From Terriglobia bacterium (GTDB lineage: Bacteria; Acidobacteriota; Terriglobia; Bryobacterales; Bryobacteraceae), in assembly GCA_020073615.1 (NCBI GenBank), contig JAIQEX010000047.1, forward strand, positions 1 through 43,438: a stretch of 43,438 nucleotides of DNA. The letters are read 5' to 3'. A program made the position numbers and the translations under genes. Below, one piece after another: positions 1 to 43,438 of this stretch. How positions within the stretch are numbered: the first letter of the stretch is position 1; the number at the start of each line of letters is the position of its first letter. A model generated the notes under the pieces. The model worked only from the letters and a program-made list of their open reading frames with translations, was not told the origin of the DNA and ran no database searches.

Positions 1-231
1 ACTGGCCTCCGCCGCGGGCTCTTGCCCCACCCTTCCTCGATCCACCAAGGCGAAGCGCACCGCTCCCTCTCCGCGCAGCCGGTTGCGCCAAGCGTAGAAG
101 GTGCACGCCGTGAGCCCCAGTCCCTTACAGAATTCCTTCACAGACAGCCCGCTGCGCTCCTGCGCGGTGAGCCGCTCGCGCCACTGCTCGCTCTTGGTGG
201 TCGCCTTCTCCTCGCTGACGGTTTCGGTCAT
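1..231 (-). CDS. tnpA: IS66 family accessory protein TnpA (partial, C-terminus off window)
   Basis: The minus strand from the ATG at 231 stays open to the window edge (77 codons). It contains the block WRERLTAQERSGLSVKEFC followed by FYAWRNRLR, which is the helix-turn-helix region of IS66 TnpA, and then VRFALV, also typical of the family. TnpA is the small accessory protein encoded upstream of tnpB and the DDE transposase tnpC in IS66 elements; it is needed for transposition, though its precise role is not settled. The gene sits 57 bases inside the terminal repeat at 288, the usual arrangement. The remaining codons, tnpB and tnpC should lie to the left of the window. Confidence 0.85.
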   Translation of the reverse strand, partial: MTETVSEEKATTKSEQWRERLTAQERSGLSVKEFCKGLGLTACTFYAWRNRLRGEGAVRFALVDRGRVGQEPAAEAS

Positions 232-288
232 GAAACCACTATGCAGCCCTGACCGGCCTTTGGGAAGAGGGGTTCATCGGACGCTTAC
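1..288 (-). mobile_element. IS66-family insertion sequence, one end (continues off the window)
   Basis: Read on the minus strand, the element begins at 288 with GTAAGCG, the usual start of IS66-family terminal repeats, followed about 57 bases later by a tnpA gene. The tip falls inside the reading frame of a tyrosine integrase, so it marks an insertion point. The expected target duplication would begin with the eight bases 289-296; its partner copy lies outside the window. Only this end can be seen, so it is not known whether the element is complete. Confidence 0.75.
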
Positions 289-1174
289 TCTTAAACGTCT
301 TCTGATGGCCGGTCGGGTCCGTGCTACTTGGAAAGAGCCACGGCCCAGGCCCGGCGAGTTGAATCTGGTCCTTGAATGCCTGAAGCACCATATCGGTGAG
401 TGGCACCTCGGCGATTCCATTTTCTGTCTTGGAATCCGGAATCCAGACGGTCGCGTTCACCAGGTCAACCTGGTCCTTGCGCATCGGCGTCAGTTCCTTG
501 TAGACCCTGAGCCTGGTTTCGGCAATGATCCGAACCGCGTTGGCAAGGTAGTCAGGCGCGTGAAATTCGATTTTCTGCTGCTCCGACCACGGCATGTAGT
601 GCGGCCGGAACATTCCCTTCACGCGGACTGGAAACTCCACACCCCAGCAGGGGTTCGCCGGCAACAGCCTCTTGCGTACGGCGACATTCAGCATGCGGCG
701 AAGCACCCGAAATTCCTGGTGCACCGTCGGCGGTTTAACAGAGCCCAGTTCGATGAAACCACCCAGGGTCGGTCGCCGGATCTTTTGGCGGAGCCGCATG
801 CGCAGGTACAGCTCGATCTCATCGGCAGTGAGCGCCGCCAGCGGTTTGGACGAAAATGCATCAACCAAGTGCTTCACCGCCCTTCCGTTGGCCTCATGCG
901 TCTTCTGCTCCCGGATAGGCGGCTTGGAGTAGTTTTCCATGAAAAACTCCGCCCAGTCCTTGAACAGCATCTGCTCGCCCTTGCGGACGACCTCAAGGAT
1001 ATCTTGATCGCGGGCAGCGAGGCGCTCACGCAACTTCTTGTTTGCCTCCTGCCAGTCCGTGCAGCCCGTTGATTCAAGCTGGCGCTCGCCGCGCGTATCG
1101 CGGTAGCTCATCCACCATATGGCACTCTCCTTTCGTCGATACAAAACACCATCATGTTTACTCGGCCTCGGCAT
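289..1174 (-). pseudogene. Tyrosine recombinase/phage integrase, truncated by IS66 insertion
   Basis: The protein starts MPRPSKHDGVLYRR (ATG at 1174) and has the N-terminal beta-strand region (WWMSYRDTRG), the SAM-like core-binding domain and the start of the catalytic domain (RLRVYKELTPMRKDQVDL, with the first catalytic Arg region). It then reads FPSSTDPTGHQKTFK and runs straight into the IS66 terminal repeat at 288. The frame continues by chance to 239 with IS-encoded residues. The HxxR box and the nucleophilic Tyr of the tyrosine recombinase family are absent, so the product cannot be catalytically competent. The missing C-terminal part presumably lies beyond the IS to the left. An overlapping upstream remnant (1158-1340) may be its excisionase-like partner. 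The integrase suggests a former genomic island or prophage boundary. Confidence 0.85.
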
Positions 1175-1340
1175 TCTCCACCTCTTGGCGAAACGTCGCG
1201 CGGAAGGGCAGGAGATCCGATTTCAAGAACCGAATGTTCCGGCCCATCACTGGATCGAGCTGAACAGAAACTAACCTTCGGCGGGCGATGGTTTCTGCTT
1301 GCGGGGGATCCCCATCGCGCATCTCCCGGCGATTCTGCAC
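1158..1340 (-). pseudogene. Possible excisionase/HTH remnant upstream of the integrase
   Basis: A 60-codon minus-strand frame overlaps the integrase start by 17 bases. Its second half (MGRNIRFLKSDLLPF) resembles the wing region of MerR/excisionase-type DNA-binding proteins, which commonly reads GRRIRFRRSDLEAF. The reading frame stays open upstream of the ATG-like codon at 1340 without a convincing start or the expected HTH helix, so it may be a decayed gene. The overlap with an integrase fits an excisionase. The assignment rests on a short motif only; chance similarity is possible. Confidence 0.3.
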
Positions 1341-1439
1341 CCAAATGGTGCAAATCCATACTGCACCGACTCGCCGCCTTAGGCCTGCTCCGCTGGACTC
1401 CGATTTTGCTTACGGACGGATCAGGGGTTCCCGGTCACC

Positions 1440-1468
1440 TTGAATAACAGGTAAACAGGTGTTAAAAT
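1440..1468 (+). promoter_or_regulatory. Sigma70-like promoter of the hdr-etf-mvh operon, with AACAGGT repeats
   Basis: TTGAAT at 1440-1445, a 17-base spacer and TAAAAT at 1463-1468 match the bacterial -35/-10 consensus with few mismatches. Inside the spacer the heptamer AACAGGT occurs twice in tandem (1446-1452 and 1454-1460). This would be a natural operator for a repressor bound between the two hexamers. Transcription would begin near 1475, about 290 bases before the first gene. The identity of any regulator is unknown. Confidence 0.5.
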
Positions 1469-1764
1469 CTCTAATAGCTGATAGTGGCCCTCGACTCGCG
1501 GAAGAAGGAAGCCGCGCATATGAGCGAGAAGCGCCAGGAACGGGTGCTCGCCGAGGCAGAAGTGGCAAGCACCACCGCCAACCACACTGGAATTTTACCC
1601 AGATCCGAAAAATACCTAACGCTTGGACAACGACCACCTGACATCTGGTCTCGGGAGGGCTTCGGAGTCCCGAGCCGGCACTTCGACCGGCTGGAGCCAG
1701 TGGCTGGGCTGGAATCGCGCCCCACAACCTGCTGCGCCTGCTGAAACGCAGTCTGGAGAAGAGG
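1469..1764 (+). other. Long leader before the operon; no convincing gene
   Basis: About 290 bases separate the predicted promoter from the first operon gene. A 75-codon frame (ATG at 1520, stop at 1742-1744) occupies most of it but matches no family I recognise and ends in an unusual TCCAC-type tail, so I do not call it a gene. The frame of the downstream gene is also open for some distance upstream of its ATG. No riboswitch fold or intrinsic terminator was recognised by eye. Confidence 0.4.
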
Positions 1765-2946
1765 ATGGGCACCTGCGAAGTGACCCTGGAAAGCCTTCCC
1801 CGGTATCCCGAGGGGAAGGAGATTCTCACGTGCATCCAATGTGGAGCGTGCTCAGGGACTTGCCCGTACGGCGAAGTGATGGACTATCCTCCACGCCGCA
1901 TGATCGCCATGATGCGCGCCGGGATGCTGGAGAAGGTGTTCACCAGCGACAGCCTGCTTGCCTGTGTAGCCTGCTATGCGTGCATGGCCAAATGCCCGCG
2001 CGGCATCCGGCTCACCGAGATCCTGCTGCCGCTGATGAAGGAACAGACCCTCACACACTTGCCTGAATTGCCGGGCGAGTTGCAGAAGGCCTTGCAGAAC
2101 ACACTGCGCTACGGCAACCCCATGGGAGAACCGTCCCGCAAACGGGCGGCCTGGGTCAAGACGGCGGGCGTTCCCATCCGCATCCTGGCCGAGGATCCGC
2201 GGCCGGCGGATGCGCTCTGGTTTGTCGAATGCTATACCTCCTTCTACCCGCGGGGTCAGGACAACAGCCGGGCCACCGCCAGACTCTTCCACCGCTTGGG
2301 AATCGACTTCGCTATTTTGGGCAATGAAGAAAAATGCGCCGGTGAGTGCGGGCGCCTCACCTGGGAGCCAGGGCTGTTCGAAACGCTGATGGACTACAAC
2401 ATGGCGGTCTTCCAGAAGTATCGTTTCAACCGCCTCGTGACCTCATGCCCGCATGCCCACAATGCATTCAAGAACCGCTATCCTGCGCTGGGCTTCAACT
2501 GGGGGTTGGAGCACACCACCCCGTTCCTGGCAAAATACCTGGACCGGCTCAAGCCTCTGCTGGCTCGGAAACTCGACTGCACGGTGACCTATCACGACTC
2601 GTGTTGCCTCGGGCGGCAGAACGAGTTCTACGAGGCGCCCCGGCAACTGTTGCAGGCGATCCCGGGTGTGAAGCTCGTGGAAATGGTCCACAACCGCATG
2701 AACGCAATCTGTTGCGGCGGCGGGGGTGGCGGCATGTGGCTTGACACCTACTTCAAGGCAAAAGGTTACGAACGGCTTTCTGAACGGCGGGTAAGGGAGG
2801 CCGTGGCCACCGGAGCGGACGTTCTGGCGGTTTCCTGCCCTTACGAGGTTTCACGCTTTGAGGATGCCCTCAAGGTGGCGGGATACGACAAACAAATGGT
2901 GGTCCGGGACGTGACGGAACTCCTGGCCGAGGCAATGGAGGATTGA
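1765..2946 (+). CDS. Soluble HdrD-like (Fe-S)-binding oxidoreductase
   Basis: This 393-residue protein has two [4Fe-4S] ferredoxin motifs, CIQCGACSGTC (C23, 26, 29, 33) and CVACYACMAKC (C67, 70, 73, 77). Two cysteine-rich CCG-type domains follow, so the layout is that of HdrD, a fusion of HdrC and HdrB. The second CCG domain is well preserved (YHDSCC near 280, ICCGGGGGG at 316). The first is altered: it reads KCAGECG at 190-196 where CCG is expected, so its cluster may differ. The start is supported by GGAG six bases ahead. It lies directly upstream of etfBA, and its closest architectural match in the window is the membrane protein at 4731-6572. It probably passes electrons between the ETF and an HdrB-like partner or disulfide; the substrate is unknown. 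Confidence 0.85.
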   Translation: MGTCEVTLESLPRYPEGKEILTCIQCGACSGTCPYGEVMDYPPRRMIAMMRAGMLEKVFTSDSLLACVACYACMAKCPRGIRLTEILLPLMKEQTLTHLPELPGELQKALQNTLRYGNPMGEPSRKRAAWVKTAGVPIRILAEDPRPADALWFVECYTSFYPRGQDNSRATARLFHRLGIDFAILGNEEKCAGECGRLTWEPGLFETLMDYNMAVFQKYRFNRLVTSCPHAHNAFKNRYPALGFNWGLEHTTPFLAKYLDRLKPLLARKLDCTVTYHDSCCLGRQNEFYEAPRQLLQAIPGVKLVEMVHNRMNAICCGGGGGGMWLDTYFKAKGYERLSERRVREAVATGADVLAVSCPYEVSRFEDALKVAGYDKQMVVRDVTELLAEAMED

Positions 2947-2949
2947 GAC

Positions 2950-3735
2950 GTGCACATTCTGGTTCTGTTGAAAATGGTGCCCGATGTCGTGGAAGAGCTG
3001 GAGATTGCTCCCGGCGGAAAGGCGCTGGATCTGGAGTATTTGCGCATGATCCTGAGCGAATCGGACGACCATGCGCTCGAAGAGGCGTTAGTGCTGAAAG
3101 AACGCCACGACGCCCGGATTACGGTGCTGGCGCTGGATGCGCCGGAAGTGGACGATGCTCTGTTTACCGCGCTGGCGAAAGGAGCGGACCGAGCAATCAA
3201 GATCGTGGGGATGGACGCGGGACTTTCCACCCGGCAGGCGGCTCGCGTCTTCTCGCAGACCATCGCGCACGAGCCCGGAATACTGCCCGTCGACCTGATA
3301 CTCACCGGGGTCCAGGCCATCGACGATCTGGACGGGCTGATCGCGCCGTTGGTGGCCGATGACATGGGGCTGCCCTATCTGGGGATCATTACGCGGCTTG
3401 ACCTGGACGCTCCCAAACACTTGGCCCTGGCGGTGAAGGAATATCCGGGCGCGGTTCGGGGCGAGTTTGAAGTGAATCTCCCCGCGGTGCTGGGAATGCA
3501 GGCAGCGGAGAAACCGCCCCGCTATGTTCCGGTTGCCAAGGTGCGCGCAACCATGAAATCCCGGACGGTGGATTGCCTCCCGGTGCCGACCCTGGCGGAC
3601 GGGGGCTGGCCGGCGGTGCAGGTTGTGGAGATGAGACGAAACGAGCCCGCCGGGCACGCCGAAATGTTGGAAGGAGCTCCCACGCAGGTTTCGGAGAGGC
3701 TGTGTGGGATTCTGGCCGAGCACGGCCTCTTGTGA
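2950..3735 (+). CDS. etfB: Electron transfer flavoprotein subunit beta
   Basis: The 261-residue product has the EtfB fold: it opens MHILVLLKMVPD and continues through the nucleotide-binding block LILTGVQAIDDLDGLIAP (near residues 117-134), close to the family signature. Length is normal for EtfB (about 250-260). It begins at GTG 2950, with GGAGG at 2937-2941 sitting in the end of the preceding gene, so the two are translationally linked. EtfAB carries electrons from dehydrogenases, usually to a membrane FeS quinone reductase, and some versions bifurcate electrons. Whether this pair binds a second, bifurcating FAD cannot be settled by eye. The membrane oxidoreductase encoded two genes later is the probable electron acceptor or donor. 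Confidence 0.93.
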   Translation: MHILVLLKMVPDVVEELEIAPGGKALDLEYLRMILSESDDHALEEALVLKERHDARITVLALDAPEVDDALFTALAKGADRAIKIVGMDAGLSTRQAARVFSQTIAHEPGILPVDLILTGVQAIDDLDGLIAPLVADDMGLPYLGIITRLDLDAPKHLALAVKEYPGAVRGEFEVNLPAVLGMQAAEKPPRYVPVAKVRATMKSRTVDCLPVPTLADGGWPAVQVVEMRRNEPAGHAEMLEGAPTQVSERLCGILAEHGLL

Positions 3736-3748
3736 GGAGGTGACCATC

Positions 3749-4738
3749 ATGACCGGAAGCATTTGCGTATTGGCCGAACAGTGGAGAGGACACATGTCCG
3801 AGGTTACCTACGAGACCTTGGCGCTGGGCAGGGAAGTTGCGGATCAACTGGGCATCCCTCTGACGGCAATCCTGACCGGATCGAACGCGAGAGAGTTGGC
3901 GCGGACGCTAGGCGCCGCGGACTCGGTCCTCTACGTGGACCACCCGTTACTCGCCGAGCCTGTCCCGCAGCCTTGCGCCCAGGCGCTGGCGCAAGTGATG
4001 GCAGACCGGAGACCGCGCGCGCTTCTTGTCCCGCTCACGAATGTCAGCCTTGGCGTGAGCACTCTGTTGTCGATTCGCCTGGGCGTGGCGGCCGTCAACT
4101 TCTGCAAAGACCTCACCGTTGTGGACGGCCAGCTCCGGGCACTGTGTGTGATGTACGGCGGAAAGATCGAAGTTACGGTCGAAGCCGGCGGTGAGCCCGC
4201 CATCCTGGGAATCTGGCCCGGCGCGCGTCCCGCCGACAAGGGCCGCGCGTCCCGCCCCGCTTCGACAATAGAGCAGATCACGGTCGCGCTGGAGGAGCCC
4301 CGGGTACGCCTGAAAAAATACATAGACCCGGAAGCGGGCGATGTGGATCTTAGCAGGCAGGACGTACTGGTGGCCGTGGGACGCGGCATTCAGAGCCGGG
4401 ACAACCTTGGGCTCGTAGAGGAACTGGCCAAGACCTTGGGCGGAGCAGTGGCCGGCTCGCGACCGGTGATCGACCAGGGATGGCTCCCGCTGTCCCGCCA
4501 GGTGGGCAAGTCCGGTCTTACCGTAAGACCGAAGCTCTACATTGCCCTAGGCATCAGCGGGGCGCCGGAGCACGTCGAAGGCATGAAAGACTCCGGCCTG
4601 ATCGTCGCCGTAAACAGCGATCCGCGGGCGCCGATATTCAATATTGCGCACTACGGGATTGTGGCAGATGTTGTAGAGACGCTTCCATCTTTGACTGCCG
4701 CCATCGGGGCGAAGAGGTCTGTGAGCCACCATGCCTAA
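3749..4738 (+). CDS. etfA: Electron transfer flavoprotein subunit alpha
   Basis: This 329-residue protein carries the EtfA C-terminal FAD-binding domain: SRPVIDQGWLPLSRQVG, then VRPKLYIALGISGAPEHVEG and VNSDPRAPIFNIAHYGIV, all close to family signatures. The start at ATG 3749 is chosen because GAGGAGGTG lies just ahead (3734-3742); an in-frame upstream start at 3704 would overlap etfB and adds residues with no family match. The N-terminal domain (about 1-190) pairs with EtfB. The stop overlaps the start of the membrane FeS oxidoreductase by eight bases, which supports a functional EtfAB-membrane complex. No ferredoxin-like domain is fused to its N-terminus, unlike some bifurcating EtfA proteins. 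Confidence 0.93.
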   Translation: MTGSICVLAEQWRGHMSEVTYETLALGREVADQLGIPLTAILTGSNARELARTLGAADSVLYVDHPLLAEPVPQPCAQALAQVMADRRPRALLVPLTNVSLGVSTLLSIRLGVAAVNFCKDLTVVDGQLRALCVMYGGKIEVTVEAGGEPAILGIWPGARPADKGRASRPASTIEQITVALEEPRVRLKKYIDPEAGDVDLSRQDVLVAVGRGIQSRDNLGLVEELAKTLGGAVAGSRPVIDQGWLPLSRQVGKSGLTVRPKLYIALGISGAPEHVEGMKDSGLIVAVNSDPRAPIFNIAHYGIVADVVETLPSLTAAIGAKRSVSHHA

Positions 4739-6572
4739 TGAGGCAATCTACCTCTGGATCTTGACGCTGACCGCGTTTGGTCTGTTCGGCCGGCGGGTGT
4801 CTCGTTACGTGAGGGTGCTGCTCGCCGCCCGGCCGGAAAAGCGTTGGGACCGCGTCGGACGCCGGTTGCGATTGGTCCTGGTGAATGTTTTGGGGCAACG
4901 GAGGCTGATCGAGGAGCCGGTAGTGGGCGTGGCCCATCTGGTGATCTTCTGGTCCTTCGTGTTTTTTGCCGCGAGTTTCTTCTGGAACCTGGTTCGTGGA
5001 TTGTTGCCATTCCTGCCGATCCCGTATGCCGACGAGGTGCCGTGGATGAGCGCCGCTCTGGCGGTCTCCGGGGTGGCCGGACTGTTGGCGCTGAGTGTGG
5101 CCGCCGTTCGCCGCTACTTCTTTCCGCCCCCGCGGCTGGAGAAGTCGAAAGACGCCTCGATCATTCTGGGATTGATCGCCGTGGTGCTCCTCTCTTCGCT
5201 TGCGGGGCAATGGTTTCGCACTTCGGCGCCGGCAGTTTCGCGGGCCATGTGGTGGGTCCACATGGTGACGGTACTTGGATTCCTCGCTTATTTGCCTTAT
5301 TCCAAGCACCTGCATCTGCTGGCCTCGCCGTTCGGCGTGTTCTTCGCATCGCTTCAGCCGGGGAAGCTGCCGGAGGCCTCGTCCGGGGCGGCCCGCCGCG
5401 AAGAGTTCACGTGGCGGCAATTGTTCAGCGGGCTGGCCTGCGCGGAGTGCGGCCGCTGCGATCGGTCGTGCCCCGCTTTCCAGAGCGGCTCCGCGCTTTC
5501 CCCCAAGATGCTCATGCATCACATGAAGGAACTGGCGCGCGGGACAGCAGCCGGGCACACCGGCGCCGTTTTTGTGGGCGATGTCATCACGCGCGAGGAG
5601 ATCTGGGCCTGTACCAGTTGTCTCGCTTGTATGGAACGGTGCCCGGTGATGAACGAACACGTTCCCGTGCTGATCGAAATGCGTCGCCACCTTATTGGGG
5701 AGGGTGATATGGACGAATCCCTGCAGCAGGCGCTGAAGAACCTGACGCGCTACGGAAACTCGTTTGGCGCGGCCCCGAGGGCCCGCCCGAAGTGGACCCA
5801 GCAACTCGACTTTTCCATCAAGGATGCCCGGAAGGAGCCGGTGCATTACTTGTGGTTCGTGGGCGACTACTGCTCCTACGACCCACGTGTGGCAGCGGCG
5901 ACGTGCGCGGCGGCGCGCGTTTTTCACAAGGCGGGTGTGGATTTCGGAATTCTCTACGAAGGGGAGCACAACTCCGGCAACGATGTGCGGCTGGCGGGTG
6001 AAGAGGGGCTGTTTGAAAGCCTGCGGGACAAGAACCGCAACTCGTTCGCTCGCGCGCATTTCAACGAGATCGTCACGACGGATCCTCACAGCTTCCAGGC
6101 CCTGAAGCACGAGTACCCGCCCGAAAACGGCGCATCCTCGGTGCTGCATCACACGCAGTTACTCCGCCAGTGGATTGTCAATGGAGATTTGCCCCTGCGG
6201 AGAAAGCTGCACATGAAGGTCACGTACCACGATCCTTGCTATCTCGGGCGCTACAACGCAATTTTCGAGGCGCCCCGCCACGTGATGGCTGCTCTGGGCC
6301 TGACGCTGGTCGAAATGCGGCGGAACCGCACGTACGCCTATTGTTGCGGCGCCGGGGGAGGCCGGATCTGGATGGAAGATCCACCCGTATTCAAAGAACG
6401 TCCGGCAGTGACTCGCGTGCGCGAAGCGGCAGCCCTGGAAGGTGTGCGGACCCTGGTGGTGGTTTGCCCGAAAGACCTGGTGATGTTCCAGGATGCGATC
6501 AAGACAACGGGATTGGAAGGCAGGCTCGAAGTGAAAGAACTATCGGAGCTGGTGGAGCAAGCCATGGGGTAG
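4731..6572 (+). CDS. Membrane b-type cytochrome/FeS oxidoreductase, ETF:menaquinone oxidoreductase-like (DUF224 type)
   Basis: The 613-residue protein has about five transmembrane helices in its first 200 residues, in NarI/HdrE style, with candidate haem-ligand histidines H69, H177, H193 and H195. Two [4Fe-4S] motifs follow (CAECGRCDRSC at 237-247 and CTSCLACMERC at 294-304), then two CCG-type domains. The second CCG domain keeps its ligands (C503, C538-C539, C579). The first has lost them: the positions equivalent to the cysteine motifs of the soluble paralogue read EGEHNSGND and TTDPHSF. Proteins of this layout next to etfAB act as ETF:menaquinone oxidoreductases in Syntrophus- and Geobacter-type bacteria (family knowledge). 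The start overlaps etfA by eight bases. It probably links EtfAB or the Hdr complex to the quinone pool. Confidence 0.87.
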   Translation: MPNEAIYLWILTLTAFGLFGRRVSRYVRVLLAARPEKRWDRVGRRLRLVLVNVLGQRRLIEEPVVGVAHLVIFWSFVFFAASFFWNLVRGLLPFLPIPYADEVPWMSAALAVSGVAGLLALSVAAVRRYFFPPPRLEKSKDASIILGLIAVVLLSSLAGQWFRTSAPAVSRAMWWVHMVTVLGFLAYLPYSKHLHLLASPFGVFFASLQPGKLPEASSGAARREEFTWRQLFSGLACAECGRCDRSCPAFQSGSALSPKMLMHHMKELARGTAAGHTGAVFVGDVITREEIWACTSCLACMERCPVMNEHVPVLIEMRRHLIGEGDMDESLQQALKNLTRYGNSFGAAPRARPKWTQQLDFSIKDARKEPVHYLWFVGDYCSYDPRVAAATCAAARVFHKAGVDFGILYEGEHNSGNDVRLAGEEGLFESLRDKNRNSFARAHFNEIVTTDPHSFQALKHEYPPENGASSVLHHTQLLRQWIVNGDLPLRRKLHMKVTYHDPCYLGRYNAIFEAPRHVMAALGLTLVEMRRNRTYAYCCGAGGGRIWMEDPPVFKERPAVTRVREAAALEGVRTLVVVCPKDLVMFQDAIKTTGLEGRLEVKELSELVEQAMG

Positions 6573-6583
6573 CTGACAACAGT

Positions 6584-8584
6584 GTGCGCACCGGCGTGTA
6601 CGTCTGCCACTGCGGCACTAACATTGCGGGCACAATCGACGTCCATGCCCTGATCGGCTATGCCGGAAGCCTGCCCGGGGTGGCGCTGGCCCGGGAGTAT
6701 AAGTACATGTGCTCGGACCCGGGCCAGGAGCTCATCCGGCAGGATATCTGCGACTACAAGCTGGATCGGGTCGTTGTAGCCGCTTGCTCTCCCCACCTGC
6801 ACGAAAAGACCTTCCGGCAGGCCGTGGAACAGGCGGGTCTGAATCCGTTTTACTGCCACATGGTCAACCTGCGGGAACACGATTCCTGGGTGCACGCGGA
6901 TAAGCCTGCGGCGACGGAGAAGGCCATGGACCTGGTCCGGGCCGCCGTTCGGCGCGTCAAGTGGCACGTGCCCCTGGAACGCAGGCAGGTGCCGGTCCAC
7001 GCCGAAGTGCTGGTGGTGGGCGGGGGGATCGCGGGCATCGATGCCGCGCTCACCTTGGCCAATGCCGGAAAACACGTTTACCTGGTGGAGCGTGAGCCCA
7101 CCATCGGCGGCCATATGGCGCAGTTCGACAAGACGTTTCCTACGCTGGACTGTGCTGCCTGCATCCTGACGCCCAAGATGACCGCTGTGAAGGCCCACCG
7201 CAACATCACCCTCTGGACATATTCCGAGGTGCGCCAGGTGGAAGGCTACGTGGGCAACTATTCCGTCACGGTGCGCCGGAAGCCGCGCTATGTCATTGAG
7301 AAGCTCTGCGTAGGCTGTTTGGAGTGTATTCAGGCCTGCGTGTATAAACAGGCGAAGGTACCCGACCCATTCAACCTCGGGTTGAGCAAGCGCAAACCGG
7401 TCTACATCCCATTTCCCCAGGCGGTGCCCCAGGTGGTAGCGATCGATCCCGAGACCTGTATCGAATTCAAGAGCGGAAAGTGCAAGAAAACGTGCGTCGA
7501 GGTTTGTGCCGAGCGAAATGCGATCGACTTCAAACAGCAAGCGGAGATCCAGACCATCCAGGTGGGCGCCATCATCCTGGCGACCGGATTCGACGTGTTC
7601 GACGGCGCGAGGATCCCCTATTACGGATACGGACTTTATCCGAACGTGTACACTGCCCTGGAGATCGAGCGGTTGGTGAACGCCTCCGGCCCGACTGGCG
7701 GCGAGGTTGTGCTGCGCGATGGACGGAAGCCGGCGTCGGTCGGCATCGTGCATTGCGTGGGCAGCCGGGACCTCCACACCAACCGATACTGCTCCCGGGT
7801 CTGTTGCATGTACTCGCTGAAACTGGCGCACCTCATCAAAGAGAAGACGGGTGCCGACGTCTACAACTTTTATATTGACATCCGCGCGCCGGGCAAGGCG
7901 TTCGAGGAGTTCTACAATCGGGTGGCCGAGGAGGGTGTGGTCTTTGTTCGCGGGAAGGCGGCCGACGTCTATCCCGCCGGAAATGGCGACGGCCGCCTGA
8001 TCGTGCAGGCCGAAGACACGCTGCTGGGAATGATCCGCAAGATCCCGGTGGACATGGTCGTGTTGGCCACCGGACTCGAGCCGCGCGCCGATGCCAACGA
8101 TGTGCGCCGTCTGTTCAACATCGGCTGCTCCGGCGACGGCTTCTTCCTGGAGCGCCACCCGAAGCTGGCGCCGGTCAACACTTTTGCGGACGGAATCTTT
8201 CTCGCCGGATGCTGCCAGGGCCCGAAGGACATACCCGATACCGTAGCGCAGTCCGGAGCGGCGGCGGCGCAGGCGCTAGCCCTGATCGATGCGGGAGTTG
8301 TGGAACTGGAACCAAACACCGCTCATGTTCTGGAGGATGCCTGCTCCGGCTGCAAGACTTGCCTTCCGCTGTGTCCGTATTCAGCGATCTCGTTCGTGGA
8401 AGAAAAGAAGGCGCGCATCAACGAGGTGCTTTGTAAGGGCTGCGGGACGTGCGTGGCCGCATGCCCCTCCGGGTCGATCCGCCAAAACCTGTTTGAGGAC
8501 GAGGAGATCTTCGAGGAGATTGATGGATTGTTGGCTTCAGCAGCCGTCGGAGGCGGCCCCGTTCGAATACAAGGAGACTTATGA
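6584..8584 (+). CDS. hdrA: Heterodisulfide reductase subunit A (first copy)
   Basis: HdrA is the FAD- and FeS-containing, electron-bifurcating core of HdrABC complexes. This copy (666 residues from GTG 6584) has the N-terminal YVCHCGTNI domain, a Rossmann FAD motif VVGGGIAGIDAALTLANAG, the HdrA-specific FPTLDCAACILTPKM stretch around the unusual FeS cluster, an internal ferredoxin-like motif (CVGCLECIQAC), and two C-terminal [4Fe-4S] motifs (CSGCKTCLPLC, CKGCGTCVAAC). GTG 6584 is preferred because the frame upstream is inside the previous gene and the second copy starts at the same relative point; the ribosome site is weak. It overlaps hdrC by four bases. It is closely similar along its whole length to the copy at 10081, so the two probably arose by duplication. 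Confidence 0.93.
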   Translation: MRTGVYVCHCGTNIAGTIDVHALIGYAGSLPGVALAREYKYMCSDPGQELIRQDICDYKLDRVVVAACSPHLHEKTFRQAVEQAGLNPFYCHMVNLREHDSWVHADKPAATEKAMDLVRAAVRRVKWHVPLERRQVPVHAEVLVVGGGIAGIDAALTLANAGKHVYLVEREPTIGGHMAQFDKTFPTLDCAACILTPKMTAVKAHRNITLWTYSEVRQVEGYVGNYSVTVRRKPRYVIEKLCVGCLECIQACVYKQAKVPDPFNLGLSKRKPVYIPFPQAVPQVVAIDPETCIEFKSGKCKKTCVEVCAERNAIDFKQQAEIQTIQVGAIILATGFDVFDGARIPYYGYGLYPNVYTALEIERLVNASGPTGGEVVLRDGRKPASVGIVHCVGSRDLHTNRYCSRVCCMYSLKLAHLIKEKTGADVYNFYIDIRAPGKAFEEFYNRVAEEGVVFVRGKAADVYPAGNGDGRLIVQAEDTLLGMIRKIPVDMVVLATGLEPRADANDVRRLFNIGCSGDGFFLERHPKLAPVNTFADGIFLAGCCQGPKDIPDTVAQSGAAAAQALALIDAGVVELEPNTAHVLEDACSGCKTCLPLCPYSAISFVEEKKARINEVLCKGCGTCVAACPSGSIRQNLFEDEEIFEEIDGLLASAAVGGGPVRIQGDL

Positions 8585-9183
8585 AGGCGTTAAGGGCATT
8601 CTGGTTCAGGCCGGAGATGCGTCGCAAGATGAAGTTCCAGCGCGAGGCAGATCCCGAATGGGCGCAACAGGTCGCCCAGCGCCCGGGCTGCGAAGGCCTC
8701 TTCTCCTGCCTGCAGTGCGGAACCTGTTCGGGAACGTGTCCCCTCTCGATCTATATGGACTTTGCCCCGCGCCGCATCATCGGACTGGTGCGGGAAGGGT
8801 TTCGCGAGGATGCGCTGGGATGCCAGACCATCTGGCTGTGCGCTTCCTGCTACGCCTGCGCGGTGCACTGCCCGCGGCAAATCCGCATCACGGATGTAAT
8901 GTACAGCCTTAAGAGAGAGGCCCTCCAGTACAAGCTGTATCCGCGCCGATTTCCGATTCCGGTGCTGGCGCAGGAGTTTTATGGAATCGTCAGCGACCGG
9001 GGGCGCAGTTCCGAGTTCTGGCTGGTGCTGCGTATGGCGCTCCACTCTAATCCCCTGCAACTTCTCACTCTGATCGGGACGGGCTGGCGGCTGTTCCGAA
9101 CCGGAAGGCTCTCGCTGCATAAGGAACAGATCGAGCACGTGAAGGAGTTGCAGGCCGAACTCGCCGGCCGGAGGGGCACATGA
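8581..9183 (+). CDS. hdrC: Heterodisulfide reductase subunit C
   Basis: This 200-residue ferredoxin-like protein has two [4Fe-4S] motifs, CLQCGTCSGTC (C43, 46, 49, 53) and CASCYACAVHC. The motifs sit within the typical HdrC context (DFAPRRIIGLVREG; ITDVMYSLKREA). HdrC conducts electrons between HdrA and HdrB. The start ATG lies in the ATGA overlap with the hdrA stop and the gene ends in an ATGA overlap with hdrB, so hdrA-hdrC-hdrB are translationally coupled. The C-terminal 80 residues after the second cluster are longer than the bare two-cluster core and include an arginine- and leucine-rich stretch, probably an interaction surface rather than a membrane anchor. Confidence 0.93.
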   Translation: MKALRAFWFRPEMRRKMKFQREADPEWAQQVAQRPGCEGLFSCLQCGTCSGTCPLSIYMDFAPRRIIGLVREGFREDALGCQTIWLCASCYACAVHCPRQIRITDVMYSLKREALQYKLYPRRFPIPVLAQEFYGIVSDRGRSSEFWLVLRMALHSNPLQLLTLIGTGWRLFRTGRLSLHKEQIEHVKELQAELAGRRGT

Positions 9184-10088
9184 CTTCCGCCACGTACGGC
9201 TACTATCCGGGTTGCTCGATGCGAGGCAGCGGCATCGCATACGAGGAGAGCCTGGTGACCCTGTTCCGGCTGTTGGGCCTCACGCTCCAGGAACTGCGCG
9301 ATTGGAATTGCTGCGGCGCGACCTCTTACATGTGCATCGACGAGAATTTGGCGTTCCTGCTCTCGGCGAGAAATCTGGCCCTCGCGCAGCAGACCGGTTT
9401 CCGCGAACTGGTCACTCCCTGCAGTGCCTGTTATCTGTGTCTTCGCAAGGTTCAGGACTACGTGCAACGGTACCCCCAGGTGGCGGAACGCGTGCGGGAC
9501 TCGTTGGCGGTGGCCAGTCTGCCGCCGCTCGACGCCGTGAAGGTGCGCCACCCGCTGGAGATCCTGTTCACGGATGTAGAACCGGAGCGGATACGGTCCA
9601 AGGCCGTGCGCCACTGGCATGGAGGACAGGTTGCTTGCTACTACGGGTGTCAACTAGTCCGGCCCTATGGCGAGGCAGACCGCCTTCACAACCCAACCCG
9701 GATGGACGAACTGCTGCAGGCGGTCGGAGTGCCGACTGTGAAATTCGCCCTCAAAACGAAGTGCTGCGGCGGTTCGCTGACCGGCACCATTCACCCGGTC
9801 GGCCTACGGCTGAATTACATCCTTCTGAAAGAAGCGGCAAGGAAGGGAGCGAAAGCGATCGCCACGGTTTGCCCTCTATGCCAATACAACCTGGACGCGT
9901 ACCAGGCCGAGATCCGCAGGGAAACCGGCGAAGCGCTCGACTTGCCGATCCTCTTCTTCACGCAGATCCTGGGCTGGGCGCTGGGAGGCGACGTGCGTTC
10001 CCTGGGATTGCATCGCGCGATCTCCGGGCGCCGGGTTATCGACGAGTGGTTCCCACAACATCCGGAAGAAGTAGAGAGCTATGTCTGA
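9180..10088 (+). CDS. hdrB: Heterodisulfide reductase subunit B
   Basis: The 302-residue protein has two complete CCG domains. The first has YYPGCS, then NCCGATS, then TPCSACYLC. The second has CYYGCQLVRPYG, then TKCCGGS, then TVCPLCQYNL. In methanogen HdrB these cysteines hold two non-cubane [4Fe-4S] clusters that reduce the CoM-S-S-CoB disulfide. Bacteria lack that substrate, so the natural substrate here is unknown; another disulfide or an electron-carrier protein is possible. All ligand cysteines are present, unlike the degenerate first CCG domain of the membrane protein at 4731. It overlaps hdrC upstream by four bases and the second hdrA downstream by eight. Confidence 0.93.
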   Translation: MTSATYGYYPGCSMRGSGIAYEESLVTLFRLLGLTLQELRDWNCCGATSYMCIDENLAFLLSARNLALAQQTGFRELVTPCSACYLCLRKVQDYVQRYPQVAERVRDSLAVASLPPLDAVKVRHPLEILFTDVEPERIRSKAVRHWHGGQVACYYGCQLVRPYGEADRLHNPTRMDELLQAVGVPTVKFALKTKCCGGSLTGTIHPVGLRLNYILLKEAARKGAKAIATVCPLCQYNLDAYQAEIRRETGEALDLPILFFTQILGWALGGDVRSLGLHRAISGRRVIDEWFPQHPEEVESYV

Positions 10089-12075
10089 GGCCAACGGCGG
10101 AATTCGGATCGGCGTTTACACCTGCCACTGCGGCACGAACATCGCCGCCGCGGTGGATGTAGAGTCGCTGGCCGCGTACGCCGCCACCCTGCCGGACGTA
10201 GTGGTCTCACGGGAGTACAAGTACCTGTGTTGCGACCCTGGACAGGACTTGATTCGTCAGGACATCGCAGACAAACGGCTGAACCGGATCGTGGTGGCGG
10301 CCTGTTCTCCCCACCTCCACGAGCACACCTTCCGTGGCGCGCTGGTGGCCGGCGGCCTCAATCCGTTCTATCTGCAACTGGTGAACATCCGGGAGCATGT
10401 GGCCTGGGTGCATGAGGACCGGAAGGAAGCGACCAGGAAAGCCGAGGATCTGCTCCGGGCCGCCGTGCGGCGGGTCGCCCGTCACGAGCCCCTGGAGCCG
10501 GGCAGAACTCCGATTCATCCGGATGTGCTGGTAGTGGGAGGCGGCATCGCCGGAATTCACGCAGCACTCACCCTGGCAAACGCGGGCAAACGCATCTACC
10601 TGGTGGAGCGCGAGCCGACCATCGGCGGGCACATGGCGAAGTTCGACAGGACCTTTCCCACTCTCGACTGCGCCGCCTGCATCCTGACTCCCAAGATGTC
10701 CGCCGTGAAGGCCCATCCGAACATCACGCTTTGGACCTACTCCGAAGTGACCAAAGTGGACGGTCATGTCGGCAATTACACGGTGAAGGTGAAACGATGG
10801 CCGCGCTACGTGAGGGAGGATCTGTGCGCTGGATGCATGGAATGCCTGGAGGCGTGCGTCTACGAGGAGGCCCGGGTCCCGGATGATTTCAACCTGGGCC
10901 TCACCAAACGCAAGCCGATTTACATTGCGTTTCCCGAAGCGGTGCCGCAAGTGCCGGTGATCGACCCCGATACGTGCATTCAGTTCAAGTCGGGAAAGTG
11001 CAAGAAGACCTGCATCGACGCCTGCGGGGAGCGCCATGCCATCAGTTTCCAACTGCAGGAGAAGACCGAAGAAATCGAAGTGGGCAGCATCATTGTGGCC
11101 ACGGGATTTCAGGTTTTCGATGCGCGCCGTGCATCCTACTACGGCTACGGCGTTTATCCGAACGTATACACAGCGCTGGAGGTCGAGCGCCTGGTGAACG
11201 CTTCAGGTCCCACGGGCGGTGAGGTGGTCCTGAGGGACGGCCGGGCGCCGAAGACGGTCGGCATCGTGCATTGCGTCGGGTCGCGGGATGAGAACACGAA
11301 CCGCTGGTGCTCCCGCGTCTGCTGCATGTACTCGCTCAAGCTGGCGCACCTGATTAAGGAACGCACCGGCGCCGAGGTCTTCAATTTCTACATCGACATC
11401 CGCACCCCGGGAAAGGGTTTTGAGGAATTCTACCAGAAGCTGCTGAATGAGAGAGTGCATTTCATTCGTGGCCGGGTTGCGGAGGTGACGGACTGGGCGT
11501 TGGACCCAACCGAGGAAGGGAAACTGGTTCTCCGCGTGGAAGACACCTTGGCCAGCCTGGTGCGGCGGATTCCGGTGGACATGGTAGTGCTGGCCGTCGG
11601 ATTGGAACCACACCCCGACGCCCCGGAGACAGGCCGCATCTTCAATATTAGTTGCTCGGAAGAAGGGTTTTTCCTGGAGCGGCATCCGAAACTGGCCCCG
11701 GTCAACACGTTTACCGACGGCGTCTTCCTGGCTGGTTGTTGCCAGGGTCCGAAAGACATCCCCGATACGGTGGCCCAGGCCGGTGCCGCGGCCGCGGAGG
11801 CGCTGGCCCTGATCGATGCCGGGTCCGTGGAAACAGAGCCGAACACCGCCTATGTCATTGCGGAGGTCTGCTCCGGCTGCAAGACCTGTATCCCGCTGTG
11901 CCCTTACCACGCCGTCACATTTCTGGACAACGAGAAGAAGGTCCGGATCGATCAGGCGATGTGCCGAGGTTGCGGCACGTGCGTCGCCGCCTGTCCTTCC
12001 GGCTCGATTCGCCAACACCTGTTTGAAGACGAACAGATCTTCGAAGAGATCGAGGGGATATTAGCGTATGCCTGA
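10081..12075 (+). CDS. hdrA: Heterodisulfide reductase subunit A (second copy)
   Basis: A 664-residue HdrA with the same parts as the first copy: YTCHCGTNI near residue 14, FAD motif VVGGGIAGIHAALTLANAG, FPTLDCAACILTPKM, internal CAGCMECLEAC, and C-terminal CSGCKTCIPLC and CRGCGTCVAAC motifs. It starts inside the end of hdrB and overlaps mvhD by eight bases. That position next to mvhD suggests this copy takes electrons from the hydrogenase, because MvhD joins MvhAG to HdrA in methanogens (family knowledge). The first copy, sitting after the ETF and membrane genes, might serve the ETF side. This division of labour is inference; heterodimer formation between the copies is equally possible. Confidence 0.93.
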   Translation: MSEANGGIRIGVYTCHCGTNIAAAVDVESLAAYAATLPDVVVSREYKYLCCDPGQDLIRQDIADKRLNRIVVAACSPHLHEHTFRGALVAGGLNPFYLQLVNIREHVAWVHEDRKEATRKAEDLLRAAVRRVARHEPLEPGRTPIHPDVLVVGGGIAGIHAALTLANAGKRIYLVEREPTIGGHMAKFDRTFPTLDCAACILTPKMSAVKAHPNITLWTYSEVTKVDGHVGNYTVKVKRWPRYVREDLCAGCMECLEACVYEEARVPDDFNLGLTKRKPIYIAFPEAVPQVPVIDPDTCIQFKSGKCKKTCIDACGERHAISFQLQEKTEEIEVGSIIVATGFQVFDARRASYYGYGVYPNVYTALEVERLVNASGPTGGEVVLRDGRAPKTVGIVHCVGSRDENTNRWCSRVCCMYSLKLAHLIKERTGAEVFNFYIDIRTPGKGFEEFYQKLLNERVHFIRGRVAEVTDWALDPTEEGKLVLRVEDTLASLVRRIPVDMVVLAVGLEPHPDAPETGRIFNISCSEEGFFLERHPKLAPVNTFTDGVFLAGCCQGPKDIPDTVAQAGAAAAEALALIDAGSVETEPNTAYVIAEVCSGCKTCIPLCPYHAVTFLDNEKKVRIDQAMCRGCGTCVAACPSGSIRQHLFEDEQIFEEIEGILAYA

Positions 12076-12496
12076 AGTGTATGAACCTAAAATCGTGGCG
12101 TTTTTCTGTAACTGGTGTACGTACCTGGCAGCAGACCTGGCCGGGACCTCCCGTATCAAGCACGCACCGAACGCGCGCGTGATTCGCGTGATGTGCTCCG
12201 GCCGTGTAGATCCGCAATTTGTGCTGGATGCGTTTGCCAGAGGCGCGGACGGAGTTCTCATCGGCGGGTGTCACCCCGGCGACTGCCACTACCAGGAAGG
12301 CAACTATAAGGCGCTTCGCCGCGTTGCGCTGTTGCGGCGCCTGTTGAAGCAGATGGGCATCGAAGAGGAGCGCTTTCGCCTGGAATGGATATCGGCCGCG
12401 GAAGGCGAAAAGGTGAAGACCGTTATCAACGACATGGTAGAGAAGCTGCATGCATTGGGGCCCAGGGTGCCCGCCTGCCGGAAGGAGGTGGCATGA
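12068..12496 (+). CDS. mvhD: Hydrogenase iron-sulfur subunit MvhD (F420-non-reducing hydrogenase delta)
   Basis: This 142-residue protein is of the MvhD/FlpD type. It has CNWC at 14-17, then VMCSGRVDP and IGGCHPGDCHYQEGNY, the cysteines that hold the [2Fe-2S] cluster in this family. MvhD transfers electrons from the [NiFe] hydrogenase MvhAG to HdrA. The gene overlaps the second hdrA by eight bases and mvhG by an ATGA overlap, exactly between the two complexes it should bridge. The length is standard for the stand-alone form. Confidence 0.93.
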   Translation: MPEVYEPKIVAFFCNWCTYLAADLAGTSRIKHAPNARVIRVMCSGRVDPQFVLDAFARGADGVLIGGCHPGDCHYQEGNYKALRRVALLRRLLKQMGIEEERFRLEWISAAEGEKVKTVINDMVEKLHALGPRVPACRKEVA

Positions 12497-13431
12497 AACC
12501 CAAGGTGGCGTTCTACTGGTGTGCGTCTTGCGGCGGCTGCGAAGAAGCCGTGGTGGATCTGAACGAGGAACTGCTCGAGGTGGCGAACGCAGTGGACATT
12601 GTGTTCTGGCCGGTGGCCCTGGATTTCAAAGAGAAGGATGTCGATTCCTTGCCGGACGGCTCCATCCTGGCCAGCTTCATCAACGGCGCAGTCCGCAACA
12701 GCCACCAGCAGGAGATGGCGCAACTGCTGCGAGCCAAGTCGCAGTTGGTCGTGGCGTTTGGAATTTGCGCCCAATTGGGCGGGATTCCGGGACTGGCCAA
12801 CCTGACCGGCGCGCAAGGCATTTTCCAGGAGGTCTACCGGGATGGTGTGACACCCGCGACGCGCCACCGGGAAAACGGATACCCGCTGTCGTTGCCCGAG
12901 TTCTGGGATACGGTCGTGGCGCTGGATCGAGTCATCGCGGTGGATTATTACGTGCCCGGATGTCCACCCACGCCGAACATCATTCGCGACGCCTTGCACG
13001 TTCTCCTCGGCCCGGACCCGCCGCCGAGAGGGACGGTCCTGGCGCCCGACCAGGCACTGTGCGAACAGTGCCCGCGCAAGGATACGCGGCCCGAGAAGTT
13101 GCTGGTGAAAGAGTTCAAGCGCGTACATCAGGTCATCCCGGATCAGCAGACCTGCCTGCTGGCGCAGGGCCTGGCCTGCCTGGGGCCGGGGACACGTGCC
13201 GGTTGCAATGCCTTGTGCGTTCGCGGCAACATGCCCTGCACCGGCTGCTTCGGTCCGACCAGCCGCGTGCGGGATTTCGGCGCTAAGGCTCTGTCCGCCA
13301 TGGCATCGGTCATTGACAGCAATGAGGAGAGCGAAATCGCCCGGATCCTGGACGCAGTTCCGGACCCGGTGGGGACATTCTATCGATATAGCCTGCCGTC
13401 CTCCCTACTGGGACGCCGGCGCATGGAGTGA
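12493..13431 (+). CDS. mvhG: [NiFe] hydrogenase small subunit, MvhG type
   Basis: The 312-residue product has the NuoB-like small-subunit fold of group 3 hydrogenases. CASCGGC at residues 10-16 and the later VPGCPPTPNIIRDAL give the proximal cluster. A cysteine-rich C-terminal part (CEQCPRKD, then CLGPGTRAGCNALC and MPCTGCFGP) would hold further clusters, as in MvhG/FrhG. The start at 12493 is preferred because GGAGG lies at the right distance and it forms ATGA with the mvhD stop; the longer frame from 12385 only reads through mvhD. There is no signal peptide, so the enzyme is cytoplasmic, as expected for group 3c. Confidence 0.92.
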   Translation: MKPKVAFYWCASCGGCEEAVVDLNEELLEVANAVDIVFWPVALDFKEKDVDSLPDGSILASFINGAVRNSHQQEMAQLLRAKSQLVVAFGICAQLGGIPGLANLTGAQGIFQEVYRDGVTPATRHRENGYPLSLPEFWDTVVALDRVIAVDYYVPGCPPTPNIIRDALHVLLGPDPPPRGTVLAPDQALCEQCPRKDTRPEKLLVKEFKRVHQVIPDQQTCLLAQGLACLGPGTRAGCNALCVRGNMPCTGCFGPTSRVRDFGAKALSAMASVIDSNEESEIARILDAVPDPVGTFYRYSLPSSLLGRRRME

Positions 13432-13436
13432 CTGTT

Positions 13437-14930
13437 ATGGTTAGCACTCGAAGAGTCACAATCGACCCGATTACCCGGCTCGAGGGCCACGGCAAGATCG
13501 AAATCTTCCTGGATGACCAGGGAAATGTTGACCGCGCCTTTTTCCAGGTGCCGGAGCTGCGCGGTTTCGAAAAGTTTGCCCAGGGGCGGCCGGCGGAAGA
13601 CATGCCGCAGATCACATCGCGCATCTGCGGCGTCTGCCCCACCGCCCATCATATGGCTTCGACCAAAGCCCTGGATGCCCTCTACCAGGTGACCCCTCCG
13701 CCGGCGGCCCGCAAAATCCGCGAACTGGTCTACGCGACGTTCCTGGTCGAGGACCACGCGTTGCACTTCTATTTCCTGGGCGGTCCGGATTTCATCGTGG
13801 GACCGCAAGCTCCGGCCGCCGAGCGGAACGTGCTGGGGGTCATCGCCAAAGTGGGTGTGGAGACCGGACAAAAAGTGATCGCCATGCGGCGCAAACTCCG
13901 GGAACTGATGGCGTTGGCTGCCGGCAAGGCCGCGCACCCGGTATTCGGTCTGCCCGGCGGAGTGGCCAAGCCTCTCTCGGGTGAGGACGCTGCCCGGTTT
14001 CGCGAGGTGGCGGATGAAGCCATCGAATTCGCCTGTTTCACGCTGAACCTTTTCGAGAAGATCGTGCTCGGAAACTCCAGCTATGTCGAGCTGATCCTTT
14101 CCGACGCGTTCACCCATCGCACTTATTACATGGGCCTGGTGGACGAGAAGAACCAACTTACCTTCTACGACGGCCGCATGCGGATTCTGGCGCCCGACGG
14201 GCACGAGTGGGCCACTTTCCGACCGGAGAAGTACCTGGATCACATCGCCGAGCACACCGAGCCTTGGACTTACATGAAATTCTGTTACCTGAAAGGACTC
14301 ACGTGGAAGGGTTTCTGCGAGGGACAGGAAAGCGGTGTGTATTGCGTGGCGCCGCTGGCGCGATTGAATGTCGCTGACGGCATGGCCACGCCGCTGGCTC
14401 ACGAGGCTTACCTGAAGTTCCATGGCACACTCGGCGGCAGGCCGGTCCATCACACGCTCGCCAACCACTGGGCCCGAGTGGTGGAGATGCTGTATGCCGC
14501 CGAGCGAATGAAGGAACTGGCACACGACCCCGAACTCACCAGCCCCGTGGTGCGAACGCTGCCGACGGCCGTCCCGCGCGAGGGAGTGGGCGTCGTGGAA
14601 GCGCCGCGTGGAACGCTGTTCCACCATTACCACACCGACGAGAGGGGCGTCATCACTGCCGCGAATCTGATTGTCGCCACCCAGAACAACGCGGCGCGCA
14701 TAGCCCTGAGCGTGGAAAAGGCGGCGAAGAAACTGATCACCGGCGGGAATGTCCCGGAGGGTCTTCTGAACATGGTGGAGATGGCATTTCGCGCGTACGA
14801 CCCCTGTCTTGGGTGTGCCACGCACTCCCTTCCCGGCAGCATGCCGCTGCTGGTTCGGGTGCGGAATCCGCGGGGCTCTCCACTTACCACGTTGAGGCGC
14901 GACGCCGATGGGAGCATCCACAGAGAGTAA
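13437..14930 (+). CDS. mvhA: [NiFe] hydrogenase large subunit, MvhA type
   Basis: This 497-residue catalytic subunit has both nickel-ligand pairs: RICGVC near the N-terminus (C64, C67) and DPCLGCATH near the C-terminus (C457, C460). After the histidine at 463 there are 34 more residues, the C-terminal extension that maturation proteases remove. This matches the protease gene that follows. ATG 13437 is chosen because GGAG lies eight bases ahead; a GTG at 13428 would also work. The preceding small subunit, MvhD and HdrABC place it with group 3c (Mvh-type) hydrogenases. It could oxidise H2 and feed electrons through MvhD to HdrA. No hyp genes for metal-site assembly are present here, so they must be encoded elsewhere. 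Confidence 0.94.
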   Translation: MVSTRRVTIDPITRLEGHGKIEIFLDDQGNVDRAFFQVPELRGFEKFAQGRPAEDMPQITSRICGVCPTAHHMASTKALDALYQVTPPPAARKIRELVYATFLVEDHALHFYFLGGPDFIVGPQAPAAERNVLGVIAKVGVETGQKVIAMRRKLRELMALAAGKAAHPVFGLPGGVAKPLSGEDAARFREVADEAIEFACFTLNLFEKIVLGNSSYVELILSDAFTHRTYYMGLVDEKNQLTFYDGRMRILAPDGHEWATFRPEKYLDHIAEHTEPWTYMKFCYLKGLTWKGFCEGQESGVYCVAPLARLNVADGMATPLAHEAYLKFHGTLGGRPVHHTLANHWARVVEMLYAAERMKELAHDPELTSPVVRTLPTAVPREGVGVVEAPRGTLFHHYHTDERGVITAANLIVATQNNAARIALSVEKAAKKLITGGNVPEGLLNMVEMAFRAYDPCLGCATHSLPGSMPLLVRVRNPRGSPLTTLRRDADGSIHRE

Positions 14931-15408
14931 CGTCGAAATTCGGGTCCTTGGCCTGGGGAGCGAAATCCTGGCTGACGATGCTTTTGGCATTCTGGCGGCG
15001 CGAGAGGTAAAGAGGCTTTTTCCACGGCAGGTCGAAGTCGTCTGTTCTTCATCCGCCGGTTTTGGCCTGCTGGAGGACGTCTTGGGCGCGTCCCACCTCA
15101 TGGTGGTTGATACTATCGTTACCGGCCACGCAAAACCGGGGACGATCTACGTGTTCAGTGTGGATCGGCTACAGATGCCGCCCGGCGGCTCGCCCCACTT
15201 TGTAGGTCTCTGCGAGGTGCTTGCCCTCGCCAGGAAGTTGCATCTGGCCACACCCGAGCAGACTACCGTCATTGCGGTCGAGGCTTCGGATTGCACCACC
15301 GTCGGCGGCCCCATTCACCCGGATGTGCGATTGGCGATTCCCGCGGTGGTGGAATTGATTGGACGACTTCTCAGACATGGGCCGTCGCGCCGGGCAGCGA
15401 GGGCATAA
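14908..15408 (+). CDS. Hydrogenase maturation protease (HybD/HycI family, M52)
   Basis: The 166-residue protein begins with the family pattern VLGLGSEILADDAFG. It has acidic or histidine residues at the positions known to bind nickel in HybD (D23/D24 region, D68 in MVVDTI, H97 in SPHFVGL). Such proteases cut the C-terminal extension from the large subunit after Ni-Fe insertion; mvhA just upstream carries a 34-residue extension of this kind. The start overlaps the end of mvhA by 23 bases, which suggests coupled translation and a protease dedicated to this hydrogenase. Confidence 0.9.
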   Translation: MGASTESNVEIRVLGLGSEILADDAFGILAAREVKRLFPRQVEVVCSSSAGFGLLEDVLGASHLMVVDTIVTGHAKPGTIYVFSVDRLQMPPGGSPHFVGLCEVLALARKLHLATPEQTTVIAVEASDCTTVGGPIHPDVRLAIPAVVELIGRLLRHGPSRRAARA

Positions 15409-15410
15409 AC

Positions 15411-15755
15411 ATGCTTCTTCATTGGCTTCCAAAGACATTCTGGCTTAGCCTGACCAATGTTTTGCTCGCGGTCGCAGTGGTTCTGTGCTTCCTGGTAATC
15501 GCCGTTGGATTGCTTTGCGACTACGCGATGGGGCTGAAGAAGCGAAGATCTTATCGGTCCGAATTGGATCATGACCTGCGCGAGCTTTTCGGGTTGCCCG
15601 ATCCCCGGATGGCCTCGCCTGGCACACGACACCCCAGGGTGGAAGTCACCGGCGCACCAGACACCGGGCAAGGAATTTTGGTTCATTTTTGCGCCTGTAT
15701 GAGACTTGCGTGGGCGGCTCTCAAGAGATGGTGTTCGTTCCATCGCGGGGGGTAG
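15411..15755 (+). CDS. Small single-span membrane protein, unknown function
   Basis: I do not recognise this 114-residue protein. It has one clear transmembrane helix (about residues 14-38, TNVLLAVAVVLCFLVIAVG), followed by a basic stretch LKKRRSYRS and a soluble, mostly polar tail. The basic residues after the helix suggest an inside C-terminus. It begins two bases after the maturation protease stop, with GAGGG at a workable distance from ATG 15411, so it is the last gene of the hydrogenase operon. It might anchor the otherwise soluble Hdr-Mvh complex to the membrane or assist the quinone-linked oxidoreductase. That is inference from position only. Confidence 0.6.
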   Translation: MLLHWLPKTFWLSLTNVLLAVAVVLCFLVIAVGLLCDYAMGLKKRRSYRSELDHDLRELFGLPDPRMASPGTRHPRVEVTGAPDTGQGILVHFCACMRLAWAALKRWCSFHRGG

Positions 15756-16105
15756 GATGCGCGAAGTAGTCTTCGTCCCTGAAGAGTTGCCGGCCGATCT
15801 GCCGAACCGCCGCGGCCGGCCGCTCACGCTCGCCGGATTCCGTGCGCGCTACGTGTCGCGGTCCGGATCTCGCGCGACTGCTGCCACGGTAGCGCTCACC
15901 GCGACGCGTCACTATTGCCGAATCCACGCATGCCGGGATTGACACGATCCTCTCATAATCAGATAATCTGGTATTAAAGGGCATTATGCGGCCGCCGTGC
16001 GAATGCGGCCGATTCGGATGCGCATCGGTTGAGACGCGCGCCCCGGAAGGGAGATGGGACGCGGTGGCGGCGGGCCCGAAAGCCACGGTCCTTTATCCGC
16101 CGACA
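15756..16105 (+). other. Intergenic stretch between the hydrogenase operon and the efflux genes
   Basis: About 350 bases without a convincing gene. An inverted repeat (GCCGGCCG pairing with CGGCCGGC, about 15788-15819, 16-base loop) follows the operon but lacks a T run, so it is at best a rho-independent-like pause. A 61-codon frame (15757-15942) has no recognisable family. The promoter described below lies at 15939-15967. The frame of the downstream adaptor stays open back to an ATG at 15986, but those codons do not look like a signal peptide. Confidence 0.5.
15939..15967 (+). promoter_or_regulatory. Sigma70-like promoter of the RND efflux genes with overlapping palindrome
   Basis: A perfect TTGACA (15939-15944), exactly 17 bases, then GATAAT (15962-15967, one mismatch to consensus). 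A palindrome CAGAT-A-ATCTG covers 15960-15970, across the -10 hexamer, and its flanks (TAAT and GGTATTA) extend the symmetry loosely. This is where a TetR- or MarR-type efflux repressor would be expected to bind, although no regulator gene lies nearby. Transcription would start near 15974. Confidence 0.65.
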
Positions 16106-17434
16106 ATGGCATATCTAAGAAACTATCGGGGTCGTCTCGTAGAGATCGCCGCCGTGGCTGGTGCACTGTCTTCGATCCTATGGAGCGGCTGCAGAGCTTC
16201 CGGCCGCAAGATACCGGCAGCCGAAACCCAAGTGACACCCGTAGTGGTAACGGAAGTGATCCTCCGCGACGTGGCCGTCTTCTCCGAGTTCGCGGCGCAA
16301 ACCTACGCGCGGAACATGGTAGAGGTTCGTGGACGGGTCGCGGGATACCTCGATCAATGGCTCTTCCGGCCGGGTTCAGATGTGAGGGCCGGCCAGGTTC
16401 TTTACGTGCTCGACCTGCGGCCTTATGAAGCCGCTTTGCAGCAGGCGGCGGGAAATCTCCACCAGAGCGAAGCAGACCTGGAGTTCGCACAAAAACAGGT
16501 GTCTCTGTTGCTGGCGCAGGCCAACCTGGCGGCGGCGCAGGCGAATCTGTTGAAGGCACAACAGGACGTAGACCGCCTGACGCCGCTGGTTGGGGCCGAT
16601 GCGGCGTCGAAACAGGATCTGGATGCCGCCGTAGCTGCGCGCACTGCGAACAACGCGAACGTCACTGCCCTGAAGGCGAATGTCGATCAGACGGCGCTCT
16701 CCACACGCACCCAGATCGACGCCATGAAGGCGAAAGTCGAGGCGCTACGCGCCGCTTTGCGTACGGCGGAGCTGAATGTGCAATACGGCACCATTCGCTC
16801 CCCCATTGACGGCCGGATCGGTGACACGCTGGTGCCGGTTGGCGGCCTGGTTACGCCCAATTCACCCCAGCCACTCACCACCATTGTTCCGCTCGACCCG
16901 ATCTGGGTGCGATTCAAGGTGACCGAATCGGAATCTCTCTCGTGGGCGAACAGCGGACAGGCGATGCCCGGCGGCAGCTTACCGCTGGCCCTTATCCTGG
17001 CCGACAAATCGCATTATCCCCTGAGCGGCCACATCGAGAACGCGCTCAACCAGGTAGATCCCAAGACCGGAACCCTGGAGTTGCAGGCCCGGTTCCCCAA
17101 CCCGAAGCATGCGATCCTGCCTGGCCAGTTCGGCCGTGTTCGGGTGCAGGTGGGGCAACGCAAGAACGCGATGTTGGTGCCGCAAAAGGCCGTGCAGCAG
17201 TTGCAGAGCATGCGGGGTGTCTACAGCGTGGACGCCGATGACAAGGTGGTGCAGCGGGCCGTGACCACGGGCGACCGCGTGGGCTCGTCCTGGATCATCG
17301 AGCAGGGCCTGAAGCCGGGCGACCGCGTGATCGTCGAGGGGCAATTGAAGGTGCGGCCGGGCATGCGGGTGAAACCGCAGCCATATGGCGCGCCGGATGC
17401 GACGCCCGGCGCCGGGCGTCAGCCGGGGACATAA
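16106..17434 (+). CDS. RND efflux periplasmic adaptor (membrane fusion protein), probable lipoprotein
   Basis: From ATG 16106 this is a 442-residue AcrA/MexE-type adaptor. It opens with a hydrophobic signal and a possible lipobox (LWSGC, C29), then VEVRGRVAGYLDQWLF and FRPGSDVRAGQVLYVLD (lipoyl/barrel-sandwich half), an alanine- and glutamine-rich alpha-helical hairpin (about 110-215), IRSPIDGRIGDTLVPVGGLV (second lipoyl half), and beta-barrel and membrane-proximal domains. It bridges the inner-membrane pump to an outer-membrane channel. I chose the lipoprotein start; a longer frame from 15986 adds 40 residues unlike a signal and would be nearly leaderless relative to the predicted promoter. 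The pump gene follows three bases after the stop. No TolC-type channel is encoded in the window. Confidence 0.88.
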   Translation: MAYLRNYRGRLVEIAAVAGALSSILWSGCRASGRKIPAAETQVTPVVVTEVILRDVAVFSEFAAQTYARNMVEVRGRVAGYLDQWLFRPGSDVRAGQVLYVLDLRPYEAALQQAAGNLHQSEADLEFAQKQVSLLLAQANLAAAQANLLKAQQDVDRLTPLVGADAASKQDLDAAVAARTANNANVTALKANVDQTALSTRTQIDAMKAKVEALRAALRTAELNVQYGTIRSPIDGRIGDTLVPVGGLVTPNSPQPLTTIVPLDPIWVRFKVTESESLSWANSGQAMPGGSLPLALILADKSHYPLSGHIENALNQVDPKTGTLELQARFPNPKHAILPGQFGRVRVQVGQRKNAMLVPQKAVQQLQSMRGVYSVDADDKVVQRAVTTGDRVGSSWIIEQGLKPGDRVIVEGQLKVRPGMRVKPQPYGAPDATPGAGRQPGT

Positions 17435-17437
17435 GCC

Positions 17438-20400
17438 ATGGCGCGATTCTTCATCCGCCATCCCGTGTTCGCGATGGTGATTGCCATCGTCATGGTCATC
17501 CTCGGCGCGGTGGCAATCCCGGGCCTCCCGGTGGCCAGCTATCCGGAGGTAGTGCCTCCAGTCGTGCAGATCACCACCACCTATCTGGGCGGCAATTCGG
17601 AGGATATCGAGAGGACCGTGGCGCAGCCTATCGAGGAGCAACTGATCGGCCTCGACGGGATGCTGTATTTTCTGTCGAGCAGCGGCAACGACGGTTCGCT
17701 GAACATCCAGGTCACGTTCCGCCTCGGCACGAACCCGGATAGCGCAACAGTGCAGACGCAGAATCGCGTCAGCATTGCCCTGCCGCGCCTTCCCCCCGAC
17801 GTACAGCGCCAGGGCGTGGTAGTGAAGAAGGTTTCCACGGCATTTCTGACAAGCATCAGCCTGACTTCGCCGGACGGCCGCTACGATTCGCTATTCCTCA
17901 TCAACTACGCGCAAATCAACCTGCTGAACCAGGTGGCCAGCCTGGATGGCGTGGGCGAATGCCGCCTGGGAGCTAACCAGGTTTACTCGATGCGGGTGTG
18001 GGTGAACCCGGACCGGATGGCCGAGCTGGGAATCACGGCCAGCGACATCAACAACGCCATTGCGGCGCAGAACCGCCAGAACCCCGCTGGATCGCTGGGC
18101 CAGCCGCCCGCACCGGCCGACACCGATTTCCAGTACTCCGTCACCGCGCCGGGCCGCCTGGCGAGCCCTTCCGAGTTTGAGGATATCGTTTTGCGCGGCC
18201 GGCCGGACACCGGGTTGTTGCGCATCCGCGATATCGGCCACGTGCAACTCGGCGCTCTCAACTATGCGGGATTCAGCCGCGTCAACGGTACCCCTTCCGG
18301 CAACCTCATCGTGTATCTTGCGCCCGGCGCCAATGCGGTCGCCACGGCCGACCGTGTGCGCAAGTTTGTGGAGCGAGCGAAGCGGAATTTCCCGGCCGGC
18401 ATGGACTACTTCATCCCCTACGATTCCTCGGTTTTCGTCCGTGCCGCTATCCGAGAAGTGGCGATGACTCTGTTCATCGCCACTGGCCTGGTGATCGTGG
18501 TGGTGTTCCTGTTCCTGCAAAACTGGCGCGCCACGCTGATCCCGCTGCTGACGGTCCCGGTGGCGATTGTGGGCACATTCGCGCTGTTCCCGCTGCTCGG
18601 TTTCTCCATCAACATGACCAGCATGTTCGGGCTGGTGCTGGCGATCGGGATCGTGGTGGATGACGCCATCGTGGTGGTGGAGGCAGCGCAGCGTCACATC
18701 GATGAGGGCGCGGCGCCGCGGCAGGCTGCCATCCTGGCCATGGACGAAGTGTCCGCGCCGGTGGTGGCTATCGCGTGCATTCTGGCCGCCGCGTTTGTCC
18801 CGGTGGCATTTCTGGGCGGCATCAGCGGCCAGATCTACAAACAGTTTGCGCTGACTATTGCCGCATCGGTGCTGATCTCGGCCTTCAACGCACTCTCGCT
18901 GAGCCCCGCGCTGAGCGCGATTCTGCTTCGTCCGAAGATGAAGACGCGCGGCCTCCTGGCCCGCTTCTTCGGTGCCTTCGACCGCGTCTTCGAAAGGGCC
19001 CGGAGCCGCTACCTGGCCGGCGTGGCGGGCCTGATCCGCATGCCCGTCTTCGCGCTGCTGGGACTGCTCTGCTTCTGGGCGGCGGCCGGCACGCTCTTCC
19101 GCCACCTTCCTACCGGCTTCCTTCCCGAAGAGGACCAGGGCACTATTTTCATCTCGATTCGTCTTCCCGATGCAGCCTCCATGCCGCGGGCGGAGGCAGC
19201 CAGCCGTAGAGTGGAGGATATCGTCCGCAAGATTCCCGGAGTGGCCGGTACGTTCGTCCTCGGCGGGCTGGATATCACTACCCGCACCAGCAGTTCGAAC
19301 GTCGCCACGGTGATTACACGCCTGGCTCCGTGGGACGACCGCAATACGCCGGATCAAACGCTCCACGCCATCCTGGCCCGGATGCAGGCGGAGTTCCTGC
19401 GCGTGCCCGAGGCTGTGGTCTACGGTTTCGGCCTTCCGCCCATTCTCGGGCTGAGCGCTACCGGAGGTTTTCAGTTCATCCTGGAGGACCGTGCCGGTGC
19501 TGACGCGGAGAACCTGGCGCAAACGGCCGATCTGGTGGTGCAGGCCGCCCGGCGCCGACCCGAGCTTACTGCGGTGGTCAATACCTTCCGTTCCAACGTT
19601 CCCGGTTACAAGGTGGATGTCGATCTGGACAAGGTACAGGCCCTGGGGATTCCGGTTACCGATGCATACAACACGTTACAGACCTTTCTCGGGGGGCTCT
19701 ACGTAAACGACTTCAACGTGTTCGGCCGGACCTGGCAGGTCCTCGTGCAGGCCGAGCCGGAGTTTCGTAGCGGGCCGCAAGACGTCAACCGGTTTTACGT
19801 GCGCACCGGCGACGGCAACATGGTGCCGATGGGGACCCTCTCCACCGTAGGCGCCACCGCGGGGCCGGACGTGATCTACCGCTACAATCGCTTCCGCGCC
19901 GTTCAGTTGCTGGGCGGCCCTGCGCCCGGATACAGCAGCGGCCAAGCGGTCGGGGCCATGGAGGATCTGGCTGCTGCCGTTCTGCCGTCGGGATACGGCT
20001 TCGAGTGGACCGGCACAACTTACCAGGAGAAAGAGGCCCAGGGTCACGAGGGCGTGATCTTCGGTTTTGCAGCGGTGCTGGTCTTCCTGTTTCTGGCCGC
20101 GCTCTATGAGAGCTGGTCGATTCCGTTCGCCGTTCTGCTGGCGGTGCCGCTGGGATTATTTGGAGCGCTGTTCGCGGTCTGGGTTCGCGCTTATCCGTAT
20201 GACATTTATACGCAGATCGGCATCGTAACGCTGATCGGCCTGGCGGCCAAGAACGCCATCCTTATCGTGGAATTCGCCCGCATGCGCCATGAGCGCGGGC
20301 AGTCCATACGGGACGCCGCGCTGGAAGCTTCCCGCCTCCGTTTGCGGCCGATCCTGATGACCTCCTTCGCGTTCATTCTGGGGGTGACTCCGCTCTTGGT

Positions 20401-20584
20401 CGCCACCGGCGCCGCCGCCGCATCGCGCCGCTCGCTGGGGACGGCGGTGTTTGGAGGTATGAATGCGGCCACGCTGCTCGCCATTTTCATCGTGCCGGTG
20501 CTGTTTTTCGTTATACAGCGCATGGCAGCGCGCAAACCGAAGCCGGCGGCGGGCATCGAGCCGTTGACGGAGCCGTTCGAATGA
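17438..20584 (+). CDS. RND efflux inner-membrane pump (AcrB/MexF type, HAE1)
   Basis: The 1048-residue length and sequence fit the hydrophobe/amphiphile efflux family. It opens MARFFIRHPVFAMVIAI, has LPVASYPEVVPPVVQITTTY, the transmembrane block with the proton-relay pair D408-D409 (GIVVDDAIVVVEA), and the partner lysine K938 in GLAAKNAILIVEFA. Two large periplasmic loops (roughly 40-340 and 560-870) form the drug-binding porter and docking domains. It works with the adaptor just upstream, using the proton gradient to expel drugs, solvents or other amphiphiles; the substrate cannot be read from sequence. It ends 26 bases from a convergent DUF362 gene with no clear terminator between. Confidence 0.95.
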   Translation: MARFFIRHPVFAMVIAIVMVILGAVAIPGLPVASYPEVVPPVVQITTTYLGGNSEDIERTVAQPIEEQLIGLDGMLYFLSSSGNDGSLNIQVTFRLGTNPDSATVQTQNRVSIALPRLPPDVQRQGVVVKKVSTAFLTSISLTSPDGRYDSLFLINYAQINLLNQVASLDGVGECRLGANQVYSMRVWVNPDRMAELGITASDINNAIAAQNRQNPAGSLGQPPAPADTDFQYSVTAPGRLASPSEFEDIVLRGRPDTGLLRIRDIGHVQLGALNYAGFSRVNGTPSGNLIVYLAPGANAVATADRVRKFVERAKRNFPAGMDYFIPYDSSVFVRAAIREVAMTLFIATGLVIVVVFLFLQNWRATLIPLLTVPVAIVGTFALFPLLGFSINMTSMFGLVLAIGIVVDDAIVVVEAAQRHIDEGAAPRQAAILAMDEVSAPVVAIACILAAAFVPVAFLGGISGQIYKQFALTIAASVLISAFNALSLSPALSAILLRPKMKTRGLLARFFGAFDRVFERARSRYLAGVAGLIRMPVFALLGLLCFWAAAGTLFRHLPTGFLPEEDQGTIFISIRLPDAASMPRAEAASRRVEDIVRKIPGVAGTFVLGGLDITTRTSSSNVATVITRLAPWDDRNTPDQTLHAILARMQAEFLRVPEAVVYGFGLPPILGLSATGGFQFILEDRAGADAENLAQTADLVVQAARRRPELTAVVNTFRSNVPGYKVDVDLDKVQALGIPVTDAYNTLQTFLGGLYVNDFNVFGRTWQVLVQAEPEFRSGPQDVNRFYVRTGDGNMVPMGTLSTVGATAGPDVIYRYNRFRAVQLLGGPAPGYSSGQAVGAMEDLAAAVLPSGYGFEWTGTTYQEKEAQGHEGVIFGFAAVLVFLFLAALYESWSIPFAVLLAVPLGLFGALFAVWVRAYPYDIYTQIGIVTLIGLAAKNAILIVEFARMRHERGQSIRDAALEASRLRLRPILMTSFAFILGVTPLLVATGAAAASRRSLGTAVFGGMNAATLLAIFIVPVLFFVIQRMAARKPKPAAGIEPLTEPFE

Positions 20585-20610
20585 AGCGCCGCGGCGAGCC
20601 CCGCGATTTC

Positions 20611-21594
20611 TCACAGCGTCACAAAGCGAGTTCGGACGGTCTCAAAATCCAGCGTTCCCAAATGCCGCTCGCTGGCCAACTTCAAATACCGGAGCGTATG
20701 CCAGTCCAGATCCCAGTAGGCCTTGGCCGCGTAGGCGTCCAGCGCCACTGGATCTGTTCCCGCGATCAGGGTCTTCTTCAACGCCACATCCGCCGGATTC
20801 CCGCCGCCCGGTCCGTTCCTCACGAGCACGCGGAACGCATCGATCAGCGTCAACGTGGGACGCATGAAATCGGCAAGGTCTGTCAGGCTTTCGTGAATGC
20901 GTTGGTGCAGCCGCTGGCGCTCGCCGCCCAGGATGCCATACCAGTTCTTCATTCCCAGCGTGGCGCCGGTCAGGCTGTGGTGCTTGGCAATCGGAATGTT
21001 GATCATCTTGTCGGCGCTCAGAAAGGGCTCCAGCACCGGCCAGGCGTTCAGCACCTGCCCGCGCAGATCGACTTCCCGGAACAGGCGTTCCTCGGGGAGG
21101 ACCACGTCCGCCCCCGCCGCCCGCGCTGCGGCGGCAATGCCGCTGCGCGCGAAGCAGCGCCGCGGTTCGTTGATGGTCACATCCGTGACAATCGCCCGCC
21201 GGGCCCCGGCTTCCAGGCAGAGCCGGCAGACTTCGGCGACTACTAATGGATTGGTGTTGGCGGCTTGTTCCGCCGTGCGGTCCCAGGCGACGTTGGGCTT
21301 GATGACCACCACGTCGCCCCGCGAGACGAAGCGGCGGATGCCTCCCAGTTCCTGAATGGCGCGCGCCGCCATGCGTGCCGGATCGGCGCCCTGAACCACC
21401 GCCATTTCGGGAAGCGCGGCGTCCGCCGGCACCTGAAAGTTCGAGCGAACCGTGGCTGCCGCCGGTTCCGTGGGGCGCTGGCTGCGCTCGCTCAGCCACG
21501 CGCCCAGCCCGGTGGCGGCGGCGCCCAGCCCGGCCACCCGAAGCAGCCGGATCATCGCCTCGCGCCGTCCTGCCGGATTCTCCTTGAGATCCAT
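20611..21594 (-). CDS. DUF362 domain protein with probable Tat signal
   Basis: The 327-residue protein has the DUF362 core: VVVIKPNVAWDR (near 97), VTDVTINEPRRC, INIPIAKHHSLTGATLGMKN, and the closing pattern DPVALDAYAAKAYWDL. DUF362 proteins are of unknown function and are often found next to ferredoxins and FeS assembly or electron-transfer genes. The N-terminus GRREAMIRLLRVAG followed by an alanine/glycine-rich stretch resembles a twin-arginine signal, implying export. ATG 21594 has a weak AAAGG; an internal ATG at 21555 is an alternative. It is divergent from the membrane protein at 21606, only 11 bases away. A second DUF362 gene lies at 26554-27531. Confidence 0.8.
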   Translation of the reverse strand: MDLKENPAGRREAMIRLLRVAGLGAAATGLGAWLSERSQRPTEPAAATVRSNFQVPADAALPEMAVVQGADPARMAARAIQELGGIRRFVSRGDVVVIKPNVAWDRTAEQAANTNPLVVAEVCRLCLEAGARRAIVTDVTINEPRRCFARSGIAAAARAAGADVVLPEERLFREVDLRGQVLNAWPVLEPFLSADKMINIPIAKHHSLTGATLGMKNWYGILGGERQRLHQRIHESLTDLADFMRPTLTLIDAFRVLVRNGPGGGNPADVALKKTLIAGTDPVALDAYAAKAYWDLDWHTLRYLKLASERHLGTLDFETVRTRFVTL

Positions 21595-21605
21595 GCTGTG
21601 CGCCT

Positions 21606-23939
21606 TTGACTCAGCACCAGTTTACGTCTAATCCTGGTGGTGTGGGGAGCGGATTCGGAGTTCGCGCGGTTCTTATCCTGATCGGCTTCACGGCCGCCAT
21701 CGCTCAGATTGTGCTCCTGCGCGAACTGATGGTGGTGTTCTATGGCAACGAGATCTCCATTGGGCTGATGCTGGCAAGCTGGCTCTTCTGGACGGCCGCC
21801 GGCAGCAGCCTGGCTGGCCGTTTGGCGGTGCGCACGCGACACCCGCGCCGCCTGGTGGCCCTCATCCAGGTGGTGCTGGCCGTTGTGCTGCCGTCCACGG
21901 TCCTGGCCGTGCGCGCGGCGAAGGGCCTCCTGCAGACGGTGCCGGGCGAACTTCTGGGACCGGGCCCCATGCTGCTCACCTCGCTGGCCACGCTGGGCCC
22001 GCTCTGCGCGCTCTCCGGAGCGCTCTTCGCGGCGGGCAGCGGGCTTTACGCAACAGCGGCTGCCGCATCCGCCGCCGAGGCGACAGGTTCGGTGTATCTG
22101 TGGGAGGCAGTGGGGTCGTCGGGAGGTGGTCTCGCGGCTGGATTGGCCCTGGTCCGTTATTTGGGATCGCTCGAGATCGCCTGGTTGCTGGCCGTGCTGA
22201 ATCTCGTCGCTGCATCCGGTCTCGCCATCACGGTCCGGCCTCTGCGGCGCGCAGCGCTCGGGGCACTGGCGGGCATCGCCGCCCTGCTGGCATTCTTCGG
22301 CGCGCCGCAGAGCTGGGAGGCAATCTCGCAGCAGCGCTTCTGGCGCGGCCAACACCTTATCGCGACTCGCAACTCCGTATATGGAAGCCTCGCCGTAGTG
22401 GGAACGGAAGGAAGCCGGAGCGTTTACGAAAACGGCGTGGTTCTGTTCAATGTGCCCGACCCGGCCGCCGCCGAGGAGGCCGTTCACTACGCTCTGCTGG
22501 AGCACCCCTCACCCCGTAGTCTCCTGCTCATTGGCGGGGGGATCAACGGCAGCATCGCCCAGGCCCTCCGCCACCCCGCGCTGGAAACCGTGGACTACGT
22601 GGAACTCGACCCCGCCGTTCTGGACCTGGCTCGCGAGTGCCTTCCGCGCGAGTGGCTGGCCCTGCGGGCAGACCCGCGCGTGCGGGTGCATGTTACCGAT
22701 GGGCGCCTGTTCCTCAAAACAACGGAGTCCGCCTTCGATGTGGTAATCGTCAATCTGCCGGATCCGCAAAACGCGCAATTGAACCGGTTCTATACGCTGG
22801 AGTTTTTCCGCGAAGTGTCGCGAAAGCTCACTCCCGCGGGCGTCTTTTCGTTCCAGTTGAGGTCGTCGGAGAACTACATCAGCCCGGAACTCGCGCAATT
22901 CCTGCGCTCCATCCACAAGAGCTTGCGGGCGGTTTTCCCGGAAGTCACAGCCATCCCAGGGGAGACGGTCCATTTCTTCGCGGCTCGGCGCGCGGGCACC
23001 CTGGCCACCGGCCCGGAAGAGCTTCTGTCGCGTCTTCATGCCCGCCATCTCGAAACCAGCTATGTGAGCGCATACTTCATTCCGTTTCGCATGGCGCCGG
23101 ACCGCCTGCTCGACCTGACCACCCAGATCCAGCCGCTGCCGGAGACGCCTGTCAACCGCGATTTTGCTCCGGTGGCGTACTACTTCGACGTCGCGCTGTG
23201 GAGCAGCCAATTCCATCAAGGCTATCGCCGGCTATTTCGGGTCCTAGCCGAGATCCATTTCGGAGCCCTGTTGGCCGGCCTCGGCATGCTGCTGGCAGCG
23301 CTGGTGGTTTGGGCGCGGTTTCTGAGGCAAAAACGGCATCGCCGGCAACTCGCGGCCGCCCTCTCGACGGCGGGTACGGGGTTCACCATGATCGGGCTCG
23401 AGATGCTCCTGCTGTTAGCGTTCCAGGCCGCGTACGGCTACGTATACCAGCAGCTCGCCTTCCTCATTGCGGCGTTCATGGCCGGCATGGCGTTGGGGAG
23501 TTGGCTCGCGATGCGGCGGACGGCGCCTTCCGGGATGCGCGTCCTGGCGGCCACGCAGGTATTGGCCGCGGCTGCGCCGCTGGTTCTGGTGGTTCTGTTC
23601 GAGACCGTCGCGCGGGCGAACAGTGCACCAGCCCTGGTGGCGAGCCGGTGGGCGTTTCCCGCAACGGCGTTGCTTTCCGGCATGCTGGGCGGATTCGAAT
23701 TCCCTGTTGCCAGCCGCATCTTCTTCAGCGCCACAACGCCGCGCAACCTCGCGCCGCGCCGTCCGGGAACGCTCTACGCGCTGGACCTGGCGGGCTCGTG
23801 CCTGGGCGCGATTCTGTTCAGTGCCTGGTTCGTTCCCGTGTTCGGCTTTTTTAGAACGGCCATGCTGTCGGCCGCGGTGAGTCTGGCGCCGGCGGCGATG
23901 GCCATACTTGAAAGCTTCGAAGGAGATCCGGCGGAATAA
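21606..23939 (+). CDS. Polytopic membrane protein with spermidine-synthase-like domain
   Basis: About 777 residues. An N-terminal membrane block of six or seven helices (residues 15-235) is followed by a soluble Rossmann methyltransferase-like domain of the spermidine synthase family (LLIGGGINGSIAQALRH, VDYVELDPAVLDLARE, VTDGRLFL, about 295-440), then a second membrane block (about 555-770). The catalytic motif that reads DSxDP in true aminopropyltransferases is NLPDP here (residues 385-389), so polyamine synthesis is doubtful. Such fused proteins are widespread and uncharacterised. The TTG at 21606 is the longest start; GTG 21642, just before the first helix, is a strong alternative. Its 3' end overlaps the convergent Memo-AMMECR1 gene by 89 bases. 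Confidence 0.82.
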   Translation: MTQHQFTSNPGGVGSGFGVRAVLILIGFTAAIAQIVLLRELMVVFYGNEISIGLMLASWLFWTAAGSSLAGRLAVRTRHPRRLVALIQVVLAVVLPSTVLAVRAAKGLLQTVPGELLGPGPMLLTSLATLGPLCALSGALFAAGSGLYATAAAASAAEATGSVYLWEAVGSSGGGLAAGLALVRYLGSLEIAWLLAVLNLVAASGLAITVRPLRRAALGALAGIAALLAFFGAPQSWEAISQQRFWRGQHLIATRNSVYGSLAVVGTEGSRSVYENGVVLFNVPDPAAAEEAVHYALLEHPSPRSLLLIGGGINGSIAQALRHPALETVDYVELDPAVLDLARECLPREWLALRADPRVRVHVTDGRLFLKTTESAFDVVIVNLPDPQNAQLNRFYTLEFFREVSRKLTPAGVFSFQLRSSENYISPELAQFLRSIHKSLRAVFPEVTAIPGETVHFFAARRAGTLATGPEELLSRLHARHLETSYVSAYFIPFRMAPDRLLDLTTQIQPLPETPVNRDFAPVAYYFDVALWSSQFHQGYRRLFRVLAEIHFGALLAGLGMLLAALVVWARFLRQKRHRRQLAAALSTAGTGFTMIGLEMLLLLAFQAAYGYVYQQLAFLIAAFMAGMALGSWLAMRRTAPSGMRVLAATQVLAAAAPLVLVVLFETVARANSAPALVASRWAFPATALLSGMLGGFEFPVASRIFFSATTPRNLAPRRPGTLYALDLAGSCLGAILFSAWFVPVFGFFRTAMLSAAVSLAPAAMAILESFEGDPAE

Positions 23940-25452
23940 GTGACACCGCCAGCCCGTGCCCGCCAAACACCAGCGCAGTGAACCGGAACAAGTCGGCATC
24001 GGCATCCTGCCATGCCCGTGGCGGGAGACCGGCTTTGTAGCAGGTCTGCTCCACGAACGTGCTCCTGTCCCAATGCAGGTCGCTTGCGACTTGCGGCAGC
24101 AGCAGTCCCTCGTGGTCGCTTTTGTGGATCAGCAGGCCGTGCTGTCCCACACGGATCTCCTGGATGTCCCGCACGCGGCGCAACGGGGACAAGACGGAGA
24201 TCTCGTACTGTAGATCTCCCAGTTCGCTCGCCGTGACAGGGCGGAAGCGGGTGTCTCTGAGCGCTGCCATCCTCGCAACGTCGCGCACGGCGAGGTAGAG
24301 GGGCTTCAGCGGCGACACGAATCCGATGCAGCCGCGAAGCTGGCCGTGTTTGGTGAGCGTCACGAACGCCCCGCGCTCCTGCGCGAGCGCGTCCAGCCCG
24401 CTGGTGGAGCACTCGTAGGACTTGCCCTCCCGCACCGCGGTTTCGACTGACTTTCGGGCGATCTTGAGCAGCGCATCCTTCTCCGGCGTGGTGAGGGTAA
24501 AAGCCGCCTCCTCGCTCCTGGCGCCGCCCGCGGTCTTCACTAGCGCAACGGCGCCGTAGCCGACCACGCGGCTGCGGTCGCCCGTGACATCGCCGCTGTT
24601 GGCGTAACGCAGCACCTTGGCGTCGGTGGCGCCCAACCGCTCGGCGGCGATCATGGCGGCCACGATCGGCCCCCCGCCGCACGCCTCCCAAACCCGCAGC
24701 TCGAGATTCCGCGACAAGTCGAAGTAGTCGTACTCTGCAATCGCCTTCAAGGTCTTGCGGTCGAGCTTCGCCGCGTCATCGTAAGGGTGGAAGTGAGAGA
24801 GATCGGAACTGGCCACGATCAGCGTGCTGCTCCCCTGGATGAGCTTCGCCAGCGCCACTCCCAGGGCCCGGCAGGTATCGTAGCTCTGATCTCCCACGAT
24901 GACCGGCACCAGTTGAAACGGCCCCAGCACGCGTTGCAGGAAGGGTAGCTGGACCTCCAGGGCATGTTCGGGCCGGTCCGCGGACGGTGTGTGCCCCGCG
25001 GCCGAGAGTTTGATAAGCGGGCTCGTCCGGGCGAGTTTTGCCGCGAAAGCCCGGTCCACCGGGATCCGGCCGAGCGGGGTCGCATAGGCCGCGCCGTCAT
25101 ACACCGATGAGAAACCGAAGGCGTCGTAATGCGATGGCGCAATCACTACCACGCGGTCGAATTTCCGGCCCTTCAACAAAGCGTAGGAGTACGCGGCCAC
25201 CGGGCCCGAATAGACATACCCCGCGTGCGGAGCCACCACAGCCACCACGTTTTCCTGCGGTGGGGACGCGGCTTTCGAGAGGAAATCGTCGAGCATCATG
25301 CCGAGTTCCTTCGGGCCGGCTGGGTAAAATGATCCGGCAACCGCGGGTTGCCTGACCTTGGGCGCCGGTTCGCCGCCGCTCAATGGGCCTTCCAACAGAA
25401 GGACACCGGCAAGCACGAACAACGCCAGCGTGCCGCATAGGAGAGTCTTCAT
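23851..25452 (-). CDS. AmmeMemoRadiSam system proteins B and A fused (Memo-AMMECR1), secreted
   Basis: This 533-residue protein starts with a signal peptide (about residues 1-28, LLCGTLALFVLAGVLLL). A Memo domain follows (QPAVAGSFYP, VAPHAGYVYSGPVAAYSY, APSHYDAFG, EHALEVQLPFLQ, ASSDLSHFHPY; about 35-310), then an AMMECR1 domain (ERGAFVTLTKHGQLRGCIGF, YEISVLSPLRRV; about 320-500). Memo is related to metal-dependent dioxygenases and AMMECR1 is of unknown function. With a radical SAM enzyme they form the AmmeMemoRadiSam set. The start overlaps the radical SAM stop by ATGA. Having both domains in one exported chain is notable, since the separate proteins are usually thought of as cytoplasmic. The 3' end overlaps the opposite gene. 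Confidence 0.9.
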   Translation of the reverse strand: MKTLLCGTLALFVLAGVLLLEGPLSGGEPAPKVRQPAVAGSFYPAGPKELGMMLDDFLSKAASPPQENVVAVVAPHAGYVYSGPVAAYSYALLKGRKFDRVVVIAPSHYDAFGFSSVYDGAAYATPLGRIPVDRAFAAKLARTSPLIKLSAAGHTPSADRPEHALEVQLPFLQRVLGPFQLVPVIVGDQSYDTCRALGVALAKLIQGSSTLIVASSDLSHFHPYDDAAKLDRKTLKAIAEYDYFDLSRNLELRVWEACGGGPIVAAMIAAERLGATDAKVLRYANSGDVTGDRSRVVGYGAVALVKTAGGARSEEAAFTLTTPEKDALLKIARKSVETAVREGKSYECSTSGLDALAQERGAFVTLTKHGQLRGCIGFVSPLKPLYLAVRDVARMAALRDTRFRPVTASELGDLQYEISVLSPLRRVRDIQEIRVGQHGLLIHKSDHEGLLLPQVASDLHWDRSTFVEQTCYKAGLPPRAWQDADADLFRFTALVFGGHGLAVSLIPPDLLRSFQVWPSPPAPDSPRPTAWPF

Positions 25453-26549
25453 GCGCTAGTTCCCCCGCCCCAGACGCCTGGGATCGCTTGGTGGCAGAAC
25501 CGGCACTTGCCCCCCTCCAGATGCATCGCTTTGACGGTAAAGCCGGCGCGGTCCACCACTACGCGGCGGCATTTCGGGCACCAGGTACTCTCGGCCGGAT
25601 GGCCGGGAACATTGCCGATATATACGTAATGCAGACCCTCCGCATCGCAGATGGCCTTGGCGCGTTCGAGCGTCGCCAGAGGAGTAGGCGGAAGGTTCTT
25701 CAGCAGGTAATCGGGATGGAAGCGCGAGAAGTGCAGCGGGACGTCCGGGCCGAGTTCCGCTTTCACCCAGCGGGCCAGCCCGCGAAACTCCGCATCGGAA
25801 TCGTTCAAGGTCGGTATCACCAGGTAGACCACCTCGTTCCAGATACCCTGTTTGCGGAGGATCGCGAGCGTGTTCAGCACCGGTTTGAGCTCGCCATTCA
25901 CGACCTCTTTGTAAAACTTCTCCGAAAACGCCTTGAGGTCGACTTTGATAGCGTCTACACGGCGGCACAACTGCTTAAGAGGCTCTTCCTGGATATAGCC
26001 GCCGCTGATGACCACGCTTTTCACGCCCGCCGCGCGGCCCGCTTCCGCGGAGTCCAGGACGTATTCGCAGAAGACCACGGGCTCGCTATACGTGTAGGCG
26101 ATGGACGGGCATCGATACTGGCGCGCCATGCCCGCGAGGTTCCGGGGCGGAAGAAAGGTGCTGTTTACCTGTTCCGGCCGGGCCTGCGAGATATCCCAGT
26201 TCTGGCACATTTTGCAGTTGACATTGCAGCCTGCCGTCGCCACCGATAACGCCATAGTTCCCGGGAGGAAATGGAACAGGGGTTTCTTCTCGATGGGATC
26301 GACGTGGGCGGCGCAGACCCGCGAATACACCAGCGTATAGTACGTGCCGCCGCGGTTTTCCCTCACGCCGCAATAGCCGCGTTCGCGGTCGTCGATCACG
26401 CATTCGCGGGGGCAAAGCTTGCACTTGATCTTCTTGTACGGCAGTTTCTCGTAGAAGCGGGCTTCGATCGTATAACGGGCATCGCTCTCCGCGGCGGGCG
26501 CCGCAAAGCACGGAATCGTGAGCGCCTGGAGAAAAGCCCTGCGCTCCAT
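25449..26549 (-). CDS. AmmeMemoRadiSam system radical SAM enzyme with probable Tat signal
   Basis: The 366-residue product has an N-terminal cysteine region (CKLCPRECVI, GYCGVREN), the radical SAM motif CNVNCKMC near residue 130, the downstream SAM-domain blocks (SEPVVFCEYVLD, VVISGGYIQEEPL, IKVDLKAFSEKFY), and a C-terminal four-cysteine zinc- or rubredoxin-like knuckle (CPKC and CRFC). The start at 26549 is preferred over a frame beginning at 26642 because GGAGGTG lies in front of it at the end of the upstream gene. From that start the protein begins MERRAFLQALTIPC, a twin-arginine signal pattern. Export of a radical SAM enzyme would be highly unusual. Alternatively the signal-like leader is retained in the cytoplasm. 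It overlaps the Memo-AMMECR1 gene by four bases. Confidence 0.88.
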   Translation of the reverse strand: MERRAFLQALTIPCFAAPAAESDARYTIEARFYEKLPYKKIKCKLCPRECVIDDRERGYCGVRENRGGTYYTLVYSRVCAAHVDPIEKKPLFHFLPGTMALSVATAGCNVNCKMCQNWDISQARPEQVNSTFLPPRNLAGMARQYRCPSIAYTYSEPVVFCEYVLDSAEAGRAAGVKSVVISGGYIQEEPLKQLCRRVDAIKVDLKAFSEKFYKEVVNGELKPVLNTLAILRKQGIWNEVVYLVIPTLNDSDAEFRGLARWVKAELGPDVPLHFSRFHPDYLLKNLPPTPLATLERAKAICDAEGLHYVYIGNVPGHPAESTWCPKCRRVVVDRAGFTVKAMHLEGGKCRFCHQAIPGVWGGGTSA

Positions 26550-26553
26550 GGCG

Positions 26554-27531
26554 TCACACCTCCACGAGATCGATAAGCCTCGGGTCGTTGGTCCCGAGTC
26601 CGCGCCGGGCATCTGCCGCGGTGGCGATGTATCGCGGCTCACGGCGCAATTCGCGCAAGGGCTTCATCCCCTTCTCGGCCCGCTTTCCCTCCAGGATCTG
26701 CCAGCCCGTGTAGTCCAGTGCCACTGGGTCGCGCGCCACAATCAGGCCGTTATAGGGCCACGACCATTGCGGCATGTAGGAAGGGCCGCCTTCATACTGG
26801 GCCGTAATGGCATCGCAGATCGTCAGCCGCATCTTGCGCCGGACCACCGGGAACATGTTGACGTCCGCGATGTAGGGGTCCCCGGCATTGGTGTGGTATT
26901 TGTTCGGATTGTGAATGGCGCCGAACAGGTTCTTCAGCGCCAGCGTCACGCCCACGATGCCGTGGTCCTTCAGAACGGGCAGATTGATGACCGCGTCGCA
27001 CGTCTTCACGAGCGTGTTCGAAAGCAGGCTGCCGGCGCTTCCATAAACGGCCAGGTCGGTGTCGTAGCCGGCGGCGTCATTGCCCACGCAGCGGATGCGA
27101 TCGGTGCGGGAGGCCACGCGGTAGCCCGCGCGTTCCAGGTCGGAGTTCAGCCGGTCCCAGATCACGATGTCCTTCTGCGGGATTCCCGCCTGCTGCAACC
27201 GCTCGCAGATCGCCTCCACCAGCACGAGGCTGGTAGCGGCGCCCCGGCCGGAGAGGCAGTTCACCTTCAGGCCGATTACTTCGCCGGGCCGCACCACTTT
27301 CTTCCAGGCGTCGAGCGGGGAGTCGCAGGCGTAGAACGACTGCATGCCCCGGTCGAGCATTTTCAAAACCCGGCTGGAATCAGGAGACCCTCCGGCCGCG
27401 CGCAGCGCCGCATCGCGTGCGACCACAACTTTGGACTTTTCGGAGGCGGCAGCTCTGGCCAGGAAAACGCCGGCCGCGCCGCCTCCCAACAAACGCCTGC
27501 GGGTGATTCCGTCTTGTGAGCCGGTGCGCAT
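26554..27531 (-). CDS. DUF362 domain protein with Tat signal
   Basis: From ATG 27531 this is 325 residues with an excellent twin-arginine signal (ITRRRLLGGGAAGVFLARAAA). The DUF362 core follows: VIGLKVNCLSGRGAATS, INLPVLKDHGIVGVTLALKN and the closing ARDPVALDYTGWQIL. A GTG at 27549 would give six more residues but has a poorer position relative to the ribosome site. The stop lies four bases before the radical SAM start, and the polyferredoxin gene is 80 bases upstream on the same strand, so these belong to one operon. DUF362 proteins may handle FeS or other cofactors; the role is unknown. It is only distantly similar to the DUF362 protein at 20611. Confidence 0.88.
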   Translation of the reverse strand: MRTGSQDGITRRRLLGGGAAGVFLARAAASEKSKVVVARDAALRAAGGSPDSSRVLKMLDRGMQSFYACDSPLDAWKKVVRPGEVIGLKVNCLSGRGAATSLVLVEAICERLQQAGIPQKDIVIWDRLNSDLERAGYRVASRTDRIRCVGNDAAGYDTDLAVYGSAGSLLSNTLVKTCDAVINLPVLKDHGIVGVTLALKNLFGAIHNPNKYHTNAGDPYIADVNMFPVVRRKMRLTICDAITAQYEGGPSYMPQWSWPYNGLIVARDPVALDYTGWQILEGKRAEKGMKPLRELRREPRYIATAADARRGLGTNDPRLIDLVEV

Positions 27532-27611
27532 GGCCCTTGCCCTGACCACATGGGAATTTCAGGTATTCCGATTCCTTTATATCACCATCCGCCGTTGCCG
27601 GCCAGGGTCCG

Positions 27612-29642
27612 CTACAGGGACAGCCTCGCCTCGATGGCACGGCCCAGGCTCACCAGCGCGGGCTCCGTCTGCGGCGTGTCCTGGTAGGCCAGCAGGCGGA
27701 CGAAGAAACGGCCCCGGCGGAACGTCAGGCTCTGGCCATAGCTCCTGCCCGCGTCGCCGAGCGCCAGGGGCCGGCTTCCGGCGGATGGCTCGGACTCGAA
27801 GATCGACGCGGCCCCCTCGCGCGATTCCATCAGATGGATATCCGCCACAGCTTCCACCATTTCCCGATAGCGGTAGCTCGCCGTGAGCGTGCGGCGGACG
27901 CCGGCCCGCAGATAGCGCTCAGCGTCGCCATCCACATATTTCCAGAGATCGGCAGCTTCAAAGGCGCGTGTTTCCCCTGCCTTCGTCCACCCCGGCGCGT
28001 CGCCGCTTTCCGGCAGCCAGGAGTTGGGCCTGGCCGCGCGTCTGAGCAGGATCTGGTTTGTCTGCGACCGGCTCTCACCGACGCTGGTCACGTAAACGGC
28101 CGCCCGGTCCCGCACGGGGCACGCGTACTCACACGCGCCGCAGCCGACGCAGCGCTCGGGATCGATGTACGGCTGCCGGACCTGTTTGACCTGGCCGGCG
28201 GCATCGGTCACCTCGGCCGGGCGGAGATAAACGGCTTTGGGCGAGGTCGGGCACCATTCCTCGCACACGATGCAGTCGGTGGCCATGGCCCAGGGCAGAC
28301 ACCGGCCGCGGTCATAGAAAGCGGTGCCGAGGCGGATCGGCCGGGCGTCGGCCCCGGGCCCGGAGGGCGCCCCGGCCCAGCCTTTCTCCCTGGACGTAAA
28401 CTCCCAGATCGCGCCGGTGGGACACGCCTGTCCGCAGAGGGTACAACTGGGCTGGCAATATCCCACACGCGACACCAGCACCGGAGTCCAGATGCCTTCC
28501 CAGCCCGCTTCGGAAAGCGCGGGGTGCAGGGCATTATTCGGGCACGCCTGCATGCACTCGCCGCAGCGGATGCAGCGGGCCAGAAACTGCTTCTCGGCCA
28601 ACGCCGCCGGAGGCCGGATCAGCCGCTCGTGCGGCTCGGCGCTCAAACCGGTGTTGGCGCGTAAGAGGGGAAGCGCTGCCGCGCCGGCCGCCAGTCCGGC
28701 CAGCACCTTGCGGCGCTTGAGGTCCGCACCTTCAACGGTGTTGAGCGCCGGCGGAAAGAAGCGGAACCGGATCCCGCCTTCCGGGCAATCCGCCACGCAG
28801 TTCATGCACAGATGGCATTCGGCCTTGCGCCACCGCGCGCCGGGGATGGGATCGTCCCCGCCCTGGCAATGGAGCAGGCAGCGATTGCAGTCCTCGCAAT
28901 GGTCCTGGTGTTTCTCCAGGCCCAGAATCGACCAGCGCGCGGCCAGCCCCAGCAGCGCTCCCAGCGGGCACAGCGCGCGGCACCAGAAGCGGGTGATCCG
29001 CAGGTTGAGCGCCAGTATGACAATGAGGATTACCCCCAGCAGAAAGCCTTGTCGGAAATGCGCCTGATGGAGGCTGGCCAGCGCACCCAGCGGCCCTGCA
29101 TGACCAAGCGCGTAGTTCCACGCCGGTAGAATCGAAAGCGCAAACGAGCGTACCGCGAGCGCAATCGGATCGAAAATGCCGGCCAGCGCACTGCCCAACA
29201 GTGCCGCCGCCAGTAGAGCGAATAGCAGCGTGTATTTGAATGCCTGCCACCTTTTATAGCGATTGGAATCGACGCGTTGCCGGCCGGATTTCTTCTCCGA
29301 TCGGATGTTGCCGATCAGGTGGTTGAGCGTCCCGAGCGGGCAGATCCAGCCGCAGAAGAACCGTCCCAGGAACATCGTCGGGATGAGGATCGCGAGGCTC
29401 CACAGCAAGCCCCGGTACAGCGCGCGCGTGCTCAGCGCACTCACTGCGGCGATGAATGGGTCGCTCTCGAGAAAGATGCGCACCGCGGAGGGCAGGCGGA
29501 ATTCTAACTCGCCCCCCGGGAAAGATCCGCGGTATTCGGTTTTGCAGAGAAGGACCACGAACAGTCCGAGGAAGAGACCCTGCGACAGCCGGCGCAGCCT
29601 GCGCAGGGTCAACCAGCTCGCAACAATCGAGCGGTTGAGCAC
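27612..29642 (-). CDS. Membrane polyferredoxin (NapH/NapG-like) fused to a DUF6599 domain
   Basis: A 676-residue fusion. The first 250 residues are a NapH/CcoG-like membrane part with about five or six helices and the paired motifs GRFFCGWICPLG and CRALCPLGALL. Ferredoxin motifs CEDCNRC and CHLCMNC come next, then a second twin-basic hydrophobic segment (KRRKVLAGLAAGAAALPLL) that looks like a NapG-type Tat leader embedded mid-protein. More [4Fe-4S] motifs follow (CIRCGECMQAC, CTLCGQAC, CIVCEEWC, CVGCGACEYAC), then a C-terminal DUF6599 domain (LWKYVDGDAERYLRAG to the end). NapGH-type proteins take electrons from quinol to periplasmic partners. GTG 29642 is chosen from its position relative to a TATACT box; a TTG at 29672 is the longer alternative. 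Confidence 0.87.
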   Translation of the reverse strand: MLNRSIVASWLTLRRLRRLSQGLFLGLFVVLLCKTEYRGSFPGGELEFRLPSAVRIFLESDPFIAAVSALSTRALYRGLLWSLAILIPTMFLGRFFCGWICPLGTLNHLIGNIRSEKKSGRQRVDSNRYKRWQAFKYTLLFALLAAALLGSALAGIFDPIALAVRSFALSILPAWNYALGHAGPLGALASLHQAHFRQGFLLGVILIVILALNLRITRFWCRALCPLGALLGLAARWSILGLEKHQDHCEDCNRCLLHCQGGDDPIPGARWRKAECHLCMNCVADCPEGGIRFRFFPPALNTVEGADLKRRKVLAGLAAGAAALPLLRANTGLSAEPHERLIRPPAALAEKQFLARCIRCGECMQACPNNALHPALSEAGWEGIWTPVLVSRVGYCQPSCTLCGQACPTGAIWEFTSREKGWAGAPSGPGADARPIRLGTAFYDRGRCLPWAMATDCIVCEEWCPTSPKAVYLRPAEVTDAAGQVKQVRQPYIDPERCVGCGACEYACPVRDRAAVYVTSVGESRSQTNQILLRRAARPNSWLPESGDAPGWTKAGETRAFEAADLWKYVDGDAERYLRAGVRRTLTASYRYREMVEAVADIHLMESREGAASIFESEPSAGSRPLALGDAGRSYGQSLTFRRGRFFVRLLAYQDTPQTEPALVSLGRAIEARLSL

Positions 29643-29913
29643 GGGTTGTCCACCACCAAGCCCGTGAAACAAGCCTTTAGATTCAAGTATACTCCGGCGG
29701 TCCTTCCCGATCAGATCTGCCTATCGCCAACGCCTGCAATCCTTCTACAAGAGCCTTGCTCGCTTTTGAAGCCCGCCCGCGTCTCATTTCTCATCGCGCC
29801 TCTGCGTATTCGCGCGGACGGTCCACGTCCGGGGCAACAGTTCCCCCCGCAGGTCGCAGCCGGTTGCCGGCGAGGAACTGTCTCCCAGGCTCTCTTGGCT
29901 GCGGGGACCGGCC
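29643..29913 (-). promoter_or_regulatory. Probable promoter region of the polyferredoxin operon
   Basis: On the minus strand TATACT (29686-29691) is a strong -10 candidate. The matching -35 position has only CTGATC, so an activator may be needed. The leader would be about 37 bases to GTG 29642, with GGTGG as a weak ribosome site. The rest of the 271-base gap up to the decayed gene at 29914 shows nothing recognisable. Confidence 0.35.
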
Positions 29914-30964
29914 CTACGAAATCTCGATCTCCCGGTCGAACGGCGCGTATCCGCACAGGTACACACGGATCCCGGGCAGCGGCGGCATCGCGCCGCGCAC
30001 CTGCGTGTATGAATGCTCGCGTGGCCCGGGACCGAAGCGCAGGACGTCGTTGCCTGCCCGGTACGCGGCGTAACCCTCTGCCAGGACCCAGGCGCCGCCG
30101 GCCTCGATGCAGCCTTCGAGTTTGCCGCCTTCGCGCAGGCCAATCTCCACCGCCACCGGCACATTTGGCGTCCCCTCCACACGGATTCGCACGCGCAAGC
30201 CGTTCCTGGTCTCCCGGATGCGGGCGCTCTGCACCAGGCGGCATACTTCGCTCTCGCGGCGCGATCCTCGCACCTCCGCCCACTCCCCGGGCTGCACCCG
30301 TCGCGGCGGGTCGAGCGGCTGATAGGAACCGGCTTCGAGCGATTGCGTGAGTACGTATGTCTCCTCCTGGTTTCTCCAACTCGCCGTCACGAACTGGCCC
30401 TTCCCAAAGAAGGCACTGGCGAAGCGCACGGCCTGGATGACGGCGGCGCCGCGCCGGAAGGAGAGGAAGCGGCTATCGCCCCGCAGCAGCACGGTGGCGC
30501 TCACGACACTATGGCGGATGCGCAGCGCCTCGACGGCCGGCAGCAGTTTGACATAATCGTCCGGCACCGCGGTTGTGTCGATCGCCGCCTGGAGTTCCGG
30601 ATACTCCATAAGCGCCGTCAGGCTGGCGGCGCGTTGGGCGAAGTGCCGCGCCAAGGCGGCGTAGCGCCCGTTGCGGTCGTGCACCGCCAGGTACTGCAGC
30701 GGGAACCAGTAGCCGCTCATATCCTGCCGTTCGTACGGTGAACGCGCGATCGCAGACGGCGTTGCAGACCCCCGTGCTGCGCTCCGCGAACTGCCGCCGC
30801 GAGATTTCGGTCACCACCTCGTAGCCTGATGGGGGCGAAGTTGAAGCGCCCGGAACTGCTCGACCCGGTGCGCCGGAATCTGGACGCCATGATCCCCAGC
30901 GCCGATTCAAGCCCGGAATGGATGGCGGCCTTCGGGCCGCCTCCTGGTCAACCCGCCGCACCAT
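29914..30964 (-). pseudogene. Decayed conserved protein, several frameshifts, N-terminus missing
   Basis: The last 268 codons (29914-30720) form one frame containing SGYWFPLQYLAVHDRNGRY and, near the end, LRFGPGPREHSYTQVRG and YLCGYAPFDREIEIS. The style is of a beta-sandwich at the C-terminus of a larger, perhaps polysaccharide-active or surface protein; I cannot name the family. Upstream, protein-like pieces continue in other frames: GYEVVTEISRRQFAER (about 30770-30830) in a second frame and IHSGLESALGIMASRFRR in a third. This implies at least two frameshifts. No start codon with a ribosome site is visible, and the frame dissolves where the IS3-type remnant begins. It is most likely a dead gene truncated by transposition. 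Confidence 0.5.
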
Positions 30965-31040
30965 CTAAGCGACGGCAATACGGCAGCTTCTCAAATCGAA
31001 AAAGTAAGAAACATCCATTCTGGCAAAAAAGCGGCGAATT

Positions 31041-31081
31041 CCCAGGGGGTTTGGGGGACAGAGCCCTGGGCAGAGCCCCCC
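31041..31081. repeat. GC-rich nested inverted repeat
   Basis: CCCAGGG (31041-31047) pairs with CCCTGGG (31064-31070), and GGGGG (31053-31057) pairs with CCCCC (31076-31080), so two overlapping stems could form. The hexamer AGAGCC also repeats within it. It sits at the end of an IS3-type transposase remnant and may be part of the element's end or a REP-like palindrome. There is no T run, so it is not a standard terminator. Confidence 0.4.
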
Positions 31082-31087
31082 ATCGTG

Positions 31088-31300
31088 GCGATGCCCTTTT
31101 CTTTATTGACCGGCGCGGGAACAGATCTGCCGGCATGCGGTAGCCAAGGGCCTGGTGCGGACGCTGATGCTTGTAGAAGTGGAAGTAGCGTTCCAGCACC
31201 GGGATCAGATCCGCCCCACTGGCGAAGTCGCCGGGTTAGATGAGCTCGTACTTCAAACTGCGCCACAGGCGCTCGATGAATACGTTGGCTTCAGTTGTAA
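31088..31300 (-). pseudogene. IS3-type transposase (integrase core), C-terminal remnant with in-frame stop
   Basis: On the minus strand NVFIERLWRSLKYELI is followed by an in-frame TAA. The same frame then continues as PGDFASGADLIPVLERYF, then HFYKHQRPHQALGYRMPADLF. These are the closing motifs of the IS3-family OrfB rve domain, and the stop replaces the usual aromatic residue after ELI. Everything upstream, including the DDE acidic residues except the region near the last glutamate, is missing: just before NVFIERL the sequence becomes unrelated. The fragment is therefore an inactive scar of an IS insertion. Confidence 0.75.
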
Positions 31301-31331
31301 AATTGTAAACTACGCCTGATGCAAGCGGTCT

Positions 31332-31610
31332 GAATCGACGTTTCCGAATCACCGTCCATTTCATCCCTGGTCCGGCCAGCAGTTCGAACTGGTCACGTAT
31401 CTCCACGCGTGGGGCGAGCACCGAGTGTACTTTCACAAAGAAGGCGAGCATTTGGTATCGGTTCCGGCTACTTGGACGGACATCATTGTCGAGGACCCGG
31501 TGGTGCAGTTGGCGGGCGGGCCCGCATTGTTCCGCGCCACGGATCTGATTGAGTTGGCTCAGTTGGTTAAGGGCTTACGTGGTCGGCATGTAAAGGAAAT
31601 TACATCCTGA
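31332..31610 (+). pseudogene. DUF5372-type mobile-element-associated protein, frameshifted remnant
   Basis: The frame PFHPWSGQQFELVTYLHAWG, then VYFHKEGEHLVSVPATWTD and LAGGPALFRATDLIELAQLV matches my memory of DUF5372 proteins, which accompany recombinase or HTH genes of unclassified mobile elements. Just upstream the expected RRFRIT lies in another frame, so one base has been lost near 31350 and the normal start is disconnected. The only internal ATG is at 31425. The gene stops three codons past KEITS at 31610, and an HTH protein of the same presumed element follows on the same strand. Confidence 0.5.
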
Positions 31611-31766
31611 ATGCAAGGGGTATCCTGTCCGGTTGCCTTGTCCAAACGGGTGGTTTACAGGTTGGAGATAGCCATTCTTACGCCAATATATCCGCGCAGC
31701 GGCTACAGAAAAAGCTTGACAATCCGCCATGTGTGGACGAAATTATATTTACAGGTGATCCGGAGC

Positions 31767-32231
31767 ATGACCTCGCCACCCGACCACCAGCAAAAGCGCC
31801 AAACCCTCCGCCGGCATGGCACGCTGAATCCGCAACCCGAATCGGTCACTCACCCGCTGTTTCAAAACAGCGATTTCTTCGATCCCGACGAGCTGCTGCA
31901 GGTCAAGTGCGAGATGCTCCGCCAGGTTCACGTGGATCGGGAATCCATCAGCGAAGCTGCGCACGCTTTCGGATTCTCTCGCCCTTCCTTTTACCAAGCG
32001 CAAGCGGCATTTCAAGAGGGCGGTTTGTTCGGCCTGCTCCCTCACAAACGCGGCCCGCAGGGAGGTCACAAGCTGACCAGCGAAGTAATGGATTTTGTGA
32101 TCCAGCAGCGATCCGAGGATCCAGCGCTTACTCCCGAACAACTGGCCCAAGCCATTCAGAAGCGGTTTCGAGTTCAGGTGCATCCGCGCAGCATTCAACG
32201 CCGGCTGCTGGCGGAAAAAAAACGGCGGTGA
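31767..32231 (+). CDS. Helix-turn-helix protein of a mobile element
   Basis: This 154-residue protein begins MTSPPDHQQKRQTLRRHG. It contains a homeodomain-like HTH (EAAHAFGFSRPSFYQAQAAF, about residues 71-90), then GLFGLLPHKRGPQGGHKLT and a second DNA-binding-like region (ALTPEQLAQAIQKRF, VHPRSIQRRLL). This is the layout of HTH_29/HTH_32-type transposase front ends without the catalytic domain. It ends at AEKKRR-stop on a run of eight A residues. A second frame continues past it to 32314, so slippage onto a longer product is conceivable. The neighbouring DUF5372 remnant suggests a shared element. Confidence 0.6.
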   Translation: MTSPPDHQQKRQTLRRHGTLNPQPESVTHPLFQNSDFFDPDELLQVKCEMLRQVHVDRESISEAAHAFGFSRPSFYQAQAAFQEGGLFGLLPHKRGPQGGHKLTSEVMDFVIQQRSEDPALTPEQLAQAIQKRFRVQVHPRSIQRRLLAEKKRR

Positions 32232-32364
32232 AAACCACTTCCTCGGACGCGCGCATCGATGCGTTACGTTCTTCTTCGGCGCTCAGCAAGAATGACCCAG
32301 TAGCGCTGGATTGAACTGACCCACCTAGAGAACGGGACTGGAAACAGGAATGCGCTAACGAGGG

Positions 32365-32468
32365 TCATCATCCACGCCGGCGTGTTCGTTGGTGGACTCG
32401 TGGGGAGCGCGCGTTATCATCCACGCCGCAGGCGTGCGGTTTGGTTTTCCATCATCCGCGCCGAGGTG
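32365..32468 (+). repeat. Three imperfect direct repeats (ATCATCCACGCCG type)
   Basis: Copies at about 32365-32384, 32414-32436 and 32449-32468 share ATCATCC(A/G)CGCCG and a following GGTG or GCGTG. Intervals are unequal (49 and 35 bases) and the copies diverge. They lie just outside a decayed mobile-element gene and may be transposase-binding repeats at an element end. Confidence 0.4.
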
Positions 32469-32494
32469 CGCATGGGAGGTGCCTACCGGGTTGG

Positions 32495-32814
32495 CGCGAT
32501 GCGTTGGAGCTTGTGGCGGAGATACTGGAAGTAGTCCGGGCCGACGCGCAGTCCTGCACTTCCTCGATGACCGGCAGGAAGTATGCCAGCGAACGGATGG
32601 TGGCCAGCGGTTGGGCATCGGCGGGCCGCACCAGCCGGCGCGTCGCCGCCAGCACGAATGCGTTTTCGATCACGCTCACGGAGACACCGCGCTTGAAGAG
32701 TTGCGCAGCCAGCACTCGGTCCGGACGGCGGATGGTTCCCATCGTACCCGGCGTTTTGCGATACGCTTCCAAGACCTGACGAATATATTGTTCAATATTG
32801 GTAGTACATTACAA
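32495..32814 (-). pseudogene. Decayed mobile-element-associated conserved protein
   Basis: Minus-strand codons read TTNIEQYIRQVLEAYRKTPG, then RPDRVLAAQLFKRGVSV, RRLVRPADAQPLATIRSL and AYFLPVIEEVQ. After that the expected ending LRVGPDYFQYLRHKLQRIAP lies in another frame, so there is a frameshift near 32565. The start also seems broken: ATG is followed by one extra T before ACTACC. I recall this protein type near acidobacterial insertion sequences, but its role is unknown. Two lesions make it a pseudogene. Confidence 0.5.
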
Positions 32815-33096
32815 TCTCTTGGGTAAGGACTCTAGGGCATTGCAAATCCTCTTCCAATAGAGTGGGCTAGCCAAGCCCCAACGCTATATTCGCTGTTTAT
32901 TCGCCTATATGCAAGGGGGTTGAGGTTCGCCAATCCGCACGATGAGAACCCTCATGAGGACTCGGTTCCGCGAAAACATGGGCAACTTCGCTTTGCGTTT
33001 GAGGGAACGATCGACGTTGACGTCTCAATGCGCAAAGGTGCGATGCGGGTGGAGAGGATGGAAGCGGAACCAGAACCAAAATCCGGGTAGCGGCCC
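32815..33096. other. Gene-poor stretch before the gyrB fragment
   Basis: About 280 bases with low-complexity AT-rich patches (32835-32920), no open frame of family character, and no recognisable promoter pair. It separates a mobile-element relic from the gyrB tail. The sequence just before the tail does not read as GyrB in any frame, so a breakpoint lies close to 33097. Confidence 0.4.
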
Positions 33097-33273
33097 GCCG
33101 AGCAGTTGGCGGAAACCACCATGAACCTCGAAAAGCGCACCCTGCTCCAGGTCCGCCAGGAGGACGCCGTCCAATGCGAGGAGATCTTTTCCACGCTGAT
33201 GGGCGAAGACGTCGAGAGCCGGCGAAAGTTCATCGAAGAGAACGCGCTGGATGTGAAGAATCTGGACGTGTAA
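33097..33273 (+). pseudogene. gyrB: DNA gyrase subunit B, C-terminal fragment
   Basis: The frame [20 protein letters not shown], then [35 protein letters not shown] and a stop is the very conserved carboxyl end of GyrB (TOPRIM/C-terminal domain region), about 58 residues of a protein of more than 800. A TAG in the same frame lies only six bases upstream of the first matching codon, so the rest of the gene is absent. The fragment is too short to be functional and is flanked by mobile-element relics. It is best explained as the scar of a recombination or partial duplication; the intact gyrB must be elsewhere. Confidence 0.85.
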
Positions 33274-33300
33274 CCTTCCCCGGGGTGGTATCGTAAGCCT

Positions 33301-33801
33301 ATGGGCATCGAGACCATGCTCCCGGTCGAGGAATACTTGCGGACCTCCTACTCCCCGGACAAAGAGTATGTGGACGGCGTGCTCGTGGAGTTGAATGTGG
33401 GCGACCCGCTGCACAGCCTGGTACAAAGCAACATCATCTATGCTCTGCGCCGCAAGTATCCCGGCATCAAAGTCCTTCCGGAACTGAGGTCCAGGGTCTC
33501 GAATACCCGCTTTCGGCTGCCGGATGTTTGCGTGACGTTGCATTTTCCCGAGGCCAAAGTGCTCCTGGAAGCGCCCTTCGTGGCCATCGAGATTCTCTCC
33601 GAAGACGACAGCATGACTCGCGTCATCGAGAAGCTCAAAGAATACGCCGCCATCGGCACGCGCCACATCTGGCTGTTCGATCCCCGCCTCAAGCAGATGT
33701 TCACCTTCCAGGGCAACAGCCTGCGCGAAGTGGAATCCGATGTCATCTCCACCGGCGACCCGCGCCTCGAACTCACCCGCGAAGAGGTCTTCCAGCAGTA
33801 A
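33301..33801 (+). CDS. Uma2 family putative endonuclease (DUF820)
   Basis: The 166-residue protein opens MLPVEEYLRTSYSPDKEYVDG and keeps the PD-(D/E)XK-type layout of Uma2: EYVDGVLVE (near 22), then RLPDVCVTL (D at 75), then VAIEILSEDDSM (E at 97) and the closing YAAIGTRHIWLFDP. Uma2 proteins are abundant in Acidobacteria and Cyanobacteria, and a nuclease fold is predicted, but roles are poorly known. It stands alone, starting 27 bases after the gyrB scar and ending 21 bases from a convergent gene. Its length is slightly below the family norm (about 180-190) but the core motifs are complete. Confidence 0.88.
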   Translation: MGIETMLPVEEYLRTSYSPDKEYVDGVLVELNVGDPLHSLVQSNIIYALRRKYPGIKVLPELRSRVSNTRFRLPDVCVTLHFPEAKVLLEAPFVAIEILSEDDSMTRVIEKLKEYAAIGTRHIWLFDPRLKQMFTFQGNSLREVESDVISTGDPRLELTREEVFQQ

Positions 33802-33822
33802 CGAAAGCCGCGCCTTAGGCCG

Positions 33823-35172
33823 CTACTCCACCACCGTCACCCATTCCGACGCCAGGCCGCTCCTGATCACGAAGTCGTCCCCTACGCGCGGAAAGCGTGC
33901 GAACCACAGGTTTCGCTCCATCGCGTTTAGCGGGCCCAGTTCCACCGGCCGGCCCTGCAACGCTCCCGGCCGGCGCGGGAGCGCATTCGGCGCACTCCTT
34001 TCCCTTTTTGCGAAGACGGGCCGGTTCCCTCCGGGCAGCGCAAAGCTCTCCAGGCGGAGCAGCAGCTCCACAAGCTGTACCGGCACCAGCGTTCCGGGTG
34101 CGCCGCTATACTTGCCGCGATAATACCGTTTGAGCCCCACAATGCGGCACAGCACCGGCGTGTCTTTCGGGACCAGCACCTTTTTCGCCCGGTCCCGCAG
34201 ATCGGTGGTCAACACAGCCTTAGCCGTATCGCCGGCGGCCGCCGTCGCCACGCGGATGTCCTCCACGAGCGCCACGTCAAACCGCAACCCCGCGGGAATC
34301 GCCGCCTCCGCGCGCGGCGCCGCGGCGTTTTGTGCCGGCGTGGCTCTCTGTCCAGCCGCATCCGGCGGAGCCTCGAACTTTACCGTGGATTCCCCCAGGA
34401 ACTCGTGACACGCCGCATACACGGTCCGGTTCTCCGTTTCCATTCCGTTCATGTCCTGGATGTGCAGGCGCGTTTCCCAAGGCAGCAGGAAGTCGGAACC
34501 GTTCAGCCGGAAGCGGCGGTAGTTCATGGTGGTCTCCGCTTCACAAGCCCCGGTCTCCGAGGCGATGTGGCTGGTGCGCACCGTTAGGCGAACCAGCTCC
34601 GCCGTCTCCGGGTCGGCCAGTACCGTCCCTTCATACGCTGTCGTTACCGGCTGTCCGCCGGACCGGAAGGTATAGTGGCTGGCTTCCAGCGGTACGCGGT
34701 AGCGGTATTCCATCAGCTTCCGGCCGCCCTCGGTAGTTTCCCCGGCGTAGGAAAAGATCGCCTTGTCGGAACGGAAAACCAGATCGAGAAAGCCCTGAAA
34801 ATGTCCCGTGGACGAGCTCCCCTCGGTCACGATGTCGAACAGGCTTCGATTCCCAAACTGGTTCTCGCCCACCCAGGAATAGATCTCGTTGCGTGCCGCG
34901 ACGCCCACGTCCAGCCGCAGCCGGTCCGCCACCACGGGCAGCAGAGTCCACCGCGTGCCCCGCGAAAGCGCCAGCTCCTCGCAATCGTTCACGGAAACGA
35001 TGCGGTCGGGTTCATACTGCGTCCGGTCGATCGTCTGCGTGCACATGTATCGTGGCAGCCGGTCCACCGTGCGCAGCACGTCTTCGCGAACGCGCAGCAA
35101 CAACTCGCTGGGATCCGGTTGTGCCATGACGCGCGCCGCCAGCCCGGCCAGCAGGAGCAATTGCCTGCGCAT
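33823..35172 (-). CDS. Secreted hypothetical protein
   Basis: I do not recognise the family. The 449-residue protein starts with a signal peptide (MRRQLLLLAGLAARVMAQPD, cleavage after MA). The body is mostly beta-like: RTVDRLPRYMCTQTIDRT, YRYRVPLEASHYTFRSGG, MNYRRFRLNGSDFLLPWET. It resembles exported acidobacterial proteins of the outer-membrane-lipoprotein-carrier style, but that is only an impression. A proline/alanine-rich linker (about 275-300) separates it from a C-terminal domain (DVALVEDIRVATAAAGDTAK, VLVPKDTPVLCRIVGLKRYY) that looks like a small SH3-like barrel. ATG 35172 is chosen because AAGGAG lies eight bases ahead. It is divergent from an ADOP permease. Confidence 0.6.
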   Translation of the reverse strand: MRRQLLLLAGLAARVMAQPDPSELLLRVREDVLRTVDRLPRYMCTQTIDRTQYEPDRIVSVNDCEELALSRGTRWTLLPVVADRLRLDVGVAARNEIYSWVGENQFGNRSLFDIVTEGSSSTGHFQGFLDLVFRSDKAIFSYAGETTEGGRKLMEYRYRVPLEASHYTFRSGGQPVTTAYEGTVLADPETAELVRLTVRTSHIASETGACEAETTMNYRRFRLNGSDFLLPWETRLHIQDMNGMETENRTVYAACHEFLGESTVKFEAPPDAAGQRATPAQNAAAPRAEAAIPAGLRFDVALVEDIRVATAAAGDTAKAVLTTDLRDRAKKVLVPKDTPVLCRIVGLKRYYRGKYSGAPGTLVPVQLVELLLRLESFALPGGNRPVFAKRERSAPNALPRRPGALQGRPVELGPLNAMERNLWFARFPRVGDDFVIRSGLASEWVTVVE

Positions 35173-35287
35173 CGCCTGCACTCCTTGAACGTATTGGGAC
35201 TCGCCGGTCCTGTTTCAGTCTACAACCCGCCGCCAACCGAATCCATCCCCCGCCCGTCTAACTCCTATCCTGCCACCCGGAGGCCCC

Positions 35288-37741
35288 ATGGATTCGTTTA
35301 CCCAAAACGTCCGCTACAGCCTGCGCATGCTCGCCGCCAATCCCGGCTTCACCGCCGCCGCGGTGCTCTGCCTGGCGCTCGGCATCGGCGCCACCACCGC
35401 CATTTTCAGCGTGGTGAACGCCGTTCTGCTGCGCCCCCTGCGCTACGCCGATTCCGCCCGCCTGCTCCGCGTCTTCACCGAGTTCCCCACCTTCCCCAAT
35501 GGCGGACTGCGCCACTTCTGGGTCTCCCCGCCCGAGTACCTCGATCTCCGCCGCGATGCCACCTCCTTCGACGCCCTCGAGGCCTGGGCCACCCAGGGCG
35601 TGAATCTGGCCGGCGCCGCCGAACCCGTGCGCGCCACCGCTTCCTACGTCACCGGCGGCATGTTCCAGATGTTGGGTGTCTCCCCGGCCGCCGGCCGCGT
35701 GCTCTCCCTCGACGACGACCGCCCCAACGTGCCCCTCACGGCCGTGCTCTCCTACAACCTCTGGCAGCGCGCCTATGCCGGCGATCGCGGCGTCATCGGC
35801 CGCGATATCCGCCTCAACGGCAATCCCTGCCTCGTGGTCGGCGTCATGCCGCCCTCCTTCTCATTTCCCCCCGGTGAGCTCGACCCGCCCGAGCTCTGGC
35901 TCCCCTTCCAGATCGATCCCGCCCGCCCCGGCGGCCGCGGCAGCCACTTCCTCTCCGTGCTCGCCCGCCTGCGCCCCGGCGTCTCCTTGCCCCAAGCCGA
36001 GGGCGAAATGCGCCGCTATGTCAAACACACCAGCGAGATCTCCAACCGCCGCAATCACCCCTTCGACCCCGAGTTCCACCCCGTCGTCCTGGCCGGCTTC
36101 CAGGATGAGGTGGTGCGCAACGTCCGCCCCGCCATGCTGGTGCTGCTCGGCGCCGTCGCCTTCGTGCTGCTCATCGCCTGCGTCAACGTGGCCAACCTGC
36201 TGCTCGCCCGCTCCGAGGCGCGCCGCCGCGAAATCGCCATCCGCGCCGCCATCGGCGCCGGCTTTGCCCGCCTACTCCGCCAGTTCCTGGTCGAAGGCGT
36301 CCTGCTCTCGCTCGCGGGCGCGGTATGCGGCCTGCTGTTTGCTTTCGGCGGCCTCCGCCTGCTGGTCGCCACCAACGCCGGCAGCATCCCCCGCGTCGCC
36401 GAAATCGATATCGACTGGCAGGTGCTGCTCTTCACCCTCGCCGTGTCGCTGGCCACCGGAATCGTCTTCGGCCTCGCGCCCGTGCTCCATATCCGGCCCG
36501 CGCACCTATACGACATCCTCAAATCCGCCGCCGGACGCGCCACCGTCTCCGGCGCCGCCAACCGCTTCCGCGCCGCGCTGGTCACCTCCGAGTTGGCCCT
36601 CGCGCTCATCCTCCTCATCGGTGCCGGCCTCATGGTCAAGGCTTTCTGGAGACTTCAGGACGTCGCCTCCGGCATCGACCCGCGGCACCTGCTCACCATG
36701 CGTCTCTCGCTCCCCACCACCGCTTACCGCGATCCCGCCGCCCTCATCGGATTCTGGCAGGCGCTCACCACGCGCGTCCGTTCCTTGCCCGGCGTGGTCT
36801 CCGCTTCCATCGCCAGCGGCCTCGCACCCTCCCGCCCCATCAACGCCAACGATACCCAGATCGAAGGCTTTGTTCCGGTCCCCAACGGCCCCATTCAGAA
36901 CGTCGACTACTGGAACTTCGTCGGCGGCCAATACTTCGAAACCGTGGGCGCGCGGCTGATCGAGGGCCGCTTCATCGACGACAACGACGGCCCCGCCGCG
37001 CCCCCCGTGGTAAACGTAAACCAAACCATGGCGCGCACGTTTTGGCCGAACCAGAGCGCCATCGGCCATCGCGTGCGTACGGGCCCCCCCACCGCGCCCT
37101 GGCAGACCGTAGTGGGCGTTATCGCCGACGTGAAGAACGCAGGCCTGGACCGCGCCACCGGCACCGAACTCTACATCCCCTACGCGCAAGCAAGCGGCGT
37201 GCGCACCGCTTACCTGCTGGTCCGCACCACCGCCGGCCCCATGTCCGCCGTCGGCGCCGTGCGCGCTCAGGTTCAGGCCCTTGACCGCGCCTTGCCCATC
37301 GCCGCCGTGCGCTCCATGGACGACGTCATGTCCGCTGCCCGTTCCCGCCCGCGCTTCCTCACCCTGCTGCTGACCCTCTTCTCTTCGCTTTCGCTCGCGC
37401 TCGCCTCCATCGGCATCTACGGCGTCATCTCTTATTCCGTGGCGCGCCGTACCAACGAAATCGGCATCCGCATGGCTCTGGGCGCGCAAGCGAACGACGT
37501 CCTCCGCCTCATCGGCGCCGCCGGCCTCCGCCTCGCGCTGGCTGGCGCCGCCATCGGGGCCATCGGCGCTTTCGCCCTCACCCGCTTCCTCAGTGGCCTG
37601 CTGTTCGGCGTGAGCTCGGTGGATGCGGCAACCTTCGCCGCCATGGCCGCCGCCCTCATCGCTGTCACGCTCCTGGCCTGCTACATCCCCGCGCGCCGCG
37701 CCAGCAAGGTCGACCCGCTGGTCGCGCTCCGCTACGAGTGA
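35288..37741 (+). CDS. ADOP-type ABC transporter permease (MacB/FtsX duplicated orphan permease)
   Basis: The 817-residue protein has the acidobacterial duplicated orphan permease layout: first helix (AAAVLCLALGIGATTAIFS, 20-40), MacB periplasmic core, FtsX block of three helices (VLLGAVAFVLLIACVNVANL and LARSEARRREIAIRAAIGA, about 280-420), then a repeat of both (second FtsX block from about 690, VARRTNEIGIRMALGAQ). It ends in the usual ARRASKVDPLVALRYE. No ATPase partner is encoded nearby, consistent with the 'orphan' label. Related MacB systems export peptides or lipoproteins. GGAGG precedes ATG 35288. Codon use is very rich in C-ending codons. Its stop is nine bases from a convergent cytochrome gene. 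Confidence 0.92.
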   Translation: MDSFTQNVRYSLRMLAANPGFTAAAVLCLALGIGATTAIFSVVNAVLLRPLRYADSARLLRVFTEFPTFPNGGLRHFWVSPPEYLDLRRDATSFDALEAWATQGVNLAGAAEPVRATASYVTGGMFQMLGVSPAAGRVLSLDDDRPNVPLTAVLSYNLWQRAYAGDRGVIGRDIRLNGNPCLVVGVMPPSFSFPPGELDPPELWLPFQIDPARPGGRGSHFLSVLARLRPGVSLPQAEGEMRRYVKHTSEISNRRNHPFDPEFHPVVLAGFQDEVVRNVRPAMLVLLGAVAFVLLIACVNVANLLLARSEARRREIAIRAAIGAGFARLLRQFLVEGVLLSLAGAVCGLLFAFGGLRLLVATNAGSIPRVAEIDIDWQVLLFTLAVSLATGIVFGLAPVLHIRPAHLYDILKSAAGRATVSGAANRFRAALVTSELALALILLIGAGLMVKAFWRLQDVASGIDPRHLLTMRLSLPTTAYRDPAALIGFWQALTTRVRSLPGVVSASIASGLAPSRPINANDTQIEGFVPVPNGPIQNVDYWNFVGGQYFETVGARLIEGRFIDDNDGPAAPPVVNVNQTMARTFWPNQSAIGHRVRTGPPTAPWQTVVGVIADVKNAGLDRATGTELYIPYAQASGVRTAYLLVRTTAGPMSAVGAVRAQVQALDRALPIAAVRSMDDVMSAARSRPRFLTLLLTLFSSLSLALASIGIYGVISYSVARRTNEIGIRMALGAQANDVLRLIGAAGLRLALAGAAIGAIGAFALTRFLSGLLFGVSSVDAATFAAMAAALIAVTLLACYIPARRASKVDPLVALRYE

Positions 37742-37750
37742 GATCTCTTC

Positions 37751-39283
37751 TCACTCCGCCAGGCGCAGTTGAATATTCTGCGGCATGAAGCGCAGATACT
37801 CGCGCAGCACGTTGCGGCTTTCCGCTTCGCGGCCGGCCTTCCTATAGAAACGGGCCAACCCCAGGTAGGCATCCGGCGCCGACGGATCGAGTGCCATACT
37901 GCGCTTGAACTCCTGAACGGCTTTCTCCATTTGGCCCGCCCGTTCCAGCGCCGCAGCCAGGCAATATGCGTACCGCGCGTTAGAGGGTACCTGCGCCGAC
38001 GCAGCCGCGAACATCTGTACGGCCACTTGCGGCTGGCCTTGCGCCAGCAACACACTTCCCAGGTCCGCCTCCACCGTGGGATCCTGCCTCTGTTGCGCCG
38101 GCAGTTGGGAAAGGATCCGATATGCCTGCTGCAGATCGGACACGGCTTGTGTGCTCGCCGCCAACTCAAAATACGCCTCCCCGAGATCGCGGCGGACAAA
38201 CGCGGCGTCCGGTTCGCGCCACGCCTTCAGCTCACGGGCGGCGGGCCCCGGTTCGGGCGCGCCTGCGATGCGCGGAATGCTGTGATCCGTGATGGCGGAA
38301 TGGGCCACGTCGGTCGGCCGCAGCCGGGGCATGTGACAGCTCACGCATTCGGCGGCGGCGCGGTGCCGCCCCGCCGCGAAGAGATCGCCATGGCACGTGA
38401 GGCACGCCTGCTTCACAGCCTGCGCCCGGTTCTGCTCGCCGGCATGCGGGTTGTGGCATGTGCCGCACCACAAGCGGCCGCCACTCTTCTGGGCGCACCG
38501 GCTCTCGGCCAGCAACTCGCTCTGGCTCACCGCCCGTAGCGTGCCGCCCCCACCGGTCCTCAGGTAAGTCGCAAAAACACTCTCGGTCGCCTGGCCCGCC
38601 TGGAAGTCCCACCAATCGCGGCCCGGATTCAGTATCCGGACGTCCCCTTCCAAGTGGCATTGCTCGCATACGCTGTCGCGGCGGCTCGGGGCCAGCTTGG
38701 CTGAATTCACGATGGAACCCGGTACGGGATTCTCCAGGTGCGCGGCCGGCGAACCGTGGCACCGTTCGCAAGAGATCGCCGTGAAGGGAGGATCTCCGAA
38801 CTGGTTCGCGGTTCCCCGCATGAGATTCACCGAGCCGGTGTGGCAGAAGAGGCAGCCGCTGGAGATCTCGTGCGTGAAATCCAGGTGCGCATCCGTCTCG
38901 TAGCCCGGCGTCAGGTCCCAGCTCCTGGTTTGCGTGTAGTAAGAGGCCGGAGATTGAAACAGGTATCGCCCCAGCCGAACCATGTAGCTGTATCCGACTA
39001 TGCCCGCCCCCACGGAATACGCAACGGGGTACTTGGCAACCACGCCGCCCCGCTCCAACCTGTGCTCCAGCAGCGGGCCGCGCCGCTCGATGGTGACCGT
39101 GCTCCCCGAAAGTTTGTGGACGATGCGGCCCTTCTCAAAAACCGAAGGAGCGCCTACCGATCTGCCCATCGGGGATCGCTCGAACGCCGTGACTTCCGAG
39201 GGGTGGCAGCGCGCGCAGGGCTCCTCCGCGCGGCCCAACGCAAGACAGCCCAGCAGCAACGCGGCGACCCGCCCGGCATGCAT
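37751..39283 (-). CDS. Secreted multihaem c-type cytochrome with C-terminal TPRs
   Basis: The 510-residue product has a signal peptide (1-19, ending GRA). Seven CxxCH haem-binding motifs follow: CARCH, CLFCH, CERCH, CEQCH, CGTCH, CLTCH and CVSCH. The C-terminal 140 residues form tetratricopeptide-type helices (for example DLGEAYFELAAS, YCLAAALERAGQMEKAVQEF and APDAYLGLARFYRKAG). The haem part resembles cytochrome c554-type doubly CxxCH-rich proteins. The TPR half may be for protein contacts. It should act in the periplasm or at the cell surface in electron transfer, but the partner is unknown. It is convergent with one ADOP gene and divergent from another. GAGGG lies upstream of the ATG at 39283. 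Confidence 0.88.
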   Translation of the reverse strand: MHAGRVAALLLGCLALGRAEEPCARCHPSEVTAFERSPMGRSVGAPSVFEKGRIVHKLSGSTVTIERRGPLLEHRLERGGVVAKYPVAYSVGAGIVGYSYMVRLGRYLFQSPASYYTQTRSWDLTPGYETDAHLDFTHEISSGCLFCHTGSVNLMRGTANQFGDPPFTAISCERCHGSPAAHLENPVPGSIVNSAKLAPSRRDSVCEQCHLEGDVRILNPGRDWWDFQAGQATESVFATYLRTGGGGTLRAVSQSELLAESRCAQKSGGRLWCGTCHNPHAGEQNRAQAVKQACLTCHGDLFAAGRHRAAAECVSCHMPRLRPTDVAHSAITDHSIPRIAGAPEPGPAARELKAWREPDAAFVRRDLGEAYFELAASTQAVSDLQQAYRILSQLPAQQRQDPTVEADLGSVLLAQGQPQVAVQMFAAASAQVPSNARYAYCLAAALERAGQMEKAVQEFKRSMALDPSAPDAYLGLARFYRKAGREAESRNVLREYLRFMPQNIQLRLAE

Positions 39284-39385
39284 AGAGACTTCCCTCTAAT
39301 CCCTGTCTGGCATCGATCATACCGCAAGCTCACAAGAGCGATAGCTCAAAGTGGCCACCAGGCGCTCTTCAGGTATCATCCATAC

Positions 39386-41851
39386 ATGCTGTCCGATTTC
39401 CGCTATGCCCTGCGCAACCTGCGCCGCAGCCCCATGTTCACCCTGGTGGCCCTGCTGTCGCTTTCGCTCGGCATCGGCGCCAACAGCGCGGTCTTCACTA
39501 TCGCCGACCAGGTCCTGCTCCGCCTCCTCCCCGTCAAGCACGCCCGCTCGCTTGTGTTGTTCAACACCGATGGCCCGCAGTCGGGAATGCTCTGGGGAGC
39601 CAACCGCTTCTCGCACCCCATGTTCCTGGAATTCCGCGACCACAACTCCGTGTTCGACGGCGTGGCCGCGCGCTTCGGTACCTCGCTTGGCATGACCTGG
39701 CAAAATCGCAGCGAGCTCATTCAGGCTGAAATCGTCTCCGGCACGTGGTTCGATACCCTGGGCCTCGCCACCGTGCTTGGCCGCGGCCTCACCCCCGATG
39801 ACGACCGCGTTCCCGGCGGCCACCCCGTCGTGGTCCTCACCTTCGACTTCTGGAAATCGCGCTTCGGCGCCAATCCCGCCATCCTCAATCAGGCCATCCT
39901 CCTCAACGGCTACCCCATGACCGTCATCGGCGTGGCCGCCCCTGGCTATCGCGGCTTCGACGTGGGCGCCCGCACCGACGCCCTCGTCCCCGCCATGATG
40001 AAGGCCCAGATGACCCCCACCTGGAACGGCCTCGACAACCGCCGCGTCATCTGGCTCCAGCTCGTCGGCTGCCTCAAACCGGGTGTCACCGCGCAGCGCG
40101 CGCAGGCCTCGCTGCTGCCCTATTACCGCTCGCTCCTCGCGATGGAGCTCAAAACCATGCCGCGCATGTCGGCGCGCTTCCTCACCAAGCCGCTCACCCT
40201 CACTCCCGCCCACCGCGGCGTGTCCGATTTGCGCGACCAGTTTTCCGCCCCGCTGGTCATCCTGTTGGCCATTGTCGGGCTGCTGCTCCTCATCGCCTGC
40301 GCCAACGTCGCCAACCTCCTGCTGGCGCGCGCGGTGGGCCGTCAGAAGGAAATCGCCGTGCGCCTCGCGGTGGGCGCCGGCCGTCTCCGCCTGGTGCGCC
40401 AACTGGTGGTGGAGAGCGTCGCCCTCTCGCTCGCCGGCGGGGCTATCGGTCTCGTCCTGGCCCAGTGGACCAGCGGCCTGCTGATCGGCCTGCTCGCCAA
40501 CTCCTCCGATTTGGCACTCAAAGCCAGCCTCAACCTCCGCGTCTTCGCTTTCAACTTCGCCCTCGCCCTGCTCACCGGTGTGGTCTTCGGCCTGGTTCCC
40601 GCCTGGCAAGCCACCTCTCCATCCCTCGCGCTAACTCTGAAAGATCAGGCCGGCAACGTGTCCTCCGGCTCCGGTCACGTGCGCCTGCGCAAGGTTCTGG
40701 TTGTTTCCCAGGTCGCCCTCTCGCTGCTGATGCTCATCGCCGCTACGTTGTTCACCCGCTCGCTGTTCAACCTGAAGAATGTGGACCTCGGCTTCCGCAC
40801 CGAAAGCCTCCTGGGTTTCTCCTTGGACCCCTCCCTCGACGGCTACCCCGCGCAGCGCATCTTCCAGTTCGCCGAAACCGCGCAGCAGCGCCTCGCCACC
40901 ATCCCCGGCGTGCGATCGGCCGCCATTGGAGTCAATCCCGTGCTTGCCGGCAACGACATGCGGTCCACCATCACGGTGGACGGATACCAAGCCAAGGAGC
41001 AGGAGGACATGAACCCCTACGTGGATTCCGTGAGCCCCGGCTATTTCGCCACCATGGGAATTCCCCGCATGCTCGGCCGCGAATTCACCGCGCGCGACCG
41101 CGCCGGCGCTCCCAAAGTGGCCATCGTCAACGACACCTTCGCCAAGTACTTCTTCAAGGACGAAAACCCCCTCGGCAAACGGTTCGCCTTCAGGCGCGAT
41201 AAAGATTCGTTCCGCGAAATCGTCGGCGTGGTGCGCGCCTCCCGCTACGGCAACGTCGATGAAAAGCCGCTGCGCGTGCTCTACATCCCCTTCGCCCAGG
41301 ACGACAATCCCAGCTCGCTAATGGTCTACGTGCGCGCCACCGGCGATCCCAAACCGCTGTTTGCAACCCTGCGCCGCGAGATTGCCGGCATCGATTCCTC
41401 GCTGCCCATCGCCAACATGCGCACCATGGACACGCAAGTGGATGAAGCGCTCTCCGCGCAGCGCCTGGTGGCCACGCTCTCGGCCTGGTTCGGCATCCTG
41501 GCCACGCTGCTCGCCGCCATCGGCCTCTACGGCGTCATGGCTTACAGCGTCACGCGCCGCACGCGGGAAATCGGCATCCGCCTGGCGCTCGGCGCCGGCC
41601 GCGGCAGCCTGCTCGGCCTGGTGATGCGCGAAGTCGCGCTTCTCACCTGCGCCGGAGTCCTCACTGCCATCCCCATCGCGCTGGCGCTCACCCGCTACGT
41701 CAAAGCGCAACTTTACGGCATCGTCCCCAACGACCCCCTGAGCATCGCCGCCGCCGCTGCTGCGCTGGTCGCCGTGGCGCTCCTGGCCGGCTACATCCCC
41801 GCCCACCGCGCCACGCGCATCGACCCCATTAGGGCTCTAGGTTATGAGTAG
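39386..41851 (+). CDS. ADOP-type ABC transporter permease (second)
   Basis: From ATG 39386 this is 821 residues with the same duplicated MacB/FtsX layout: SDFRYALRNLRRSP, first helix LVALLSLSLGIGANSAVF, FtsX block (VILLAIVGLLLLIACANVAN, LARAVGRQKEIAVRLAVGA), a second MacB core, and a final FtsX block (VTRRTREIGIRLALGAGR) ending HRATRIDPIRALGYE. The frame is open as far back as 38738, but that part lies antisense inside the cytochrome gene and has no family match. No ATP-binding subunit or PadR regulator lies next to it. It is similar to, but clearly different from, the ADOP at 35288. Its stop abuts the stop of the leftward fragment after it. Confidence 0.92.
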   Translation: MLSDFRYALRNLRRSPMFTLVALLSLSLGIGANSAVFTIADQVLLRLLPVKHARSLVLFNTDGPQSGMLWGANRFSHPMFLEFRDHNSVFDGVAARFGTSLGMTWQNRSELIQAEIVSGTWFDTLGLATVLGRGLTPDDDRVPGGHPVVVLTFDFWKSRFGANPAILNQAILLNGYPMTVIGVAAPGYRGFDVGARTDALVPAMMKAQMTPTWNGLDNRRVIWLQLVGCLKPGVTAQRAQASLLPYYRSLLAMELKTMPRMSARFLTKPLTLTPAHRGVSDLRDQFSAPLVILLAIVGLLLLIACANVANLLLARAVGRQKEIAVRLAVGAGRLRLVRQLVVESVALSLAGGAIGLVLAQWTSGLLIGLLANSSDLALKASLNLRVFAFNFALALLTGVVFGLVPAWQATSPSLALTLKDQAGNVSSGSGHVRLRKVLVVSQVALSLLMLIAATLFTRSLFNLKNVDLGFRTESLLGFSLDPSLDGYPAQRIFQFAETAQQRLATIPGVRSAAIGVNPVLAGNDMRSTITVDGYQAKEQEDMNPYVDSVSPGYFATMGIPRMLGREFTARDRAGAPKVAIVNDTFAKYFFKDENPLGKRFAFRRDKDSFREIVGVVRASRYGNVDEKPLRVLYIPFAQDDNPSSLMVYVRATGDPKPLFATLRREIAGIDSSLPIANMRTMDTQVDEALSAQRLVATLSAWFGILATLLAAIGLYGVMAYSVTRRTREIGIRLALGAGRGSLLGLVMREVALLTCAGVLTAIPIALALTRYVKAQLYGIVPNDPLSIAAAAAALVAVALLAGYIPAHRATRIDPIRALGYE

Positions 41852-42001
41852 CTACTTCCGCGCCAGATGCTCCTGCCGCCCCACGGCGTAGGCCTCCCGC
41901 AGCCACGCGCGCACGTCTTCGTTCAAATCTTCCATCGAGCGAAGCTCGAAATGGTGCACCTGGTTGCGCGGTGAGATGCGCTCGATCTTGACGAACCGCA
42001 G
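41852..42001 (-). pseudogene. DUF5655-type protein, C-terminal fragment
   Basis: The last 49 codons of a minus-strand frame read LRFVKIERISPRNQVHHFEL, then EDVRAWLREAYAVGRQEHLA, which I recognise as the end of DUF5655-domain proteins. Upstream of about 42001 the frame continues without family character and has no plausible start, so most of the gene is gone. An 8-base direct repeat (ACCTTGAC at 42044-42051 and 42058-42065) lies just beyond the breakpoint and may relate to the deletion. Function of the parent family is uncertain. Confidence 0.6.
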
Positions 42002-42229
42002 GCACGATGCTTGCCAATTTCGTGTCACAAAAGTAAGAAATAGACCTTGACACAAGCACCTTGACGTGATACCAGTTTCGGAGTCGCTTCTCCTAATTGA
42101 CCCGGGGGCCGTCGGCCGTGGGATCTGCGGCAAACGAAAAGAGTCGCCCATGACCGTGCGAACGAAAATAGCCTGCCAGGCGGCTCAACGTAGTTTCAAC
42201 AATTTGCGGACATTTTCGAAGGAGGAAGC

Positions 42230-43199
42230 ATGCGTTTATCGATCATTGCTACTTGTTTTCTAGCACTTACGCTTAGAGTGACTCTATTGCACAGTCAACC
42301 CGGTCCATCACCTTGTTCGACACAACTCTCTACTTGTAACGGCATAGCTGATACCGATTACAACAACTGCGTCGCGGCGTGTACGGATGATGGCTGTCGG
42401 AACACGTGCGCCGCCACTCGATCAGCCACAAAACAGAATTGCCAGAGTCAATACAGCACCTGCATCGGCTCAGAAGGTGCGGAATGTCGAAACTCTATCA
42501 ACTTTTGTGGAGGGCTTAACAACAGTAACCACTGTCAATTTGATTCGTTGGGAGACGTGTACGTGCATGTGTACCTGTCTCGGCCCAGTCCCTCAGTGCC
42601 CCAATCCGACCTGCACCTCGGGTGGGTATTTCCAATGCAATAGCCCGATAGTGGTCGACACTACCGGCAAGGGTTTCCTACTCACCGATCCTCAGAACGG
42701 CGTGATTTTCGATCTCTGGGGTAAGGGAACTCCGGAGCGATTCGCGTGGACAGCGCCTGCCAGCGGGAATGCATGGCTCGCTCTGGACCGCAATGGCAAT
42801 GGTATCATTGATGACGGAACGGAGCTTTTTGGCAGCAGCACTCTCCAAGCACCATTGAAGGAGGGGGAGACTGCGAATGGCTTCCGTGCACTGGCTGAAT
42901 TCGATCTCAAACAGAACGGGGGCCACGAGGACGGGGTCATCGACGACAAAGATGCCATTTATTCAAAGCTTTTGTTATGGGAAGACAGGAATCAAAACGG
43001 GATCAGTGAACCATGCGAATTACGTTCGCTTCGCGAGGCAGGCATTTCGCGTATCGACTTATACTATAAGCCGCAAGCCACTACTGACAGCTTCGGTAAT
43101 GTCTTCTTGTACAAGGCGCGGATGTGGGACAATGCAGGTCATCACGACGGCAAATTCATTTGGGATGTATACCTAGGAGTAGAGATCATGCGTAATTGA
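42230..43199 (+). pseudogene. Secreted Cys-rich/EF-hand-like protein, frameshifted
   Basis: A strong ribosome site (AAGGAGGA) precedes ATG 42230. The first frame gives a signal peptide (about residues 1-23) and a cysteine-rich segment (CNGIADTDYNNCVAACTDDG, CRNTCAATRSATKQNC). Around 42540-42560 protein character switches to the +1 frame: WETCTCMCTCLGPVPQC, then VVDTTGKGFLLTDPQNGVIF and the calcium-loop-like DRNGNGIIDDGTELFG and DRNQNGISEPCELRSL, up to a stop at 43199. The second half resembles C-terminal domains of large secreted acidobacterial proteins. Because the parts join across one frameshift, this is either a mutated gene or a sequence error. The parts are otherwise intact. Confidence 0.65.
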
Positions 43200-43269
43200 T
43201 TAGCGGGCAGACTACGTCGCCGGAAGTTTTCGCTGGACAAATCGGCGGGTTTCGTTTATCGTAGGGTGG

Positions 43270-43438
43270 ATGAATGGATCCAAGCCACCTCAGCCTGACG
43301 ACCAACCGGAACCAGTCGAAGAATTGCAGCGGGAGATCAATCGTCTGCAAGCGGAGAACGAGGGGCTGAGAAAGAAAATCAAGGACTTGGAAGAGGAGCT
43401 CCGGGCCAGCAAACGGCAAGCGGCACCGTTCTCCAAAG
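43270..43438 (+). CDS. IS66-family transposase, N-terminal part (runs off window)
   Basis: The frame from ATG 43270 stays open to the window end (56 codons). It is a charged coiled coil, ELQREINRLQAENEGLRKK, ending RASKRQAAPFSK, the characteristic leader of IS66-type (ISBst12-like) transposases before their zinc finger and DDE domain. A single transposase gene without tnpA/tnpB is typical of the ISBst12 subgroup. The stretch 43200-43269 would hold the element's left end, but I could not identify the terminal repeat with certainty. It is not evidently the same element as the one at 1-288. Confidence 0.75.
   Translation, partial: MNGSKPPQPDDQPEPVEELQREINRLQAENEGLRKKIKDLEEELRASKRQAAPFSK

Follow-up and report, generated by a model that had tools for sequence, protein, structure and literature searches.

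The DNA analysed here, a 43,438-nucleotide stretch from a Terriglobia bacterium that we call the window, carries a gene module that is probably an exported form of AmmeMemoRadiSam, in which the radical SAM enzyme would leave the cytoplasm through the Tat system and a Memo–AMMECR1 fusion through the Sec system, and which likely modifies a substrate in the envelope or membrane. An extracytoplasmic AmmeMemoRadiSam variant, as originally predicted from this locus, is strongly supported at the level of sequence by Tat leaders, by variants with Sec-type signals or anchors, by a CxxCH motif in a sister group, and by co-occurring Memo–AMMECR1 fusions that bear a signal. The finding is broader than that prediction, as the signals point to a real exported variant of a system that is known but unexplained. 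If this is correct, a conserved exported set is present in many phyla, and either SAM and electrons are available outside the cytoplasm or the fold has found a second use. Memo and AMMECR1, both of which have human counterparts, would also gain a place, partners (the membrane protein SpeM and a DUF362 protein with a LarA-like fold), and testable genetics.

Gene content of the locus

Open reading frames and family profiles define a minus-strand operon that reads polyferredoxin, DUF362 protein, radical SAM enzyme, and Memo–AMMECR1 fusion, and all four genes of the leftward operon that had been predicted are confirmed in place and strand. The radical SAM enzyme (25449..26549, minus strand, 366 aa) belongs to TIGR04337, against which it scores 389.5 bits (cut-off 220). 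It starts at an ATG at 26549, with GGAGGTG 7 nt upstream, and opens with a Tat-type leader of the RRxFL form, MERRAFLQALTIPCFAAPAAES (26484..26549, minus strand). The ATG of the Memo–AMMECR1 fusion (23851..25452, minus strand, 533 aa) overlaps the stop codon of the enzyme, and the protein begins with a Sec-type signal, MKTLLCGTLALFVLAGVLLLEGPLSGG (25372..25452, minus strand). Both of its parts belong to their families, with 275.9 bits for Memo (PF01875/TIGR04336) against TIGR04336 (cut-off 26) and 176.2 bits for AMMECR1 (PF01871/TIGR04335) against TIGR04335 (cut-off 99). The DUF362 protein (26554..27549, minus strand) scores 83.5 bits against PF04015 (cut-off 24); a GTG is listed as its start, an ATG at 27531 is also possible, and a Tat-type leader segment, RRRLLGGGAAGVFLARAAA, lies at 27445-27501 on the minus strand.

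The inventory made with the original prediction contained these four genes and overlooked three features: a twin-arginine segment within the polyferredoxin, and SpeM and a second DUF362 protein, which both lie a little beyond the range it covered. SpeM (21606..23939, plus strand) is a membrane SpeE-like protein of 777 aa with seven TM helices, a spermidine-synthase-like domain, and further TM helices, and its gene is convergent with the Memo–AMMECR1 gene and overlaps its end. The second DUF362 protein (20611..21594, minus strand) has a Tat-like leader segment, GRREAMIRLLRVAGLGAAATGLGAWL, at 21493-21570, and is found at the same place in four related loci (L218, L220, L221, and L096). Two of these, the close relatives L218 and L220, hold the whole gene set, with interrupted frames in L218, as does the Solibacteraceae locus L096, in which the contig ends within the polyferredoxin. 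L221 has the radical SAM enzyme, Memo–AMMECR1, SpeM, and the second DUF362 protein, with neither a DUF362 protein nor a polyferredoxin found upstream of the enzyme; L219 has only DUF362 and the enzyme, with no Memo or SpeM in the 10 kb downstream. The genome from which the window comes measures 7 Mb and contains TatC, and among the best 80 of 584 relatives in named genomes the nearest radical SAM enzyme is from Solibacteraceae (74% identity).

The same three domains that make up AmmeMemoRadiSam (TIGR04335/04336/04337) are present above all NCBIfam cut-offs, with their Fe-S and metal-ligand motifs kept. The module differs from that system in its predicted export, the signal on its Memo–AMMECR1 fusion, its SpeM neighbour, and, in the Tat group, its DUF362 neighbour. 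Radical SAM enzymes are regarded as cytoplasmic on account of where SAM and strong reductants are located, and PFL-AE, for one, is cytoplasmic, has no leader, and has no Memo or AMMECR1 partner. Such glycyl-radical-enzyme activases (PFL-AE, 3c8f/3cb8) are the nearest solved radical SAM structures to the window enzyme by sequence profile (E 3e-13). The literature searched gave no published account of an exported AmmeMemoRadiSam, and none on periplasmic radical SAM enzymes or on DUF362 together with radical SAM; the most relevant study, that of Burroughs et al. 2019, which may mention signal peptides and is cited in PMC7159879, lay outside that search. A passage of PMC10924467, from the literature on radical SAM and twin arginine, is unrelated.

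Export signals of the radical SAM enzyme

A TIGR04337 profile search of 396 genomes of the phylum gave matches in 239, and 60 phylum loci, mostly of the 350-410 bit class, were hand-picked among them. The classical group (n = 32) is made up of the 30 top-scoring loci together with leaderless L037 and L041 from the hand-picked 60, and L001, L002, and L004 were dropped as repeats of other loci. Leaders were scored with a strict home-made rule (RR, a hydrophobic residue, and a hydrophobic 13-mer) in place of SignalP or TatP. This rule bears out the signal that the original prediction had proposed to look for in orthologues in 48 of 51 window-like enzymes, and L221, which has no leader in frame, goes against it. 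All eight enzymes of the haem-type sister group also pass and none of the 32 classical ones does (56/59 vs 0/32; Fisher p 2e-21, a value that is only indicative as the rows are related), and RR itself is present in all 51 window-like sequences. The window's own leader passes the twin-arginine and hydrophobic-stretch test, and is short and weaker than those of most relatives; that of L219 is shorter still, and L220 carries a variant leader. Just before the leaderless enzyme of L221 (upstream of about 8131) lies an RpiB-like frame with a Tat-like leader, KRRLFLRASAALPAAAVALPG; this frame, named by reading of its sequence, may have arisen by insertion or fusion, or through faulty assembly.

A true start downstream of the Tat-like region, the outcome that by the original prediction would return the enzyme to the cytoplasm, has no codon to support it in the window: the interval from the RR leader to the first conserved domain cysteine is free of ATG, GTG, and TTG, and the ribosome-binding site is clear.

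Beyond the phylum, the loci from named genomes are the best 80 of 584 relatives; as the ranking was made with an alignment built from exported members, the exported fraction among them is biased upward. By a relaxed rule, which gave one false positive in 20 classical rows and mislabelled some rows, these best 80 of 584 comprise 45 Tat, 8 Tat with CxxCH, 12 Sec/anchor, 14 with no signal, and 1 truncated locus (L150). For the tree and later counts L150 was omitted and five labels were changed by hand (L180 to none; L127, L143, L152, and L155 to Sec/anchor); after this correction the same 80 loci hold 49 Tat-type and 16 Sec/anchor enzymes. By taxonomy as deposited, and nearly always in MAGs, exported enzymes occur in more than 15 phyla: in the bacteria, Acidobacteriota, Planctomycetota, Myxococcota, Calditrichota, Armatimonadota, Latescibacterota, Poribacteria, Verrucomicrobiota, Kiritimatiellota, Omnitrophota, Elusimicrobiota, Chlamydiota, Bacteroidota, Chloroflexota, Nitrospirota, and Thermodesulfobacteriota, and in the archaea, Altiarchaeota and Aenigmatarchaeota. 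The presence of the same exported form in many phyla suggests radical chemistry outside the cytoplasm. In a quick tree of 161 radical SAM enzymes, the four export labels need 11 changes, against 62.9 when shuffled, a count that does not separate gain from loss of the signal; the same tree puts the window enzyme within a supported set in which 79 of the 80 rows are Tat and one has no signal.

Sixteen Tat rows form a single branch of this tree (support 94), and in each of them a single CxxCH stands between the leader and the enzyme (L059, L080, L084, L086, L088, L089, L090, L091, L123, L132, L133, L134, L139, L147, L149, and L159). The motif precedes the enzyme in 0/16 Sec rows and 0/37 unexported rows; the 0/92 in other Tat rows holds by construction, the Tat rows having been split by CxxCH itself. 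CxxCH binds haem c, which is attached outside the cytoplasm, and the motif is an independent sign of an outside location of the enzyme. The members of this branch are possibly haem c radical SAM proteins.

In the Sec/anchor enzymes a hydrophobic stretch comes after a positively charged N-terminus. A Sec-type enzyme would require Fe-S assembly outside the cytoplasm, which counts against the export reading. In L138, L140, L145, and L154 the enzyme carries an N-terminal anchor or Sec-type signal, and the first three have NapH-like matches nearby. What a search for recurrent neighbours returned was for the most part either bound to one lineage or the wrong-frame shadow of a known gene. A CcdA/DsbD-like gene, its identity taken from reading of the sequence, lies near the enzyme in L154, and in some anchored-enzyme loci such a gene looked to be a genuine neighbour beyond the families named here.

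Partners of the putatively exported enzyme

SpeM is the most constant neighbour of the exported enzyme. In the neighbour counts, a locus was judged when a match lay no more than 6 kb away or when each flank was at least 3 kb long, a rule that favours matches; on this basis SpeM lies within 6 kb of the enzyme in 54/76 Tat, 13/14 CxxCH, 8/12 Sec, and 3/20 unexported loci (pooled, 75/102 exported vs 3/20 unexported; Fisher p 1e-6). With 71.8 bits against NF037959 (fused MFS/spermidine synthase; cut-off 40) it is above that family's threshold, and structure comparison makes the SpeE fold common to both clear. SpeM departs from NF037959 in its tie to the exported enzyme, in a SpeE-like domain predicted to lie outside, and in the residues at two key positions. 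In the window protein I313 and N383 are aligned to an E and a D of 1uir, which we take to be the acidic dcSAM-amine residue and the catalytic Asp, respectively. Across the family, position 313 is A, L, I, V, or F, with no acidic residue above 5% and E at the neighbouring position 314 in 17%, and position 383 is N in 44% and D in 16%; E333 (86%), D365 (97%), and R394 (100%) are conserved. As the dcSAM-amine acidic and catalytic Asp positions are mostly replaced, we reject SpeM as a working spermidine synthase. The family profile has 14 hydrophobic segments, seven on each side of the domain, and the structural model (pLDDT 91.5) has seven long helices before the domain and six after, the last of 50 residues. 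Lys/Arg density mostly alternates along the protein, and it is this pattern that predicts the domain to be outside. Judged by fold, side, and neighbourhood, SpeM would be the strongest candidate for a protein that binds an adenosyl compound or passes it on.

The Memo–AMMECR1 fusion provides the second signal-bearing component. Memo lies within 6 kb of 42/81 Tat, 15/15 CxxCH, 8/13 Sec, and 13/24 unexported enzymes, and in this interval is no commoner beside Tat-type than beside unexported ones. A signal-like stretch is present in 54 of the 65 Memo rows beside exported enzymes, with two of the misses truncated and lipobox-like ends in some rows, and in five of the 13 beside unexported ones, where that of L190 lies before the start and is a false positive. 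Leaderless enzymes adjoin a signal-bearing Memo in L160, L162, L166, and L175, and in L175 an anchor-like segment occurs in another frame. Ten genomes were hand-chosen for an exported enzyme with no Memo next to it, and with 25 of their 32 Memo matches read, each of the ten holds one Sec-signal Memo–AMMECR1 fusion elsewhere; stand-alone Memo proteins of 268-343 aa in these genomes have a Sec-type N-terminus in 1/11 cases (L243). None of 12 genomes whose single radical SAM enzyme is classical has a signal-bearing fusion (10/10 vs 0/12; Fisher p 1.5e-6), nine of these 12 hold a Memo match, and a weak 61-bit match among them, L259, has a signal-like N-terminus. The H, H, and C of the Memo motif are kept in 97, 97, and 98% of the 65 rows beside exported enzymes. 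These residues probably correspond to the putative metal ligands H49, H81, and C244 of human MEMO1, as named in PMC11081632.

The DUF362 protein is predicted to have the fold of LarA, the nickel-pincer racemase. Its model (pLDDT 95.2) aligns to 11 LarA-family entries with Z-scores of 14.0-16.4, the next rows reaching 4.9 (VIA-align), and Foldseek also matches LarA-family structures; a sequence-profile search gave no match to LarA structures. While the fold is common to both, the DUF362 protein is shorter than LarA nickel-pincer racemases and has 8-14% identity to them. A DUF362 protein lies within 6 kb of 56/79 Tat-type enzymes and of 0/9 CxxCH, 0/10 Sec, and 0/20 unexported ones. Because it is absent beside the CxxCH and Sec enzymes, it marks the Tat group and not the whole exported form. 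The RR leader is missing in 21 of the 42 DUF362 rows beside Tat-type enzymes, and the original claim that every part carries a signal, though true of the window, does not extend to these loci.

The polyferredoxin (27612..29672, minus strand) is 686 aa long from the listed TTG, its true start being uncertain, and joins a NapH-like membrane part, a NapG-like ferredoxin part, and a C-terminal DUF6599. Two CxxCxxC-type motifs lie in its N-terminal half (residues 259 and 286) and four in its C-terminal half (367, 410, 467, and 508), and between the two Fe-S parts is the internal twin-arginine and hydrophobic segment LKRRKVLAGLAAGAAALPLLRANTG (28647..28721, minus strand), a Sec-Tat dual-targeting signature. 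At this segment, six of seven fused polyferredoxins compared have RR and one has KR before the last hydrophobic segment. With 95.0 bits against NapG (cut-off 269) and 67.0 and 63.3 bits against NapH (cut-offs 213 and 234), the protein is NapGH-like, and not NapG or NapH proper by the NCBIfam models. PMC5449189 describes MLMS-1, a polytopic polyferredoxin formed by NapH–NapG fusion whose Sec-Tat dependence was shown. The window protein shares with it the NapH-like part, the twin arginine before the last hydrophobic segment, and the NapG-like far-side part, and differs from it in the extra DUF6599 domain, the radical SAM neighbour, and scores below the NapG/NapH model cut-offs.

Polyferredoxin and radical SAM genes do not always co-occur, a point that the original prediction had raised. 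Within 6 kb of Tat-type enzymes a polyferredoxin is found in 7/67 loci by its N-terminal part and 8/68 by its C-terminal part, and in 0/9 haem-type loci. It is not core to the exported module, being present in about 1 in 10 loci, and these counts rule it out as an obligatory partner. The proposal that a NapGH-like polyferredoxin feeds the enzyme accordingly does not hold in general; the protein could serve only this subset of exported enzymes.

Mechanism and alternative readings

In the reading we favour, that of an exported AmmeMemoRadiSam, the radical SAM enzyme would fold and acquire its [4Fe-4S] cluster in the cytoplasm before Tat exports it. Cytoplasmic loading of clusters before export is established for Tat substrates in general, and we infer the same order of events here. 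The Memo–AMMECR1 fusion would be exported by Sec, and in most Tat-type loci the two would be joined by the LarA-fold DUF362 protein and by the many-helix SpeM, with its SpeE-like, adenosyl-binding-type domain facing outward. In the lineage of the window, electrons from quinol may reach the outer face through the Sec-Tat polyferredoxin, and the electron route would differ by subset, through polyferredoxin or haem. The set would likely serve to modify, by radical and perhaps also Memo-iron chemistry, a lipid, an isoprenoid, an exported protein, or some other substrate that is part of the envelope or bound to the membrane. The Memo superfamily study of Burroughs et al. 2019 (JBC) is said to link Memo to nucleotide-base and isoprenoid modification. 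The simplest assumption places the substrate in the envelope or membrane; the substrate, the electron route, and the use of SAM outside the cytoplasm are all features that we infer.

A more complete version of this scheme is an extracytoplasmic SAM-radical pathway in which SpeM would bind or pass SAM or a derivative for the Tat-exported enzyme, acting with Memo–AMMECR1 and, in the Tat group, the LarA-fold enzyme. We put it forward tentatively, as a possibility with the odds against it; if it is true, we know of no earlier case of radical SAM chemistry outside a cytoplasm. The absence of DUF362 from the CxxCH and Sec groups, together with that of Memo and SpeM from L219, slightly weakens both this pathway and the export reading.

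It is also conceivable, and in our view unlikely, that the enzyme is exported but is no longer a SAM enzyme, its fold being reused as an Fe-S electron carrier or binding protein. Neither a supply of SAM nor a low-potential reductant is known to us in the periplasm, which counts against the export reading too, a haem-type CxxCH suits electron transfer, and the ribose-motif position is variable in the exported enzymes. That position varies in classical enzymes as well, however, and for this reason its variation is no sign of lost function. Against reuse of the fold, all three cysteines of CxxxCxxC are kept in 100% of the 51 window-like, eight haem-type, and 32 classical enzymes alike, and 36 exported enzymes share an unvarying TYxEP as well as the D and the K of the xDxK strand, the classical group having TYNDP and the same D and K.

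A smaller chance attaches to the idea that the leader is a tether to the inner face of the membrane, with catalysis remaining in the cytoplasm, where SAM and reductant are located. Leaders in the window's family are short and DUF362 is often leaderless, as a tether would allow, but this improbable arrangement has to contend with the CxxCH of the sister group, the Sec-type and anchor variants with positive N-termini, the separate signal of the Memo–AMMECR1 partner, and the fact that RR leaders are typical of translocated proteins. Least probable is an ordinary cytoplasmic AmmeMemoRadiSam whose leaders are over-read N-termini: the window leader is weak and start codons are predicted ones, but we reject this candidate on the lack of a downstream start in the window, the clear ribosome-binding site, and a leader that spans many phyla and is absent from the classical group. 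The window's own genome also supplies a control: it encodes a second radical SAM enzyme (L005/L196, contig C67) with 42% identity to the first, which adjoins a Memo–AMMECR1 fusion of its own, and both of these proteins are leaderless.
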